Assembly: GCA_019748195.1 (NCBI GenBank)
Contig: JAIEPW010000129.1
Span: forward strand, 1-64,000
DNA: 64,000 nucleotides
Origin: Bryobacteraceae bacterium
GTDB taxonomy: Bacteria; Acidobacteriota; Terriglobia; Bryobacterales; Bryobacteraceae
Direction: 5' to 3'
Below the pieces are notes generated by a model, which was not told where the DNA came from, made no database searches, and saw only the letters and a list, made by a program, of their open reading frames with translations. The translations under genes were made by a program, and so were the position numbers. Shown piece after piece: positions 1 through 64,000 of the stretch; the first letter of the stretch is position 1; each line of letters opens with the position of its first letter.

Positions 1-2579
1 TACGGGACCTGCTTGTTGCCGGTCCAGCCCGAAGGCTCGAACCGCACGTGGCTGAACTTGTCGACGAAGAACTTCAGGGGCACTCCGTACTGCAGTCCGT
101 AGGACACCGCCGTCGCGAAGCTGTCCATCAGGCCCGAAATCGTCGAGCCTTCCTTCGCCATGGTGATGAAGATCTCGCCCGGCATGCCGTCCTCGAACAG
201 GCCCACGGTGATGTAGCCTTCGTGGCCGCCAATGGAGAACTTGTGGGTGATGGACTGCCGCTCGTCCGGGAGCTTGCGCCGGATGGGGCGGTACACGATC
301 TTCTCCTGAATCTGAATGGAAGGCGCCGCCGGACCGTTGGCGGCCTTGGCGCCCTTCGCCGTGCCGGAGGACAGCGGCTGCACGCGCTTGGAATTGTCGC
401 GATAGATGGCCACCGCCTTCAGACCCAGACGCCACGATTCGATGTAGGCGTCCATGATGTCCTCGGCCGTGCACTCCTCCGGCATGTTGATGGTCTTCGA
501 AATCGCGCCGGAGATGAACGGCTGCACCGCCGCCATCATCTTCACGTGACCCATGTAGTGGATGGAACGCAGGCCGTTCTGCGGCCGGAAGCTGCAATCG
601 AACACAGCCAGGTGCTCGTCATTCAATCCCGGAGCGCCCTCGATGGTCCCGGTGGAATCGATGTGGCTGACGATCTTTTCCACCTGAGCCGGCGTGTACC
701 CCAGCTTGATCAGCGCCGCGGGAACGGTGTTGTTCACGATCTTGATAACGCCGCCGCCCACCAGTTTCTTGTACTTAACCAGCGCGAGGTCCGGCTCGAT
801 GCCGGTGGTGTCGCAATCCATCATGAAGCCGATGGTGCCGGTGGGAGCGATCACCGTGGTCTGCGCGTTGCGGAATCCGTGGTTCTTGCCCAGCTCGTAG
901 GCGTTGGTCCAGCAGGTTTCGGCGGCGTTGTACAGATCCGCCGGAACGTTGGCGCGATTGATCCGCGATACCGATTCCCGGTGCATCCGGATCACTTCGA
1001 GGAACGGCTGCTCATTCTGGTGATAGCCCGGGCACGGGCCGGTGGACTCCGCGGCGATGCGAGCTGATGTTAGATAAGCCTGGCCGCACATCACCGCCGT
1101 GATTGCTCCAGCCCAATCCCGTCCGGCGTCGCTGTCGTAGGGCATGCCCATGGACATCAGCAGGGAGCCCAGGTTGGCGAAGCCGAGACCCAGGGGGCGA
1201 TAATCATGCGAGTTTACCGCGATCTTCTCGGTAGGATAACTGGCGTTGTCGACAATGATCTCCTGCGCCAGGATTACGGTGTCCACGGCGTGGCGGAAGG
1301 CTTCCACGTCGAACTGGCCGTCCGGGCCCACGAAGCGGATCAGGTTCAGGGACGCCAGGTTGCAGGCCGAATCGTCCAGGAACATGTACTCGCTGCAGGG
1401 ATTCGAGGCGTTGATCCGGGCGGTGTTGCGGGACGTGTGCCAGCGATTTACGGTAGTGTCGAACTGCATTCCGGGATCCCCGCACTGCCAGGTCGCCTCG
1501 GCGATCTGCTTCAGCAGATCGCGCGCCATGTAGCGATCCTTGGGTTGATCCTGGATGCGGGACTTGGTCCACCACTCCCTGTTCTCGATCACCGCGTGCA
1601 TGAACTCGTCGGTGGCGCGAACCGAGTTGTTGGCGTTCTGGAAGAAGATGGACCCGTAGGCGTCGCCGTCGAGAGAGGAATCGTAGCCCGCGTCGATCAG
1701 CGTGTGCGCCTTCTTTTCCTCCTTGGCCTTGCACCAGATGAAGGCTTCGATATCGGGGTGGTCGGCGTTCAGGATCACCATCTTGGCGGCGCGGCGGGTC
1801 TTGCCGCCGCTCTTGATCACCCCCGCGAAGGCGTCAAAGCCCTTCATAAAGCTCAGCGGGCCGGAGGCGCGACCGCCGCCGGAGAGGATGGCGTTCTCCT
1901 CGCGCAGGTTCGACAGGTTGGAACCGGTGCCGGAGCCCCACTTGAACAGCATGCCCTCGGTCTTGGCCAGATCCAGGATGGACTCCAAGGTGTCGCCGGC
2001 GGAATTGATAAAGCATGCCGAGCATTGAGGCTTGCGGTCCGACGGCATCACCTTCTTGAACCCGGCGGTCGCCTCGTCGTAATACCAGCCGTAGCCGCGC
2101 GGTTCCGGCACGCCGACGTTGAACCATACCGGCGAATTGAAGCAAGCCTTCTGCGTCAGCATCAGGTGGGCGAGTTCGGCGCGGAAGTTCTCGGCGTCTT
2201 CCGGGGTGCGGAAATAGCGCTGATCCCGTCCCCAGTCGGCGATGGTGTCGACAACGCGATGCACCAGTTGGGCGACGGAGCGCTCGCGATCCGGAGCGCC
2301 GATCTTACCGTAGAAATACTTGCTGGCAACGATGTTGGTGGCGGTTTGGGACCAGTCCGCGGGCACCTCCACGTCGCGCTGCTCGAAGATCACGGCGCCC
2401 TTATCGTTGCCTATGGTGGCGGTGCGGAGTTCCCACCGTACATCGTCATAAGGGGTCTTGCCGGGCTCCAGCCTGGCGGTGAAATACCGGGGGAAGGACA
2501 CGCCTACCCGTTCCCGTACCGGCAAGGCTCGATGCAAGTCTTTCATTCGGCTGCTTAAATCGACACTAAGCTGTCCCAT
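1..2579 (-). CDS. nrdJ: Adenosylcobalamin-dependent (class II) ribonucleotide reductase, C-terminus beyond window
   Basis: This enzyme reduces ribonucleotides to deoxyribonucleotides with adenosylcobalamin as radical source, so it works with or without oxygen. The start is the ATG at 2577-2579, preceded by an AAGGA ribosome site about 7 bases upstream. The reading frame stays open to base 1, giving about 859 codons with the 3' end missing. Translation shows typical class II catalytic-barrel sequence: FNSPVWFNVG near residue 140, KWGSGTGSNLS near 205, and SGGGRASGPLSFMKGFD followed by KSGGKTRRAAKMV near 225-265. The gene stands alone behind a long leader carrying NrdR-box-like dyads. The leader also holds a 7-bp hairpin at 2647-2666. 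No nrdA, nrdB or nrdD gene is in the window. Family assignment is firm; the exact B12 dependence follows from family resemblance. Confidence 0.93.
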   Translation of the reverse strand, partial: MGQLSVDLSSRMKDLHRALPVRERVGVSFPRYFTARLEPGKTPYDDVRWELRTATIGNDKGAVIFEQRDVEVPADWSQTATNIVASKYFYGKIGAPDRERSVAQLVHRVVDTIADWGRDQRYFRTPEDAENFRAELAHLMLTQKACFNSPVWFNVGVPEPRGYGWYYDEATAGFKKVMPSDRKPQCSACFINSAGDTLESILDLAKTEGMLFKWGSGTGSNLSNLREENAILSGGGRASGPLSFMKGFDAFAGVIKSGGKTRRAAKMVILNADHPDIEAFIWCKAKEEKKAHTLIDAGYDSSLDGDAYGSIFFQNANNSVRATDEFMHAVIENREWWTKSRIQDQPKDRYMARDLLKQIAEATWQCGDPGMQFDTTVNRWHTSRNTARINASNPCSEYMFLDDSACNLASLNLIRFVGPDGQFDVEAFRHAVDTVILAQEIIVDNASYPTEKIAVNSHDYRPLGLGFANLGSLLMSMGMPYDSDAGRDWAGAITAVMCGQAYLTSARIAAESTGPCPGYHQNEQPFLEVIRMHRESVSRINRANVPADLYNAAETCWTNAYELGKNHGFRNAQTTVIAPTGTIGFMMDCDTTGIEPDLALVKYKKLVGGGVIKIVNNTVPAALIKLGYTPAQVEKIVSHIDSTGTIEGAPGLNDEHLAVFDCSFRPQNGLRSIHYMGHVKMMAAVQPFISGAISKTINMPEECTAEDIMDAYIESWRLGLKAVAIYRDNSKRVQPLSSGTAKGAKAANGPAAPSIQIQEKIVYRPIRRKLPDERQSITHKFSIGGHEGYITVGLFEDGMPGEIFITMAKEGSTISGLMDSFATAVSYGLQYGVPLKFFVDKFSHVRFEPSGWTGNKQVP

Positions 2580-2688
2580 GGTGATCCTTCTTCGCTGAAC
2601 TTTTCAAGAGATCTCGGGCGGACCCCGCCGCGATGTTGTTTGTAGCTCGGGTTGGAGCAAACCCGAACCGACCGCAGTTGCCATCTTG

Positions 2689-2734
2689 ACCCTATATATG
2701 GTGTGTCGTCAAGAAAAATAACTATAAGTGGCAC
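2689..2734 (-). promoter_or_regulatory. NrdR box (2689-2704) with a weaker second box (2719-2734)
   Basis: Bases 2689-2704 read ACCCTATATATGGTGT. This matches 14 of 16 positions of the palindromic NrdR-box pattern ACACTATATATAGTGT. A second, weaker match (about 8 of 16, core CTATA) begins at 2719, 30 bp away, close to three helical turns. NrdR represses ribonucleotide reductase genes by binding paired boxes spaced about this far apart. The boxes lie 110-155 bp upstream of the nrdJ start in AT-rich DNA that should hold the promoter. The first box is convincing; the second is tentative. Confidence 0.75.
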
Positions 2735-2814
2735 ATCAAGTTGCAGAATTGTCACACAGACGCCGATCCGGCCTCTGGCGCCTGGCGTTCGTCTAAGTTA
2801 TTGATTATTGGGTA

Positions 2815-3762
2815 CTAGCGGGAACCTCCTCCCCCTTCGGACCTGGGCGTCGCAGCCGGCGTTTCCGTGGGGGAGGCAACGGTGAACGTACGGTAAAGTA
2901 AAGCAAACACAGATAAAATAATTGCCACGACCAAAATGCGGACGATCCAGTTAAGCACCCGGAGGGTCCCGGTCTGGACCAGTTGGACCGGAGCGGGATC
3001 GATGTCCAGCACGTTGACTGTAACAATGGTTACATTGTCTTGGTGTTCCAGCTTCTTGGCAAGAACCCGGCTCATTAGTAACGAGGGCCACATTTCGGGC
3101 CTCGAATCGAACGCAGACGCGATTTCGGCGTCGTCCAGGGTCTTGAACAAGCCATCGCTGGCCAGAATCAGCGTATCGCCCGCCTGCAGGACCAGGGCGT
3201 CGGCGTTACGGTCGATTTCGGCGATTTCCGCGCTGCCGATGTAGGCGGTCAGCGACTCGCGTTCGGGGTGCTCGGCGGCCTGTTTTTCGGTCAGCGACCC
3301 GGCCGCCACGGCCTTTTCCAACAGATTGGCGAACACATGAGCCTTGGTCAGCAACTGCATCCGGCCGTCGCGCACCAGGTACAGGTTGCTGTCACCCACC
3401 GAGATCCAATACAGGCCGGATTCGTGGATCACCGCCGCAACCAGCGTGGTGCCAACTTTTTCTTCCACGGCGAGTTCCTTGGCGTGAGCGACGACAGCCG
3501 CGTTGGTAGTCCGCAGCGAGCGCTCCAGGGCGTCGGGAATGCTCTCGGCGGGCGTTTTTTGCGCATACGCCTCGCGAAACGTGCGGACCGCCGTGCGGCT
3601 GGCGGCATCGCCGTGCTCCATGCCACCCATGCCGTCGGCCAGGATGGACAAGAACCCGGCGTGGTTCAGGAAGGCGCGCTCTTCCGACTCGCCGAAGCCG
3701 TAGCAATCCTGTTGGGATTGGCGTGCACCGATATCCTGCGCGTGAGCCTGGACGAATCGCAT
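2815..3762 (-). CDS. PP2C-family Ser/Thr protein phosphatase with C-terminal membrane anchor
   Basis: A 315-residue metal-dependent protein phosphatase of the PPM/PP2C (Stp1/PrpC) type, which removes phosphate from Ser/Thr residues modified by Hanks-type kinases. Signature motifs are present in order: RQSQQDCYGF near residue 14 (the usual N-D position is Q-D here), ADGMGGMEHGDAAS near 42-55, ILASDGLFKTLDD near 200, and QDNVTIVTV near 240. The metal-binding aspartates are therefore in place. A hydrophobic segment (roughly 270-292, LNWIVRILVVAIILSVFAL) and a short proline-rich tail follow the domain, so the enzyme is probably tethered to the membrane with the catalytic part in the cytoplasm. 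No partner kinase gene lies nearby. It is on the same strand as the genes on either side but separated by 47 and 235 bp. Confidence 0.9.
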   Translation of the reverse strand: MRFVQAHAQDIGARQSQQDCYGFGESEERAFLNHAGFLSILADGMGGMEHGDAASRTAVRTFREAYAQKTPAESIPDALERSLRTTNAAVVAHAKELAVEEKVGTTLVAAVIHESGLYWISVGDSNLYLVRDGRMQLLTKAHVFANLLEKAVAAGSLTEKQAAEHPERESLTAYIGSAEIAEIDRNADALVLQAGDTLILASDGLFKTLDDAEIASAFDSRPEMWPSLLMSRVLAKKLEHQDNVTIVTVNVLDIDPAPVQLVQTGTLRVLNWIVRILVVAIILSVFALLYRTFTVASPTETPAATPRSEGGGGSR

Positions 3763-3809
3763 TGCGCTGACTGGCGATTATACAAGACTCCGGCAGGCGC
3801 GGACGGAAA

Positions 3810-5852
3810 CTATTCCGCCGGCCGGATCCAGACGATCTCGGCGGTGTAGCGCGGCACCTCGATGGTGAGTCCGGCTTGCAGTTGCGCACCGGACATGCGC
3901 AGAATCCGCCGGCCTTCCTGGAATCGGACGTCGTAGGTGCGAGTGGCATCGAGCCCGCGTACCTGCACTGTCCGCCGAGCCTCGTTCGCTTCCCAGCGGT
4001 AGGCGAACAGCATCGCCCAACCGGTTGGCGGATGGTAGCTCTGAATGACGTCGATGAACTCCTCAGTGGGGCGGTTCGTCAAGTGGAAGACGCGGCTTTC
4101 GGGCAGGATCTCGCGGAAGGTCTTGTACAGCGCGATCTCATCGCGGAGAATCTGAAGGTATTGGGGCTCCATCTCCGGCAGCCTGGTCATCACAATCCAG
4201 GGGCCGCCGAACATGAAGCTGCGCGTGATGTAATTTGTCAGCGCGTCATTTGGCATGTAGCGATCGGTGTAGCGCAGCGGGAACACATACGTCATGGCGT
4301 GCACCGCCTGCCGCGTCACCAGAGGACCGGAGTCGTCGGATGTGATCGACGTAACGTAGTTTTGCAGCATGTTGAACGTCAGCATGTTGCCGCCGTCCTC
4401 GCAGTTTTCCCAGTGGACTTGCGGCCGCTGCTTCTGCACGTGCTGGACGACCCAGTTGAGACCGTCCACCGCGTTCGAGTAGTTCCAGTCCGCCGGCGAG
4501 TGCGTATGGCCGCGCCGGGTGCAGCGCTTCACCATGTTCTCGCCATCCTGAAGAATCCAGTCGACGTCATACTCGTCGATTACGCGGATGAGTTCCGAGG
4601 CGATCCACTCGCGCACGGGCCGGTGGCTGAGGCAGAGCGATTCGGCGCCAAAATACCAGTAGCGGTCCGAGGTGGCCCATTCCGGGTTTTCCTGCAGCAC
4701 CCGCGATTCCGGAGCGGCTTCGGCGAAGGCGATGTGCAACCCGAACTTCATTCCCAAAGAGTGAACGTAGTCAGCGAGAGCGCGCATGCCGCTTGGGAAT
4801 TTTTGCGGATCGGCCCTCCACTCCCCGATCGCTTCGGCCCAGCCGAGGTCCACGACGAAGAGTTCCACGCCCAGGGAAGCCGCGATTTCCGCGTTGTGGC
4901 GTAGCGTGACTTCGTCAATGTTCTGCTGGTAGCGCCACGAGTTCCAGACCACCCACGGGAACTTCGCCGGAGCGGGCTGGGCCAGGATCTTCTCGCCGAA
5001 CTGCTGCACCGTCCAGCCGGCATCATCCCAATCGCCGCGAAAGAGCCCGAGGAACGCACCCGGAACGTGGAACCATTGCCCTGCTTCCACGCGGCGATTC
5101 AGGCCGGTGATGAGACCGGAAAAACTGAGGCGGCCTTCGTCATTCACCCGCTGCACAATGATGTCGGCGCGGCCGTCGAACTCCCATCCGGCGAAAAGCC
5201 CCTTGTCCGTTGAGTCGCGAAGAGCCAGATATCCCATGTGGCGCTGATAGGCGCCGGAGCGGACCAGCGTCTGCTGGCCGGGAGAGCTCAGCGTCCGCCG
5301 ATTCAGCAGGAAGCTGTCGGTCGTGTCCGGACGCAACCACTGATTCAGGTGCAGCGTGGAAATCGGACCGCTGCCGCCTTCCAGGTTCCAGGGCAACATG
5401 CCGGCCCGGCGGATCACGGATGTTTGAGCCGGGCGGAAGCGCACGCGATACCGCAATACGGGCTGTCCGGAGTAGAGCTCCAGGTCCACCTCGATCACCC
5501 CGAGATCGGATGAGTCGGCCAACTGCAAGGTCAGGCGGCGCCCGCCCCGCGGGATAGTCGCCTCCCGCTGCTCCAGCAGGCGGAAGCTGGTGTCGCCGTT
5601 TAACGTAATCTCACCTACCTGGATGCGAATAGGAGAAGAACTTACGTCATTGGGAGATCGCCACGAATCTCCCCTTCCGGCCAGAACGAGTTCCCGCAGC
5701 CGGAACTTATCCTGTTGATTTAACTCGAAAGATGCCTGGATCAATCCGTTCGATAGGTTCCAAGTGCGCGATGCATTATCGAAGGTGAATGTGACGTCTG
5801 CCGCAACACCTGCGTACAAAGGCATCAGTAAGGCTAGGACTACGCGCACCAT
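3810..5852 (-). CDS. Secreted alpha-galactosidase-like glycoside hydrolase (GH36/clan GH-D)
   Basis: A 680-residue exported protein with a short hydrophobic N-terminal signal (VVLALLMPLYAGVAA). An N-terminal beta-sandwich region of about 270 residues is followed by a TIM barrel with clan GH-D features: VVWNSWRYQQNIDE, VVDLGWAEAIGEW, a LGMKFGLHIAFAEAAPES strand, WILQDGENM and SITSDDSGP. By analogy with GH36 the nucleophile would be D436 (in LQDGEN) and the acid/base D506 or D507 (in SDDS). The lysine normally two residues before the nucleophile (KxD) is absent, so substrate preference may differ from a standard alpha-galactosidase. The enzyme probably acts on plant or microbial oligosaccharides in the periplasm or outside the cell. 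It stands alone between PP2C and a divergent enoyl-CoA hydratase gene. Fold assignment is good; substrate is unknown. Confidence 0.8.
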   Translation of the reverse strand: MVRVVLALLMPLYAGVAADVTFTFDNASRTWNLSNGLIQASFELNQQDKFRLRELVLAGRGDSWRSPNDVSSSPIRIQVGEITLNGDTSFRLLEQREATIPRGGRRLTLQLADSSDLGVIEVDLELYSGQPVLRYRVRFRPAQTSVIRRAGMLPWNLEGGSGPISTLHLNQWLRPDTTDSFLLNRRTLSSPGQQTLVRSGAYQRHMGYLALRDSTDKGLFAGWEFDGRADIIVQRVNDEGRLSFSGLITGLNRRVEAGQWFHVPGAFLGLFRGDWDDAGWTVQQFGEKILAQPAPAKFPWVVWNSWRYQQNIDEVTLRHNAEIAASLGVELFVVDLGWAEAIGEWRADPQKFPSGMRALADYVHSLGMKFGLHIAFAEAAPESRVLQENPEWATSDRYWYFGAESLCLSHRPVREWIASELIRVIDEYDVDWILQDGENMVKRCTRRGHTHSPADWNYSNAVDGLNWVVQHVQKQRPQVHWENCEDGGNMLTFNMLQNYVTSITSDDSGPLVTRQAVHAMTYVFPLRYTDRYMPNDALTNYITRSFMFGGPWIVMTRLPEMEPQYLQILRDEIALYKTFREILPESRVFHLTNRPTEEFIDVIQSYHPPTGWAMLFAYRWEANEARRTVQVRGLDATRTYDVRFQEGRRILRMSGAQLQAGLTIEVPRYTAEIVWIRPAE

Positions 5853-5935
5853 TCGCTTGCCTAGACGAGTATCGGACGAAACAGGTGACAGACTTGAGGA
5901 GATTTTAACGATTATCAGGAATATACTGAACAGCT

Positions 5936-6763
5936 ATGGCGTACGAACAAATTTTGGTGGATCACACCAGCTCTGTAGCAACGATTACACTGAATCGACC
6001 GGACCGGCTGAATGCGTGGACCCGCCAGATGGAAGCTGAATTTACGGAGGCACTGCGGGCGGCCGCGAGCGATGACGGGATCCGGGCAATCGTGATCACC
6101 GGGGCAGGGAAGGGGTTCTGCGCCGGGGCCGACATGTCGCTGCTGAGCGCCGCGGCGGGCAGCGGCGCCACCGACGGCGCCTCCTCCCCGCTACAAAGCG
6201 ATGCCGGGTTTGCCATCAACTCGCGGGATGATTTCCGCAAAAAGCATGCCTGGCTGCTGTCAATCCCCAAACCGGTAATCGCCGCGATCAATGGTCCTTC
6301 GGTGGGGCTGGGGTTTGTGATTCCGCTGTACTGCGATTTCCGGATCGCCGCCGAGTCCGCGAGATTCTCCGTGATCTTCTCCAAGCGAGGCCTGGTGGCG
6401 GAATACGGGTTGGCGTGGATATTGCCGCGGATTGTCGGCCTGCCCAACGCGATCGACCTGATCTTCACGTCGCGCATGGTGGACGCCGCCGAGGCTCTGC
6501 GCCTGGGGCTGGTCACCCGCGTTCTGCCCGATGCCGCGTTTCTGGAGTCGGTCCAGGCCTTCGCCCGCGAGCTCGGCCAAGGCGTTTCGCCCCGTTCGCT
6601 AGCGGTGATGAAGCGGCAGATCTACACCGCACAGTTGGAGGGGCTGGCCCCCAGCATCGATCTGGCGCTGGAGGAAATGCGCCTGAGTTTTGCCAGCGAG
6701 GACTTCAAGGAAGGGGTGGCCCACTTCCTGGAGAAGCGAGCGCCCAGATTCGCCGGGAAATAA
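5936..6763 (+). CDS. Enoyl-CoA hydratase/isomerase family protein
   Basis: A 275-residue crotonase-fold enzyme. Its N-terminus (ITLNRPDRLNAWTRQM) and the oxyanion-hole segments (VITGAGKGFCAGADMSLL near 58-75 and KPVIAAINGPSVGLGF near 112-127) are typical of the family. The region that carries catalytic residues reads FSKRGLVAEYGLAWILPRIVG, where enoyl-CoA hydratases usually have a first glutamate in an FxxxGLxPE pattern. Members act on CoA thioesters in fatty-acid or aromatic-acid degradation, and the exact substrate cannot be read here. There is no ribosome site near the ATG. A TATACT element (5922-5927) ends 8 bases before it, which fits a leaderless transcript. The gene is divergent from the glycosidase gene and is not in an operon with other beta-oxidation genes. 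Confidence 0.88.
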   Translation: MAYEQILVDHTSSVATITLNRPDRLNAWTRQMEAEFTEALRAAASDDGIRAIVITGAGKGFCAGADMSLLSAAAGSGATDGASSPLQSDAGFAINSRDDFRKKHAWLLSIPKPVIAAINGPSVGLGFVIPLYCDFRIAAESARFSVIFSKRGLVAEYGLAWILPRIVGLPNAIDLIFTSRMVDAAEALRLGLVTRVLPDAAFLESVQAFARELGQGVSPRSLAVMKRQIYTAQLEGLAPSIDLALEEMRLSFASEDFKEGVAHFLEKRAPRFAGK

Positions 6764-6823
6764 CATGTTTACCGAAACACTGAAGACCAAGTTAACAGCG
6801 TAAACCACTGATTTGAAAGAGTC

Positions 6824-6852
6824 TTGACAGCCTCCCGGAATCGTGTCAGACT
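6824..6852 (+). promoter_or_regulatory. Possible sigma-70 promoter of the TonB receptor gene
   Basis: A perfect -35 hexamer TTGACA at 6824-6829 is followed after 17 bases by CAGACT at 6847-6852, a poor -10. It lies 60 bp upstream of the receptor ATG, which has its own GGAGG ribosome site. The -35 and spacing are good, the -10 weak. Confidence 0.4.
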
Positions 6853-6911
6853 CCTGCCAGCTTCATGTCTAAATCGATCGGGTATCCTCCCGATTCCGGA
6901 GGTTCGTTTCC

Positions 6912-9900
6912 ATGAGGTTTGCTCGGCGAGGTTGTGTTCTTGCCCTTTTGGGACTGCTGATGATGTTTCCCGCCCGCAGTTTCGGGCAGACGGCGGCTGG
7001 GAGCGTCGCCGGCTTAATCACGGATGAATCAGGCGCTGTGATTCCCGGCGCGACCATCCGGGTGGTGAACAAGCAGACCGGCGCCGCGAGAACTTTGACC
7101 AGCGCGGCGGACGGCGTGTTCCGGGCCGAACTGTTACAGGCAGGCGAATACGAGATTCGCGTGGAAGCCCAGGGATTCCGGTCGGCGGTGCGCGCCGCGA
7201 CGGTAGCGACCGGCGCCACAACCTCGGCGGATTTCCGGATGCAGGTGGGCGCCGCTGCCGAGACCGTGACCGTTGAGGGAGCGGCGGCGCAGATCAGCTA
7301 TGACTCAAACAAGATCGACGGGGTCGTAACGCGCAAGCAGATCCAGGATTTGCCGCTGAACGGCCGCAGCTTCCTGCAGCTCGCGTTCCTGGAGCCCGGG
7401 GTGACTGTATCGACGGGATCCACATCCCAATACAACTCCCAGTTCTCGGTTTCGGTGCTGGGCGCCAACGATCGCCGCACCGCGATCGCCGTGGATGGAG
7501 GCAATATCCGCAATCCGATCGAGGGGCAGAGCTCGCAGAACTTCTCGCAGGAAGTGGTCCAGGAGTTCCAGCTTTCGAGCGTGAACTTCGACCTTTCGAC
7601 CGGAAACTCCGCCACGGGCGCGGTGAACATCGTCACGCGAACCGGGTCCAACGATTTCCACGGGTCCGGCTACTTCTTTTTCCGCGATCAGAACATGGCG
7701 GGGTATCCCGCGCTGGTGCGGGATCCGCGCAACCCCGAACCTCCCTTCGCGCGGCGGCAAAGTGGATTCTGGGTGGGGGGACCCATGTGGAAGGACCGGG
7801 CGTTCTTTTTCTTCAACATGGAGCACAACAACCAGGACTCCGTGGTGACCTTCCAGCCGAATCAGCCCAGCGTGCAGCCGCTGGCGCAGAACGCGACCAG
7901 CCCCTACACGGGCACGCAGCTCAGCCCCCGTTGGGATTTCCGGATCAACGACAAGCACAACATGTTTCTGCGCTACTCGCAGGACCGCAATAAGGCGTTT
8001 GGTCCCGCCGGCGGCGCGCAGGACCCGACCAATTGGCTGGTGAACACAAACTGGGCGCTGCAAAGCATGTTGGGCGTTACTTCCACCCTCTCGTCCACAT
8101 TGGTGAACGACGCCCGCTTCCAGTTCGCCTACTGGAACAACCGCAATCTGTTTCCCGAAGCCTCCGATTGCCCGAGTTGCATCGCGCTGGACCTTCCGCA
8201 GATCTCCATCGCCGGAACGAACGTGGTGCTGGGTCACACGCAGAACGCGACCCAGGGCCGCGACATCCGCACCTACCAACTGGTGGACAACATGACCTGG
8301 CAGAAGGGCGCCCACCGGATGAAGTTCGGCGGCGAGTGGCAGCTCACCGACATCTCCGGTTTTTGGGGATTCTGCGATCCGGCGTGCGTGACCGTGTACT
8401 CGCCGGAACTGGTGCGATCGCTGACGCCTTCGATTCAGGTTCCCAGCGTGATCCGAAGTCTGAACGATGTGCTCCAACTGCCGGTTTTGGGCGTCAACGT
8501 GGGTTTCGGTGCGCCGGATCAGCCGCAGCCGTTCCAACTGGACCGGGCGCGGTACAACCACCGCTTCCACTTCTACTGGCAGGATTCGTGGCGAATCAAG
8601 CCGCGCTTCACCTTGAACTACGGACTCGGGTGGCAGGCGGAAACGAATCTGGCCAACCATGACCTGGACAAGCCCGCGTATCTTGCGCCGATCGTGGGCG
8701 GCGGGGACAATCTGAAGCCAACCAAGCGCGACTGGAACAACTTCTCGCCGGCGATCGGTTTTGCCTGGCAGCTCGACAAGTCGGCAAAGACTGTGCTGCG
8801 AGCGGGTTCGGGTATCTTCTACGATTCCAACTTCCTGTGGCAACGGCTGAACGAGCGAACGCTGCTGGGGCCCCGCGGCAACGGACGGCAGAACATCGCG
8901 GGAGCTTTCATTCCGAACTTCCAGAGCGGAATCCCCGGCGTCGCCGTGGGCCGTCCCCTCGATTTTCAGAACGTTCCCACCGAGTTCCGCCTGGGGAACT
9001 TCATGAATCAGCTTGGGCAGATCGGATCGTTCCTCGGCCAGCAGTTTGCGCCGAACTTCTCTGACCTGTCGATTCGCGGTATCGATCTGGCGAAGTCGGC
9101 GTCGGGTTTCTCCACCATCTTCCCGCGCGACTATCCGGTGATGTATGGCTTGCATTACAACATCGGCGTGCAGCGCGAACTGATGAAGGACCTGGTGGTG
9201 ACCGCCGATTTCGTCATGCGCCAGTTCAACCGGCTGAACTACCTGGATTTCGGAGTCGCGCCGGACGCCAATCGATTCCAGAGCGCGCGCGGTCCGGTCA
9301 TTCCACAATGCGTGGGCGCGCAATCGCAGGACCCGCGGGCGCAGTGCTCCACCGGTCCGATTCAGTACCGTATTCCAGGAGCGCGCTCGCTCTATCGCGG
9401 CCTGTTGATCAAGGCGGACAAGCGGTTCTCGCGGCGGCATCAGTTCACCATCTCCTACGCGCTGCAGGACCGGGTGAGCGTAGACGGCATCATCAACAAG
9501 GAGAACTGGATGGAGACATACTCCACGGCCGGACCTCGGCACGTGCTGAATATCAGCGGGATTGTCGACCTGCCGTGGGGATTCCAGTTCTCGTTCATCT
9601 CGGCGATGGCCAGCCGCTCCCCGGTGACGGCCACCATTTCCAACATCGACCTGGATGGCGACGGCACCAACGCCTCCCCGTTGCCGGGCATCGCCTGGAA
9701 CCGGCTGAACCGGGACGCCGGCGTTCAGGACCTGCGCCAGGCCGTGGCGGACTTCAATACGAATTTTGCCGGACGGCGCACGCCGCGCAATCAGTTGATC
9801 CCGGAAATCCGGCTGCCCGAGAATTTTGACCTCGGCGATTTTTTCAGCAGCCAGGACATCCGCGTAACGAAGTTCTTCACGTTCCGCGAACGGTACCGGA

Positions 9901-10115
9901 TCGCCCTGTTCGCCGAGGCCTTCAACGTTTTCAACATCGCCAACCTGCAGGGCTTCAACTACAACGTGAACGGAAACCGGGTGGGGTTCCGCCCGGATGG
10001 CGTGACGCCGATCGTGTTGAATCCGGCGTTCGGGCAGCCGACGCAGCGAGCCGGCCAAGTGTTCGGATCGGGCGGTCCGAGGGCGTTCCAGCTTGCGGCG
10101 CGCTTCAACTTCTGA
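6912..10115 (+). CDS. Oar-like TonB-dependent receptor with carboxypeptidase-regulatory domain
   Basis: A 1067-residue outer-membrane protein with a clear signal peptide (CVLALLGLLMMFPARSFGQ). Next come a carboxypeptidase-regulatory-like beta-sandwich (about 27-110: GLITDESGAVIPGATIRVVN, TTSADFRMQVG), a plug domain (about 120-235, with RKQIQDLPLNGRSFLQL and TGAVNIVTRTGSNDFHGSGYFF) and a long barrel ending in aromatic residues (AFQLAARFNF). This architecture is greatly expanded in Acidobacteria (the Oar/CarboxypepD_reg family) and is thought to take up polymers or other large substrates. A start at the ATG 10 bases after GGAGG is well supported. Nothing in the neighbouring genes reveals the ligand: the next gene is prfB and the previous one a CoA enzyme. 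Length is normal for the acidobacterial family. Confidence 0.92.
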   Translation: MRFARRGCVLALLGLLMMFPARSFGQTAAGSVAGLITDESGAVIPGATIRVVNKQTGAARTLTSAADGVFRAELLQAGEYEIRVEAQGFRSAVRAATVATGATTSADFRMQVGAAAETVTVEGAAAQISYDSNKIDGVVTRKQIQDLPLNGRSFLQLAFLEPGVTVSTGSTSQYNSQFSVSVLGANDRRTAIAVDGGNIRNPIEGQSSQNFSQEVVQEFQLSSVNFDLSTGNSATGAVNIVTRTGSNDFHGSGYFFFRDQNMAGYPALVRDPRNPEPPFARRQSGFWVGGPMWKDRAFFFFNMEHNNQDSVVTFQPNQPSVQPLAQNATSPYTGTQLSPRWDFRINDKHNMFLRYSQDRNKAFGPAGGAQDPTNWLVNTNWALQSMLGVTSTLSSTLVNDARFQFAYWNNRNLFPEASDCPSCIALDLPQISIAGTNVVLGHTQNATQGRDIRTYQLVDNMTWQKGAHRMKFGGEWQLTDISGFWGFCDPACVTVYSPELVRSLTPSIQVPSVIRSLNDVLQLPVLGVNVGFGAPDQPQPFQLDRARYNHRFHFYWQDSWRIKPRFTLNYGLGWQAETNLANHDLDKPAYLAPIVGGGDNLKPTKRDWNNFSPAIGFAWQLDKSAKTVLRAGSGIFYDSNFLWQRLNERTLLGPRGNGRQNIAGAFIPNFQSGIPGVAVGRPLDFQNVPTEFRLGNFMNQLGQIGSFLGQQFAPNFSDLSIRGIDLAKSASGFSTIFPRDYPVMYGLHYNIGVQRELMKDLVVTADFVMRQFNRLNYLDFGVAPDANRFQSARGPVIPQCVGAQSQDPRAQCSTGPIQYRIPGARSLYRGLLIKADKRFSRRHQFTISYALQDRVSVDGIINKENWMETYSTAGPRHVLNISGIVDLPWGFQFSFISAMASRSPVTATISNIDLDGDGTNASPLPGIAWNRLNRDAGVQDLRQAVADFNTNFAGRRTPRNQLIPEIRLPENFDLGDFFSSQDIRVTKFFTFRERYRIALFAEAFNVFNIANLQGFNYNVNGNRVGFRPDGVTPIVLNPAFGQPTQRAGQVFGSGGPRAFQLAARFNF

Positions 10116-10240
10116 GTCCGGGCGGACTCCCGTTGAAGGGCCACGGCCAAAGCGTTCGTCAACCGCCGGAGCGGGAACGCGCTTCCACCGGGCGCCGGCC
10201 TTGCCCTCTGAAAACCGTCGCTGCTTGCTAGAATACGGTT

Positions 10241-11369
10241 GTGACCCTCGACGAACTCGATCGTCAATACGCATCGCTCCGCGCGCAAGCTCAGGCCGTG
10301 CGGAGCTATCTTTGACGCCCCCAAGAAACGAACGGAACTGGCCAAGATTGAAGAACTGATCTCCGCCGGCGACTTCTGGAATGACCAGGAGAAGTCGCAG
10401 AAGGTGATGCAGGATCGCAAACGCCTGGAAAAAGGACTCGCGGATGAAGCCGAGCTGGCGCGGCTGACCGAGGATCTGGACACCATGTTCGAGCTCGCCC
10501 GCGAAGGCGAAAGCGTCCTGCCGGACATCGAGCGCGAGATGTCCAGCTACTCCCACCGCGTCGAACAACTGGAAACCTTGATGCTCCTGTCCGGAGCCAA
10601 CGACGGGCGCAGCGCGATCGTCGTCATCCATCCAGGCGCGGGAGGAACCGAAAGCCAGGACTGGGCGGAGATGCTGATGCGCATGTACCTGCGCTGGGCG
10701 GAACGCACCGGGATGGAGGCGATTGTCACCGATGAGCAGCCGGGGGAAGGCGCGGGGATCAAATCCGCCACCCTGGAAGTAAACGGCGAGAACGCGTACG
10801 GAATGCTCCAGAGCGAAGTCGGCGTGCACCGGCTGGTGCGGATCTCGCCCTTCGACGCGAACGCGCGGCGGCACACCTCGTTTGCCAGCGTCTTCTGCTA
10901 CCCGCAGGTGGATGAGGACGTGAAGATTGACGTGAAACCGGAAGATCTGAAAGTGGACGTGTTCCGCGCGTCGGGCGCGGGCGGCCAGCACGTGAACCGG
11001 ACCGAATCGGCGGTCCGCATGACGCACCTGCCCACGGGGATCGTGGTCCAGTGCCAGAATGAACGGTCCCAGCACAAGAATCGCGCCAGCGCGCTGAAGC
11101 AGATGAAGGCGCGCCTCTATGAGCACGAGATGGAGAAGAAGCGCGAGGCGGAACGGAAGCTGGAGGATACCAAGCTGGAGATCAACTTCGGCAGCCAGAT
11201 CCGCAGCTACGTTCTGGCGCCGTACCGGCTGATCAAGGATCACCGCACCAAGCTCGCGGTAGGCGATGTGGACCGCGTGCTTGACGGCGATCTGGAGCCG
11301 CTGATGCATGCCTACCTGGTGTGGAAGAAAACCGGCAAGACCGCCGGGGACGACAAAGACATCGACTGA
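10241..11369 (+). CDS. prfB: Peptide chain release factor 2, expressed by programmed +1 frameshift
   Basis: RF2 recognises UGA and UAA stop codons and triggers hydrolysis of the finished peptide. Translation starts at GTG 10241 and meets an in-frame TGA at 10313-10315 after 24 codons. A +1 shift on CTT-TGA-C continues in the main frame from GAC 10314 to the TGA at 11367-11369, giving 375 residues, the usual RF2 length. The RF2 anticodon-like tripeptide SPF (RISPFDANARRHTS) and the catalytic GGQ (GAGGQHVNRTESAVR) are both present. An annotation that starts at the downstream ATG 10404 would lose 54 residues. The gene is followed at 1-bp spacing by the Sua5-type gene, so the two are probably co-transcribed with a shared role in translation. 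Confidence 0.95.
10301..10316 (+). other. RF2 programmed frameshift site
   Basis: The bases read CGGAGCTATCTTTGAC. A Shine-Dalgarno-like GGAG (10302-10305) precedes the slippery CTT and the in-frame TGA followed by C. This is the well-known autoregulatory arrangement: when RF2 is scarce the ribosome pauses at UGA and shifts forward one base. The internal Shine-Dalgarno is shorter and one base farther away than the common AGGGGGTAT form. Confidence 0.93.
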
Positions 11370-11370
11370 C

Positions 11371-12273
11371 GTGAGCCACGACGAGATCCGGCAGGCCGCG
11401 CAGGTGATCCGCTCGGGCGGGATGGTCGGTTTCCCCACGGAAACGGTATACGGACTGGGCGCGAACGCGCTGGATGCCGCGGCGGTGCGGCGCGTTTTCG
11501 AAGCGAAGGGCAGGCCTTCCACCAGCCCGCTGATCGTTCACGCGGACTCCATCGCGATGGCGAAGTCGCTGGTGGCGGAATGGCCGCGGGAGGCGCAGGA
11601 GCTCGCCGAAGCCTATTGGCCGGGACCGCTGACGCTGGTGTTGAAGAAATCGGACGCCGTTCCCCTGGAAGTGACCGGCGGTCTTCAAACGGTCGGTGTC
11701 CGCGTGCCGGACCATGGCGTCGCCCTGGCGCTGATTCGGGAAGCGGGGGTGCCGCTCGCGGGCCCCAGCGCGAACCGGTTCACCGAACTTTCGCCGACGA
11801 CGGCGGATCACGTGCGGCGCGGTTTTCCAGGGATGATGGTGCTGGACGGCGGGCCTTGCGAGGTGGGCATCGAATCGACGGTAGTCTCGCTGGCGCATGG
11901 CCGCCCGGTGTTGCTCCGGCCCGGCATGATCTCGCTGGGGGATCTGGCGCCGGAATCGCCGCCCGCGGCGGGCTCGCATCCTTCGCCGGGAATGCATCCG
12001 CGGCACTACAGCCCTCGCACTCCGGTGGCTCTAACGGATCAGCCGCCGGCTGGGTCGGCGTACCTGTGGTGGCGGCGGAATCGATCCGGCGTGCAGGAAG
12101 TCCCGATGCCTTCCACGGCGCGCGAATACGCCGCGCGGCTTTATGCCGCGCTCCATGAGGCGGACGGGATGGGCGTTCCCCTAATCGCGGTAGAGCCGGT
12201 GCCCGGATCGCCCGAGTGGACCGCGATCCGCGACCGGCTGCAGCGCGCGGCCAGCCCCTCCGCTACACTGTGA
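11371..12273 (+). CDS. L-threonylcarbamoyladenylate synthase (Sua5/YwlC type)
   Basis: Makes threonylcarbamoyl-AMP from threonine, bicarbonate and ATP, the first step of t6A37 modification of ANN-decoding tRNAs. Start taken at GTG 11371, one base after the prfB stop; an upstream in-frame start inside prfB would add an unlikely tail. The 300 residues contain the YrdC-type core (GGMVGFPTETVYGLGANA near 17-34, KGRPSTSPLIVH near 47-58, VGVRVPDHGVALAL, LAGPSANRFTELSPTTADHV, ESTVVSLAHGRPVLLRPGMI). A C-terminal Sua5 extension of about 100 residues begins after PGMHPRHYSPRTPV. That length makes it Sua5-like rather than the short TsaC. The tsaB, tsaD and tsaE genes are not in the window. Confidence 0.93.
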   Translation: MSHDEIRQAAQVIRSGGMVGFPTETVYGLGANALDAAAVRRVFEAKGRPSTSPLIVHADSIAMAKSLVAEWPREAQELAEAYWPGPLTLVLKKSDAVPLEVTGGLQTVGVRVPDHGVALALIREAGVPLAGPSANRFTELSPTTADHVRRGFPGMMVLDGGPCEVGIESTVVSLAHGRPVLLRPGMISLGDLAPESPPAAGSHPSPGMHPRHYSPRTPVALTDQPPAGSAYLWWRRNRSGVQEVPMPSTAREYAARLYAALHEADGMGVPLIAVEPVPGSPEWTAIRDRLQRAASPSATL

Positions 12274-12276
12274 GCG

Positions 12277-12756
12277 ATGTACGACCGATCCGTCTTCTCC
12301 CCTGAGGAATGGCAACTGCTGTCCCGCGCTCCCATGATGGCTGTCAGTGCGGTCATTTTCGCCGATAAAGGCGGCATGATGTCGATGCTCAAGGAGATGA
12401 TGGCGGTGCTCAGCCGCCTGCAGCAACTCGCCAAGGAGGCTCCCAACGAGTTCATTCGCGCGGTGGTGGAGGATCTGAACAAGCCCGATGCGATCGAGTT
12501 GCCGAAAAAGGTCCGCGAGGAGAACATGCCGGCGCTTCTTCGCAAGAACGCGCTGGCCGATTGCCGCGAGGCTTCCCGCCTGGTTTCATCGCGGCTTTCG
12601 CTGGAGGATGGGATCGCGTACCGGGCGCTGGTGATGGAGTGCGCGCAAAAAGCCGCCGAAGCTTCGAAAGAGGGAGGCTTTCTCGGCTTCGGCGGAGTGC
12701 TGGTAAGTCCGGAGGAGGAGAAGATGCTCGCGGAAATCCGATCCGCTCTCAGTTAG
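12277..12756 (+). CDS. Conserved-looking hypothetical protein
   Basis: A 159-residue soluble protein I do not recognise. It begins 3 bp after the Sua5 stop codon, so it is very likely in the same transcript. It is predicted mainly alpha-helical, with a methionine-rich stretch near 35-50 (GGMMSMLKEMMAV), charged helices, and a glycine-rich loop before the end (EGGFLGFGGVLVSPEEEKML). No signal peptide, membrane segment or metal-binding motif is visible. The C-terminal segment with glycine pair and acidic helix, and the central DCREASRL region, recall small cytoplasmic helical-bundle proteins. That gives no function. Its 3' end overlaps the convergent PEP-CTERM gene by 8 bp. Real gene status is supported by start spacing and codon usage. 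Confidence 0.75.
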   Translation: MYDRSVFSPEEWQLLSRAPMMAVSAVIFADKGGMMSMLKEMMAVLSRLQQLAKEAPNEFIRAVVEDLNKPDAIELPKKVREENMPALLRKNALADCREASRLVSSRLSLEDGIAYRALVMECAQKAAEASKEGGFLGFGGVLVSPEEEKMLAEIRSALS

Positions 12757-13438
12757 CTCCGCGCCGGCGGAGCAGCCCGGCCGCGATCAACCCAAGGCTC
12801 GCGGTGAGATAGGTGGAAGGCTCGGGCACGGTTTCCGGGTCGTCGAGGTCGCGATCCAGAGCGAAGCCCGTGTACATGATTCCGAACGGTCCGTAGGCGC
12901 GCTGGAAAACCTCCATGCGAATTGCGTAGGTTCCGGGTCCGGCGTCCAGGCCCGCCAGGCTCAGGGTGACGAACTCGGCGGGCTCGCAACCCAGCGGTCC
13001 GTTCGCGCAGGCGCCGTCCTGAATGGGATTGGCCGCGTGCAGCTTCACGGAAACGCCGTTCGGGCGATCGAGCCAGATTGTCGCCGTGTCGTCCGCCCAG
13101 AAGGTCACCGTTCCGCCAACCAGTTCCGTGTTCACCACAAACGCTTCCTGAAACACGGCGGTCGGCGTAGCGTTGGTCAGGTCCGTTCCGTGAACGTTGG
13201 GAGGGCTGAATACCGGTATCCATCCGCCAGTGGTGGAAAGGTAGGAGATCCAGAAGTAGTCCGCTCCGTTCGGTTGCCAATAAGGATGTACATCGATGAA
13301 TTGATTCGCCCCGGTCTGGTTGTTGCTTTCGGTGGCGCTGCGATCGCTGTTCAACTGAATTGGCCCGGCTTGGAGCTGGGTTCCGGCAAATGTCACGAAC
13401 AGGATCATCGCCGCGGGGAAGATTTGTTGGAACGTCAT
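12749..13438 (-). CDS. PEP-CTERM sorting-domain exported protein
   Basis: A 229-residue exported protein. The start chosen is the ATG at 13436-13438, because a hydrophobic signal (FPAAMILFVTFAGTQLQAG) follows directly; an upstream in-frame start would bury it. The C-terminus has the complete PEP-CTERM tripartite signal: VPEPST, a hydrophobic helix (YLTASLGLIAAGLL), then basic RRRGAN. Such proteins are processed by an exosortase, encoded elsewhere, and go to the cell surface or exopolysaccharide matrix. The middle is beta-rich, with WFWADDTATIWLD-like and GTYAIRMEVFQ strands resembling a jelly-roll carbohydrate-binding or lectin-like fold. This last point is inference. It is a single-gene unit, convergent with the unknown gene at 12277 and divergent from the UlaG-like gene. 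Confidence 0.85.
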   Translation of the reverse strand: MTFQQIFPAAMILFVTFAGTQLQAGPIQLNSDRSATESNNQTGANQFIDVHPYWQPNGADYFWISYLSTTGGWIPVFSPPNVHGTDLTNATPTAVFQEAFVVNTELVGGTVTFWADDTATIWLDRPNGVSVKLHAANPIQDGACANGPLGCEPAEFVTLSLAGLDAGPGTYAIRMEVFQRAYGPFGIMYTGFALDRDLDDPETVPEPSTYLTASLGLIAAGLLRRRGAN

Positions 13439-13664
13439 ATCCACTCTCCGTATCCAGGTTGCGGCCGCTGCCGGGCACTGGACAACGTTACGGTCGTTCC
13501 CTTTTTCTAGTACTGAAATGTCGTGTGGTTCTAGTAACAAGAGAGGAGAACGGGCTTAGTGTAGGGTAAAGCCTGGATGCACGCCAGAGGATGTCTAAGT
13601 AAGTTTCTGTACTCTTCGTACTACATCGGTCCTACCGTGGTAAGGCAAGATAGAATACAAACTC

Positions 13665-14468
13665 GTGCTGGAACCTTACCGGAGCGGCCTCGAACTCATC
13701 GAGGAGATCGATACCACGCTGGCGATGACACCGACCCTGTGGTGGCTGGGTCACGCTGGTTTTGTGATTCGATTCGCCACCATGACGTTTTACGTCGACC
13801 CTTGTCTGTCGGACCTGGCGCACCGGGTGCGGGTGGCCCGGGCCCCTTTGAGCGGGGCGGAGATCCGACATGCGGATCTCATCCTGTGCACGCAAGCCTC
13901 GCCGGATCATATGGATGCAACGGCTTTGCCGGGGCTGCTCGATGCCTCCCGCAGGGCTCGCGTGGTCCTTCCCAAGAGCGCGGCAGCGGCTGGGCAGGCG
14001 CGAGGCATCCCGCTGCATCGGATGACCACCACCGACGCGGATCTGCGGGTGGAGTACTTCAAGATGGGGCAGTACGGACGGGTTTACTCAATCCCCTCCG
14101 CCGCCCCGAACCTCGACTGGTCGGCGGAGGGGGGATATCCCTATCTCGGGTACCTGATCCGGTTCGGTCATTGGACCATTTATCACGCCGGGCACACCGT
14201 CCGGTACGAGGGGATGGCGGATCGCCTGCGGCCATATAACGTGAATATCGCCCTGCTGCCGATCAGCGGCTCCACCTTGCGGGTGAATGAAGCCGCGCAG
14301 CTTGCCGCCGACATCGGCGCGCAATGGCTGGTGCCCATGCATTATGGGACGTTCAGCGATGAAGATCCCAACGCGGAAAGCCGCTTCGTCCAGCACATGC
14401 TGGGTCACCGCCCGGAACAAGGGTTCAAGGTCTTTCAGGTTGGCGAGAAGTGGACGGTGCCGGAGTAG
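13665..14468 (+). CDS. UlaG-like metallo-beta-lactamase-fold protein with degenerate metal site
   Basis: A 267-residue protein starting at GTG 13665. Fold motifs of the UlaG/RomA branch are clear: LWWLGHAGFVIRF near 26-38, FYVDPCLS near 43-50, WTIYHAGHTVRYEGM near 170-184, NIALLPISG and WLVPMHYGTFSDEDPN. The usual HxHxDH metal motif is replaced by QASPDH near residue 84-89, losing the first two histidines while keeping Asp and the last His. The later histidines (YHAGHT, MHYGTF) are retained. The protein may bind a single metal, have altered chemistry, or be a binding protein rather than a hydrolase. It stands alone and its end overlaps the convergent gene by 44 bp. Fold assignment is firm; activity uncertain. 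Confidence 0.8.
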   Translation: MLEPYRSGLELIEEIDTTLAMTPTLWWLGHAGFVIRFATMTFYVDPCLSDLAHRVRVARAPLSGAEIRHADLILCTQASPDHMDATALPGLLDASRRARVVLPKSAAAAGQARGIPLHRMTTTDADLRVEYFKMGQYGRVYSIPSAAPNLDWSAEGGYPYLGYLIRFGHWTIYHAGHTVRYEGMADRLRPYNVNIALLPISGSTLRVNEAAQLAADIGAQWLVPMHYGTFSDEDPNAESRFVQHMLGHRPEQGFKVFQVGEKWTVPE

Positions 14469-16344
14469 CGGACCACCTAAGGACTGCCCGGTATCGATCC
14501 GCGCCTCGGGCGGGGTCATCGATCCGCACGATGGCCTCGAAGCCGTTGGCGAGGTCCGGCGCCTGTTCCAGGATCACCTTGCCCCGGCCCTGCGTGCGCT
14601 CCACGGTCACGCTCCAGCCGGCTGCGTCCGGCAGCGAGGCGGAACAGCGGGCCGACGTTTCGGACGCGGGTTCGCCGCTCACGGTGCGGAAATCGGCGGC
14701 TGAGCCCCGGATCGCGATCCGCACCACGCCGTCCACTCGCGATTCCAATTCGCAGGCGCCTGGAACCGCCTGCCGCACCGGATCTCCCCACCCCGAGGGC
14801 GCCGCTTCCAGGGGCGCCGCGCCTCCCCGCGCCGGGGGAGCCATTTCTCCGCGGCTGACCGGCGCGGGCGAGACAATTCCGCGCGCGCCTGCCTGCGCGG
14901 GCGGAGTCCACCGGTCGTCCAGGTACGGATTGAACGTATAGGTCAGCGAATACGGACCTGGCGGGAAGGTCAGGTTGCGCGACATCGCGTAGGCCGGATC
15001 CAGCCCCCACTGCCCGGTCCCCAGCACCCTGCGATCCTTTGTCCGCTTATCGTGCCAGCCCCAAAAGGGCTTGGCCTTATTGGCCGCCTGAGCACGCCCG
15101 TAAAACGACCCCGCCACCGCGGCGCCGCTGGCGATCCCGGGACGCCCTCCCAGGGGCATATACGAATAAAACGCGTCGAAGGTGTTCTCCTTCCAACCGT
15201 TCTGACGAGCCTTGGTCCACCACTCCTCGTAGATGGGCAGCAAGTCGTAGCCCACCATGCGATCATTGGCGTGTTTCGGCCGCTCCGCGATCCCCTTGTA
15301 CACGTAGGTGACGCCCGTGTTCTGCCGGAAGTCCATGCGCTGCGGATCGAAGAGTGACGCGCGCGCCGTCGCGCCCAGCACGCCGTGCCCGCCCCCTTCG
15401 ATGAAAACCACCGGGTGCGAATCGTCGTGCATCGCGATGGCTCCATCGATATCGTGCACGCCGTTGCGAATGCCCCGGTCGGCCGTGAAGGAGTAGATGT
15501 TGTCGTGGGCCAGCGTTTCCATCGCCTCCAGTTTTCCGAACTCGGAGCCGTCCTTCCGCACGGCCAGGATCAGGCCCTCGTTGTCATTCTCATGGCATGT
15601 GCCGACGACGCAGTTGTCGGAGTAATCGCGGGCATGGAAGAAGTTGTAGTGCAGGAACCAGTGGGAGTCGGTCTCCATCACGGCGTAATGGACGTAGGCC
15701 TGCGAGGTTCCCTTGTCGATGTTCTCCCAATTATTGCCGCCGTCCCAGTCATTGTCGTAATCGAAACGCGCCAGGTAGTCGCTTTTCGGCTGGAACCAGG
15801 TTTCCTGGGCGACGACCGGGGCGTATTGCTCCACCAGCCTGCGATACGGATCCCGCGATGGCGCGGCGGGAGGGAACGTCACCTGCTCGGCCGGCCGTCC
15901 CGGCGGAGCTGTATTTGTAACCACGATGTCCACGAACTGCTTGAGCCCGTTCGCGTCCACCTCTACCCGATAGGCGCCTTCCTTTTCCGGCGCGGTATAC
16001 AACACCGAGTCTTTCACGGTGTACTGGCCGACGCCGCGCGAGAGTATCTCCTGCCAGCCGGTGCGGGTTTGCAGGAACGGCTCGTCGTCCTGGCCCTGAT
16101 ACAAGAAGGGTTTCGAAAGCCAGCCCCCGTTGACGCGCAGGCTGCCCATCGGCGCCTGAATTCTTCCGGACTTCTCTACTCCTTGGGAATCCGTCGCTTT
16201 TCCATACGATCTTTGCTGGATTACGGCGCTCTCGCCAGGACGGATCCGGCGGTCCGCGGGTTCCACGCGCAGGCGGATCTCGGTAATGGTCTGGGCGGCC
16301 AGAGGCGCGAGGCACAGCGAAAACACCAGGGCGGCCTGTCTCAT
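14425..16344 (-). CDS. Large secreted protein of unknown function
   Basis: A 639-residue exported protein with a signal peptide (AALVFSLCLAPLAAQ). Two Ig-like or beta-sandwich segments seem to fill about 20-185. The following core is rich in aromatic and acidic residues: QYAPVVAQETWFQPKSDY, FDYDNDWDGGNNWEN, YAVMETDSHWFLHYNFFHARDYSD, HENDNEGLILAV and VVFIEGGGHGVLG. These D/N/E/H-rich stretches suggest a metal-binding or hydrolase-like centre. The core loosely recalls Vps62-related secreted proteins of fungi and bacteria, but I cannot confirm this. Residues 505-545 are a low-complexity Pro/Ala/Gly linker, followed by a short C-terminal beta domain. No operon partner is evident. The last 44 bp overlap the convergent UlaG-like gene, which leaves the exact C-terminus slightly doubtful. 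Confidence 0.75.
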   Translation of the reverse strand: MRQAALVFSLCLAPLAAQTITEIRLRVEPADRRIRPGESAVIQQRSYGKATDSQGVEKSGRIQAPMGSLRVNGGWLSKPFLYQGQDDEPFLQTRTGWQEILSRGVGQYTVKDSVLYTAPEKEGAYRVEVDANGLKQFVDIVVTNTAPPGRPAEQVTFPPAAPSRDPYRRLVEQYAPVVAQETWFQPKSDYLARFDYDNDWDGGNNWENIDKGTSQAYVHYAVMETDSHWFLHYNFFHARDYSDNCVVGTCHENDNEGLILAVRKDGSEFGKLEAMETLAHDNIYSFTADRGIRNGVHDIDGAIAMHDDSHPVVFIEGGGHGVLGATARASLFDPQRMDFRQNTGVTYVYKGIAERPKHANDRMVGYDLLPIYEEWWTKARQNGWKENTFDAFYSYMPLGGRPGIASGAAVAGSFYGRAQAANKAKPFWGWHDKRTKDRRVLGTGQWGLDPAYAMSRNLTFPPGPYSLTYTFNPYLDDRWTPPAQAGARGIVSPAPVSRGEMAPPARGGAAPLEAAPSGWGDPVRQAVPGACELESRVDGVVRIAIRGSAADFRTVSGEPASETSARCSASLPDAAGWSVTVERTQGRGKVILEQAPDLANGFEAIVRIDDPARGADRYRAVLRWSATPAPSTSRQPERP

Positions 16345-16385
16345 ATGCGACAGTATAGACGGCTGGCGAGAGAATAAATCGTACG

Positions 16386-16928
16386 CTAATCCGCCGTCGC
16401 GCGGTCGGTGAGCAGCTTTCCGTTCTCGAACTTGTATTGAATCAACGTTTGCGGGTTGTCACCCTCCATGACGAACCGCTTCCCCGGACCGAACATCTGC
16501 TTCAGTTGCGACGCATCGCACGTCGGCAGAAACGCTCGCAGCACGCGTGGATCGTAGTACCGGAAGACGAGCTTGCGTCCGGTTTCGTCGTTGACGCGGA
16601 GCAGCGTTCGCAGGTGCTTGCGCACCTCCGCCAGCGTGGTTTCCGCCTGGAAGTAGACGCCCCAGCTTTGCCCCCAGGAACGCGAGATCAGCTCCCGTAC
16701 GAAGGGATCGTGAGCGTCCTCCAGCCGGACCAGGTGGGGGGCGGCGCGCTCCAGATCCGGGTGCAGGGTTCCGGCATACAGGCAGCACTTCTCACCGCCG
16801 TAGCCGGAAACCATCTGATAGATCTGTTCCTCGCGGGCGCCGTCGAGGATCGCCCACACCCGGATGGAATGCCTGGTGGGCCAGAGTCGGGCGGTGATCC
16901 AGTCCACGGCGGGCTTGACAGGGGTCAT
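16386..16928 (-). CDS. DUF4123-domain protein (T6SS effector-adaptor family), orphan
   Basis: A 180-residue soluble protein. The start chosen is ATG 16926-16928 with AAGGCGG as ribosome site; a TTG at 16970 would add 14 residues. The whole protein resembles DUF4123: WAILDGAREEQIYQM, CCLYAGTLHPDLERAAPHLV, the WGQSWGVYFQAE segment, LRTLLRVNDETGRKLVFRYYD and DPRVLRAFLPTCDASQLKQM, followed by FGPGKRFVMEGD. DUF4123 proteins usually act as adaptors that load effectors onto the VgrG spike of type VI secretion systems and sit beside vgrG and an effector gene. Neither is present here: the neighbours are an unknown secreted protein and a divergent asparaginase-family gene 56 bp away. Either the protein works in trans with a secretion locus elsewhere, or it has another role. 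Confidence 0.85.
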   Translation of the reverse strand: MTPVKPAVDWITARLWPTRHSIRVWAILDGAREEQIYQMVSGYGGEKCCLYAGTLHPDLERAAPHLVRLEDAHDPFVRELISRSWGQSWGVYFQAETTLAEVRKHLRTLLRVNDETGRKLVFRYYDPRVLRAFLPTCDASQLKQMFGPGKRFVMEGDNPQTLIQYKFENGKLLTDRATAD

Positions 16929-16984
16929 GAGTTTTCCGCCTTGCCAGTATACGGTATAGTGATTCGTCAAAGGACGACCCCACC

Positions 16985-18088
16985 ATGATCAGCCGTCGCG
17001 ATCTCTTTTCCGCCTCCGCGGCGCTTGCCGGAACCGCTGCCGCCCAGACCTCCGGCGGCTCGCCGAAGAACATCGTGATATCCAGCGCCAATGGACTTCG
17101 CTGCTGCGCCCGCGCGATGGAGCTGCTGAAGAAAGGCGCCGATACCCTGGACGCCGTGGTGGCGGGCGTGAACATCAACGAAGACGATCCCGAGGACAAC
17201 TCGGTCGGCTATGGCGGGTTGCCGAACGAGGAAGGCGTGGTGGAGCTCGACGCCAGCGTGATGCACGGTCCCAGCCGACGCGCGGGAGCGGTGGCCGGGA
17301 TTCGCAACATCAAGAATCCCTCGAAGGTAGCCAGGCTGGTGATGGAGCAGACCGATCACATCATGCTGGTGGGCGAGGGGGCGCTGCGCTTCGCCAAGGC
17401 GATGGGCTTCCAGGAGGAGAACTTGCTCACCGAGAAGTCGCGCCTGGCTTGGCTGGTATGGAAGCAATCCATGCGCGACAAGGGCGGTTCCGGCAATTGG
17501 GGTCCGGGCTTGTCGGCGCCTCCCACGGCGAAGCCTTCGGCCGAGTTGCGCCGCATGTTTCCGCACGCGGACGAGGACGTGCTCGCCTGGGCTTACGACA
17601 TGGCCGTGAATCCGCCCACCGGCACCATCAATTGCCTGGCCCTGAACGCTAAGGGCGAGATGTCCGGCTGCACCACCACCAGCGGACTGGCTTGGAAGAT
17701 TCCGGGCCGGGTGGGAGATTCACCTGTGATCGGCGCCGGCCTGTACCTGGATCAGGATGTCGGCGGCGCTGGCTCCACCGGACGCGGCGAGGAAAACATT
17801 CGCGTGTCCGGCGCGCATACGATTGTCGAAAACATGCGCCGCGGCATGGAACCGAAGGACGCGATCCTCGAATGCCTCAAGCGCATCGCGCGCAATTTCA
17901 ACAACGACAAGCGTCTGGAAAAGTTCGGAATCAGCTTCTATGCGCTCCGCAGGGATGGGGCGTATGCCGGCGGTTCTTTGTGGAAAGGCCAGCGCCGCCG
18001 CTCCCAGTTTGCCGTGAACGACGGCGGCGAGAGCCGCCTGGAAGACAGCGTGTTCCTCCTCGACCGCGGCAAAACGGAGTGGGAGTAA
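16985..18088 (+). CDS. Tat-exported N4-glycosylasparaginase/isoaspartyl peptidase family hydrolase
   Basis: A 367-residue N-terminal-nucleophile hydrolase of the Ntn asparaginase (T2) family. It starts MISRRDLFSASAALAGTAAAQ, a twin-arginine export signal. The maturing cleavage site is predicted just before T214 in PPTGTINCLALN, followed by SGCTTTSGLAWKIPGRVGDSP and GAGLYLDQDVGGAGSTGRGE, which are typical family sequences. The proenzyme is expected to cleave itself into two chains with T214 as the new N-terminal nucleophile. Family members split N-linked GlcNAc-asparagine or isoaspartyl bonds, and sequence alone does not choose between them. It is first in a five-gene run on the same strand, with the next start about 8 bp after its stop. 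A periplasmic role in peptide or glycopeptide scavenging is likely. Confidence 0.88.
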   Translation: MISRRDLFSASAALAGTAAAQTSGGSPKNIVISSANGLRCCARAMELLKKGADTLDAVVAGVNINEDDPEDNSVGYGGLPNEEGVVELDASVMHGPSRRAGAVAGIRNIKNPSKVARLVMEQTDHIMLVGEGALRFAKAMGFQEENLLTEKSRLAWLVWKQSMRDKGGSGNWGPGLSAPPTAKPSAELRRMFPHADEDVLAWAYDMAVNPPTGTINCLALNAKGEMSGCTTTSGLAWKIPGRVGDSPVIGAGLYLDQDVGGAGSTGRGEENIRVSGAHTIVENMRRGMEPKDAILECLKRIARNFNNDKRLEKFGISFYALRRDGAYAGGSLWKGQRRRSQFAVNDGGESRLEDSVFLLDRGKTEWE

Positions 18089-18096
18089 CGTCGACA

Positions 18097-18528
18097 GTGG
18101 TGGTGCTGGTGGGCTTGCCGGGCTCGGGCAAGTCCACGTGGGTGCGAGCTCAAGACCAAGGGCCGGCGCTCGAAAGCGATGAGATCCGCCGGCTGCTGAC
18201 TGGCGACGCCGCGGACCAGAGCGATCCACGGCGCGTCTTTGCCGTGCTGCGCCGGCTGCTGCGGCATCGCCTGGAGTTGATGCGTCCGGTGACGTACATC
18301 GACGCCACCAACCTCGCTCCCTGGGAACGCAGGCCCTACATCCGGATCGCCGAGTTGCACGGCGCCATCGCGGAAGCGGTCTTTTTCGATGTTCCCGCCG
18401 ACGTGTGCCGCCGGCGCAACCGCTTGCGCGCTCGGGTGGTGCCGGATGAGATCATCGAGCAAATGGCGTCGCGCCTGGTGCCGCCGAGTACCCGGGAGGG
18501 GTTCGCCGCGGTTACAGTAATAAGTTGA
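18097..18528 (+). CDS. Small P-loop kinase-like ATP-binding protein
   Basis: A 143-residue cytoplasmic protein with a perfect Walker A motif at its N-terminus (LVGLPGSGKSTW). A lid-like region follows with ESDEIRRLLTGD, then DATNLAPWERRPYI and FFDVPADVCRRRNRLRARVVPDEI. This pattern is that of the AAA_33/polynucleotide-kinase or gluconate-kinase-like P-loop group. Three in-frame GTG codons (18079, 18097, 18100) compete as start. 18097 is taken because GGAGTGGGAG lies upstream and the motif begins soon after. The gene lies between the asparaginase and the hydroxyacid dehydrogenase, whose start overlaps its stop by 4 bp, so it is co-translated. The kinase substrate is unknown; similar proteins phosphorylate nucleic-acid ends or small metabolites. 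Confidence 0.78.
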   Translation: MVVLVGLPGSGKSTWVRAQDQGPALESDEIRRLLTGDAADQSDPRRVFAVLRRLLRHRLELMRPVTYIDATNLAPWERRPYIRIAELHGAIAEAVFFDVPADVCRRRNRLRARVVPDEIIEQMASRLVPPSTREGFAAVTVIS

Positions 18529-19493
18529 CTTTGCCCACCATCCTTGTGCTCTCGGATCCACGCGCCGGCTTCCTGCGGGCGCTGGAACCCTTTGCCGGAC
18601 GAATCAACCATCAGGTGACGTTCGATCGCGACAAGGCGCTCCGCCTCGCGCCCGAAGCGGACATGATTCTGCACGCCTCTTTTTCCGCGGATCGCATTCG
18701 CGAGGTGATGCCGGTTGCACGCAAGGCGAAGTGGGTTCACTCGCTTTCGGCCGGCGTGGATACCGTATTGACGCCGGAGATGATTGCGCATCCTTCCGTG
18801 CTGACCAACGGCCGCGGGGCGTACGCCCGGCCCTTGGGTGAATGGACAATGGGCGCGGCGCTGTTCTTCGCCAAGCAGTTCCGCGCGCGGCTGCGGGAGC
18901 AAGCGGAAGGGGTCTGGCGGCAGGCCGACGTCGAGGAGTTGCACGGGCGAACCATGGGCATCGTCGGCTACGGGGAGATCGGCCGGGCCTGCGCCGAACG
19001 CGCCCGGCCCTTCGGCATGCGGATCATCGGCGTGCGGCGCCGGCCGGAGCTCTCGGCGGGCGATCCACTTCTCGACCGCTGCCGTGGCCTCGATGGCCTG
19101 GAAGAGCTTCTGCGCGAATCCGATTACGTCGTGCTGGCGGCGCCGTCCACCTCATCCACCGCCGGGATGATCGGTGCCGCCCAGATCGCCTGGATGAAGC
19201 CCGCCGCGGTCCTGATCAATGTCGGTCGCGGGAGCGTGATCGACGAGGCGGCGCTGGTGCTCGCGCTGCGGGAACGCCGGATCCTCGGCGCGGCTCTCGA
19301 TGTCTTTGCTCAGGAGCCGCTGCCCGCCGGGCATCCCTTATTCGTCCTGGACAATGTTCTTCTTTCGCCCCATACCGCGGACCGCACTCCCGGCTGGCTC
19401 GATCGCGCCATGCAGGTTTTCACGCGCAACCTGGATGCCTGGCTCAGCGGCGGAGAACTCACGAACATCGTGGACAAGCAAGCGGGATACTAG
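18525..19493 (+). CDS. D-isomer-specific 2-hydroxyacid dehydrogenase
   Basis: A 322-residue NAD(P)-dependent enzyme that interconverts 2-hydroxy and 2-oxo acids. Start is TTG at 18525 within the overlapping TTGA. It shows the Rossmann loop MGIVGYGEIGRACAERA near 144-160, the substrate-binding ALFFAKQFRAR region, INVGRGSVIDEAAL with the catalytic Arg preceding it, DVFAQEPLPAGHPLF with the catalytic Glu, and LSPHTADRTPGW with the catalytic His. The class is clear but the substrate is not. With the downstream PLP-dependent dehydratase it could handle threonine or serine-derived 2-oxo acids, which is inference. The next gene starts 6 bp after its stop, continuing the operon. Confidence 0.88.
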   Translation: MTLPTILVLSDPRAGFLRALEPFAGRINHQVTFDRDKALRLAPEADMILHASFSADRIREVMPVARKAKWVHSLSAGVDTVLTPEMIAHPSVLTNGRGAYARPLGEWTMGAALFFAKQFRARLREQAEGVWRQADVEELHGRTMGIVGYGEIGRACAERARPFGMRIIGVRRRPELSAGDPLLDRCRGLDGLEELLRESDYVVLAAPSTSSTAGMIGAAQIAWMKPAAVLINVGRGSVIDEAALVLALRERRILGAALDVFAQEPLPAGHPLFVLDNVLLSPHTADRTPGWLDRAMQVFTRNLDAWLSGGELTNIVDKQAGY

Positions 19494-19499
19494 ATAACA

Positions 19500-20453
19500 A
19501 TGGTCACGTTCGAGGACATTCAGAAGGCAGCCGACCGCATTCGTGGCCTGGCGCAACGCACCCCGGTGCTCAGCTCGCGCAGTTTCGATTCCGAGGCGCA
19601 TCTCAGCGCGCGCTTCAAATGCGAGAACCTGCAAAAGGGCGGATCGTTTAAGATTCGCGGCGCTTCCAACTTCATCTTCTCGCTCCATCCCGAAGTGGTC
19701 AGCAAGGGCGTGGTGACACATTCCTCCGGCAATCACGGGCAGGCCGTCGCGATCGCGGCGCGCGCAGTGGGCGCTCCGGCGACCATCGTGATGCCCTTGG
19801 ATGCGCCCAAGGCGAAGGTGGAAGCCACGGCCGCCTACGGCGCGAAGATCGTGCAGTATGACCGCTTCCGGGAAAAACGCGAGGACATCAGCTCCCGGAT
19901 TGCCGGCGAGACCGGCGCCACCCTGGTCCCTCCTTACGATCACGAGTGGACCATCGCGGGGCAGGGAACCGCCGCCATCGAGTTGATGGAGCAAGCGCCG
20001 GGCCTGGATGCGCTGGTCTGCTGCGTCGGCGGCGGCGGCTTGATCTCCGGATGCTCTATCGCCGCCAGGGCGCTGAACCCGGCGATCCGCGTGTTCGGTG
20101 TCGAACCGGAGGACGGCAATGACTTCTACCTTTCCGTCCAGGCCGGCCGGCGGATGGAAGTGCCGCCTCCCAGGACGATCGCAGACGGATTGCGGACGCC
20201 CATGCCCGGCGCGATCACCTTTCCCATCGTGCGGCAGAACGTCGAGCAGATCGTGCTGGTGAGCGACGCCGAGATCAAGGCGGCCATGAAGTTCCTGCTT
20301 TTCCGGCTGAAGATCCTGGTGGAGCCGTCGGGCGCGGTGGGCGCGGCCGCGGTCCTGTTCCACAAACTACCGGCCGGACTCAACAAGGTAGGCGTCCTGC
20401 TCTCCGGCGGCAACGTCGATCCGGCGGCGCTGGTTTCCTATCTGGCGGAGTAA
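19500..20453 (+). CDS. Threonine/serine dehydratase-type PLP enzyme
   Basis: A 317-residue fold-type II PLP enzyme that removes water and ammonia from L-threonine or L-serine. PLP is held by K51 in KGGSFKIRGASNF, the substrate loop is SSGNHGQAVAIAA, and the phosphate-binding GGGG loop is VGGGGLISGCSIAA near 178-190. Near the C-terminus VLLSGGNVDP is the usual conserved segment. There is no C-terminal ACT regulatory domain, so the enzyme is of the short, catabolic or serine-racemase-like kind rather than IlvA. It lies 6 bp after the hydroxyacid dehydrogenase and 3 bp before a secreted unknown protein, all on the same strand. Confidence 0.9.
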   Translation: MVTFEDIQKAADRIRGLAQRTPVLSSRSFDSEAHLSARFKCENLQKGGSFKIRGASNFIFSLHPEVVSKGVVTHSSGNHGQAVAIAARAVGAPATIVMPLDAPKAKVEATAAYGAKIVQYDRFREKREDISSRIAGETGATLVPPYDHEWTIAGQGTAAIELMEQAPGLDALVCCVGGGGLISGCSIAARALNPAIRVFGVEPEDGNDFYLSVQAGRRMEVPPPRTIADGLRTPMPGAITFPIVRQNVEQIVLVSDAEIKAAMKFLLFRLKILVEPSGAVGAAAVLFHKLPAGLNKVGVLLSGGNVDPAALVSYLAE

Positions 20454-20456
20454 CTC

Positions 20457-21047
20457 ATGGCCGTTCTCCTGCTGATGCTCGCGCTGGCCGACGCCTTCTG
20501 GGAAACGAAGCCCCCGGAGCAATGGTCGCCGGGCGAAGTGAATCGCCTGCTGACCCAGTCCCCCTGGGGGCAAATGATGGGCGTTCCCGCGCAATCCGCG
20601 CGCGAGGCGTCGGCGAGCCAGGTGCAGGTTTATCTGGCCTCGGCCGCGCCCGCGCGGGAGGCGGAGAAGATGCAGCGGCGGTTCACCAAGCGCGCCGCCA
20701 GCGATCCCTTGTATGAGGAGTACATCGCGTTTCTGGAGGAGGATGCCGGCAAAAGCATCATCCTTGCGATCCGCGTGAATGACCGTTCCGGCATGGAATC
20801 CGGCGCGGAGACCGGACGCATGGAGGAAATGTCGACCCTGCGGGCCGGCAAGGCGAAGTTGAAACTCAGCGGGCACTTCCCGCCCTCCTCCAGTGACCCG
20901 TATCTGCGGCTGGTGTTCCCGAGGCAGATCCCGGAAGACGCGAAATCGCTCGTGTTCGAGGTCTATCTGCCGGGCGTTCCACTGCCGTTTCGCCGCGTGC
21001 AGTTCGATCTCAGGGAAATGAAGTATCGCGGGCGGCTCGAGATTTAA
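20457..21047 (+). CDS. Unknown exported protein at the end of an enzyme operon
   Basis: A 196-residue protein I do not recognise. The first 13 residues (VLLLMLALADAFW) are hydrophobic and look like a short, uncertain signal peptide. The middle is helical and charged (AREAEKMQRRFTKRAASD). The C-terminal 60 residues are beta-rich (FPPSSSDPYLRLVFPRQ, SLVFEVYLPGVPLPFRRVQF, EMKYRGRLEI). This composition recalls short acidobacterial exported proteins of the GWxTD-linked type, but the GWxTD motif itself is absent. It starts 3 bp after the dehydratase stop and is the last gene of the run that begins at 16985. The following gene faces the other way. Confidence 0.7.
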   Translation: MAVLLLMLALADAFWETKPPEQWSPGEVNRLLTQSPWGQMMGVPAQSAREASASQVQVYLASAAPAREAEKMQRRFTKRAASDPLYEEYIAFLEEDAGKSIILAIRVNDRSGMESGAETGRMEEMSTLRAGKAKLKLSGHFPPSSSDPYLRLVFPRQIPEDAKSLVFEVYLPGVPLPFRRVQFDLREMKYRGRLEI

Positions 21048-21149
21048 CCGCCGATCCGCGATCCCTACTGCGCCGCGGGGAACGAAACCGGACCGTGGAA
21101 TTGCACTATGTCCATTCCGATCCCGCGGAGGGTCGCCCCGAAGAGCAGC

Positions 21150-22343
21150 CTACCACCTCAAGCGATTGATCGCGATGCGCCCATTGTTAATCACCAGCAG
21201 CACATCCTGCAGCGATGCGACGTCGCGCAGCGGGTCGCGCTCCACCACCACCAGGTCCGCCTCCAGTCCCGGACGGATCGACCCGGTGCGCGAAGCGACG
21301 CCCAGGCATTGCGCCGAAACGGATGTGGCGGCTTGGATCGCCTCCATCGTGCCGAGTCCCGCCGACACAAGCTCCGCCACTTCCTGCTGCATTCGAACCA
21401 CGGAGCGGGTGTCGTAGGAGGTATCGGTGGCGCCCGCGATCTTCACGCCCAGGCGTTTTGCGTTCGCGACGGTTTCGCGGATGCGCGGATACATATGACG
21501 CGCGCGAATCAGCAGGCCCGCGTTGTCATAGTCGCCGCCGGGTTCCAGCAGATCCCGCACAATCGCCATTGTCGGAACGAAGAAGGTCCCCTTTTCCTTC
21601 ATCAGGTTCAGGGTTTCTTCGCTCAGGTAGGTTCCGTGCTCGATCGAATGCACTCCGGCTCGCACCGCTGCGAAGGCTCCTTCGTTTCCGTGCGCGTGCG
21701 CCGCCACCGGAATGTTGCGCGACTTCGCCTCATCCACCGCCGCCGACAACTCCTCATCGCTGAACGTACGCTTCCTCGGGTCCGTCTCCGGCAGTCCCGC
21801 CCGCTCCGTGGCCAGGATCTTGATCACGTTCACGCCGCGATCCAGGTTCGCCTTCACCACGCGCCGGACGTTTTGCGTTCCGGAGACGCCGCGGATCAGG
21901 TCCGCCAGGGTCGGGAAATTGTAATACAGCTCCTCCGCCGGGTTGGGCCGCACGTGATAGCCGGCGGCGAGGATTTCCGGGATGTCGGTCATCCCGCCGC
22001 GATGCAGGTCTCGCAGGCCGGCGTCGACGAAGTGCGAAACGCCCATGCTTCGCGCCGTTGTCGTTCCGAATCGCAGCGCGCGGCGCGCCATCTCCAGGTC
22101 GCGGATGTGAACGTGCGCGTCCACGAATCCCGGCAACAGCCATTTGCCTTCCAGGTCGATCTCCATCGCGCCGGGCGGCGCTTCGCCTGCTCCGATCACC
22201 GCGATCTTGCCGTCCCGGACAATTACCGTGGTGTTGCGGATCGGCTCCGCCGACACCCCGTCGATCACGTTGGCGCGGCGCAGCACCAGGTTCTGCCCTG
22301 GAAGCAGCAGCGAGGCCGCCAGCAAAATCACGATCGGCTTCAT
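21150..22343 (-). CDS. Secreted amidohydrolase family protein
   Basis: A 397-residue exported amidohydrolase with an N-terminal signal (MKPIVILLAASLLLPGQ). The metal-binding start motif is FVDAHVHIRD near 75; a buried lysine is suggested by the VNVIKILATE strand, with VAAHAHGNEG and HSIEHGTYLSEE giving the next histidines. IAGATDTSYDT carries the last catalytic Asp region. It ends with GSIRPGLEADLVVVERDP, typical of imidazolonepropionase-like and prolidase-like members. It hydrolyses amide or peptide-like bonds; the substrate is open. The start is ATG 22341-22343 sharing one base with the stop of the upstream alpha/beta hydrolase gene (TGATG), so the pair is translationally coupled. An alternative GTG at 22346 overlaps by 4 bp. 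Confidence 0.88.
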   Translation of the reverse strand: MKPIVILLAASLLLPGQNLVLRRANVIDGVSAEPIRNTTVIVRDGKIAVIGAGEAPPGAMEIDLEGKWLLPGFVDAHVHIRDLEMARRALRFGTTTARSMGVSHFVDAGLRDLHRGGMTDIPEILAAGYHVRPNPAEELYYNFPTLADLIRGVSGTQNVRRVVKANLDRGVNVIKILATERAGLPETDPRKRTFSDEELSAAVDEAKSRNIPVAAHAHGNEGAFAAVRAGVHSIEHGTYLSEETLNLMKEKGTFFVPTMAIVRDLLEPGGDYDNAGLLIRARHMYPRIRETVANAKRLGVKIAGATDTSYDTRSVVRMQQEVAELVSAGLGTMEAIQAATSVSAQCLGVASRTGSIRPGLEADLVVVERDPLRDVASLQDVLLVINNGRIAINRLRW

Positions 22344-23362
22344 CACTGCACGCCCAGGTGCTTGCGGAACCAGTCCGCCGCGGCGTTCGAGCTTACCTCG
22401 AACGGCTGATTCACGTACATCTCGAAATGCGTGATGTCCTTGACCTCGATGTAGTCCTTCGGACCCGGCAGCAGGTCGAACGCCGCCTTCGCCGCGTTCT
22501 GATTGTTGATGAGCTCGTCAAACTCCGCCACCACGAACAGCACCGGGCGAGCCCCGATCAGCGGCACATAATGCATCGGCCGGTACTCCGCCACCGCCTG
22601 CTGTGTCTCGTTGTCCACCATGCGGCGCGTCGAAAAACCCGTCTCATACTCGCCGCCCTGACCCGTGCGAGCCCGTGTAATCGCGTCGTCCAGCATCGGA
22701 CCGCGCAGGACGAAGGGACCGGGTGGAACGTTCTTGCCCCCGATGCCCGGAATCTGCGACGCCACCGCTTTTACCCGCGCGTCCAGCGCCGCCACCGTCA
22801 ATACGTGCCCTCCGGCGAAGCTCGATCCCCAGATGCCAATGCGGTCCGGATCCACGCCCGGCTCTCCCTGCAGAAACGAGATCGCGTTACGGTAATCCTC
22901 CACCTGCTTCATCGGGAGCAGGCGCGTGCGCTTCACCACCACCTGTGTCGACCCATAGTGAAATCGCTTGTCGTCGGGTGTCCGGATGCGATCCACCATT
23001 GACACGAATCCGTCGCTTTCCCCCCAACCGCGATAATCGATCGCCATCGCCACCAGACCTCGCTCGGCGAATCGCGCGGCGTACTTCTCGATGGAAAAAT
23101 GTGTCCCTGCCCAGCCCTGGCCCAGCACGATCCCCGGAGTCTTGCCTTTCGCCGAAAACCCCTTTGGAAAGAAAATCTTGCCGTAACAAGCCGTCCCGTC
23201 CGAATAGTACGTGATTTCTCGCGAAGTCACCCCGTCGCCGAGCTTGTATCGCCAATCCTGCGGGGTCAGCCCGGTCTTGGTCACTTTTTTCTGCTGCGGC
23301 TGCGGCGCCTGCTGCCCGCTTGCCACCGCTCCCGCCAACAAAAGCAAACAAATCTGCTTCAT
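22343..23362 (-). CDS. Secreted alpha/beta-hydrolase
   Basis: A 339-residue exported hydrolase of the dienelactone hydrolase/peptidase S9-S15-like type. Start chosen at ATG 23360-23362 because the signal peptide MKQICLLLLAGAVASGQQ follows directly. The catalytic serine lies in GIWGSSFAGGHVL near 165. VLFVVAEFDELINNQNA carries the acid, and DITHFEMYVNQPFE carries the His. LGQGWAGTHFSIEKYAARFAERG gives the oxyanion-hole region. The protein probably cleaves esters or peptides outside the cytoplasm. It is the first gene of a coupled pair with the amidohydrolase that follows, and both are exported, suggesting consecutive steps in breaking down one substrate. Confidence 0.87.
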   Translation of the reverse strand: MKQICLLLLAGAVASGQQAPQPQQKKVTKTGLTPQDWRYKLGDGVTSREITYYSDGTACYGKIFFPKGFSAKGKTPGIVLGQGWAGTHFSIEKYAARFAERGLVAMAIDYRGWGESDGFVSMVDRIRTPDDKRFHYGSTQVVVKRTRLLPMKQVEDYRNAISFLQGEPGVDPDRIGIWGSSFAGGHVLTVAALDARVKAVASQIPGIGGKNVPPGPFVLRGPMLDDAITRARTGQGGEYETGFSTRRMVDNETQQAVAEYRPMHYVPLIGARPVLFVVAEFDELINNQNAAKAAFDLLPGPKDYIEVKDITHFEMYVNQPFEVSSNAAADWFRKHLGVQ

Positions 23363-23436
23363 GGCTGGAAATCTCATCACACTCGCCCGCGGCTGTCAAT
23401 CTGAGAAAGATTTCTGACTACAGCCACTAGTTAGTT

Positions 23437-25962
23437 GTGAATGGAAACCGCGAACCGCTGCTGCTCCCCGCCGTCGCGCTTGCGGCCGGCATTGCCCTAT
23501 CGCGCGCCGTGGAGTTCAATTTACCGGAAGCCGCCGTCGCGGCGGCAACCTTGTTCGCCCTTTCTTTCCTCAGCAAAATCCGGCTCCTTCGTTCCACCGC
23601 CGTGCTCCTCTCCATCACCGGAACCGGCATCGTCGTCGATCTTCTGCACCGGCCCGCCACCGTCCCTCAACTGGACGCGGAACCCGGCGAATTCCTGATC
23701 CTGAGCGGCTGCGCCGTCGAGCCGGGGGAATGGAGCGAGGATCGCGTCCGCTTCACTCTGGAACTTGAGCCTGGAGCTCGGGTGCGCGTCACCATCCCGG
23801 TGAGCGGGGATCGGACGCCACCCCACATCCGTTACGGCGAGCGCCTGGAGCTGGAAGCTCGCGTCCGGCCGCCGCGCAACTTCCACAATCCTGGCGGATT
23901 CGATTATGCCGCGTACCTCGCGCGGCGCGGTATCTTCTGGTCGGCGACCGCGGCGCGCGATGCCGTTCCCACACGCCTCCCCGGCGCTTGCGGTTGGCGC
24001 GCCGCCGCCCTGCTTCATCGATCGCGCGCCCTGCTGGCTGCCCGCATACGCGACCTTTACCCCCAGGACGCCTTCTCCTCGGGCATGTTAAGCGCGCTGC
24101 TTATCGGCGACGCATCGCGGCTGGAACGCGTCTACACCGACGACTTCCGGCGTACCGGGACCTATCACGCGCTGGTGATCTCCGGCATGCACCTGACCCT
24201 GCTTGCGTCCATCCTGCTGTTCAGCCTGCGCTGGCTGCCGGTACATCCGGCGTTTGGATTCGCGCTTACAGCGGCAGCGGGATGGATCTACGCGTTGCTG
24301 GCGGGCGGCGGCGCTCCCGTGCTCCGCGCCGCCGCCGGCCTCACGATCTTCTGCATCGCCCGCCTGATGTACCGGCGGACGCGAGTCCTGAACGTACTGG
24401 CCGCGGTGGCGATCGCCTTCCTGGCGGCCGACCCCGGCCAACTGTTTGAGGCCAGCTTTCAGCTCAGCTTTCTGGCCGTCGCGGCGCTGGGCGGGATTGC
24501 CGCGCCTGCCTTGGATCGCTACGTCACGCCATACCATCGCGCCGCCCGCGATCTGGGTAGCCGTCGCGCCGATGTGACCGTGAACGGTTCGCCGGCCGCC
24601 TTCCGGGTCGAACTCAAGCTCCTCGCGGAGACCATCGCTTTGCTGGCCGGGATCCCCCGCCGTTCTGCGCTGATCTTCGTCGCCGGATCCGCGCGCATGC
24701 TGCTTCTTGCCGGCGAACTGCTGCTGCTCTCCGCCGTGATGCAGATCGCGCTGGCGCTTCCCATGGCGATTTACTTCCACCGCGTGTCCTTCACCGGACT
24801 AACCGCGAATCTGCTACTGGGGCCGGTGATGTCGCTGCTGATTCCGATGGCCTTGATAGCCACCCTCACCGCCAGCTCCCTGGCGGGCGCTCTCGCCGGA
24901 TGGCTTCTGGCCGCCGCCGCCTGGATCGCCAGGTTCCACGCCGCCCGCGAGCCAGACTGGCGAATCGCCGATCCCCCGCCGTGGACCGCCGCCCTGTTCG
25001 CGGCCGCGCTGCTGGCGCTGGCGATCGCCTTGCGGCGTAACACCCGCCGCGTCGCGCCCTTTGCCTCCGCGGCCGTCGCGGGATTTGCGTTGTTGATCCT
25101 GTGGCCGCGATCGCCGGAAATCCATGCCGGCGAAATGGAGCTCACCGCCGTGGATGTCGGCCAGGGCGACAGCCTGCTGCTCGTCTTCCCGGACGGCCAG
25201 ACCATGTTGGTGGATGGCGGCGGCATCCCGAACCATGGCAGAGGCTTCCGGCCTCGTTTGGATACTGGAGAGGACGTCATCTCGCCCTACCTGTGGAGCC
25301 GCGGCATCACCCGCCTGGATCTGCTGGCCGCCACGCACCCTCATGAGGATCACACCGGAGGGCTGCCCGCGATCCTGCGTAATTTTCGCCCCCGCGAGCT
25401 GTGGCTCGGCGGAGCCGTCGGCGATCCGGGCTGGTCCAACGTGACCAGCGCCGCGCGGGTCGCCGGCGTTCCCCTCATCCATCCCGCCGAAGGCGACATT
25501 CGCGATTTCGGGATCGCGGAGGTGCGCGTGCTTTCGCCCCCGCGCGCCGCGGCCTCCGCCCGCGTCAACGACGCCTCGCTGGTGTTCCTGGTCACCTTCG
25601 GCCGAACGCGATTTCTTCTGACCGGCGACATCGAGCAAGACGCCGAATCGCGGCTGCTGGACTCACTGGGGCCTATCGACGTGCTGAAGGTCGCGCACCA
25701 TGGCGCCAGGTCCTCTACCTCCACGCGCTTTCTCGAGATCGCACGGCCCGCGTTCGCCATCATTTCGGCCGGGTCCGGGAACCTGTTCCGGCATCCCCAC
25801 CCCGACGTGCTCGCGCGATTGCAGGCGTCCCCGGCGCGCCTGTTCCGCACGGATGTTTCGGGTCTGATCACCATCCGCAGCGACGGCCGCCGCATCACCG
25901 CCGCGGGCGCGCAACGGAACAACCGCCCGGCGATTCCCGTATTTGATGTTGTGAATCCCTGA
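23437..25962 (+). CDS. comEC: ComEC/Rec2-family DNA uptake channel protein
   Basis: An 841-residue inner-membrane protein forming the channel through which single-stranded DNA enters during transformation. It begins at GTG 23437. Domain order is normal: membrane helices and an OB-like DUF4131 region (to about 190), the multi-helix competence core (about 200-530, with YHALVISGMHLTLLA and VLRAAAGLTIF), then a metallo-beta-lactamase-like domain (about 565-820: VDVGQGDSLLLVFPDGQTML, THPHEDHTGG, RFLLTGDIEQDAE, LKVAHHGARSSTS). The HxHxDH motif of the last domain is intact (HPHEDH near 633), as expected for a member that degrades the non-transported strand. The gene is single; other competence genes are not in the window. 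Confidence 0.94.
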   Translation: MNGNREPLLLPAVALAAGIALSRAVEFNLPEAAVAAATLFALSFLSKIRLLRSTAVLLSITGTGIVVDLLHRPATVPQLDAEPGEFLILSGCAVEPGEWSEDRVRFTLELEPGARVRVTIPVSGDRTPPHIRYGERLELEARVRPPRNFHNPGGFDYAAYLARRGIFWSATAARDAVPTRLPGACGWRAAALLHRSRALLAARIRDLYPQDAFSSGMLSALLIGDASRLERVYTDDFRRTGTYHALVISGMHLTLLASILLFSLRWLPVHPAFGFALTAAAGWIYALLAGGGAPVLRAAAGLTIFCIARLMYRRTRVLNVLAAVAIAFLAADPGQLFEASFQLSFLAVAALGGIAAPALDRYVTPYHRAARDLGSRRADVTVNGSPAAFRVELKLLAETIALLAGIPRRSALIFVAGSARMLLLAGELLLLSAVMQIALALPMAIYFHRVSFTGLTANLLLGPVMSLLIPMALIATLTASSLAGALAGWLLAAAAWIARFHAAREPDWRIADPPPWTAALFAAALLALAIALRRNTRRVAPFASAAVAGFALLILWPRSPEIHAGEMELTAVDVGQGDSLLLVFPDGQTMLVDGGGIPNHGRGFRPRLDTGEDVISPYLWSRGITRLDLLAATHPHEDHTGGLPAILRNFRPRELWLGGAVGDPGWSNVTSAARVAGVPLIHPAEGDIRDFGIAEVRVLSPPRAAASARVNDASLVFLVTFGRTRFLLTGDIEQDAESRLLDSLGPIDVLKVAHHGARSSTSTRFLEIARPAFAIISAGSGNLFRHPHPDVLARLQASPARLFRTDVSGLITIRSDGRRITAAGAQRNNRPAIPVFDVVNP

Positions 25963-26020
25963 CGCGGCCGCGGCAAAATTCGGATTGACGGCCGCATTTA
26001 CTCCGGTATACTAATCGCCT

Positions 26021-26695
26021 ATGTTCTGTACCAAGTGCGGCTCACAAAACAGCGAGAACGCGACGTTTTGCAACTCCTGCGGCTCGGCCCTGGCCGCGCT
26101 GGTTGCTCCCGCGCAGCAATTTGCCCCCGAGCCGGCACGCTTCGCGCCCGCTGAGTTCGCGCGTCCCGATGCCCCGCGCTGGACCCCGCCTCCGCCGCCC
26201 GGCGCGTACGCCCAATCCGAGCAGTACCGGTATGCCGGGTTCTGGATTCGCTTTGTCGCTCAGTTCGTCGACGGACTCATCATCGGCATCGCCGGGAGTA
26301 TCATTGCCGTGCCGCTGATTTTCGCCGCGATTTTCGGCACCGGCCTCGGCGCCGTGCTCCAGGCGGGCAATGGCAATGATCTGCCACCGGAAGCAGTGCT
26401 GCCGTTCGTGGGCTTTATCTTCTTGTTCGTAGTCGCCGTGCTGGCCGGACAGTGGTTCTACTTCGCCTACTTCGAGAGCTCGGAAAGCCAGGCGACCCCC
26501 GGCAAGAAGATCCTGGGCCTGAAGGTGATCGACGTCGATGGCCGGCGCATCAGCTTCGGCCGGGCGTCCGGACGCTTCTTCGGCAAACTCCTGAGCGGCG
26601 CTCTGTTCAACGCCGGCTACATCATGGCCGCGTTCACTGCCCGCAAGCAGGCGCTGCACGATATGCTGGCCAGCACGCTGGTGATCTACCGTTAG
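26021..26695 (+). CDS. Zinc-ribbon RDD-family membrane protein
   Basis: A 224-residue protein. The N-terminus is a zinc ribbon (FCTKCGSQNSENATFCNSCGS: two CxxC pairs within 20 residues). A proline/alanine-rich linker follows to about residue 70. Then comes an RDD domain, with AGFWIRFVAQFVDGLIIGI near 72-90 and GKKILGLKVIDVDGRR near 160-175. Three hydrophobic helices are expected, and the Arg-Asp-Asp-type polar residues are present as R and D. RDD proteins are poorly understood; some act as transporters of small ions or solutes. The gene is single and its stop shares TTAG with the convergent GMC gene (4-bp overlap). It starts 58 bp after comEC, possibly on the same transcript. Confidence 0.87.
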   Translation: MFCTKCGSQNSENATFCNSCGSALAALVAPAQQFAPEPARFAPAEFARPDAPRWTPPPPPGAYAQSEQYRYAGFWIRFVAQFVDGLIIGIAGSIIAVPLIFAAIFGTGLGAVLQAGNGNDLPPEAVLPFVGFIFLFVVAVLAGQWFYFAYFESSESQATPGKKILGLKVIDVDGRRISFGRASGRFFGKLLSGALFNAGYIMAAFTARKQALHDMLASTLVIYR

Positions 26696-28212
26696 GCCGC
26701 GGTGCCCCGCGCTTCTTCCCTGCCCAGAATGATCCGCGCCGCCTTTTCGGCGATCACCAGTGTCGGCGCGTTCGTATTCCCACCCGTGATCGCCGGCATC
26801 ACGGAGGCGTCCGCGATCCGCAACTGCTTCACTCCACGCACCCGCAGCTCCGCGTCCACCACGGACTCCTCATCCATCCCCATCCGGCAGGTTCCCACCG
26901 GGTGATAGATGGTCTCGCCCATCTTCCGGATGTGCGCCTTGGGATCTTCTTCCTGGTAAACCGGCTCGCCCCGGAACGCATCGAAGGCGGGCTGGCGCAC
27001 GATTTCCCGCGCCAGCAGCACCGCCGTTTCCAGCGGCTGCCAATCCGCTTCCTCCGTCAGATACCGCGGATCGATCACCGGCGCGTCGAACGGATTCCGC
27101 GATCGCAGCCGGATCGTGCCCCGGCTTTGCGGCCGAAGCAGCACCGGCACCAGGGCCATGCCCGCGCCCCCGGGCTTCAGAAATCCATGATCCAGGTAAA
27201 AACACGGGCCGAAGTGATACTGGATGTCGGGATTGCGCAGCCCGGGGTCCGTTCGCACGAACGCCCCCGCCTCCGCGACATTCGAGGTCAGGGGGCCGTC
27301 CTTCCGCACAAACCAGCGCAGCAGATTCACCACCGTCTCGGCCGAGTCGAGCGAAACCGCCTTCTTGCAGCGGTACTGCACCACCACCATCAGATGATCC
27401 TGCAGGTTCGCCCCGGCCTCGGGCAGGTCGCGCACCAGCGGAATGCCCACCTGGTTCAGATGCTCTCTCGGTCCCAACCCCGACAGCATCAGGATCTGCG
27501 GCGAATTCACCGCCCCCGCGCACAGGATCACTTCCCCCGCTTTTTCCTGGCGCACATCGCCGCGCTGGTCGTATTCCACCCCCTGCGCCGTGCCGCCGTC
27601 CATCAGGATGCGCGTCACGTGGACTCCGCTCTGCACCCGCAGATTCTTGCGCGGCAGCGCGGGCGTTAAATATACATCCGCGGAGCTGTTGCGGCAGCCG
27701 TTTTTCTGCGTCACCCGGTAGAAACCCGCGCCCTCCTGCGAGGGCCCGTTGAAATCCGGGTTGCGTTCGAGTCCCGCCTGCACGCAGGCCTCGATGAACG
27801 CGTTGGACAGTGGATTGACGCTTCGCAGGTCGCGGCAGTTCATTCTGCGCTCCACCACCTGGTACGCGGACTCGACTTCGGACCAGCTCCAGCCCTCCAC
27901 TCGCCAGCCGTCAAAGTCGTCCGGCGCCCCGCGCATCCAGATCATGGCGTTGATGGACCCGCTGCCGCCGATCACCTTCCCGCGCGGCCAGTACAACTGG
28001 CGATCGTTCAGTTCGCCTTGAGGTTCGGTGTGAAAATTCCAGTCCAAGTCCGTCCGGAAGGTGTTGTGAAATCCCGCCGGAATACGGATTTCCTTGGCTT
28101 TGGCGGGCCCGCCGGCTTCCAGCAACAGCACCCGGATGGAAGGATCCTCGGAAAGCCGCGACGCCAGCAGGCACCCGGCGCTTCCCGCTCCAATGATAAT
28201 GAAGTCGTACAT
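26692..28212 (-). CDS. GMC-family FAD-dependent oxidoreductase (choline-dehydrogenase-like)
   Basis: A 506-residue flavoenzyme. The FAD dinucleotide fold is at the N-terminus (DFIIIGAGSAGCLLASRLSED), the GMC signature 1 at RGKVIGGSGSINAMIWMRG near 78-96, and signature 2 at GAVNSPQILMLSGLGP near 245-260. The catalytic histidine is within YHPVGTCRMG near 440, and TNAPTLVIAEKAARII ends the protein. It oxidises an alcohol to an aldehyde or ketone. Its best resemblance is to choline dehydrogenase-like enzymes, but bacterial homologues use many alcohols. No signal peptide is present and no betaine genes are nearby. It ends by sharing the stop region with the RDD gene and is divergent from the ATP synthase operon, 169 bp away. 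Confidence 0.9.
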   Translation of the reverse strand: MYDFIIIGAGSAGCLLASRLSEDPSIRVLLLEAGGPAKAKEIRIPAGFHNTFRTDLDWNFHTEPQGELNDRQLYWPRGKVIGGSGSINAMIWMRGAPDDFDGWRVEGWSWSEVESAYQVVERRMNCRDLRSVNPLSNAFIEACVQAGLERNPDFNGPSQEGAGFYRVTQKNGCRNSSADVYLTPALPRKNLRVQSGVHVTRILMDGGTAQGVEYDQRGDVRQEKAGEVILCAGAVNSPQILMLSGLGPREHLNQVGIPLVRDLPEAGANLQDHLMVVVQYRCKKAVSLDSAETVVNLLRWFVRKDGPLTSNVAEAGAFVRTDPGLRNPDIQYHFGPCFYLDHGFLKPGGAGMALVPVLLRPQSRGTIRLRSRNPFDAPVIDPRYLTEEADWQPLETAVLLAREIVRQPAFDAFRGEPVYQEEDPKAHIRKMGETIYHPVGTCRMGMDEESVVDAELRVRGVKQLRIADASVMPAITGGNTNAPTLVIAEKAARIILGREEARGTAA

Positions 28213-28332
28213 CGGCGGCTCCTGAATCAGCAGAGATAGGACAGTTTACACCCCCGGCGGACCTTCCCGGACCAGCCGTCCGAATTGGACCACTTTCGCT
28301 TGCCGCATGCGATATTGATGTGATAGCCTAGC

Positions 28333-28363
28333 GGTTTCGAGACACTCAGTCTCTCTGGTTTCG
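28333..28363 (+). other. Hairpin and direct repeat in the ATP synthase leader
   Basis: A short hairpin (GAGAC-ACTCA-GTCTC, 28339-28353) is flanked by two copies of GGTTTCG (28333-28339 and 28357-28363). It lies about 20-50 bp upstream of the first ATP synthase gene, whose ATG has no obvious ribosome site. It might be a protein-binding site or a leader structure affecting translation. Function is a guess. Confidence 0.3.
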
Positions 28364-28381
28364 CAACCCAATCGAAAATCG

Positions 28382-28831
28382 ATGGAACAAACCTTCCAGG
28401 CCCTCGGCGGAATACTGTTCAAAGCGATTCCGACCGTCATTTTCCTTCTCTTCCTCTTCGTTTTCCTGAAGTCGATGCTGTTCGGGCCGCTCGAACGGGT
28501 GATGAAGCAGCGCGAAGAGGCCACCGAAGGCGCTCGCAAGAAGGCCCAGGACGCCTTCCGGCGCGCTGAGCAGAAAGCGGCTGAGTATGAAACCACGCTT
28601 CGCGAAGCCCGCCTGGAGGTCTATCGCGAGGAGGAAGAATTCCGCCGCCGTTGGTCCTCCGAGCAGGCCGAGCACGTATCCGGCGCTCGCGCCAGGGCGG
28701 AGTCCATGATTGCCGAGGCGCGCCAAGGAATCGCCGCCGAAGTCGAGTCCGCCAAGGCCGCCCTGCGCGAGGACAGCGTGAAGCTGGCGGAACAGATCGC
28801 CCGGGCGGTGCTTGCCGGGAGGGGCCGGTGA
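28382..28831 (+). CDS. ATP synthase F0 subunit b'
   Basis: A 149-residue b-type stator subunit. It has an N-terminal membrane segment (IPTVIFLLFLFVFLKSML, about 16-33) followed by PLERVMKQREEATEGARKKA and a long charged coiled coil to the C-terminus. This shape links the membrane a/c part to F1. It is first in the operon and its stop overlaps the GTG start of the next gene, which encodes the second b-type subunit, by 4 bp. Two different b-type genes in tandem (b' then b) suggest a heterodimeric stalk, as known in cyanobacteria and some alphaproteobacteria. Which of the two is formally b or b' cannot be decided from sequence alone. Confidence 0.85.
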   Translation: MEQTFQALGGILFKAIPTVIFLLFLFVFLKSMLFGPLERVMKQREEATEGARKKAQDAFRRAEQKAAEYETTLREARLEVYREEEEFRRRWSSEQAEHVSGARARAESMIAEARQGIAAEVESAKAALREDSVKLAEQIARAVLAGRGR

Positions 28832-29421
28832 AACGACTTCTGATCGCGCTGGCGATCGCCGCCGGCGCCGCTCTGGCGCAGGAACACGGAGCCGCGGGCG
28901 CTGCCGCCGGCCAGGCTGCTCACGCCGAAGAACACGGCGATCCCCTGATCTGGTGGAAGTGGGCCAATTTCGCCATCCTGATGGTGGGTCTCGGCTACCT
29001 GGTGAACAAGAACCTGCCGCCCTTCTTCCACGCCCGCACCCAGGAGATCCGCAAGGGCATCGCCGACGCCGCCCGCATCAAGTCCGAAGCCGACGCCAAG
29101 GCCGCCGAAATGGACGCCCGCATGGCCCGGCTGTCCGCCGATATCGACGCTCTCCGCGCCGAGGCAAAGCAGCAGATCGCCGCCGAAGGCGAGCGGATGC
29201 AGGCGGAAACCCGCCAGCTCATCGAAAAGATCCATTCCGCCGCCGAACAGGAGATCGCCGCGCTCACCCGCGCCGCCCGCATGGAACTTCGGGCTCATGC
29301 CGCCGGGCTGGCCATCGAATTGGCCGGACAGCGCCTGCGCGGCGCCATTACGCCGGAGACCCAGGGAGTTCTGGTCGACCGCTTCGTCGGCTCGCTGGAA
29401 CGCGCGAGGTTGCAAAACTAG
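28828..29421 (+). CDS. atpF: ATP synthase F0 subunit b, with signal-like N-terminus
   Basis: A 197-residue b-type stator subunit starting at GTG 28828 (GTGA overlap with the previous gene). It is longer than usual because a cleavable-looking signal (MKRLLIALAIAAGAALAQEHG) and an Ala/Gly/His-rich stretch precede the membrane segment (WWKWANFAILMVGLGYLVNKNL, about 43-64). The rest is a long charged coiled coil with the usual FHARTQEIRKGIADAARIKSE start. The signal suggests that the real N-terminus is processed or lies in the periplasm. The neighbouring b' gene is its probable partner, and the next gene (delta subunit) begins directly after its stop. Confidence 0.88.
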   Translation: MKRLLIALAIAAGAALAQEHGAAGAAAGQAAHAEEHGDPLIWWKWANFAILMVGLGYLVNKNLPPFFHARTQEIRKGIADAARIKSEADAKAAEMDARMARLSADIDALRAEAKQQIAAEGERMQAETRQLIEKIHSAAEQEIAALTRAARMELRAHAAGLAIELAGQRLRGAITPETQGVLVDRFVGSLERARLQN

Positions 29422-29973
29422 ATGCCTTCCCTGATTTCGGCTCGATACGCGCAGGCCATGGTGGACGTGGTGCTCGCGCCTGGTTCCAGCCTGGATTCCA
29501 AGGATGTAGTCGAGAAGCTGGGGCGTTTCCAGGACGCGATCGCGGTTTCTCCCGACCTGCGCAAGATTCTCGCTTCGCCTGCGGTGCGCGCATCCAAGAA
29601 ACGCGCCGTCGTCGGGCGGATCGCCGGGGCGCTTGCCTTGCCTCGCCAGGTGGCGAATCTCCTCTTCGTCCTGATCGATCGCAAGCGCATCGGGGAGCTT
29701 CGCGACGTCGTGGAAGCAATGGAAGCCGAATTCGACCGCCGCACCGGCGCGGTGAGCGCGGAAGTGCGATCGCCCTTCGAACTCGGTTCCGAACAGCGCC
29801 AGACGCTCGAAAAACAACTGACGCTGCTCAGCGGCAGGAAGGCTCGATTGAAATTTGTGCAGGATTCTTCGCTGATCGGCGGCGTCATCGCCAAGGTCGG
29901 CTCGACAGTGTATGACGGTTCGGTTCGCGGCGAGTTGGAGCTGCTCAAGCGGCGGCTCACGGCCGGAGCCTAA
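29422..29973 (+). CDS. atpH: ATP synthase F1 subunit delta
   Basis: A 183-residue delta (OSCP) subunit that ties the peripheral stalk to the top of the alpha3beta3 hexamer. It starts immediately after the stop of subunit b. Family features include SARYAQAMVDVV at the N-terminus, a helical N-domain to about 110, and the C-terminal IGGVIAKVGSTVYDGSVRGELELLKRRL, which is the most conserved segment. No extra domains. Spacing to the alpha gene is 24 bp, with GGGGAA near its ATG. Confidence 0.9.
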   Translation: MPSLISARYAQAMVDVVLAPGSSLDSKDVVEKLGRFQDAIAVSPDLRKILASPAVRASKKRAVVGRIAGALALPRQVANLLFVLIDRKRIGELRDVVEAMEAEFDRRTGAVSAEVRSPFELGSEQRQTLEKQLTLLSGRKARLKFVQDSSLIGGVIAKVGSTVYDGSVRGELELLKRRLTAGA

Positions 29974-29997
29974 ACAGACGGAGTTTCCAGGGGAACT

Positions 29998-31527
<1,530 letters not shown>

Positions 31528-31549
31528 CCGTTCCGCGGGCGCAACGAAA

Positions 31550-33870
<2,321 letters not shown>

Positions 33871-33874
33871 AGCC

Positions 33875-34294
33875 GTGGCCGAATCGCTCGAACTGGAAAT
33901 CGCCACCCCGGAACGCCTTCTGGTGCGGGAGAAGGTCCGGGAAATCGAAATCCCCGGCAAGGAAGGCTATCTCGGCGTTTTGCCCGGGCACGCCGCCCTG
34001 CTCAGCGAGCTCGGCATGGGCGTTCTGGTGTACTCCACGGCCGCCGGATCGCGCTTCTCGGTGGCGATCCATGGCGGCTTTCTGGAAATCGCCGGTGCGC
34101 ACGTGCGTGTCCTCGCGGACCGCGCCGAGCCGGCGAAGGAGATCGACCAGTCGCGCGCCATGGAGTCGCTCCGCCGCGCCGAAAAGCGCCTCGTGAATCC
34201 CGCCGTCGGCATCGACATCGCCCGCGCGCTGCGGGCTTACCAGCGGGCCCAGGCTCGCCTGGATGCGGCCAAAGCCAAGGCCGGCGTCCACTAG
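33875..34294 (+). CDS. atpC: ATP synthase F1 subunit epsilon
   Basis: A 139-residue epsilon subunit starting at GTG 33875. The N-terminal beta-sandwich (ESLELEIATPERLLVREKVR, EIPGKEGYLGVLPGHAALLS) is complete. The C-terminal two-helix region, which can inhibit ATP hydrolysis, is present (QSRAMESLRRAEKRLVNP and RALRAYQRAQARLDAAKA). It is the last gene of the operon; the next gene is on the other strand and ends 7 bp away. No terminator hairpin is obvious after its stop. Confidence 0.93.
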   Translation: MAESLELEIATPERLLVREKVREIEIPGKEGYLGVLPGHAALLSELGMGVLVYSTAAGSRFSVAIHGGFLEIAGAHVRVLADRAEPAKEIDQSRAMESLRRAEKRLVNPAVGIDIARALRAYQRAQARLDAAKAKAGVH

Positions 34295-34300
34295 ACAGTC

Positions 34301-35275
34301 TTACATCACGGCTCGGATCAAGGCGCCAACTTCTTCATGCAGTATGTCGGAGTGACCTCGGATTAAGTGATCCCAACTGAAGTTGGTTACCGGAGCTGCC
34401 GCAAGATCGCACCTTGTCTCCTCCGTATCCTTCGCCTCCGGCGTCCGGCGAGCCCCGTTCCGCCCCAACCCTCCAAACTCATCCTGCTTACCTCCTATCG
34501 CCGACGCGTTCTGCCCCGCGATCCGGGAAGCGACAGCGTATGCCAGTCCCACCGCCCGATCATGCCGGGAATGCGTAATCGCGATCGGCCCCCGCACTTT
34601 GCGCCGCGCGACCACATCCCGGAACGCTCCGTCATGAACGCCATCGAACTTCTCCGCGAAAGCGAACTGCGAAAAGGCCGCCTGCAAAAGCGTCAGGGAG
34701 TCCGCGCCCGCGGCCTGCGCCGCCGCGGTAATTAACCGCGCGCCGAAGCTGTGTCCCACCAGATGGACGCGCACCTCACCCGGCAAACCTCCCAGCCACG
34801 ACGCCAAGCCCCGCCGCCCCACTACTCCGGCGCGATCCTTCATCACGTAGTACGACGCCAGATTTCCCATCCGCCGCATGATGCCCGCCAGGCCGGCCGC
34901 GCCCTCCGCGCGATCCTCGCGAACACCGGGAAACGGCGGCGCCAGCAGCTCATACCACTCCGCCTCCCGCAGCCGCGCCAGGACCGCCGCGCCGTCCTCG
35001 GCGTCGAACATCTCGGGGCGAAGCCGCGACATCACCTCCGGTCCCGGTTCTGCGAACTGCTTGGAAGGCCAGAACACCAGCGCCGCCGCCGTGCCCTCCG
35101 GCATCTGCTGCCCCTCCAGTAACCGCAGCAGACCCTGGTAGAGTTCGCGAGCCTCCTCAGCCGTGTTGTTCCATCCATGACACAGCACCAGCAGGTTGCC
35201 GGCCCCGGCCGGCACGGCGGCTTTCCCCCGCATTTCGCCTCGCGCGTCGAAATGAATCTCAAAACTCGGAATCAT
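34301..35275 (-). CDS. Alpha/beta-hydrolase coupled to the S8 peptidase gene
   Basis: A 324-residue cytoplasmic hydrolase, with no signal peptide. The start is ATG 35273-35275, overlapping the upstream peptidase stop by 4 bp (ATGA). NLLVLCHGWNNTAEEARELY near 28-47 is the oxyanion-hole strand, and VHLVGHSFGARLITAAA near 165-181 carries the nucleophilic serine in GHSFG. Later PIAITHSRHDRAVGLAYAVA carries an aspartate and NFSWDHLIRGHSD near the end could carry the histidine. It resembles lipase/esterase-like enzymes often paired with other effectors rather than with metabolic genes. The coupling to an S8 peptidase suggests joint action, possibly as an effector module; this is inference. Confidence 0.8.
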   Translation of the reverse strand: MIPSFEIHFDARGEMRGKAAVPAGAGNLLVLCHGWNNTAEEARELYQGLLRLLEGQQMPEGTAAALVFWPSKQFAEPGPEVMSRLRPEMFDAEDGAAVLARLREAEWYELLAPPFPGVREDRAEGAAGLAGIMRRMGNLASYYVMKDRAGVVGRRGLASWLGGLPGEVRVHLVGHSFGARLITAAAQAAGADSLTLLQAAFSQFAFAEKFDGVHDGAFRDVVARRKVRGPIAITHSRHDRAVGLAYAVASRIAGQNASAIGGKQDEFGGLGRNGARRTPEAKDTEETRCDLAAAPVTNFSWDHLIRGHSDILHEEVGALIRAVM

Positions 35276-36630
35276 GCGTTTTGCAAAGCCCCCATCAGAT
35301 TCACCAGCCCGGCTCCCTGGAAATACGGCTCGCGGCCCAAGTCCAGTGCCGACTTCAGGAAAATCCGCTTCACCTCTTCGGGCCGTCCGATGTACTCGCG
35401 CCGCACCGATAGAAAAGCCGCGATCGCTCCGCTTACGTGCGGCGCCGCCATGCTGGTGCCGCTGCGCTCCACGTAGCCCCCGCCGGGCGAACAGGAGATG
35501 ATCCGCTCCCCTGGCGCCACCAGGTCCGGTTTTCGCCGGCCGTCCCCGGTGGGGCCCTTCGAGGAGAAGTACGAGACTCCGTAAATGTGCGGCATCTCGC
35601 GGTGCGTCGAGCCCACCGTGAACGCTTCCGCGGCGTTTCCCGGATCGTTGATGGACAGCGCCGCGCCGCTGCCCGTGTTGCCCGCCGCCGCCACCACCAC
35701 AACGCCGCTGCGCGCCAGCCGGTTCACTTCCACGCATAACGGGCTCTGCCCGCAGGCGAACCACTCCGGATCGAAATCGTAGCCGAGGCTCAGGTTCACT
35801 CCGTGGATGCGCAGCCGGCGTCCTTGCTCGTTCTGCCCCTGGATCCACTCCAGCGCCTGCAGAATCGCGCTCACCGGACCTCGCCCGCGTTCGTTCAGAG
35901 TGCGCAGGCTGACAATCTTCGCCGAGGGTGCGACGCCTCGCAGCGCCGGGACCGGCTTGTCTACTCGCACCACGGTGCCCGCTCCGTCAAGCTTTTCGAT
36001 GGTTGCAACCGCGCTGCCCTCCGACTCCCCGCACAGAATCCCGGCGACATGGGTCCCGTGCCCGAACGCATCCGCCGGCGCGCCCGCGCGGCGCGATGCG
36101 CCGGCCACGAAATCGCAATGCTCCAGCGGCGCGGGAATCTCCAGGTTGCGGCGCGAAGCGAAGTGGGCGTGCGCCCCATCAACGCCCGAGTCCACCACGG
36201 CCCAGACGATCCCTTCCCCCATCGCCGAGAACGCCGCCTGCGCCGCATCGGCCTGAATTCGGCGCAGGGACTGATCGAGTTGCGCGCTCGCCTCGAAGTC
36301 CGGCCACACCCGGTGAATTGCCCCTTCGCTGTCCTGCTCCAGCAGTGCGCGCAACTCCGGGCCGGACAACGTCGCGAAGAAATATTGCCCCGTGGTCTGG
36401 TATTCGCGCGGCGCCAGCAAACCGCGGATCGCTTCCCGCGCGGCCTGCGCTCCGGCGGCAAAGCCGAGATTCGTGTCGATCACGACGCGCACCGCGGTAC
36501 TGCCGTCTCCCATTTGCCGCAGCAGTGGGATCGCGGCCCGGCCGCGGGTTAGTTGGCGGGGGTCGAAACGGCGGCTCACGTCCACAGCTTGCCCCGTGCT
36601 TGTCAAGCCGCGAGCCCGTCGAAGTCCCAT
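35272..36630 (-). CDS. S8 (subtilisin-like) serine peptidase, cytoplasmic
   Basis: A 452-residue peptidase with the complete catalytic triad: Asp in VWAVVDSGVDGAHAHF near 145, His in FGHGTHVAGILCG near 195, and Ser in VERSGTSMAAPHVSGAIAAFL near 398-418. There is no signal peptide, so it is probably intracellular. About 130 residues of N-terminal region (LLAPREYQTTGQYFF, LSGPELRALLEQDSEGAIHRVW) look like an inhibitory or sensing pro-region. Its start is 14 bp from the divergent GTG of the MOSC gene, leaving no room for two promoters, so a downstream start (GTG near 36580) is possible. It is translationally coupled to the alpha/beta-hydrolase gene. Its target is unknown. Confidence 0.85.
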   Translation of the reverse strand: MGLRRARGLTSTGQAVDVSRRFDPRQLTRGRAAIPLLRQMGDGSTAVRVVIDTNLGFAAGAQAAREAIRGLLAPREYQTTGQYFFATLSGPELRALLEQDSEGAIHRVWPDFEASAQLDQSLRRIQADAAQAAFSAMGEGIVWAVVDSGVDGAHAHFASRRNLEIPAPLEHCDFVAGASRRAGAPADAFGHGTHVAGILCGESEGSAVATIEKLDGAGTVVRVDKPVPALRGVAPSAKIVSLRTLNERGRGPVSAILQALEWIQGQNEQGRRLRIHGVNLSLGYDFDPEWFACGQSPLCVEVNRLARSGVVVVAAAGNTGSGAALSINDPGNAAEAFTVGSTHREMPHIYGVSYFSSKGPTGDGRRKPDLVAPGERIISCSPGGGYVERSGTSMAAPHVSGAIAAFLSVRREYIGRPEEVKRIFLKSALDLGREPYFQGAGLVNLMGALQNA

Positions 36631-36643
36631 CTAAACTGGAGTC

Positions 36644-37138
36644 GTGGCCGGTATCGTCTTGCAAATCAACGTCTCGCGGGGAGGCGTTCCCAAACGCGCG
36701 ATTTTTGAAGGTGTTGTGACTGCCGAAGGTCTCCAGGGCGATTCCTGGGCGCATCCCAGCATCCACGGCGGGCCGCGACAGGCGGTCCTGATCCTCTGTC
36801 AGGAATCCATCGAGCGCTTGAAAGAGCTCGGCTACCCGGTGTTCGCCGGCGCGCTCGGAGAGAATCTCACCGTGCAGGGCATCCCACGCGCCACGCTTCG
36901 CGCGGGGCAGCGCTACCGCGCCGGGGATGCCATTCTGGAACTGACGAAGCTGCGCCGGCCTTGCGCCACGCTGGATGTCTATGGCGCGGGCATTCAGAAG
37001 CACTTGTTCGATGCGCAAGCCAAGGCCGGCGATCCCGGCTCGCCCCTCTGGGCCATGGGCGGGTTTTATTGCTCCGTCGTGCGCGGAGGCGTGATTCGCC
37101 CCGGCGATCCGTTCGTGCTGCTGGAGCAGGTGGCCTGA
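36644..37138 (+). CDS. MOSC-domain protein
   Basis: A 164-residue single-domain MOSC protein starting at GTG 36644. The beta-barrel core includes GDSWAHPSIHGGPRQAVLIL and GALGENLTVQGIPRATLRAG. The conserved cysteine is in LRRPCATLDVYGAGIQK near 105-121, at the place that binds molybdenum cofactor or activates sulfur in MOSC enzymes. It could take part in sulfur transfer to molybdenum cofactor or in reduction of N-hydroxylated compounds (mARC-like). Neither role is shown. It ends 1 bp before glnE starts, so the two are probably one transcription unit without clear functional link. Confidence 0.87.
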   Translation: MAGIVLQINVSRGGVPKRAIFEGVVTAEGLQGDSWAHPSIHGGPRQAVLILCQESIERLKELGYPVFAGALGENLTVQGIPRATLRAGQRYRAGDAILELTKLRRPCATLDVYGAGIQKHLFDAQAKAGDPGSPLWAMGGFYCSVVRGGVIRPGDPFVLLEQVA

Positions 37139-37139
37139 A

Positions 37140-40016
37140 GTGATCGCGCTCCTGGATCACATCCCGTTTCGCGATCCAGCACGGTCCAAAGCCGAGATTG
37201 CCGAACTGCGCGCCAACCTATCCGCGCCCGTTTGGCGTGCCCTGGAGATCCGTTTATCGAACAGCCCTGACGCCGGCGCAGCCATCTCCGGGCTGGCCGA
37301 ACTGCTGCACCGCCGCCCCGAGTCCTTTTCGCGGTTCCTTTCTTCCTCGACAGCTCAGTCGTACCTGGTCGCCGTCGGATCGTACAGCCGCTTTCTAATG
37401 GCGGAGATCGTGGAACATCCGGAATGGCTTCAGGACCTGGTGGCCCGCGGCGATCTTCACCGCGCCGTGTTGACCGAGGAGCTGATCGCGATGCTGGAGG
37501 CGGAAGCCGGCCCCGGCGTTCCGTCCGCCCTGCCCCTGGCCCGCTTCCGCCGGCGTCAGCTCCTGCGCGTCCTGCTGCGCGACGTGCTGGGGCTCGGCAC
37601 GCTCGCCGAGATTACCGGCGAGCTGTCGGCCATCGCCGGAGCGATCGTCGAGTTTGTCTGCACCCGCCTTTGCGACGACTTGGGCCGCCGTTTCGGGCAG
37701 CCGTGTTATCTCGCCGCCGACGCCACCAGGCGCCACTGCGGTTTCGCGGTCATCGCGCTCGGCAAGCTGGGCGGCGAAGAGCTGAACTATAGCTCCGACA
37801 TCGACCTGATGTTCCTCTACGGTGAGAACGGCGAAACCGACGGCGCTTCCCCTGTCTCCAATAAAGAATTCTACAAGCGGATCGCCAACCAGCTCACCGC
37901 GATCCTGTCCACCTACACCACGGAAGGGCTCTGTTATCGCGTCGATCTTCGCCTCCGACCGGAAGGCAGTCTGGGCGAGGTCTGCATTTCCCTGGACGGC
38001 GCTCGCCGTTACTATTCCGCGCGGGCCCGCGACTGGGAGCTCCAAATGCTGATCAAGGCGCGCGTGATTGCCGGAGACCAAGCGACCGGACGCGCATTGC
38101 TCGATTTCGTCGAACCGCTCACCTATTCCACTTCCCTCGACTTCTCCGCCATCGAGACGATGTCCGTGACACGAGAGCGGCTGAACGAAAAACTCGCCGC
38201 CAGGAAGCTCAATCGCAAAAGCAAGGCGATCGATGTCAAACTGGCGCGCGGCGGCATCCGCGACATCGAATTTCTGGTCCAATGCCTGCAGCGCCTCCAC
38301 GGGGGCAGAGAGGCCTGGGTGCGCCACGGCGGATCACTGCTCGCGCTTTCCCGGCTGCATGACAAAGGCCTCCTTTCCGACGCCGAGTACGGACAGCTCG
38401 CCGCGGCCTACCAGTTCCTGCGCAACCTGGAACACCGCCTGCAGTTCGACGAAGACCGGCAGACGCACACCCTGCCGGACGACCCAGGCCGACTCGATGT
38501 CCTCGCGCGCAAAATGCCGATGCCGTCCGGCCAGTCTGTGCCCGTTCGTGACGGCGCCTGGCTGTCAGACCGCCTGCACGCTCACTTCGCCGAGGTAACC
38601 GAGATCTACGAACGCGTCGTTCACGCCCAGCGGCACGCCGCGGAGCCGGAATCGCCGGCGCCGAAACCGGGCGCCCCGCCGGCCCCCGGCAACATCATGC
38701 GATCCCTGGACCTCCGCGCCCCGAATCTGGCCGCCATGGTCAGGCTTGGCCTGAGCAAGGGCTTGCGGTCTTTCGAGCACTTTCTGGAACGCGTCGCGCC
38801 GGATTCGCCCTGGATCGGCGAGCTGGAGGGCGACGAGAACCTCGCCCGCAGGGTCCTCGACCTTTTCGAGCACAGTCCCTATCTCGCCGAGCAGTTGATC
38901 CGCTTCCCGGAGATGGTCGACGGCATGCAGGACCTCGATTCTCCCTGGTCGGCTGCCTGGCTCGGGCAACCCACGCAGATGGCCGACTCGGCCGAACTCC
39001 GCCGCGTGTTCCGCCGCCACATGTTCCGCATTCAGGCGGAAAGTATCTGCATTCCCTCGCCCGTCTTTGAAACCCTGCAACGCAATTCCGAACTGGCGGA
39101 CTGGATCATCTCCGCCGCGTATCAAACGTCCGTGGCCGAGGTGCTGGTTTCCCGTCCGCCCTCCGCGACCTACGTGCCGGTGAACCGGATGATGGTGGTG
39201 ACGCTGGGCAGACTTGGAATGCATGAGTTCGATGTCGGCTCGGATGCGGATCTGGTGTTCGTATTGCCGGACGAGGATCGCGCCGAACTCCAATTCTGGA
39301 CGCGAGTCGCCGAACGCATCATCGACATCCTCACGGCGTATACGCGCGAAGGAGTTGTGTTCGCTGTCGATACCCGCCTCCGTCCCAACGGGCGCGAGGG
39401 CGAACTGGTACAAACCGCGGGTTCCGTCTTGGATTACTTCGAGAACCAGGCCGAAGCCTGGGAAGGGATCGCCTACATGAAATCCCGCGCCGTGGCGGGT
39501 GACATCGAACGCGCCACGCTGTTTCTGCACCGGCTGCAGGAGGTCGATTGGCGGCGTTATGGGCAAAGCGGCCGCTCCCGCAAGGACCTGCGGGAAATGC
39601 GCATGAAGCTGCAGAAGGAGCAGGGAGCCGCCAACCCGCTCAAGGCCGGGGCCGGCGGATATTACGATATCGACTTCCTGCTGATGTATCTGCGCTTGAA
39701 GAGCGCCGGCATCTTCTTCCGCGTTCTCAACACCCCGGAGCGGATCGACGTCATCGAACAGATGGGCCACCTGGACCGCGCGGATGCGGCGTTCCTGCGG
39801 GATGCCGCGACCTTTTATCGCGCGCTCGACCATGGACTCAGGCTCACGTCCGGTCAGGCGGAGGGCACTCTTCCGCATTCGGAGGCACAACTGGAAACCT
39901 TGATGGGGCTGCTCAGCCGTTGGACGCCGGACCACCTTCACGACGAGCCTCTCGCTGTGGAACTCGACACCATCCGTGCGCGCACGCGGGCGCTGTTTGA
40001 TCGCGTCTTTGTTTAG
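37140..40016 (+). CDS. glnE: Bifunctional glutamine synthetase adenylyltransferase/deadenylase
   Basis: A 958-residue regulator of nitrogen assimilation that attaches AMP to, and removes it from, glutamine synthetase according to nitrogen status. It starts at GTG 37140. Two nucleotidyltransferase domains are visible. The N-terminal one has ALGKLGGEELNYSSDIDLMF near 205-224 (S-S-D-I-D in place of the usual GSDxD); the C-terminal one has TLGRLGMHEFDVGSDADLVF near 682-701. Each is followed by a GlnD-like helical domain (KARVIAGD and MKSRAVAGDIE, RKDLREMRMKLQKE). Length matches the family. The stop overlaps the convergent DUF2335 gene by 4 bp. Confidence 0.95.
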   Translation: MIALLDHIPFRDPARSKAEIAELRANLSAPVWRALEIRLSNSPDAGAAISGLAELLHRRPESFSRFLSSSTAQSYLVAVGSYSRFLMAEIVEHPEWLQDLVARGDLHRAVLTEELIAMLEAEAGPGVPSALPLARFRRRQLLRVLLRDVLGLGTLAEITGELSAIAGAIVEFVCTRLCDDLGRRFGQPCYLAADATRRHCGFAVIALGKLGGEELNYSSDIDLMFLYGENGETDGASPVSNKEFYKRIANQLTAILSTYTTEGLCYRVDLRLRPEGSLGEVCISLDGARRYYSARARDWELQMLIKARVIAGDQATGRALLDFVEPLTYSTSLDFSAIETMSVTRERLNEKLAARKLNRKSKAIDVKLARGGIRDIEFLVQCLQRLHGGREAWVRHGGSLLALSRLHDKGLLSDAEYGQLAAAYQFLRNLEHRLQFDEDRQTHTLPDDPGRLDVLARKMPMPSGQSVPVRDGAWLSDRLHAHFAEVTEIYERVVHAQRHAAEPESPAPKPGAPPAPGNIMRSLDLRAPNLAAMVRLGLSKGLRSFEHFLERVAPDSPWIGELEGDENLARRVLDLFEHSPYLAEQLIRFPEMVDGMQDLDSPWSAAWLGQPTQMADSAELRRVFRRHMFRIQAESICIPSPVFETLQRNSELADWIISAAYQTSVAEVLVSRPPSATYVPVNRMMVVTLGRLGMHEFDVGSDADLVFVLPDEDRAELQFWTRVAERIIDILTAYTREGVVFAVDTRLRPNGREGELVQTAGSVLDYFENQAEAWEGIAYMKSRAVAGDIERATLFLHRLQEVDWRRYGQSGRSRKDLREMRMKLQKEQGAANPLKAGAGGYYDIDFLLMYLRLKSAGIFFRVLNTPERIDVIEQMGHLDRADAAFLRDAATFYRALDHGLRLTSGQAEGTLPHSEAQLETLMGLLSRWTPDHLHDEPLAVELDTIRARTRALFDRVFV

Positions 40017-40474
40017 GATTTTCCGGTCTTCTGGAGACGCGATCGCAGGAACGCCGACAACACTGAACCTAGCCCGAAACCAGCCACCACGGCGCCGGCT
40101 AGTGGTTGTCCGTAGAGGGCGATCACGGTGCCACATCCCAGCCCCGCGATCGCAATGCAAAAGGCAAGCCACTGTCCCCGTGAGGACAGGGCGTTTGCGC
40201 GCCGCATCGCCTCGATGTCGGCTTCCAGGGCCATCAATTCGGTGCGATGACGATGCGCGTACTCGGATTGGAAGGACTCAACGATCAGTTTGGCCAGACC
40301 GGGAGCAACGCGGTCGTAGAGTCCGAGGGTCTCCGGATTGGGAAGCGGACCGGAAGAAAAAATCTGAGTTTCGGTTAACGTGATGCCGGCGGCGCGGTCA
40401 ACGTGATTGTGCGGAAGCTTTGACAGCTCCCCGTTGGACGGAGGAATATTCACGAAGGGACCGCCCGATGGCAT
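40013..40474 (-). CDS. DUF2335-family membrane protein
   Basis: A 153-residue protein. The central part (PNPETLGLYDRVAPGLAKLI followed by EYAHRHRTELMALEADIEAMRR) and the C-terminal two membrane helices (WLAFCIAIAGLGCGTVIALY and GAVVAGFGLGSVLSAFLR) match the DUF2335 pattern. The family has no known function; many members sit in mobile or accessory regions. The N-terminal 40 residues are unconserved-looking and overlap a small upstream reading frame (40398-40637), so the start may be downstream. The helical histidine-rich segment suggests a coiled stalk in the cytoplasm below two membrane helices. It converges on glnE. Confidence 0.75.
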   Translation of the reverse strand: MPSGGPFVNIPPSNGELSKLPHNHVDRAAGITLTETQIFSSGPLPNPETLGLYDRVAPGLAKLIVESFQSEYAHRHRTELMALEADIEAMRRANALSSRGQWLAFCIAIAGLGCGTVIALYGQPLAGAVVAGFGLGSVLSAFLRSRLQKTGKS

Positions 40475-40637
40475 GCTGCCAATCGTTCACCAGCTTCGAC
40501 CAATCCCCGGCAAACGCGTTTTCAACCGATGCCGGTTTGGCATAGAAGCGGAACTTCATATAGGGCGGCCCAGGCGCGGGGTAGAGGACTGCGAGAGTCC
40601 GCTCATCCACTCCGACCGTCCTTCTACGAAGCCCCAT
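40398..40637 (-). CDS. Possible small gene upstream of DUF2335
   Basis: A 79-residue reading frame upstream of, and overlapping by 77 bp, the DUF2335 gene. The segment MKFRFYAKPASVENAFAGDW to SKLVNDWQHAIG is protein-like. The N-terminal part and the last 20 residues are basic and low in complexity. I do not recognise it. It may be a real small protein, a remnant of a larger gene, or chance. Confidence 0.3.
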   Translation of the reverse strand: MGLRRRTVGVDERTLAVLYPAPGPPYMKFRFYAKPASVENAFAGDWSKLVNDWQHAIGRSLREYSSVQRGAVKASAQSR

Positions 40638-41084
40638 GAAGGAAATATACCGGACTTCCGCGCCTCTTCCAATTCGGACTTCCCTTAGCTCACCATGCCC
40701 CGGAAATACTGGATCCGGAACTCGCTCATCCGCCGCCGATAGCCACTCTCCGAAAACATCCCAAGAGCCACCTCCACCACCCGCACCATGCGGTCCAGCC
40801 GTAAGACTCGTTCATGCTAGTACAGCAGCACGCACTTGTCGTGCATCCCGCCCCGCGCCAGAGGACGTACCATTCGGGGAACAACTCCAGAACGGGAACG
40901 GAGAACACCGCAGTTCCTGGTGCGCGAAGTCGCGAAGCAGGCGCGAGGACCTCTCGAGGGACGGGCTTACGGCAGCGCGGGAGAAACCCACCCGGCTCCA
41001 GCGGCGTAGCCCGCAGCAGGGCGCTCGACAGTATCATCGCCCTCGCCGCGCCTCCATCGGATGCTCGCCGCCAGGCCGTAGCTC
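40638..41084. other. Gene-poor region with decayed coding sequence
   Basis: This stretch has no convincing gene. On the minus strand there are scraps of protein-like translation in changing frames. One frame read through a TAG at about 40818-40820 gives RGGMHDKCVLLY on one side and RLDRMVRVVEVALGMFSES on the other. It could end at the TAA at 40685-40687; a 34-residue fragment could start at ATG 40789. A short inverted repeat GCACG/CGTGC lies at 40828-40844. This looks like a pseudogene, but I cannot name the parent. Confidence 0.45.
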
Positions 41085-41116
41085 AAAAAAAAAGAGGCGG
41101 CCGGAATGCCGCCTCT
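41085..41116 (-). terminator. Rho-independent terminator of trxA
   Basis: Reading on the minus strand, a 9-bp stem AGAGGCGGC/GCCGCCTCT (41093-41116) with a short loop is followed by a run of at least eight T. It lies 30 bp after the thioredoxin stop codon. Confidence 0.88.
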
Positions 41117-41145
41117 GGGAAGGGAACGCAATAACGGAAACTGGC

Positions 41146-41475
41146 TTAGAGGTGTGCCTCGATCATCTTTTGCAGATCGCCCTTGCCCGCCGCGCCAACC
41201 TGCTGCGCCACCACTTTGCCGCCCTTGAACAGAAGCAGCGTGGGGATTCCGCGGATGTTGTAGCGGGAGGCGGTGTTCATGTTCTCGTCCACGTTCACCT
41301 TGCCGACCTTGACCTTGCCCGCATAGTCGTTGGCGATCGCATCCACCGTGGGTGCGATCATGCGGCAGGGCCCGCACCACTCAGCCCAGAAATCTACCAG
41401 CACCGGTACCTCGGCGCTCAACACCTCCGTGTCGAAGGCGGAATCGGTGAATGTCAATGTGTTCTGACCAGCCAT
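41146..41475 (-). CDS. trxA: Thioredoxin
   Basis: A 109-residue thioredoxin with the WCGPC active site (C34 and C37), VLVDFWAEW before it and the cis-proline in [12 protein letters not shown]. It reduces disulfides in cytoplasmic proteins, including ribonucleotide reductase. There is no signal peptide or extra domain. It follows the glycogen synthase gene by 52 bp on the same strand and is closed by a strong terminator, so it could have its own promoter or share glgA transcription. Confidence 0.96.
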
Positions 41476-41527
41476 ATCTGAATTTTGCTCTCCCGGTGTT
41501 TATTGATGCAAAACCTATTAGAAGGAT

Positions 41528-42949
41528 TCACTTGAGATCCAGTATCGCCCGATACAGGGCGGCGTAGTCCTTGGCCGAATGGTCCCACGAGAAATCCTGC
41601 GCCATTGCCCGCCGCATCATCTCCCGCCAGTTCTCCTGATCGGCGAAAGCGTCGATCGCATACCGGGCTGCGCCATACAAATCATGTCCCGACTGGCCCC
41701 AGAACTGAAAGCCGGTGCCCGCCTGTACGGTGTCCGCGAGCCCGCCCGTGCTTCGGACCAGGGGTAGCGTCCCATACCGTAAACCATAGATTTGATTGAG
41801 TCCGCAGGGCTCGTATCGGCTCGGCATCAGGATCATGTCTGCCCCTCCAGTGATCCGATGCGCCAGGGCGTTATCGTATCCCACGCGAACTCCCACGCGA
41901 TCCGGCCGGACTGCCGCCCACCAGCGAAACAGATCCTCGTACTTGCGTTCCCCCGAACCCAGGATAACCAGCCGGGCGCCCATATCGAGCAGGCCGGGGA
42001 GCGCTTCGCCCAGGAACTCCAAACCTTTCTGGTAGGCGAAACGCGTGACCATTCCAATCACCGGCGTACCCCCATCGCCGGACAAGCCGAACTCCGCCAT
42101 CAGGCTGCTCTTGCATGCCGACTTGCCTTCCAGGTTGCCCGCCGAGTAACGCGCCGGAAGATGGCGATCCGTGGCCGGATCCCAAATCCGGTAATCGACC
42201 CCGTTCAGAATGCCGAACAGCGAATGAGTCCGCGCCCGCAGCAGGCCATCCAGCCCCCACCCATACTCCGGCGTCTGGATCTCGCGAGCATAGGTGGGAC
42301 TTACCGTGTTCAGCGCATTGGAGAATACCAAGCCTGCTTTCAGGAAGTTCACCCGGCCGTGATGCGCCAGCAGGTCGGTGCGGAACAGCCCCGGGTCCAG
42401 GCCCGTGTCGGCCAACACTTCGGCTCCGAACTCCCCCTGATAGCCGAGGTTATGGATGGTGAACAGCGACTTCATCCCCCAAAACGTCGGATCCTCGCGG
42501 AAACTGTGATGCAGATACACGGGCGTAAGGCCCGCCGGCCAGTCGTGCGAATGAATGATGTCGGGACGCCACAGCAGCCGGGCGATTTCCAGGGCCGCTC
42601 GCGAGAGGAACGCGAACCGCTTATGGTTGTCCCCGAAATCGCCGTGCATATCGGCATACACGCCCCAGCGGTCATAGAGGGGAGTACAGTTCACCAGGAA
42701 GTACCGCACTCCTTCGATCACCACCTGGTCAATGGCCGCCTGATAGTAGTGAGGTCCCATCCAGATGTGCATTTGGCGCCAAATCCGCTCGGCCCAATGC
42801 ACTTCCGCGTTTCCGTATCGCGGCATCACCACCGCGGCCTCAACGCCTTGCCGCTGCAATGCAGGCGGCAGGGCGCCCAGCACATCGGCCAGCCCTCCGG
42901 TTTTCACGAACGGGTTGGCTTCGGACGTGACCATCAGGACGCGGGGCAT
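41528..42949 (-). CDS. glgA: Glycogen synthase (ADP-glucose type, GT5)
   Basis: A 473-residue glycosyltransferase that extends alpha-1,4-glucan from ADP-glucose. The N-terminal KTGGL motif, which binds ADP-glucose, lies at residues 16-20 (FVKTGGLADVLGALP). HSHDWPAGLTPVYLHHSF near 135-152 and LFTIHNLGYQGEFG near 165-178 are typical. The second domain has MVTRFAYQKGLEFL and the catalytic region SRYEPCGLNQIYGLRYGTLP with STGGLADTV. Length is normal. It is divergent by no gene and lies alone with trxA behind it; branching enzyme and phosphorylase genes are not in the window. Confidence 0.95.
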   Translation of the reverse strand: MPRVLMVTSEANPFVKTGGLADVLGALPPALQRQGVEAAVVMPRYGNAEVHWAERIWRQMHIWMGPHYYQAAIDQVVIEGVRYFLVNCTPLYDRWGVYADMHGDFGDNHKRFAFLSRAALEIARLLWRPDIIHSHDWPAGLTPVYLHHSFREDPTFWGMKSLFTIHNLGYQGEFGAEVLADTGLDPGLFRTDLLAHHGRVNFLKAGLVFSNALNTVSPTYAREIQTPEYGWGLDGLLRARTHSLFGILNGVDYRIWDPATDRHLPARYSAGNLEGKSACKSSLMAEFGLSGDGGTPVIGMVTRFAYQKGLEFLGEALPGLLDMGARLVILGSGERKYEDLFRWWAAVRPDRVGVRVGYDNALAHRITGGADMILMPSRYEPCGLNQIYGLRYGTLPLVRSTGGLADTVQAGTGFQFWGQSGHDLYGAARYAIDAFADQENWREMMRRAMAQDFSWDHSAKDYAALYRAILDLK

Positions 42950-42991
42950 AAGTTGTCTATTGTACGAGGCCCAACCGGGACGGAGGGCACA

Positions 42992-44215
42992 CTATGAGGA
43001 GGTGCGTGAGAACAGGCCGCCGAACAGTCCGCCCAGCGCGGAGGTCTTTTTCTCCGGCTTCTGCTTGCCGCCCAGCTTGTCGGCGAGCTGGCCGATCGCC
43101 TTGCCGAAGGCCGAATTGGAGGAAATCGGCTTGCCCTCCACCAGCGCCCGCTGCACCCCTTCGTAGTCGCTGGGAATCAAATGAAACACCTCGCGGTGCA
43201 GCGCCTGTCCGATCACGTCCTTGTTCAGCCCTACTTCCTTGTCGTACCGGTTCACCAGCAGCCGGACCTTCCAGTCGCCGATCCGGTGGGTTTCGAGGTA
43301 GGAAAGGGCGCGCTGGGCGGCTTGCAACGCGGGCAACTCATTCGTGGTTACCAGAAGAAGTTCGTTGGCAAAGCGGGCGATGCTCAACGCCCAGTCTCCG
43401 TACACCCCGGCCGTGTCCACGATAATCGCGTCGTAGTGGCGCCTGGCGTACTCGAAGATCGGCGCCGCGTCGGTGATCTCGTTGATCCCCTCGACCATCA
43501 TCTCCGGCGCAAGCAGAACATCGACTCCCGCGGAGTTGGTCACCATCGCCTTCCACAGGTCGGCGTCCAGCCCGGGACTGCGCAGCAGCACGTCCATGAA
43601 GCTGTAGGTGGATTTTACTTTCAACAAAAAGGACTGTGTCCCCGCCAGCGGGTCCAGATCCACCAGCAGAACCTTCTTGGCCCCGGTTCGTTTCCACTGG
43701 TGCGCCAGGTTGGAGGCAATGGTGCTGGCGCCGCAGGCGCCCTTGGCGGGCATCACCGCGTACACCCGCGCCGGCTCCTTATGGAACGCCTCCTCGGACC
43801 CTTGAATTCGGGCCATTTTGGCCAACGCGGAACTGAGATGGTCCGCGGTGAAGGGCGGCACCATGAAATCCACGGCCCCCTGCCGCAGGCATCGCAGGAT
43901 GAAATCCGGATCGTTGGCGGACAGGACCGCGACTACGCCCAGGTTGCCATCCAATTTCTGCAGGGCGTTGAGAATGCGCAGGGCATGCTCGCGATCGGAG
44001 GTAACGTCAAGAAAACAAACGTTCGGATGGCGGGACGCAAAATCTTTCGAGAGCTCCGTGTCGTCCACGTACGCAGCTATCTGGTGAACTGTCGAGCCAG
44101 CCACGTGGGACGTGATCAGTCCGCTCAGTTCGCCAAGCAAGCGCGAACTCGGAGATATGAACCAAGCTCGCAAGGAGCTGCGGGGAGCTTCCGGATTCGG
44201 CATCAGGGCGGCCAC
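42992..44215 (-). CDS. CpaE/TadZ-like ATPase with receiver-like domain
   Basis: A 407-residue protein of the MinD/ParA superfamily. An N-terminal receiver-like domain (about 15-130) contains PNVCFLDVTSD and LRCLRQGAVDFMVPPF. A ParA-type ATPase follows, with a deviant Walker A (PAKGACGASTIASNLAHQW near 152-170), VLLVDLDPLAGTQSF, and IIVDTAGVYGDWALSIA. This matches CpaE/TadZ, which positions Tad pilus machinery at the pole. The Gly/Phe/Ser-rich tail (ALGGLFGGLFSRTSS) is unusual. Other tad/cpa genes are not adjacent in the 20 kb around it. Start could be M1 or M5. It is divergent from a LuxR-type regulator gene 149 bp away. Confidence 0.85.
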   Translation of the reverse strand: MAALMPNPEAPRSSLRAWFISPSSRLLGELSGLITSHVAGSTVHQIAAYVDDTELSKDFASRHPNVCFLDVTSDREHALRILNALQKLDGNLGVVAVLSANDPDFILRCLRQGAVDFMVPPFTADHLSSALAKMARIQGSEEAFHKEPARVYAVMPAKGACGASTIASNLAHQWKRTGAKKVLLVDLDPLAGTQSFLLKVKSTYSFMDVLLRSPGLDADLWKAMVTNSAGVDVLLAPEMMVEGINEITDAAPIFEYARRHYDAIIVDTAGVYGDWALSIARFANELLLVTTNELPALQAAQRALSYLETHRIGDWKVRLLVNRYDKEVGLNKDVIGQALHREVFHLIPSDYEGVQRALVEGKPISSNSAFGKAIGQLADKLGGKQKPEKKTSALGGLFGGLFSRTSS

Positions 44216-44218
44216 ACG

Positions 44219-44353
44219 GGAACACTCACGGGTTCCCTGTTAAAGAAAATCGGCTTGGATCGATCATAACATGAGAGACCTTTCCCCTTTCGCCTACTAA
44301 ACAAGTGATGGCGCCGGTCGAAAAGAACCTCGGAAGCACCGGGGTGTAACACC
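44219..44353. promoter_or_regulatory. Two dyads between the cpaE-like and luxR-type genes
   Basis: Bases 44219-44238 form GGGAAC/GTTCCC arms around an 8-base centre, directly upstream of the cpaE-like start. Bases 44343-44353 read GGTGTAACACC, a perfect 11-base dyad with one central base, 12 bases before the start of the luxR-type gene. Either may bind the regulator or another protein. No typical promoter stands out. Confidence 0.35.
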
Positions 44354-44364
44354 GGAAAAACCCG

Positions 44365-44997
44365 ATGAAGAACACTGTTGCAGTTTGTGACACACAACCA
44401 ATCACCGCCGAAGGCCTCCGGTCCCTCGTCAACAGCACTGACGATTTGACCTATCTTCAAGCGGCACAAAGCCTTGCACAGGCCGCGGAAATGGTCAAGC
44501 AGCATCCGCCGGACATCATGATCCTGGACAAAGCCTTTGGCATACAGGCGATCCTGGAGTGGCTGGCGGAGCGCCGGGCCTCCGGAACCCCAACCCGAAC
44601 GGTCATCTGGGGAGTGTCGGTGACGGAAGCCGAAGCTCTCCGCTTCCTGCAGGCCGGCGCATACGGCATGCTGCGCAAAACCGCGCAGCTCCCCGCCGTG
44701 CTCTCCTGCCTGAAAACAGTCGCCCTGGGGCGCAGTTGGATGGAGGATTCCGTTTTCCGCGATACCGGCCGCGCGGACCGCTACCCCCGATCCGAACTCA
44801 CCATGCGCGAACAGCAGGTGCTGGAACTGGTGGAGCAGGGTTTCAAGAACAAAGACATCGCCCTGGAACTCGGTATCCGTCCCGGCACCGTTAAGATTCA
44901 CCTGAAGCACATCTTCGAGAAAACGGGAGTGCGGGGCCGTTACGGCCTGGCGCTCAACGGCATTAAAGAAAAAGGGGTGCTGCCGCTCTCGGCGTGA
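44365..44997 (+). CDS. LuxR/NarL-family response regulator
   Basis: A 210-residue two-domain regulator. The N-terminal receiver (about 1-120) has an acidic pocket (VCDTQPITAEG) and phosphoacceptor Asp in IMILDKAFG near 55. RKTAQLPAVLSCLKTV carries the conserved Lys-equivalent. The C-terminal helix-turn-helix (about 148-205) reads LTMREQQVLELVEQGFKNKD and IALELGIRPGTVKIHLKHIF. It probably binds DNA as a dimer after phosphorylation by a histidine kinase encoded elsewhere. It is divergent from the CpaE/TadZ-like gene, so it may control that gene or surface attachment; this is inference. Its start codon is preceded by a short dyad. Confidence 0.9.
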   Translation: MKNTVAVCDTQPITAEGLRSLVNSTDDLTYLQAAQSLAQAAEMVKQHPPDIMILDKAFGIQAILEWLAERRASGTPTRTVIWGVSVTEAEALRFLQAGAYGMLRKTAQLPAVLSCLKTVALGRSWMEDSVFRDTGRADRYPRSELTMREQQVLELVEQGFKNKDIALELGIRPGTVKIHLKHIFEKTGVRGRYGLALNGIKEKGVLPLSA

Positions 44998-45058
44998 ACC
45001 AGCGCTTTCACCCCAGCGCGGCGCGTGGCCCGGCCCCGTTCCGCTATCCTGGGAACAC

Positions 45059-46726
45059 GTGAAATACGCTGTGCTCGTTGTGCTGTCCTGTGGAGCTCTG
45101 GCGGCCCAACCCCAGGACCTGAGTTCCATTCTGGCCGCCGAACTGAACCGGAACTTCCAGGTCCTGAAGGAAAAGGGCGATCCGGCAGCCTACTACCTCG
45201 CTTACACGGTCACCGAGATCGAATCCGAAGTCGTCGCCGCCAACGCTGGTTCGCTGCAGTCCCAGAACCGGAATCACACCCGCCTTCTCGACGTGACCGT
45301 CCGGCTGGGCAGCCCGGAGCTTGACAACTACCGGTCCGTGCGGGGACAGCGCACCCAGTTCACCTCCGGCACCCAAATCGCCCTGGTCGATGATCCGGTC
45401 GCCATCCAGCGGCGTCTGTGGCTGGAGACCGATCGCGTCTACCGCGCCGCCTCCCAACGGCTGATGCAGGTGAAGACGGACGAAAAGATCAAGGCGGCCG
45501 TGGTTAGCACCGCGCCCGATTTTTCGGCGGAGCAGCCTGCTACGTTCGCCGCGCCTCCCGCCAGGCTGAAGTTCAACGCCGCCGAGTGGACCCAGCGCCT
45601 GCGCAAGCTCTCGCAGGAGTTCGCCAAGTATCCGTCGGTGCTCAATTCCGGACTGAACGTCACGGCCCAGCGCGAAACCAAGACCATGGTGAACACCGAG
45701 GGCACCAAGATCACGCATGGACGCCTGTTTTCCCGGGTCTCGATCTTCGCGCGCGCGAAAGCAGCCGACGGCATGGACCTGGTGACCACGCACAGCTTCG
45801 AGAGTGAAGATCCCTCCGGGCTGCCCAAGGATTCCGAGATCGCCGCCGGAATCGAGAAGGTGTCGACCGAACTCACCTCGATGCTGCGGGCCTCCCCGGT
45901 GGACCCGTTTGTGGGTCCGGCGATCCTGTCCGGGAGCGCCGCCGGAGTCTTCTTCCACGAAATCTTCGGACATCGCGTGGAGGGTCACCGGCAGAAGGAC
46001 GAGAGCGACGGCCAGACGTTCACCAAGAGCGTGGGCAAGCCGGTGCTGCCTGACTTCCTGTCCGTGATTTTCGATCCCACGCAGGCCAAGGCCGCCGGCA
46101 CGGATCTGTTCGGGGCGTATTCCTACGATGACGAAGGGGTGAAAGCGCGGCGCACGCCAGTGGTGGAAAACGGCGTACTGAAGGGATTTCTGATGTCGCG
46201 ATCGCCCATTCCCGCCTTTTCCAACTCGAACGGGCACGGGCGGCGGCAGCCCGGCGCGGAAGTGGTTGCGCGGCAGTCGAACCTGTTTGTGGAATCGAGG
46301 AAGACTGTGTCCGAAGCCCGGCTTCGCGAGATGCTCAAGGAGGAGATCAAGCGCCAGAACAAGCCCTGGGGGTTGTATTTCGCGCAGGTGACAGGAGGCT
46401 TCACCACCACGGGCCGCACCGGTCTGCAAGCTTTCACGGTGATTCCGCTGGTGGTGTATAAGGTTTTCCCCGACAACCGTCCGGATGAGATGGTTCGCGG
46501 GGTCGACATTGTCGGGACGCCGCTGGCGAGCTTCGCCAAGATCGTGGCCACCGGCGATCGGCCGGCGGTATTCAACGGGTACTGCGGCGCGGAATCGGGG
46601 AACGTGCCGGTTTCGGCGATCTCGCCCGCGGTGCTGGTTTCCGAGATCGAAGTGCAGCGCAAGCCCAGCCCGCAGGAAAGCCGGCCTTATCTTCCGCGGC
46701 CGGAAACGCAAGGGGGTGCGCAATGA
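45059..46726 (+). CDS. Exported TldD-like metalloprotease
   Basis: A 555-residue TldD/PmbA-family protein starting at GTG 45059. It has a signal peptide (YAVLVVLSCGALAAQ), which TldD of Escherichia coli lacks. The zinc motif HExxxH is intact: H300, E301 and H305 in FFHEIFGHRVEGHRQ. It is followed by family sequences such as SYDDEGVKARRTPVVENG, FLMSRSPIPAF and NSNGHGRRQPG. TldD acts with TldE in cleaving unfolded peptides, for example in microcin B17 and antitoxin processing. Here the partner is probably the next gene, which overlaps by 4 bp (ATGA) and lacks the zinc motif. Export suggests a periplasmic peptidase complex. Confidence 0.88.
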   Translation: MKYAVLVVLSCGALAAQPQDLSSILAAELNRNFQVLKEKGDPAAYYLAYTVTEIESEVVAANAGSLQSQNRNHTRLLDVTVRLGSPELDNYRSVRGQRTQFTSGTQIALVDDPVAIQRRLWLETDRVYRAASQRLMQVKTDEKIKAAVVSTAPDFSAEQPATFAAPPARLKFNAAEWTQRLRKLSQEFAKYPSVLNSGLNVTAQRETKTMVNTEGTKITHGRLFSRVSIFARAKAADGMDLVTTHSFESEDPSGLPKDSEIAAGIEKVSTELTSMLRASPVDPFVGPAILSGSAAGVFFHEIFGHRVEGHRQKDESDGQTFTKSVGKPVLPDFLSVIFDPTQAKAAGTDLFGAYSYDDEGVKARRTPVVENGVLKGFLMSRSPIPAFSNSNGHGRRQPGAEVVARQSNLFVESRKTVSEARLREMLKEEIKRQNKPWGLYFAQVTGGFTTTGRTGLQAFTVIPLVVYKVFPDNRPDEMVRGVDIVGTPLASFAKIVATGDRPAVFNGYCGAESGNVPVSAISPAVLVSEIEVQRKPSPQESRPYLPRPETQGGAQ

Positions 46727-48477
46727 GGCTGGCGATCTTGCTGTTCGCCTTCGTCGCCGCGGCCGCGGCCCAGCAGGCGGCGCCTCAGCCGGGCAGCGAC
46801 GATCCGGTGATCCGCGCGATGCGCGCCGAAGTGGAGCGCTCCAAGGGCCTGCGCGTCATCGACATCGATGTGCCCTATTTCATCCAGTACACGCTGAACG
46901 ACGCGAGCGGCTTTGGCGCGCAGGCCACGCTGGGGGCGCTGATTTCGTCCAACTCCACGCGATTCCGGCTGCCGAACGTCGAAGTCCGCGTGGGAAGCTA
47001 CGACTTCGATAACACGGGCCACGTTTTCTCCGGCCTCTCGCGATTGCCCCGGCTGGACCCGGAGCAGTGGCCGCTGGATGACAACGAAGCCTATCTGCGC
47101 AGTTGCCTATGGCTGGCGACGGACCGGGCTTACAAGGTCGCCCTCGAATCCATCTCCCGGAAGCGGGCGAGCCTGAAGAACCTGCCGCAGCAAAGCGAAC
47201 GTCTGCCGGATTTCCTGAAAGCGACGCCGGTGACATACTTCGAAAAACCGCCCGTCGTAAAGTACGATCCGGAGCAGTGGAAGAAACGGACCGCCGAGCT
47301 TTCGAGCGTGTTCCGCGCCTACCCCGAGATTCTTGCCTCCGGTGTCGAATCGCAGATTCTCACCGGCAAGACGTATCAGGTGAACAGCGAAGGCACGGCG
47401 CTGCGCACCAACGATTTGTTGAACTTCGTTCGCGCCCGGGCGGAAATCCTGGCGCCCGACGGGACGCTGCTGCGCGACGCCGTTTCGTTCCAGTCCCTGG
47501 TTCTCGATCAGTTGCCCTCGCAGGAGCGGATGCGGGAGGCGCTAGTCGCCATGGCGGAGGATTTGAAGGCACTGGCAAAGGCGCCGGTCGCGGAGCCTTA
47601 CACCGGACCCGTGCTGTTCGAACCGCGCGCCGCGGCGCAGTTGCTGGCGCAGTTGCTCGGCGACAACCTGCGTGTCCAGCAGCGTCCGGTGAGCGAGCCC
47701 AACCGCCCGGTTCCGATCATCCCCAGCGATCTGGAAGGCCGTCTGGGCGCGCGAATCCTGCCGGAATGGCTGGAGGTGATCGACGATCCGACGCTGCGGG
47801 AGTGGAACGGCAAGCCCGTCAGCGGATCCTACGAATACGACATGGAGGGCGTGCCCGCGCGGCGAGTGGCCGTGACCGAGAAGGGCGTCCTGAAGAACTT
47901 CCTGCTGACGCGCACGCCGGTGAAGGGCTTCTCCACGTCGAACGGCCACGCGCGTTTCCCCGGAGGGTTCGGGCAGTACGCCGCGGCGATTTCGAACCTG
48001 ATCATCGAGCCCGGCGAGTCTGCCCCGATGGGTGATCTGAAGAAGAAACTGATCGAAGCGGTCCAGACTCGCAGCAAGCCTTACGGCCTTCTGATTCGCA
48101 AGTTGGACTACCCATCCGGCGCGAGCCAAAACGAGCTGCGCAACCTGCTGACGGCCGCCGGGGGCGGGGTCCGGCCGGTGAGCCTGCCGCTGTACGTGTA
48201 CCGGGTTTATCCTGACGGCCGCGAGGAGCTCGTGCGGGGGTTGCGTTTCCGCGGGCTGACTTCCAAGGCTCTGAAGGACATCCTGGCCGCGTCGCGGGAG
48301 CGTGAAGTGTTCGAGTTCATCAACAACGTGGCGCCTTTCGCCGCAATGAGCGCCGGCGGATTCCTGGCTCCGGCCACGGTGATCTCACCCGGCCTGCTGA
48401 TCGACGACCTGGAACTCGACAAAGCGCAGGGCGAACTGCTGAAGACGCCCCTGGTCCCGCCGCCGTCGACCCATTAG
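46723..48477 (+). CDS. Exported TldE/PmbA-like partner without zinc motif
   Basis: A 584-residue TldD/PmbA-family protein with its own signal peptide (LAILLFAFVAAAAAQQ). It can be followed along the previous protein, for example EYDMEGVPARRVAVTEKG and LLTRTPVKGFSTSNGHARFP. At the position of the zinc motif it reads AAQLLAQLLGDNLRVQQ, so both histidines and the glutamate are gone. In TldD/TldE complexes TldD is catalytic and TldE is not. This matches a TldD/TldE heterodimer, made by coupled translation. Its stop overlaps the convergent methyltransferase gene by 4 bp (TTAG). Confidence 0.85.
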   Translation: MRLAILLFAFVAAAAAQQAAPQPGSDDPVIRAMRAEVERSKGLRVIDIDVPYFIQYTLNDASGFGAQATLGALISSNSTRFRLPNVEVRVGSYDFDNTGHVFSGLSRLPRLDPEQWPLDDNEAYLRSCLWLATDRAYKVALESISRKRASLKNLPQQSERLPDFLKATPVTYFEKPPVVKYDPEQWKKRTAELSSVFRAYPEILASGVESQILTGKTYQVNSEGTALRTNDLLNFVRARAEILAPDGTLLRDAVSFQSLVLDQLPSQERMREALVAMAEDLKALAKAPVAEPYTGPVLFEPRAAAQLLAQLLGDNLRVQQRPVSEPNRPVPIIPSDLEGRLGARILPEWLEVIDDPTLREWNGKPVSGSYEYDMEGVPARRVAVTEKGVLKNFLLTRTPVKGFSTSNGHARFPGGFGQYAAAISNLIIEPGESAPMGDLKKKLIEAVQTRSKPYGLLIRKLDYPSGASQNELRNLLTAAGGGVRPVSLPLYVYRVYPDGREELVRGLRFRGLTSKALKDILAASREREVFEFINNVAPFAAMSAGGFLAPATVISPGLLIDDLELDKAQGELLKTPLVPPPSTH

Positions 48478-49631
48478 TCCGGCATGCGCTGCAGGATCAA
48501 GCACTTCAGGTAGAGCGTTTCGGGAACTGTCAGAAGGATGGGGTGATCCCGCGCCTGAGCGCGGCGCTCCAGCACGCGCAGCGTGACGCCCGCGTCGAGG
48601 GCCGCCTCGGCCACCACCCGCAGCAGCGCGGACTCACTCATGTGATGGGAGCAGGAGCAGGTGATCAGGATGCCGCCCCGGCTCAGGTGCTTCAAAGCTC
48701 GCAGGTTGATTTCCTTGTAGCCGCGCACCGCGCCTTCCAGCGCGCCGCGCGACTTGGCGAAAGCCGGCGGGTCCAGCACGATGCAATCGAAGGAACGGTC
48801 CAGGCCGGAGAAGTAGTCGAACACGTCCGCCTGGCGGAACTCGATGTTCCCGATCCCGTTCCGGCCTGCATTCGCCCGGGCGGTGTCGAGCGCGGCTTCG
48901 GAGCTGTCCACCGCCGTGACGAGATCCGCGCCGCGAGCCATATGCAGCGCGAATCCGCCGGTGGACGTGAAGCAGTCGAGCACGCGGCCGCGAGCCCAAC
49001 GGGCCGCGGCTACGTAATTCTCGCGCTGGTCCAGGTAGACACCCGTCTTTTGGCCGTGCAGCAGATCGGCCTCCAGGTCCAAGCCGTTCATGCGAATCGC
49101 GGTTCGCCCGGCGGCTTGGCCGGATATCGTTTTCACCTCTAACGGCAGGTCTTCCTTCCGCCTGACCGGCGCGTCGTTCCGCAGCACAATCGCGCCGGGG
49201 GCGAACAGTTCTTCCAAGCAGGAGGCGATCTCGCCGGCGGCCGCATCCATGCCCTGATTCAACGCCTGCATCACGAGGTATTCGCCGTAGCGGTCGACGA
49301 TGAGACCGGGCAGCAGGTCGGCTTCGGCGTGAACCAGGCGGTAGCTGTCGGCATCGCGGACCACGGCGCGGCGGTGCGCCTCGGCGTCCCTAAGCCGCCG
49401 CAGCCAGAACTCGCGGTCCACCGTGATCGCCTGCCGCGACAACATGCGCAGCGTGATCTCCGAGCACGAGCTGTAATGCGCGGTCCCCAGCATGCGCCCC
49501 CGCGGGTCCGCGACTTGAACCGCGGCGCCTCGCGAAGCGCCGCCGCGATCCAGGACATCGCTCGCGAAAATCCAGGGATGGCCGGAGAGGACGCGATCCG
49601 CTCCCTTGCGGGTAATTCGAATGGTGTTCAA
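48474..49631 (-). CDS. RlmI-like class I rRNA methyltransferase (PUA domain)
   Basis: A 385-residue SAM-dependent enzyme related to RlmI, which makes m5C1962 in 23S rRNA. The N-terminal PUA domain (about 1-75) starts MNTIRITRKGADRVLSGHPWI. The EEHE-like linker follows. The methyltransferase domain has VLDCFTSTGGFALHMARGAD near 222-241 for SAM and IVLDPPAFAKSRG near 289-301. ILITCSCSHHMSESALL near 330-346 includes the catalytic Cys. Length and domain order are normal. The target base is inferred from family members. It is alone on the minus strand, convergent with the TldE-like gene. Confidence 0.9.
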   Translation of the reverse strand: MNTIRITRKGADRVLSGHPWIFASDVLDRGGASRGAAVQVADPRGRMLGTAHYSSCSEITLRMLSRQAITVDREFWLRRLRDAEAHRRAVVRDADSYRLVHAEADLLPGLIVDRYGEYLVMQALNQGMDAAAGEIASCLEELFAPGAIVLRNDAPVRRKEDLPLEVKTISGQAAGRTAIRMNGLDLEADLLHGQKTGVYLDQRENYVAAARWARGRVLDCFTSTGGFALHMARGADLVTAVDSSEAALDTARANAGRNGIGNIEFRQADVFDYFSGLDRSFDCIVLDPPAFAKSRGALEGAVRGYKEINLRALKHLSRGGILITCSCSHHMSESALLRVVAEAALDAGVTLRVLERRAQARDHPILLTVPETLYLKCLILQRMPD

Positions 49632-49770
49632 CTCTCACAGCGTAGCGCGGCGCGCCTCTCGCACATGCAAGGCGAGAGGGTAAACGTCGATCCGCGGGAA
49701 ACGCCGGTGAAACACTAGGCCGCAACTGCGGCGCTCCCGCAGGATCAACGGGCTTCGTTGTCTTGCGCTT

Positions 49771-50484
49771 CTATGCCGCGCCGGGCATCCACACCAGGAT
49801 CTCATCCACCGGCTGAAAGCCCAGCTTCTGCGCCAGGCGCAGGGATGCGATATTCGATTCCAGCGCTCCCCAGACGGGTTCCTTGCCGCGGCGCCTCATC
49901 TCCCGGATCATCCACGAGACACAGGCTGAGCCGTATCCCTGGCCGCGGTATGGCTGCAGCGTGTCGATGGAGATATCCCATAAGGTTTCCGTCTCGATGG
50001 CGTAGCAGAAGGAAACCGGGTCGCCGCCGCGGAACGTTGCCGCCATCGGCGCGTGGCGGATCACGGTGCGGAGTTCTTGCAGCAAGTCCGGCGGCGCCTC
50101 GTGAAACGATGCCAGGTCGCGGGCGTCGATCAGGCGGGTTTCGAAGCTTCCGGGAACCGGCAGCTCGCAGGGAAGGGTGAAGAGCAGCGCCCGCTCCGGC
50201 TCCCAGCCGGGGATTTCGATGGCGGTATCGGCGGCGGTGAGGATTGAGCCACCCAGTTCGTCCACGATGCGGGACAGGCGGCGGATCACGTCCGGTCCGG
50301 GATCGCCGGCGATTCCGGCATGCCGGTTGGCGCGGCTGAGCGCGGCCCATCCCTGCTGGATGCCGCGTTCGCCCGTAAGCACCTCGGCGCGCCCGCCGAG
50401 GAGCATGGACCGCGTCTCCACCCAACGTGGGATGTCGGGAAGCGTGGCGGCAAGCGAGTGCTCGAAGCTGGGCGCCGGGCTCAT
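49771..50484 (-). CDS. GNAT-family N-acetyltransferase
   Basis: A 237-residue protein, with ATG 50482-50484 as start because AGAGGG lies 6 bases upstream. The GNAT acetyl-CoA-binding motif A reads DISIDTLQPYRGQGYGSACV near 165-184, and VWGALESNIASLRLAQKLGF near 202-221 is the following helix region. The first 130 residues are an extra N-terminal domain, helical, without recognised motifs. Substrate is unknown: GNAT enzymes acetylate amines of proteins or small molecules. It has no operon partner and is divergent from the membrane protein gene at 50584. Confidence 0.85.
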   Translation of the reverse strand: MSPAPSFEHSLAATLPDIPRWVETRSMLLGGRAEVLTGERGIQQGWAALSRANRHAGIAGDPGPDVIRRLSRIVDELGGSILTAADTAIEIPGWEPERALLFTLPCELPVPGSFETRLIDARDLASFHEAPPDLLQELRTVIRHAPMAATFRGGDPVSFCYAIETETLWDISIDTLQPYRGQGYGSACVSWMIREMRRRGKEPVWGALESNIASLRLAQKLGFQPVDEILVWMPGAA

Positions 50485-50583
50485 GGTTCCCTCTGCCATC
50501 CTAACGGATTGAGGCGCGGAACCGTGGCTTTGTATCAAAAAGTTCTTGTCAAACTACCCGCGCGCGGTCATAATGGAAGTCCT

Positions 50584-51198
50584 GTGGGATCTGTTCGCCC
50601 AATCCGTTCCGCCCCGGCCGAGCCGGTGAGCCTTAGCGATCATGCGTTAGACAACCTGCGCTACATCCGGGAAACGATGGAGCGGGCGGGCGCTTTTACC
50701 GCGGTTCCCGGCTGGGGCGGCGTGGTGGTGGGCGTCACCGCGATTGCCGCCGCCTGGATCGCCAACCGGCAGGTTTCCCCGGAGGCTTGGCTGGCGGTGT
50801 GGCTGGCGGAGGGTTTGATCGCGGTAAGTCTAGGCTTGGCAGCGATTTACCGGAAGGCGAGAAGCGTCGGCACACCCTTGTGGACGCACGCGGCGCGCAA
50901 GTTCGCTTTCGGATTCGTGCCGCCCTTTCTGGGCGGCGCGCTGGTCACGGCCGCGCTGTATGTGCACGGGGCGCACAGCCTGATTCCCGGCATGTGGTTG
51001 CTGCTGTACGGAATCGGAGTTGTCGCCGGCGGCACGTTCTCGGTGCGCGTGGTTCCGGTGATGGGCGCCTGCTTCATCCTGGCGGGCGCCGTGGTCCTGT
51101 TCCTGCCCCTGACGCGCGCCGACCTCTGGCTCGGGCTCGCGTTCGGCGGGCTGCACATCGTATTCGGGACGTTGATTGCGAGGAAGTATGGCGGTTAA
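50584..51198 (+). CDS. Multi-spanning membrane protein of unknown function
   Basis: A 204-residue protein starting at GTG 50584 (GGAAGT about 6 bases upstream). After a polar N-terminus (LSDHALDNLRYIRETMERAG) six hydrophobic segments are expected, beginning VPGWGGVVVGVTAIAAAWIA and ending LGLAFGGLHIVFGTLIA. No catalytic motif is visible. Its 3' end overlaps the winged-helix regulator by 11 bp, so the two are translationally linked. Similar gene pairs, a small membrane protein with a PadR/HTH_34-like regulator, are common in Acidobacteria. The role is unknown. Confidence 0.8.
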   Translation: MGSVRPIRSAPAEPVSLSDHALDNLRYIRETMERAGAFTAVPGWGGVVVGVTAIAAAWIANRQVSPEAWLAVWLAEGLIAVSLGLAAIYRKARSVGTPLWTHAARKFAFGFVPPFLGGALVTAALYVHGAHSLIPGMWLLLYGIGVVAGGTFSVRVVPVMGACFILAGAVVLFLPLTRADLWLGLAFGGLHIVFGTLIARKYGG

Positions 51199-51553
51199 GA
51201 ACGCAGCTTTGGCGGCGCGTCAGGACAAACACGCGAAGCCCGCTCTGGTTTCCGACCAGGGTCTGCCCGAACTCGACCGGCTGATCCATGAACGCATGCG
51301 CCTGGGGATCATCAGCGCGCTGGCCGCAAACGATTCGCTTTCCTTCAACGACCTCAAGAAGCTGCTGCAAACCACCGACGGAAACCTCAGCGTGCATGCC
51401 CGCAAGCTGGAGGAAGCCGAGTATGTCTCCTGCAGCAAGAGCTTCGAAGGGCGTATGCCCAAAACCGAATACCGGCTGACCGTGAAAGGCCGGCGGGCGC
51501 TGGAGAAATACCTGGATCACATGGAAGCCTTGATCCGGACCATGCGCAAGTAG
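51188..51553 (+). CDS. Winged-helix transcriptional regulator (HTH_34/MarR-like)
   Basis: A 121-residue DNA-binding protein. ATG 51188 is preceded by AGGAAG. The helix-turn-helix is LSFNDLKKLLQTTDGNLSVH followed by ARKLEEAEYVSCSKSFEGR, and the wing is MPKTEYRLTVKGRRALEKYL. This is the HTH_34 (winged-helix, MarR/ArsR-related) pattern seen in small regulators that act as dimers. There is no effector domain. It starts inside the end of the membrane-protein gene, so the regulator may control its own operon. Confidence 0.87.
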   Translation: MAVKNAALAARQDKHAKPALVSDQGLPELDRLIHERMRLGIISALAANDSLSFNDLKKLLQTTDGNLSVHARKLEEAEYVSCSKSFEGRMPKTEYRLTVKGRRALEKYLDHMEALIRTMRK

Positions 51554-51601
51554 GCCGCGTCCTGCCTGCAAAGTCCGGTCTCCGGCGCGCGTCTTGACTT
51601 T

Positions 51602-52273
51602 ATGAAACCAAGTACATTGCCTCACGTAGCTATTATTATGGACGGCAACGGACGCTGGGCCGAAAAGCGCGGCCTGCCCCGCCTGGCCGGACATCGCCGC
51701 GGCGCGGACGCCCTGCGCAAGGTGGTGGAGGCGGCCGCCGACCTCGGCGTGGGAACGCTCACCTTGTATGCGTTCTCTTGCGACAACTGGCGGCGCCCGG
51801 CGGAGGAAGTGGCGGGGCTGATGCGGTTGTTTCATCGCTACCTGTTGCGCGAAACGGCGCGGTGCGTCGAAAGCGGCGTGCGCCTCAGCATCATCGGGCG
51901 CCGGGACCGGCTGCCGGCGCATGTGGTGGAAGTGATGGAGCGGGCGGAGGCGATCACCCGCGCGGGAACGCGGCTGCACCTGCGTCTGGCAATCGACTAC
52001 TCGTCGCGGGACGCGATCCTGCGCGCGGCGCGGGAGGCGCCTCCGACGCGCGCCGGGTTCTCGCAGGCGCTGGGGCCGGATGTCGACCTGCTGATTCGCA
52101 CCAGCGGCGAACAGCGGTTAAGCGATTACCTGCTGTGGGAATGCGCCTACGCCGAGATGCACTTCACGCCGGTTTTGTGGCCGGACTTCGGGCGGGAGCA
52201 TCTCACGGAAGCGCTGAGTGATTTCTCGCGCCGCGACCGGCGTTTCGGCAGCGTTCCCGCGCTCGCCGGGTGA
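51602..52273 (+). CDS. uppS: Isoprenyl (undecaprenyl) diphosphate synthase
   Basis: A 223-residue cis-prenyltransferase that builds the C55 lipid carrier of peptidoglycan synthesis from farnesyl diphosphate. The catalytic motif is [16 protein letters not shown] near 9-24. GAD and [20 protein letters not shown] follow, then [20 protein letters not shown] and [15 protein letters not shown] near 165-199. The protein is about 25 residues shorter than UppS of E. coli, mainly at the termini. It starts 48 bp after the regulator gene and no cdsA or dxr gene follows. Confidence 0.92.
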
Positions 52274-52350
52274 CCGTTTCGCCGGGTGTTCGTTATCCCC
52301 GGGACAATGCCTCCGAGGAAGATCTGTAGAGACAAAGGCGAGCGCTCACT

Positions 52351-52362
52351 GTACTAAAGTAC
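52351..52362. promoter_or_regulatory. Dyad immediately upstream of the gene at 52363
   Basis: GTACTAAAGTAC, two 5-base arms around AA, ends at the base before the GTG start. It may be an operator or lie in the promoter's -10 region. No ribosome site is clear. Confidence 0.3.
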
Positions 52363-52812
52363 GTGGGACTTCTCGTACGCATTCTCCTGCTGATCGCGGC
52401 CGCGGGCTGCCCGGCCGCCGCCGCCCGGGCGGAGCACATGGGAGGAACCGTCAGCGACATTGTTCCCGGCGATTCCGGGTCCCTGGATGTCGCCGACCAG
52501 CAGTATCTCGTGTTCTTTTCCGGAAAGAAGCAGTGGCGCGTGGACTACCAGCAGATCCGCGTCATCGAATACGGCCAAAAGGTGGATCGCCGGCTGCTGC
52601 TGGGCGCGCTGATCTCGCCGATGTTTCTGTTGAGCAAGTCCCGGCGTCATTTCCTGACCCTGGGCTTTCACGATGAGCGGGGGCGGGACCAGGCGATTGT
52701 GTTCCGGGTGTCGAAGGACGATATCCGGGCGCTGCTGGTGTCCCTGGAAACGCGCACCGGCCGCCGCGTGGAGTTTCAGGACGAGGAGGCTCGCAAGGCG
52801 GGGAAAGGATAA
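52363..52812 (+). CDS. Small exported protein of unknown function
   Basis: A 149-residue protein with signal peptide (LLVRILLLIAAAGCPAAAARA). I do not recognise the mature part. It is beta-rich (GTVSDIVPGDSGSLDVADQQY, LVFFSGKKQWRVDYQQIRVIEYGQ) and then has SPMFLLSKSRRHFLTLGFHD, which resembles a membrane-adjacent strand pair. The middle may be a PH-like domain. The gene following starts 3 bp after its stop and encodes another exported protein, so they form an operon. GTG 52363 is the likely start; an ATG at 52438 would remove the signal. Confidence 0.65.
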   Translation: MGLLVRILLLIAAAGCPAAAARAEHMGGTVSDIVPGDSGSLDVADQQYLVFFSGKKQWRVDYQQIRVIEYGQKVDRRLLLGALISPMFLLSKSRRHFLTLGFHDERGRDQAIVFRVSKDDIRALLVSLETRTGRRVEFQDEEARKAGKG

Positions 52813-52815
52813 CGG

Positions 52816-53358
52816 ATGACCCTTCTGATGCCGTTGCTGTTCTTGCTCGCGGATGAGAGTGCGCGGCCTCCGTCGCGGCAACTGCTCACCGTGCAGCGAG
52901 TTTACGTGGACAAGCTGACGGGGGGGGAAACCGCGGCGCAGATCCGGGAATTGATCATCGCGGCCCTGGAAAACACGAAGCTGTTCGTGGTCACGGAAAA
53001 CCAGGAACGCGCGGACGCCGTGCTGCGCGGCGGCGCCGAGGACCTGGTTTTCACGGACCAGTTCCAGTCCCAGGAATCGGTATCGACGGGCACGGGCATC
53101 GGGCTGGCTGGACGGACGCCGCGTGCCGGCAGCCGTTTGGGAACCCTGCGGGTCGGCGTTGGCGAGAACGAGACTTACAACATCCGGGAACGAAAGCACG
53201 AAGCCACCGCCACGGTCCGGCTGGTGAACCGTGACGGTGACGTAATCTGGTCCACCACGCAGGAGAGTACGGGCGGCAAGTTCCGCGGCGCTTCCGCCGA
53301 TGTAGCCGACAAGATCGCGAAACAGTTGCAGGCGGAGTTCGAGAAGTTGCGCCGCTAG
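52816..53358 (+). CDS. Exported protein, LptE/CsgG-like beta pattern
   Basis: A 180-residue protein with a short hydrophobic start (LLMPLLFLLADES). The mature protein reads RVYVDKLTGGETAAQIREL, LIIAALENTKLFVVTENQER, ADAVLRGGAEDLVF and ATVRLVNRDGDVIWSTTQES, ending SADVADKIAKQLQAEFEKL. This alternation of helices and strands is seen in CsgG-, DUF4136- and LptE-like periplasmic proteins whose role is in outer-membrane assembly or secretion. I cannot name a family with certainty. The gene is coupled to the previous one by a 3-bp gap. Confidence 0.7.
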   Translation: MTLLMPLLFLLADESARPPSRQLLTVQRVYVDKLTGGETAAQIRELIIAALENTKLFVVTENQERADAVLRGGAEDLVFTDQFQSQESVSTGTGIGLAGRTPRAGSRLGTLRVGVGENETYNIRERKHEATATVRLVNRDGDVIWSTTQESTGGKFRGASADVADKIAKQLQAEFEKLRR

Positions 53359-53361
53359 CGC

Positions 53362-53985
53362 CTACTTCATCGGATGCGGCGTTACCCCGGCTTCCAGCGG
53401 GACGCCGATCGCGTTCAGGTACCAGCTCACCAGGTTGTACTGGCCGACGGTTACCACGACATCCATGAGTTGGTTGTCGTTATACCGCGACTTCAGCACG
53501 CCCCAGACCGCCTCATCGATCGAGGCGCGATCATGAAGCTGGTCAGCGGCCCGCAGCAGCGCCCGGTCGAACCCGCTCCAGCGCGGATCGCCGGGCCCGG
53601 CCTGGATCTGACGGATCTCGGCGTCCGTGAGGCCCGCGGCCTTGCCCACGCGAACGTGTTGCGTGAACTCATACACGGACTGGTTCAGCCACCCGATGCG
53701 CAGAATGAGGATTTCGCGATCGCGCGGCGGGAGGGTCGAGTTGCGCAGGACATAGGTCCCCAGGGGCAGCCAGGCGGCGGCGAGTTTCGGATTCGCAGCC
53801 CAGGTGCGGACCACGTTCAGGCGCGCGGAAGCAGGGTCCAGGCCATCCAGAAGCCGCTTCTGCTCGGGAGTTTCGCTCCCGGCGGCCACCGGCGGGACGC
53901 GCGGTTGTGAGGGAATCGCGACTTGGGTCCTGAATCCGGAACAGGCGCAGAGAATCGCCGCGAACGACGCCAGCAAGAGACGCAT
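53362..53985 (-). CDS. Lipoprotein of the carboxymuconolactone decarboxylase (AhpD-like) family
   Basis: A 207-residue protein. ATG 53983-53985 was chosen because LLLASFAAILCACSG is a lipoprotein signal with lipobox ILCAC. The mature part has LPPRDREILILRIGWLNQSV, YEFTQHVRVGKAAGLTDAEI and FDRALLRAADQLHD, as in carboxymuconolactone decarboxylase-like and AhpD-like proteins. The family usually has a CxxC pair in the second segment; here there is none (SVYEFTQH), so the thiol peroxidase role is unlikely. It stands alone and converges on the preceding gene. Function is unknown. Confidence 0.8.
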   Translation of the reverse strand: MRLLLASFAAILCACSGFRTQVAIPSQPRVPPVAAGSETPEQKRLLDGLDPASARLNVVRTWAANPKLAAAWLPLGTYVLRNSTLPPRDREILILRIGWLNQSVYEFTQHVRVGKAAGLTDAEIRQIQAGPGDPRWSGFDRALLRAADQLHDRASIDEAVWGVLKSRYNDNQLMDVVVTVGQYNLVSWYLNAIGVPLEAGVTPHPMK

Positions 53986-54079
53986 TGCTCGAATGTAACG
54001 CGATCGGCCAAAGGAAAACCGCGCCGGTCCGTTGCCGGAACCGGCGCGCGCGGAAGCACGGAGGGTTGCCCCGCGAACT

Positions 54080-55075
54080 CTACCGGCGGCTGATATCAGC
54101 CGGAGCGCCCGGGTGAGTGTTGACCATGTTGGTAATAGCCGGCCGGCGGCGGATGTATTCCCAGATGGCCTCAACATCCTCGCCGGAGAGCCGGGAGAAG
54201 TTCAGCCACGGCATCAGGGTGAACTTCTCGGGTCCGACCCGCGGGGAGCCGTTGCGATCGTAGTCGCGGTACGCGGCCAGCCGTTCCTGAAAGCGGGTCA
54301 GGTCCCAGGCGCCGATGCCAGTGGCTTTGTCGGAGGTAATGTTGGCGCTGAGCACCTTCGGCCCGCCGTGGATCTCAAACACGTGTCCTCCGGCAAATTC
54401 CATTCCAGCCACGGGCGCGCCTTTTTCGAACGGGGTATGGCATTCGGCGCATCCGGCCATGGTGACCAGGTACTGGCCGTATTGCAGCTTGTCGGCCCGG
54501 TTTACGGACGCCACGGAGCCGGCCGGCCGGGGCACGCCCTTGTACAACATCGACACCGGGAACTCGATTTCCGGTTTCGGCACCGCGTTCTTCACCGGCG
54601 GCAGCGTATTCAGGTAGGCCACCAGCGAGTACACGTCCTCGTCGCTCATGTAGCGGAAGTTCTGATAAGGCATCAGGGGGAACAACGCGCGGCCATCTTT
54701 TGACACACCTTCGCGAATGGCGCGGACCTTCTCGCCGTCGGTCCAGTTGCCGAGGCCGGTTTCCTTATCGGGCGTGATGTTGGCGGACCACAGCTTCCCG
54801 GGAATCTCGGTGAGCGGCAGGGGCGTGCCCACGCCGCGCCGTCCGGCGATCACCGGGCCGTTGAAGCGGGAGAAATCGCGCTCGGAGTGGCAGCCTTCGC
54901 AGTCGGCGACCGTGGTAAAGATGTACTCGCCGCGTTTCAGCCGCTCTGGAGTGGGTTCGATGACGATGTCGAGGGGCGGCGCGGTGGCGGGTCCGCGATA
55001 GTACAGGTAAGAAAAGCCGGCGCCCGCCGTTCCCACCAGGGCGAGGGCCGAAAAGCCGATCACTTTCATCCACAT
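54080..55075 (-). CDS. Dihaem c-type cytochrome
   Basis: A 331-residue exported cytochrome. ATG 55073-55075 was chosen for the GGAGG upstream; TTG 55102 would be 9 residues longer. The N-terminal helix (VIGFSALALVGTAGAGFSYLY) anchors it. Haem 1 is bound by CEGCH near 64 and haem 2 by CAECH near 215. Axial methionines are expected in LFPLMPYQNF and FTLMPWLNF. The two halves repeat the same plan (WSANITPDKETGLGNWT and LSANITSDKATGIGAWD), so the gene arose by duplication. It transfers electrons in the periplasm; its partner is unknown. It is divergent from perR, so it may share control with it. Confidence 0.9.
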   Translation of the reverse strand: MWMKVIGFSALALVGTAGAGFSYLYYRGPATAPPLDIVIEPTPERLKRGEYIFTTVADCEGCHSERDFSRFNGPVIAGRRGVGTPLPLTEIPGKLWSANITPDKETGLGNWTDGEKVRAIREGVSKDGRALFPLMPYQNFRYMSDEDVYSLVAYLNTLPPVKNAVPKPEIEFPVSMLYKGVPRPAGSVASVNRADKLQYGQYLVTMAGCAECHTPFEKGAPVAGMEFAGGHVFEIHGGPKVLSANITSDKATGIGAWDLTRFQERLAAYRDYDRNGSPRVGPEKFTLMPWLNFSRLSGEDVEAIWEYIRRRPAITNMVNTHPGAPADISRR

Positions 55076-55193
55076 ATGAGCTGTCTGCCTCCGGATTGAC
55101 AATTCGTTACACCTGAGAACGCGGGGGACGGGCGGCGGATTGGCTCAAGGGGGCGGGCGAAAAATGGCGCGGCCGGTTGACTTGGATCTGGAT

Positions 55194-55208
55194 TTAGAAT
55201 TAGTCTAA
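55194..55208 (+). promoter_or_regulatory. PerR box of perR-katA
   Basis: TTAGAATTAGTCTAA at 55194-55208 matches the PerR/Fur-type pattern TTAnAATnATTnTAA at all but one fixed base. It lies 5 bases before the TTG start of perR. A TTGACT (-35) lies at 55177-55182, so the box overlaps the -10 region and the repressor should block transcription directly. No ribosome site fits, so the transcript may be leaderless. Confidence 0.88.
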
Positions 55209-55213
55209 ATTCG

Positions 55214-55651
55214 TTGCGAAGACTCACGCAGCAGGACCTGGATCAGCTAGCCCGTAGCCGCGGTCTGAACCTCACTCCGCAGCGGCGGGCGATCGTCGAT
55301 TTTCTGCATTCGGCATCCAACCACCCGTCGGCGGAAGAGGTTTTCGCCGAGGTGAACCGGCGGTTTCCGATGACCTCGCGGGCCACGGTCTACAACACGC
55401 TGAACCTTTTGAAGGCAGCCGGCCTGCTGCACGAAGTATTCGAGGACGGCGTCAGCCGCTTCGATCCGGTGCTCGACCCGCATCATCACTTCGTGTGCCG
55501 CGCCTGCGGCAAGGTGGAGGACGTGGATCGGGAGATCATGCCGGCGCCCGCGGGCCGCAAGTTGCTGCCCGGCAAGCAACGAGTGGAAACCTACGAAGTG
55601 ACGTTCCGAGGATTGTGCGCGGCCTGCGGAGGGCGCGCGGAGCAGCAGTGA
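55214..55651 (+). CDS. perR: PerR-type peroxide-sensing repressor (Fur family)
   Basis: A 145-residue metalloregulator. PerR represses peroxide-defence genes until iron-catalysed oxidation of its histidine ligands releases it from DNA. The winged helix contains LTPQRRAIVDFL and TSRATVYNTLNLLK. Metal-site residues fit PerR rather than Fur: H37 in SNHPSA, D84, H90 and H92 in DPHHHF, and an acidic D103 or D105. The structural zinc is held by C95/C98 (CRAC) and C135/C138 (CAAC). TTG 55214 is the only plausible start; the PerR box sits just before it. It precedes the catalase gene by 39 bp, giving a peroxide-stress operon. Confidence 0.93.
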   Translation: MRRLTQQDLDQLARSRGLNLTPQRRAIVDFLHSASNHPSAEEVFAEVNRRFPMTSRATVYNTLNLLKAAGLLHEVFEDGVSRFDPVLDPHHHFVCRACGKVEDVDREIMPAPAGRKLLPGKQRVETYEVTFRGLCAACGGRAEQQ

Positions 55652-55690
55652 TTGTCCGTGTCAGAGAGCGTTTCGAAGGAGATCAAAAAC

Positions 55691-57181
55691 ATGGCAGATG
55701 AAAAGAAAGTTCCGACAATGACGACCGTCACCGGGCGTCCGGTGGGCGACAACCAGAACTCGGTGACCGTCGGCCCGCGCGGTCCGGTTCTCATGCAGGA
55801 CTTCCTGCTATTTGAGAAGATGGCCCATTTCAACCGCGAGCGCATTCCGGAGCGGGTGGTGCACGCCAAGGGCTCCGGCGCATACGGCGTGTTCGAAGTG
55901 ACGCAGGATATCAGCAAGTACACCAGCGCCAGGCTGTTCAGCAAGATCGGCAACAAGTGCGAAGTGCTGGCGCGGTTCTCCACGGTAGGCGGGGAGAAGG
56001 GATCCGCGGATACGGAGCGCGACCCGCGCGGTTTCGCGGTGAAGTTCTACACCGAAGAAGGCAACTGGGACATGACCGGCAATAACACCCCCATCTTCTT
56101 CATCCGCGATCCGCTGAAGTTCTCCGATTTTATTCACACCCAGAAGCGCGATCCGCAGACGAACCTGAAGTCGCCCACGATGATGTGGGATTTCTGGAGC
56201 TTGTCGCCGGAATCGCTGCACCAGGTGACCATTCTGTTCAGCGATCGCGGCACCCCCGACGGCTACCGCCACATGCACGGTTTCTCCAGCCACACCTTCA
56301 GCCTGATCAACAGCCAGGGGGAGCGGGTGTGGTGCAAGTGGCACTTCAAGACCATGCAGGGCATCCGGAACTTCGACCGCGAATCGGCGATCGAAATGGC
56401 GGGTAAGGATCCGGACTATGCGCAGCGGGATCTTTTCAACGCGATCGAGAAGGGCGATTATCCCAAATGGCGGGTCTGTATCCAAGTGATGACGGAGGAG
56501 CAGGCCAAGAATTTCCGCTACAACCCCTTCGACCTCACCAAGGTGTGGCCGCACGGCGAGTTCCCGCTGATCGAGACCGGCGTGATGACGCTGAACCGGA
56601 ATCCGCTGAACTACTTCGCGGAGATCGAGCAGTCGGCCTTCTCGCCGGTGAACATCGTTCCGGGCATGGGGTACTCTCCCGACAAGATGTTGCAGGCGCG
56701 GCTGATCAGCTACCCGGACGCGCACCGGCATCGCATGGGCGTGAACTACGAGTCACTGCCGGTGAACAAGCCGAAGTGCCCGGTGCATACGTATCATCGC
56801 GACGGCCACATGCGCTTCGACGACAACGGCGGCGCAAGCCCGAACTACGAGCCGAATTCGTTCGGCGGTCCTACGCAGGACCCGCGGTTCGTGGAGGAAG
56901 CCTGGACGCTCGACGACGCGCGGGTGGGGCGGTTCAATCATCGCGAAGGGAACGATGACTACACGCAGGCGGGCAACCTGTTCCGGCTGATGACCGCGGA
57001 GGAGAAGGGGCGGCTGATCCACAACCTGGTAAAGGCGATGGAAAGCGTCCCCAAGCGCATTCAGGTGAAGCAGATCGGCCATTTCCTGAAGGCGGACCGG
57101 GCGTACGGCGAGGGTGTCGCCAAGGGTCTGGGCATCGACCTCTCGGAAGTGGAAGCGAACGAAATGGCCGCGGCGAAGTAG
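55691..57181 (+). CDS. katA: Monofunctional haem catalase
   Basis: A 496-residue catalase that turns hydrogen peroxide into water and oxygen. ATG 55691 follows AAGGAG by 9 bases; an upstream GTG is less likely. Catalytic His is in [12 protein letters not shown] near 53-64, and catalytic Asn is in [14 protein letters not shown] near 122-135. The proximal Tyr ligand is within [15 protein letters not shown] near 340-350. Length and sequence fit the small-subunit clade. It is transcribed from the perR promoter and ends at a strong terminator. Confidence 0.95.
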
Positions 57182-57201
57182 CCGCGGCGAACGCCGGCAA
57201 T

Positions 57202-57234
57202 AGCCCGCCCCCAACACGGGGGCGGGCTTTTTTT
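57202..57234 (+). terminator. Rho-independent terminator of perR-katA
   Basis: An 11-bp perfect stem AGCCCGCCCCC/GGGGGCGGGCT (loop AACAC) is followed by seven T. It lies 20 bp after the katA stop. Confidence 0.93.
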
Positions 57235-57260
57235 CATGGGAAAATGGTGCTTCCCCTTCC

Positions 57261-58817
<1,557 letters not shown>

Positions 58818-58823
58818 GCCGGA

Positions 58824-59288
58824 TCACCAGCCCGCCGTGCCCGGACCGCCCTTGAAGGGGCCTTCGATACCCGCCGTGATCCAGCCGCCGTAGAAGTCGC
58901 CCGCTTGCGCCTGGACCCGCTCCTCGCCCACGAAGCACTCGTCCACCCGGCTGGCATAGAACGCCAGGTGATCCCGAATCGCGGCGAAGGGCGGCGCGGG
59001 AGCAGGGTAGCTCCACGCCGCTCTTTCGCTCGACAGCCCTGCCACCGCGAGGGTCCAATACACCGCCTGACCCTTGAACTCGCAGAAGCTGCGTCCCGCG
59101 GCGGGCGCGAGATACTCCATGCGAATGTCGTTCTGGGGTATGTAGTACACGGGAGGATGACTGGTCTCCAGAACGCGGAGCGCGCGCCCGGAATCGGCGA
59201 TCAGGCGTCCGGCGAATCGTACGCGGACGCGGGTTTTGGCGATTTCGACTCGCGGCGGTCTCGGGTAGTCCCACACCGATTCGCTCAT
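58824..59288 (-). CDS. DUF427-domain protein
   Basis: A 154-residue protein; ATG 59286-59288 was chosen as start because it overlaps the hemH stop by 4 bp (ATGA). The DUF427 fold is recognised from SVWDYPRPPRVEIAKTRVRV, PPVYYIPQNDIRMEYLAP and AYPAP/AAWSYPAP-like segments, followed by RDHLAFYASRVDECFVGEE and QAGDFYGGWIT. Crystal structures of the family are known but a clear function is not; nucleotide or small-molecule binding is suspected. Coupling to ferrochelatase hints at a role linked to haem, which is inference. Confidence 0.85.
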   Translation of the reverse strand: MSESVWDYPRPPRVEIAKTRVRVRFAGRLIADSGRALRVLETSHPPVYYIPQNDIRMEYLAPAAGRSFCEFKGQAVYWTLAVAGLSSERAAWSYPAPAPPFAAIRDHLAFYASRVDECFVGEERVQAQAGDFYGGWITAGIEGPFKGGPGTAGW

Positions 59289-60286
59289 GGCTGGCTCGGC
59301 CTTTTGGGGGGTGGGCAGCAACCCGCCGGGCAGGTGTCGGGGTAAGGTCCCAGCACCCCGAGCGCCTGCTTGGCGGCGCCGTGCATCCGTTCCTCGATCA
59401 GCTCACGGATCATGCGAACGAAACGGGGGTGGCAGCCCGCGGTTCCAGCACGCACCATCTTCAATCCGATCTCGCGGCAGACCGCCTGCGCCTCGGTGTC
59501 CAGGTCATAGAGGACTTCCATGTGATCGGAGATGAAGCCGATCGGCGCGACGACTGCCGAATCGGCTCCTTCGGACCGGATTTGCCGAAGGGAATCGCTG
59601 ATGTCCGGCTCCAGCCAGGGTTGTCCTGGGGGTCCGGACCGGCTCTGGTAAACCAGTCTCCAGTCCGGCTTCCCAACGGATTCGGCAACCAGGCGGCTTG
59701 CTTCTTCCAACTGGGCGACATAGGGTCCGGACTCCGCCATGGATACCGGAATACTGTGGGCGGTGAAGACCAAAGCGGCGGCCGATCCCGCTTCCTCGAG
59801 CGCGGCGCGGACCCGGATCGACATGGTTTCGATGAAGCCGGGATGGTTGTAATGATGCCGTAACTTGTCGATTTCGGGAGCGCCCTCCCCCGCGCCGGCG
59901 CGCGCCGCCTCAATGTTTTCGCGATATTGCCGGCAGCCCGAATAGCTTCCGAACGACGACGTGACAAAGCAGAGGACGCGCCGGACCCCGTCCTGCTTCA
60001 TTTGCGTCACCGTGTCCGCCAGCAGGGGATGCCAGTTCCGGTTGCCCCAGTAGACCGGCAGATTCAGTCCATGATCGGCGAGTTCCTGTTTCAGCGCAGT
60101 AAGCAGAGAGCGGTTCTGGTCGTTGATGGGACTCTTCCCGCCGTAGTGATAGTAGTGTTCCGCGACTTCGAGCATCCGCTCGCGGGGTACGTTGCGGCCG
60201 CGGAGTACGTTTTCCAGGAACGGGATCACGTCGGGTTCGGCTTCAGGACCGCCGAAAGAGAGCAGAAGGATGGCGTCGTAAGACAT
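59285..60286 (-). CDS. hemH: Ferrochelatase (coproporphyrin-type possible)
   Basis: A 333-residue enzyme that inserts Fe2+ into a porphyrin. It starts with LLLSFGGPEAEPDVIPFLEN, and has VLCFVTSSFGSYSGCRQYREN near 103-123 and the catalytic His in LVFTAHSIPVSM. VVAPIGFISDHMEVLYDLD near 250 carries the glutamate pair. Cys in SGCRQY and the C-terminal CPAGCC (C319, C323 and C324) could bind a [2Fe-2S] cluster, as known for actinobacterial enzymes. The segment TSSFGSYSGCRQY also fits that group, which uses coproporphyrin III. The DUF427 gene is translationally coupled downstream. Other haem genes are absent here. Confidence 0.92.
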   Translation of the reverse strand: MSYDAILLLSFGGPEAEPDVIPFLENVLRGRNVPRERMLEVAEHYYHYGGKSPINDQNRSLLTALKQELADHGLNLPVYWGNRNWHPLLADTVTQMKQDGVRRVLCFVTSSFGSYSGCRQYRENIEAARAGAGEGAPEIDKLRHHYNHPGFIETMSIRVRAALEEAGSAAALVFTAHSIPVSMAESGPYVAQLEEASRLVAESVGKPDWRLVYQSRSGPPGQPWLEPDISDSLRQIRSEGADSAVVAPIGFISDHMEVLYDLDTEAQAVCREIGLKMVRAGTAGCHPRFVRMIRELIEERMHGAAKQALGVLGPYPDTCPAGCCPPPKRPSQP

Positions 60287-60427
60287 TCTTGGGGAAACGG
60301 GAACCGGAATTGGGGAGCCGGTATCTACTCCAATGACTACACTATCAGGGATGCCCGGCGCCGCCGTCCCGGTTCAATTCCAGGGGCTGCACGGGAGATT
60401 GCGGATCGCGGGATATATTTGAGGAAC

Positions 60428-62347
60428 ATGCCACGCAAGCGAATCTGGCTGACCGCGGCCGCGGGCCTTATCGCGGGCGCCGGCGTGTACTTCGGATCGG
60501 CGGCCTGGAAAGCGGATACGCTGCTGCGGCGGGAGACCGGAGCTACCGCGGCGGAGGGCATGGTCCGGTTCCAGGAAGTCCCGCTGGATTCGGGGGTCGT
60601 GCCGCCAGGCTATGAGGCGATCGGCGCGCCGGCCTCGTTCCGCGGGGGAGCGGCATTTCGCGGGCGCGTGTATCTGGCGGGTCTCGGGGGGCTGGTGGAG
60701 TTCGAGTCCGATGGTACGCCCGCCCGCGTGTTCCGCCCTGGGTTGGAGCTTCCTTCCGCGCCCCTGCATCATCTGATCACGGCGGCGGTGGGCCCCTCCG
60801 GCGAACCGGACCTGTGGGCCTCCGCGCCGGGCGAAGGCCTGATCCGGTTTGACGGCAGCCGGTTGACGTTGATCCGTCCTGAGGAGCCGAAAGCCCGCAA
60901 AATCACGGCGTTGCTGGCTGCCGGGAGCGGACGGTTGCTGGTGGGGACAGAGAAACTAGGCGTTCTACGATTCGACGGCGCGCGGTTAGGGCGATTCCAC
61001 CCCTCATTGGACGGAACGCACGTTACGGCGCTGGCGGGCGAGGAATCGGACTTCTGGATCGGGACCATCGGCGGCGGGGCGCTGCACTGGCAAGGGGGCA
61101 GGCTGGAGCGATTTTCGGAAAACGAAGGCTTGCCCGACCGCCAGGTCACCTCGATCGCGCTGGATGGCCCGGCGGCTTATGTTGGGACGCCGCTGGGTGT
61201 CGCGGAGATCCGGGCTGGAAAGGTTGTCCGCGTGGTTGCGCCCGGATACCTGGCGCAAAGTCTCGCGATCCGGGGCGGCCGCCTGCTTGTAGGGACCGCC
61301 GAAGAGGGGATCGTGGAAGCGCCGCTGCAGGCGGCCTCCGGCCGCGCCCGGCGTGCCGCGCAATCCTGCGGGGGCTGTTCGGTGTCGGCCTTTTTCGCGA
61401 CCCCGGCCGAGATACTTGCGGTGACGCCGGATCGCATTCTGCGCGTGGGGGCCGATTCCGCGCCCGCCGCGCTCAACGTGGGCGGCGCCGCCATCAGTGA
61501 CCGGAATGTCTCGGCGTTGGCGCTGGATTCCACCGGACGGCTTTGGATCGGGTACTTCGACCGCGGCCTCGACATCTGGGATGCGCCGGCAAACTCCGTC
61601 CGGCATATCGAAAACGAACGGATCTTCTGCGTGAACCGGATCGTGCCGGACGCGGATCGCGGCGAAGTGCTGGTGGCCACAGCCAACGGGCTGGCGGTTC
61701 TGGACGCGCTCGGAACCGAGAGGCGTTTTCTGACCAAGGCCGATGGCCTGATCGCCAATCACGTCACCGATATCGCGGCGCGCGCGGGCGGAGGCTGGAC
61801 CATCGCGACGCCAGCGGGCATCACTTTGCTGGACCCCAGGGGTGCGAGCAGCCTGTATGCGTTCCACGGCCTGGTCAACAACCACGCTTATTCTGTCGCG
61901 TCGAGCGGAGCGACCACGCTGGTGGGCACGCTGGGCGGCTTGTCGCTGCTGGACGGAGATGCCATCACGGCCAGTTACACCACGGCAAACTCCGCCTTGC
62001 GTCACAACTGGATCTCCGCCCTCGCGCGCGACGGCGACGGCTGGCTGGTGGGAACGTACGGGGCCGGCGTGATGCGTTTCACCCCGGACGGGCAGTGGCG
62101 CGAGTTTCCGGACTGGCGCAACAAGGGCGAAGTGAATCCGAATGCCATGGCGGCGACCGCGCGCGGAGTCTATGCCGGGACCCTGGGGCAGGGGATCGCG
62201 ATCTACCACCGGGAATCGCGGCGGTGGTCGTTCTCCACTTCGGGGCTGCCCTCGCGCAACGTCACCGCCATCCAGCCCGCCGGCGAATACCTATATGTGG
62301 GAACGGATAATGGTCTGGTGCGAATTCGGGAGGACCGGCTGCAATGA
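60428..62347 (+). CDS. Exported beta-propeller protein, two-component-regulator-propeller type
   Basis: A 639-residue protein. ATG 60428 follows GAGGA; the frame is open upstream but without a plausible start. The N-terminus (LTAAAGLIAGAGVYFGSAAW) is a signal or anchor. The rest is made of propeller blades with the recurrent pattern LWASAPGEGLIRFDGSRL, LLVGTEKLGVLRFDGARL, FWIGTIGGGALHWQGGRL, LWIGYFDRGLDIW and WLVGTYGAGVMRF. These are the repeats seen in the sensory part of hybrid two-component systems. Here no kinase, GGDEF or DNA-binding domain follows, so it is a free propeller. It overlaps the following VIT/vWA gene by 4 bp (ATGA), so they probably work together at the cell surface. Confidence 0.85.
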   Translation: MPRKRIWLTAAAGLIAGAGVYFGSAAWKADTLLRRETGATAAEGMVRFQEVPLDSGVVPPGYEAIGAPASFRGGAAFRGRVYLAGLGGLVEFESDGTPARVFRPGLELPSAPLHHLITAAVGPSGEPDLWASAPGEGLIRFDGSRLTLIRPEEPKARKITALLAAGSGRLLVGTEKLGVLRFDGARLGRFHPSLDGTHVTALAGEESDFWIGTIGGGALHWQGGRLERFSENEGLPDRQVTSIALDGPAAYVGTPLGVAEIRAGKVVRVVAPGYLAQSLAIRGGRLLVGTAEEGIVEAPLQAASGRARRAAQSCGGCSVSAFFATPAEILAVTPDRILRVGADSAPAALNVGGAAISDRNVSALALDSTGRLWIGYFDRGLDIWDAPANSVRHIENERIFCVNRIVPDADRGEVLVATANGLAVLDALGTERRFLTKADGLIANHVTDIAARAGGGWTIATPAGITLLDPRGASSLYAFHGLVNNHAYSVASSGATTLVGTLGGLSLLDGDAITASYTTANSALRHNWISALARDGDGWLVGTYGAGVMRFTPDGQWREFPDWRNKGEVNPNAMAATARGVYAGTLGQGIAIYHRESRRWSFSTSGLPSRNVTAIQPAGEYLYVGTDNGLVRIREDRLQ

Positions 62348-64000
62348 AGCGGTTAGCAGTTCTATGGATCTGTTCCGTGGCCGCCTGGGGTGATGCGGGC
62401 GTTCTGCTGCCGGGAACCGCCCAGCAGCCGGATACCTCCGTGCTGGCGCTGGAGGAAATGGCGATCGACGTCACCATCGCTAACGGCCATGCCCGCGTGC
62501 TCATCCGCCAGATTTACGCCAACCGGACCCCCTCCGTTCAGGAGGGGACGTACATTTTCGCGCTTCCCGGCCGGGCCCTGATCTCCGACTTCGCTGTATG
62601 GGACGACGCGACCCGCATTCCCGGCGTGATTCTGGAGAGAAAGCTGGCGCGGGAGCTGTATCAGGACATCCGCGCGCAGGCGATCGACCCCGGTCTGCTG
62701 CAAATGGGCGAACGCGACATCGACGAGGCTCGCCGCACGTCGATCTTCACCGCGAAAGTGGTCCCCATCCCACCGAACGGGTTCAAGCGAATCGAGATCG
62801 AATATCAGGAGCGGTTGCCGGTGGAGCGCATGGAAGGCTATTTTGCGATTCCGCTGCGTCCCGACATGTATCGCGCGCAGACCGCCGGGCGGTTGTGGAT
62901 CACGCTGACGCTGCAGTCACACCACACGATGGACGGATTCGAGGTGCTGAGCAAAGCCTATTCCATGCGCGTGCTGGAGCGGGGGGCCAACCAGGTGAAG
63001 CTGGCGCTGGAATCGCGCAACACGCCGCTCACCGAGGATTTCGCCCTGAAGTACAAGCTGCGGGGAGGCGCCGACAGCCTGCAGGTGGCGGCATACCGCG
63101 ACGGGACCGGGCCCGGATTCTTCGAAGCGTCTTCGTTGATCGGCGGAGGCCCGGTGGAGGATGCAGGCTCGCGAACGGTGATCGCGCTGTTCGATGCCTC
63201 GCTGTCCATGCAGTGGGAGAAGCTGGAGCGCAGCTACCAGGCGCTCGAAGCCCTGCTGCGGTCGCTGCGTCCGGGGGATCGCTTTAACGTGATCCTTTTC
63301 AACAGCCAGGTGGCGCCGTTTGCTTCCGCTCCCCAAGCGGCATCGCCGGAAACGATCGAGAAGGCGCTCGCCTTTCTGAAGTCGCAAAAATTGCGCGGCG
63401 GAACGAATCTGACCCTGGCCCTGGAGACGGGCCTCTCGCAATCCGGTCCGGCGTCCTATTTAGTCCTGATCAGCGACGGCGGGGCCACCGAAGGGGGAGT
63501 CCGCAATTCACGGATCCACGAAAACTACGCGCGTAAGTGGAGTGCGCTGCCCGCGGAGCGGCGTCCGCGGACGTACGTTTATGGCGTGGGCGACGACGCC
63601 AACGGACCGCTGCTCAAGCTTCTCGCGCGCCAGAACGGAGTGATGGAGTGGGTGCGGTCGACCGAACCCGCCGAGTTCAAGCTGAATGCGTTCCTGTCGA
63701 AGATCGGGCGCAGTCCCGTGCCGGGCTTGAGCCTCGCCGCGAATCCGCCGTCCAACTTCACCCTGATCTACCCGCTCGAGGAGGGCGTGTTTCCCGGATC
63801 GATGGCGCAGTGGGTGGGGCAATATGCGAATCCGGGGCCGGCGACGTTTCAGGTGGGGCCGGCCCGCCGGCAAGTCACTTTACCGGCTCAGGCAATCGAC
63901 AACGCCTATCTTCCGCGAGCTTGGGCCAAGGCTCGCGTGGACGCGCTGCTCCAGAAGATCGACCGCGAGGGTGAGGACGCCGCGACGATCGACGAGATCA
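62344..64000 (+). CDS. Exported VIT/von Willebrand factor A protein, 3' end beyond window
   Basis: At least 552 residues, with the stop beyond the right edge. ATG 62344 overlaps the propeller stop. A signal (LAVLWICSVAAWG) precedes a VIT domain (about 35-175: VTIANGHARVLIRQIYANR, GTYIFALPGRALISDF and ILERKLARELYQDIRAQ). A von Willebrand factor A domain follows from about 277: VIALFDASLSMQWEKLERSY has the MIDAS motif DxSxS, LRGGTNLTLALETGL the threonine, and YLVLISDGGATEG the aspartate. Such proteins bind protein partners through a divalent metal, as in inter-alpha-trypsin inhibitor heavy chains. Later sequence has no recognised domain before the edge. No gene symbol applies. Confidence 0.88.
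   Translation, partial: MKRLAVLWICSVAAWGDAGVLLPGTAQQPDTSVLALEEMAIDVTIANGHARVLIRQIYANRTPSVQEGTYIFALPGRALISDFAVWDDATRIPGVILERKLARELYQDIRAQAIDPGLLQMGERDIDEARRTSIFTAKVVPIPPNGFKRIEIEYQERLPVERMEGYFAIPLRPDMYRAQTAGRLWITLTLQSHHTMDGFEVLSKAYSMRVLERGANQVKLALESRNTPLTEDFALKYKLRGGADSLQVAAYRDGTGPGFFEASSLIGGGPVEDAGSRTVIALFDASLSMQWEKLERSYQALEALLRSLRPGDRFNVILFNSQVAPFASAPQAASPETIEKALAFLKSQKLRGGTNLTLALETGLSQSGPASYLVLISDGGATEGGVRNSRIHENYARKWSALPAERRPRTYVYGVGDDANGPLLKLLARQNGVMEWVRSTEPAEFKLNAFLSKIGRSPVPGLSLAANPPSNFTLIYPLEEGVFPGSMAQWVGQYANPGPATFQVGPARRQVTLPAQAIDNAYLPRAWAKARVDALLQKIDREGEDAATIDEI

Follow-up and report, generated by a model that had tools for sequence, protein, structure and literature searches.

Escherichia coli TldD and TldE (PmbA) constitute a cytoplasmic, microcin-processing heterodimeric metallopeptidase (MEROPS M103). 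The window analyzed here, by which we mean the whole stretch of 64,000 nucleotides from a soil-type Bryobacteraceae bacterium, contains two tandem genes, A and B, that a sequence-only reading had described as an exported TldD/TldE-like pair with one active and one dead zinc site. The locus therefore raises the question of whether a pair of this kind may act outside the cytoplasm and, if so, whether its dead member is TldE or a protein of different origin. The features on which our answer rests are collected in Table 1; the ATGA overlap of A and B that had been reported is present in the sequence.

Table 1. Positions of the A/B pair, its parts, and its upstream neighbors in the window
Feature	Position	Strand	Remarks
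Gene A	45059..46726	+	GTG start, 555 aa; predicted exported TldD-family protein, metal site intact (H300, E301, H305, C509)
Gene B	46723..48477	+	ATG start, 584 aa; predicted exported dead paralog of A, not TldE
ATGA stop/start overlap of A and B	46723..46726	+	ATG at 46723-46725, TGA at 46724-46726
Predicted signal peptide of A, MKYAVLVVLSCGALA(A), then QPQ	45059..45106	+	Predicted cut near residue 15-16; rule-based scan and homologous N termini
Predicted signal peptide of B, MRLAILLFAFVAAAAA, then QQ	46723..46770	+	Rule-based scan and homologs
HEIFGH codons, A residues 300-305	45956..45973	+	Alignment to E. coli TldD
CGAESG codons, A residues 509-514	46583..46600	+	C509 aligns with TldD Cys454, the third ligand of the metal
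AAQLLAQLLGDN, B residues 304-315, replacing the HExxxH helix	47632..47667	+	Alignment
LuxR-type response regulator, 5' of A	44365..44997	+	Context only; kept upstream in 24 loci
CpaE-like ATPase, divergent	42992..44215	-	Context only; upstream in 27 loci, window included

Fold, metal site, and export signals

Both proteins belong to the TldD/PmbA superfamily, by domain score as well as by fold. The Pfam family PF19289 (PmbA_TldD_3rd, gathering score 22) scores 99.2 bits on A and 73.7 bits on B and is matched by 39 of 39 homologs of each. By sequence, TldD in the Protein Data Bank is found with A at an E value of 8.6e-12. AlphaFold models of the two monomers, built on 39-row alignments, have pLDDT values of 88 (A) and 91 (B), and in Foldseek searches each model found, below an E value of 0.001, only structures of TldD, TldE, or PmbA (16 hits each, probability 1.00), the top match being TldD 5njf_A for A (E 2.8e-29) and reaching E 1e-23 for B. 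Placing the second protein in this superfamily, as had been proposed, is thus sound. Orthology is a different matter: against the NCBIfam equivalogs, A scores 36 bits for TldD (cut-off 513) and B scores 23 bits for PmbA (cut-off 438), which identifies neither A as TldD nor B as TldE.

In E. coli TldD, the metal ligands are His262, His267, and Cys454, and the base is Glu263 (PMC5810440). In a joint alignment, H300, E301, H305, and C509 of A share columns with these residues, and B holds other residues at all four columns, with no His, Glu, His, or Cys. The alignment confirms HExxxH in the first protein, as HEIFGH, and AAQLLAQLLGDN at that position in the second, and it adds C509 to the residues that had been named before. 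The asymmetry extends across related loci: HExxxH is present in all 76 A proteins and in none of 74 B, and the Cys corresponding to the third ligand in 75 of the 76 A (a contig end truncates the remaining one) and in no B. A thus has the ligand set of TldD, HExxxH with a remote Cys, and B lacks metal ligands in the manner of TldE. From these residues, A is likely to be a zinc peptide-cutting enzyme and B its inactive twin.

Export signals were identified by a home-made rule (positive n-region, uncharged hydrophobic core of 9–12 residues, small residues at -3 and -1), with start codons of A and B assigned by homology and the best result over candidate starts counted for each homolog. The N termini of both window proteins fit the rule (MKYAVLVVLSCGALAAQ and MRLAILLFAFVAAAAAQ), as do those of 98/105 A and 96/103 B homologs; among the controls, it was positive for 0/25 canonical TldE, 2/12 canonical TldD, neither E. 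coli protein, and 0/8 other genes of the window. When a single start was taken per gene, only 69/105 A and 80/103 B homologs were signal-positive, mainly because of wrongly picked starts, and most homologs that fail the rule look signal-like by eye, being Tat-like or lacking an early Lys or Arg. AxA-Q type cleavage sites and short cores are found in nearly all A and B homologs. The claimed signal peptides on both proteins are thus supported by the rule with its controls and by conserved homologous N termini, which predict Sec-type export of A and B, each by its own signal peptide, rather than the cytoplasmic location of TldD and TldE.

It might still be argued that the hydrophobic N termini are uncleaved anchors or artifacts of start choice and that the pair is cytoplasmic like TldD/E, given start codons that rest on homology and signal calls that come from a home-made rule. 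We find this barely credible, because, by the same rule, the combination of short cores and AxA-Q sites is rare in canonical TldD and absent in canonical TldE, and because 13 B proteins carry a twin-arginine-like signal, which fits export of B. A separate candidate, A as a lipoprotein by virtue of LSC at residues 9–11, was rejected: the Cys is too close to the start for a lipobox and, by eye, is not conserved in homologs.

The twin-arginine-like motifs (e.g. SRRxFL) occur in the signals of 13/74 B proteins (L065, L066, L069, L074, L076, L077, L078, L082, L092, L102, L107, L110, and L112) and 0/76 A proteins. The dead half seems, on these motifs, to switch export route within one protein pair.

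Ancestry of the inactive partner

A and B are 30–31% identical over their full length (E 1e-61), and TldD and TldE are matched only in part. A tree of 62 rows, unrooted, spanning large divergences, and calculated with the active-site columns left out, resolves into six clean groups. A and B are each monophyletic and are joined at 100/100, and A+B lies separate from TldD, from TldE, and from a third pair (D2/E2). AU tests reject one clade of all active subunits (p 1.7e-60, at a cost of 152 log units) and one clade of all dead subunits (B, TldE, and E2; p 5.5e-7). With the C-terminal domain only, A+B is again joined at 100/100, and the all-active clade is rejected with p 7.5e-4.

These results bear directly on the reading of A and B as ordinary TldD/TldE orthologs with added signal peptides, in which B would be a diverged TldE. 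The active/dead logic and the gene order are indeed those of many tldD-tldE pairs, and sequence searches score B slightly higher against PmbA than against TldD. But the B model is closer to TldD (TM 0.63) than to TldE (TM 0.56–0.57), the match between A and B spans the full length whereas that to TldD/TldE is partial, the equivalog scores are far under their cut-offs, and the tree and AU tests reject the arrangement with p 7e-4 or lower under the model used. Taken together, these observations make this reading highly improbable. What stands of the “TldD/TldE-like pair” is a conserved, TldD-family pair, predicted to be exported, with one intact and one lost metal site; B as a TldE ortholog is rejected by the tree and AU tests, and the tree joins it to A.

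Since A and B are sisters and a grouping of B with TldE is rejected, the metal site would have been lost in B independently. The history we propose is that an exported A-like ancestor was duplicated and that one copy then lost its site to become B, separately from the split between TldD and TldE; the tree is unrooted and spans large divergences, but the size of the difference makes it unlikely that the result would be overturned. With the same proviso of an unrooted tree, the active/dead pair design appears to have arisen at least twice. The authors of the TldD/E structure assumed a similar course there, with one TldD copy losing its site to give TldE (PMC5810440). The one-sided dead-partner design would then appear twice, once in the cytoplasm and once outside it. 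This suggests that the hollow protease fold is drawn toward a one-sided dead partner, and it offers two independent cases to compare.

Distribution, neighborhood, and possible role

Species genomes searched with the A alignment yielded at least 581 relatives, the best 80 of which were examined as loci. These 80 come from Acidobacteriota and from contigs titled Aminicenantes, Verrucomicrobia, Planctomycetota, Cloacimonadota, Elusimicrobia, and Alphaproteobacteria (one alphaproteobacterium); they are metagenome bins, in which lone odd placements may be binning errors. The signals, the active/dead asymmetry, and the order of A then B recur in Acidobacteriota and on contigs labeled as five other phyla. 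Among the best 80 of at least 581, B follows A directly and on the same strand in 76 loci, often with an overlap of 1–4 bases, and two more loci are cut by contig ends; in L105 and L139, no B was seen within the 5 kb 3' of A, and these represent either a lone A or a rearranged locus. In a spread sample of Acidobacteriota, A is present in 26 of 149 genomes. One genome, G071, gave a single divergent A-like match only.

The window's genome has a separate, ordinary TldD/TldE pair on another contig. In G189, G190, and G192 (the genomes of L142, L134, and L126, bins of unstated completeness), no TldD-family genes other than A and B were found, so that the pair appears able to do without TldD/E. The same genomes speak against the possibility that A is active alone as a homodimer, with B a separate binding protein or chaperone, as does the near-constant position of B directly 3' of A. 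An active Sulfolobus TldD homodimer has been reported (PMC5810440), and two loci show A with no B nearby; we nevertheless consider this possibility improbable. A/B would be an uncharacterized, widespread metallopeptidase that, by its signals, resides in the periplasm, in Acidobacteriota as well as in other phyla.

The neighborhood gives a further indication of function. In 51 of the 53 Bryobacterales loci with sequence there, a fused lptF-lptG gene lies directly 3' of B on the same strand, mostly less than 20 bases away; its product, LptFG, has ~775 aa and two LptF_LptG domains (PF03739). In 13 of 13 family genomes checked, this adjacent LptFG is the genome's sole LptF/LptG, fragments aside. 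The window's genome has its single lptFG on another contig, not after B, and upstream of that gene, at the contig edge, no second A/B copy and no trace of B was found. The cpaE-like and LuxR-type genes 5' of the window pair match in kind those found in relatives, so the pair seems to occupy the relatives' locus, with lptFG moved away. Outside Bryobacterales, LptFG adjacency was seen at none of the loci examined, and LptFG linkage is thus not needed for the A/B pair to exist. The gene order suggests co-expression within one bacterial order, not a fixed partnership, and within Bryobacterales it points to envelope assembly rather than peptide-toxin maturation. We know of no Lpt system that includes a TldD-family protease, and searches of a library of open-access papers gave nothing relevant on TldD with Lpt or on TldD as a pseudoenzyme. 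Adjacency to an essential outer-membrane machine makes the role of the pair in Bryobacterales directly testable.

Other neighbors (cation efflux, FecR, and enolase-like genes) recur only within small groups of relatives. Genes that by eye look enolase-like and phosphotransferase-like lie 2–3 kb upstream in 11 loci (L074, L080, L081, L084, L087, L088, L092, L101, L111, L114, and L118) as part of a wider synteny. In E. coli (NC_000913.3, 3390583-3396258; L192), tldD directly follows yhdP on the same strand. YhdP is an envelope phospholipid transport factor, so that here, too, a TldD neighbor is concerned with the outer membrane, perhaps by chance.

On balance, we lean toward A and B forming an exported TldD-type metallopeptidase, a heterodimer that acts on unfolded peptides and, in Bryobacterales, is linked to the assembly of the outer membrane. 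Each protein would pass the Sec translocon by its own signal peptide and then lose it, and in the periplasm the two would assemble into a hollow heterodimer. A would hold the metal through two His and one Cys, with a catalytic Glu, and B would serve as the structural, catalytically dead half of the shell. Its substrates would be unfolded peptides or the tails of proteins, threaded into the shell and clipped there, as by the cytoplasmic E. coli TldD/E. With an intact site in A and predicted export, periplasmic peptide processing is plausible. In Bryobacterales, the pair would be co-expressed with the sole LPS-export permease, LptFG, and would act in outer-membrane assembly or its quality control.

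The main rival to this proposal is a periplasmic amide hydrolase whose substrate is not a peptide; LPS, lipid A, or another envelope glycan passing LptFG might, for instance, be acted on by an N-deacetylase or deacylase of this kind. It is the main rival because N-deacetylases are named in the TldD family, in the title of reference 135 of PMC10885120. The sole LptFG adjoining the pair in Bryobacterales would suit such an enzyme, and so would changes in A near the TldD clamp, where the salt-bridge partners Lys456 and Asp272 are replaced by A511 and H310. The catalytic C-domain of A, however, with its GRR, SN, and CGxE..VPV motifs, is laid out like that of the peptidase TldD, and the LptFG link is missing in most host lineages. 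An amidase acting on an envelope molecule thus seems rather unlikely to us.

The peptidase proposal could be extended. TldD-type proteases with one active and one dead subunit may have evolved independently a second time, as A/B, and A/B may be periplasmic in many Gram-negative phyla; in Bryobacterales, it would in addition be a working partner of Lpt that, for example, trims or clears proteins at the Lpt site or modifies LPS there. We put this forward tentatively and, taken as a whole, regard it as doubtful.

Comparison with known systems

In searches of a library of open-access papers, we found no exported TldD/E or TldD/PmbA pair. The LptF/LptG permease of the Lpt transporter (PF03739) is the direct downstream neighbor in Bryobacterales and is not part of the A/B pair. 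A is like the archaeal zinc metalloprotease TldD (Arch_mtprotase_TldD, NF040952), its best NCBIfam match, with 98 bits over residues 170-532, far below the equivalog cut-off of 635.

The third lineage, D2/E2, from other Acidobacteriota, resembles A/B in being an active/dead pair, some of whose active members have a Tat-like signal. It differs from A/B in that E2 joins TldE in the tree and the dead partner has no signal. In 6 of 9 aligned D2 proteins, the third ligand is Asp instead of Cys, a change noted in PMC5810440. The D2 proteins of L177, L178, L179, L180, L185, and L186 have HESxGH or HExxAH, with a Tat-like signal on the active subunit and none on the dead partner where it is seen; a folded partner could possibly hitch-hike through Tat.

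With E. coli TldD/TldE, A/B share the whole-chain fold, HExxxH and a remote Cys in one subunit only, and the pairing of an active with a dead protein. Unlike the E. coli proteins, A and B are predicted to be exported, have longer chains, and include a dead subunit of separate origin. Only the C-terminal domain and, weakly, the central one are similar in sequence; Pfam likewise detects the central domain of A and B weakly and does not recognize their N-terminal region. If the proposed heterodimer forms, A/B may be likened to the “pencil sharpener” TldD/E, which acts on unfolded chains (PMC5810440).
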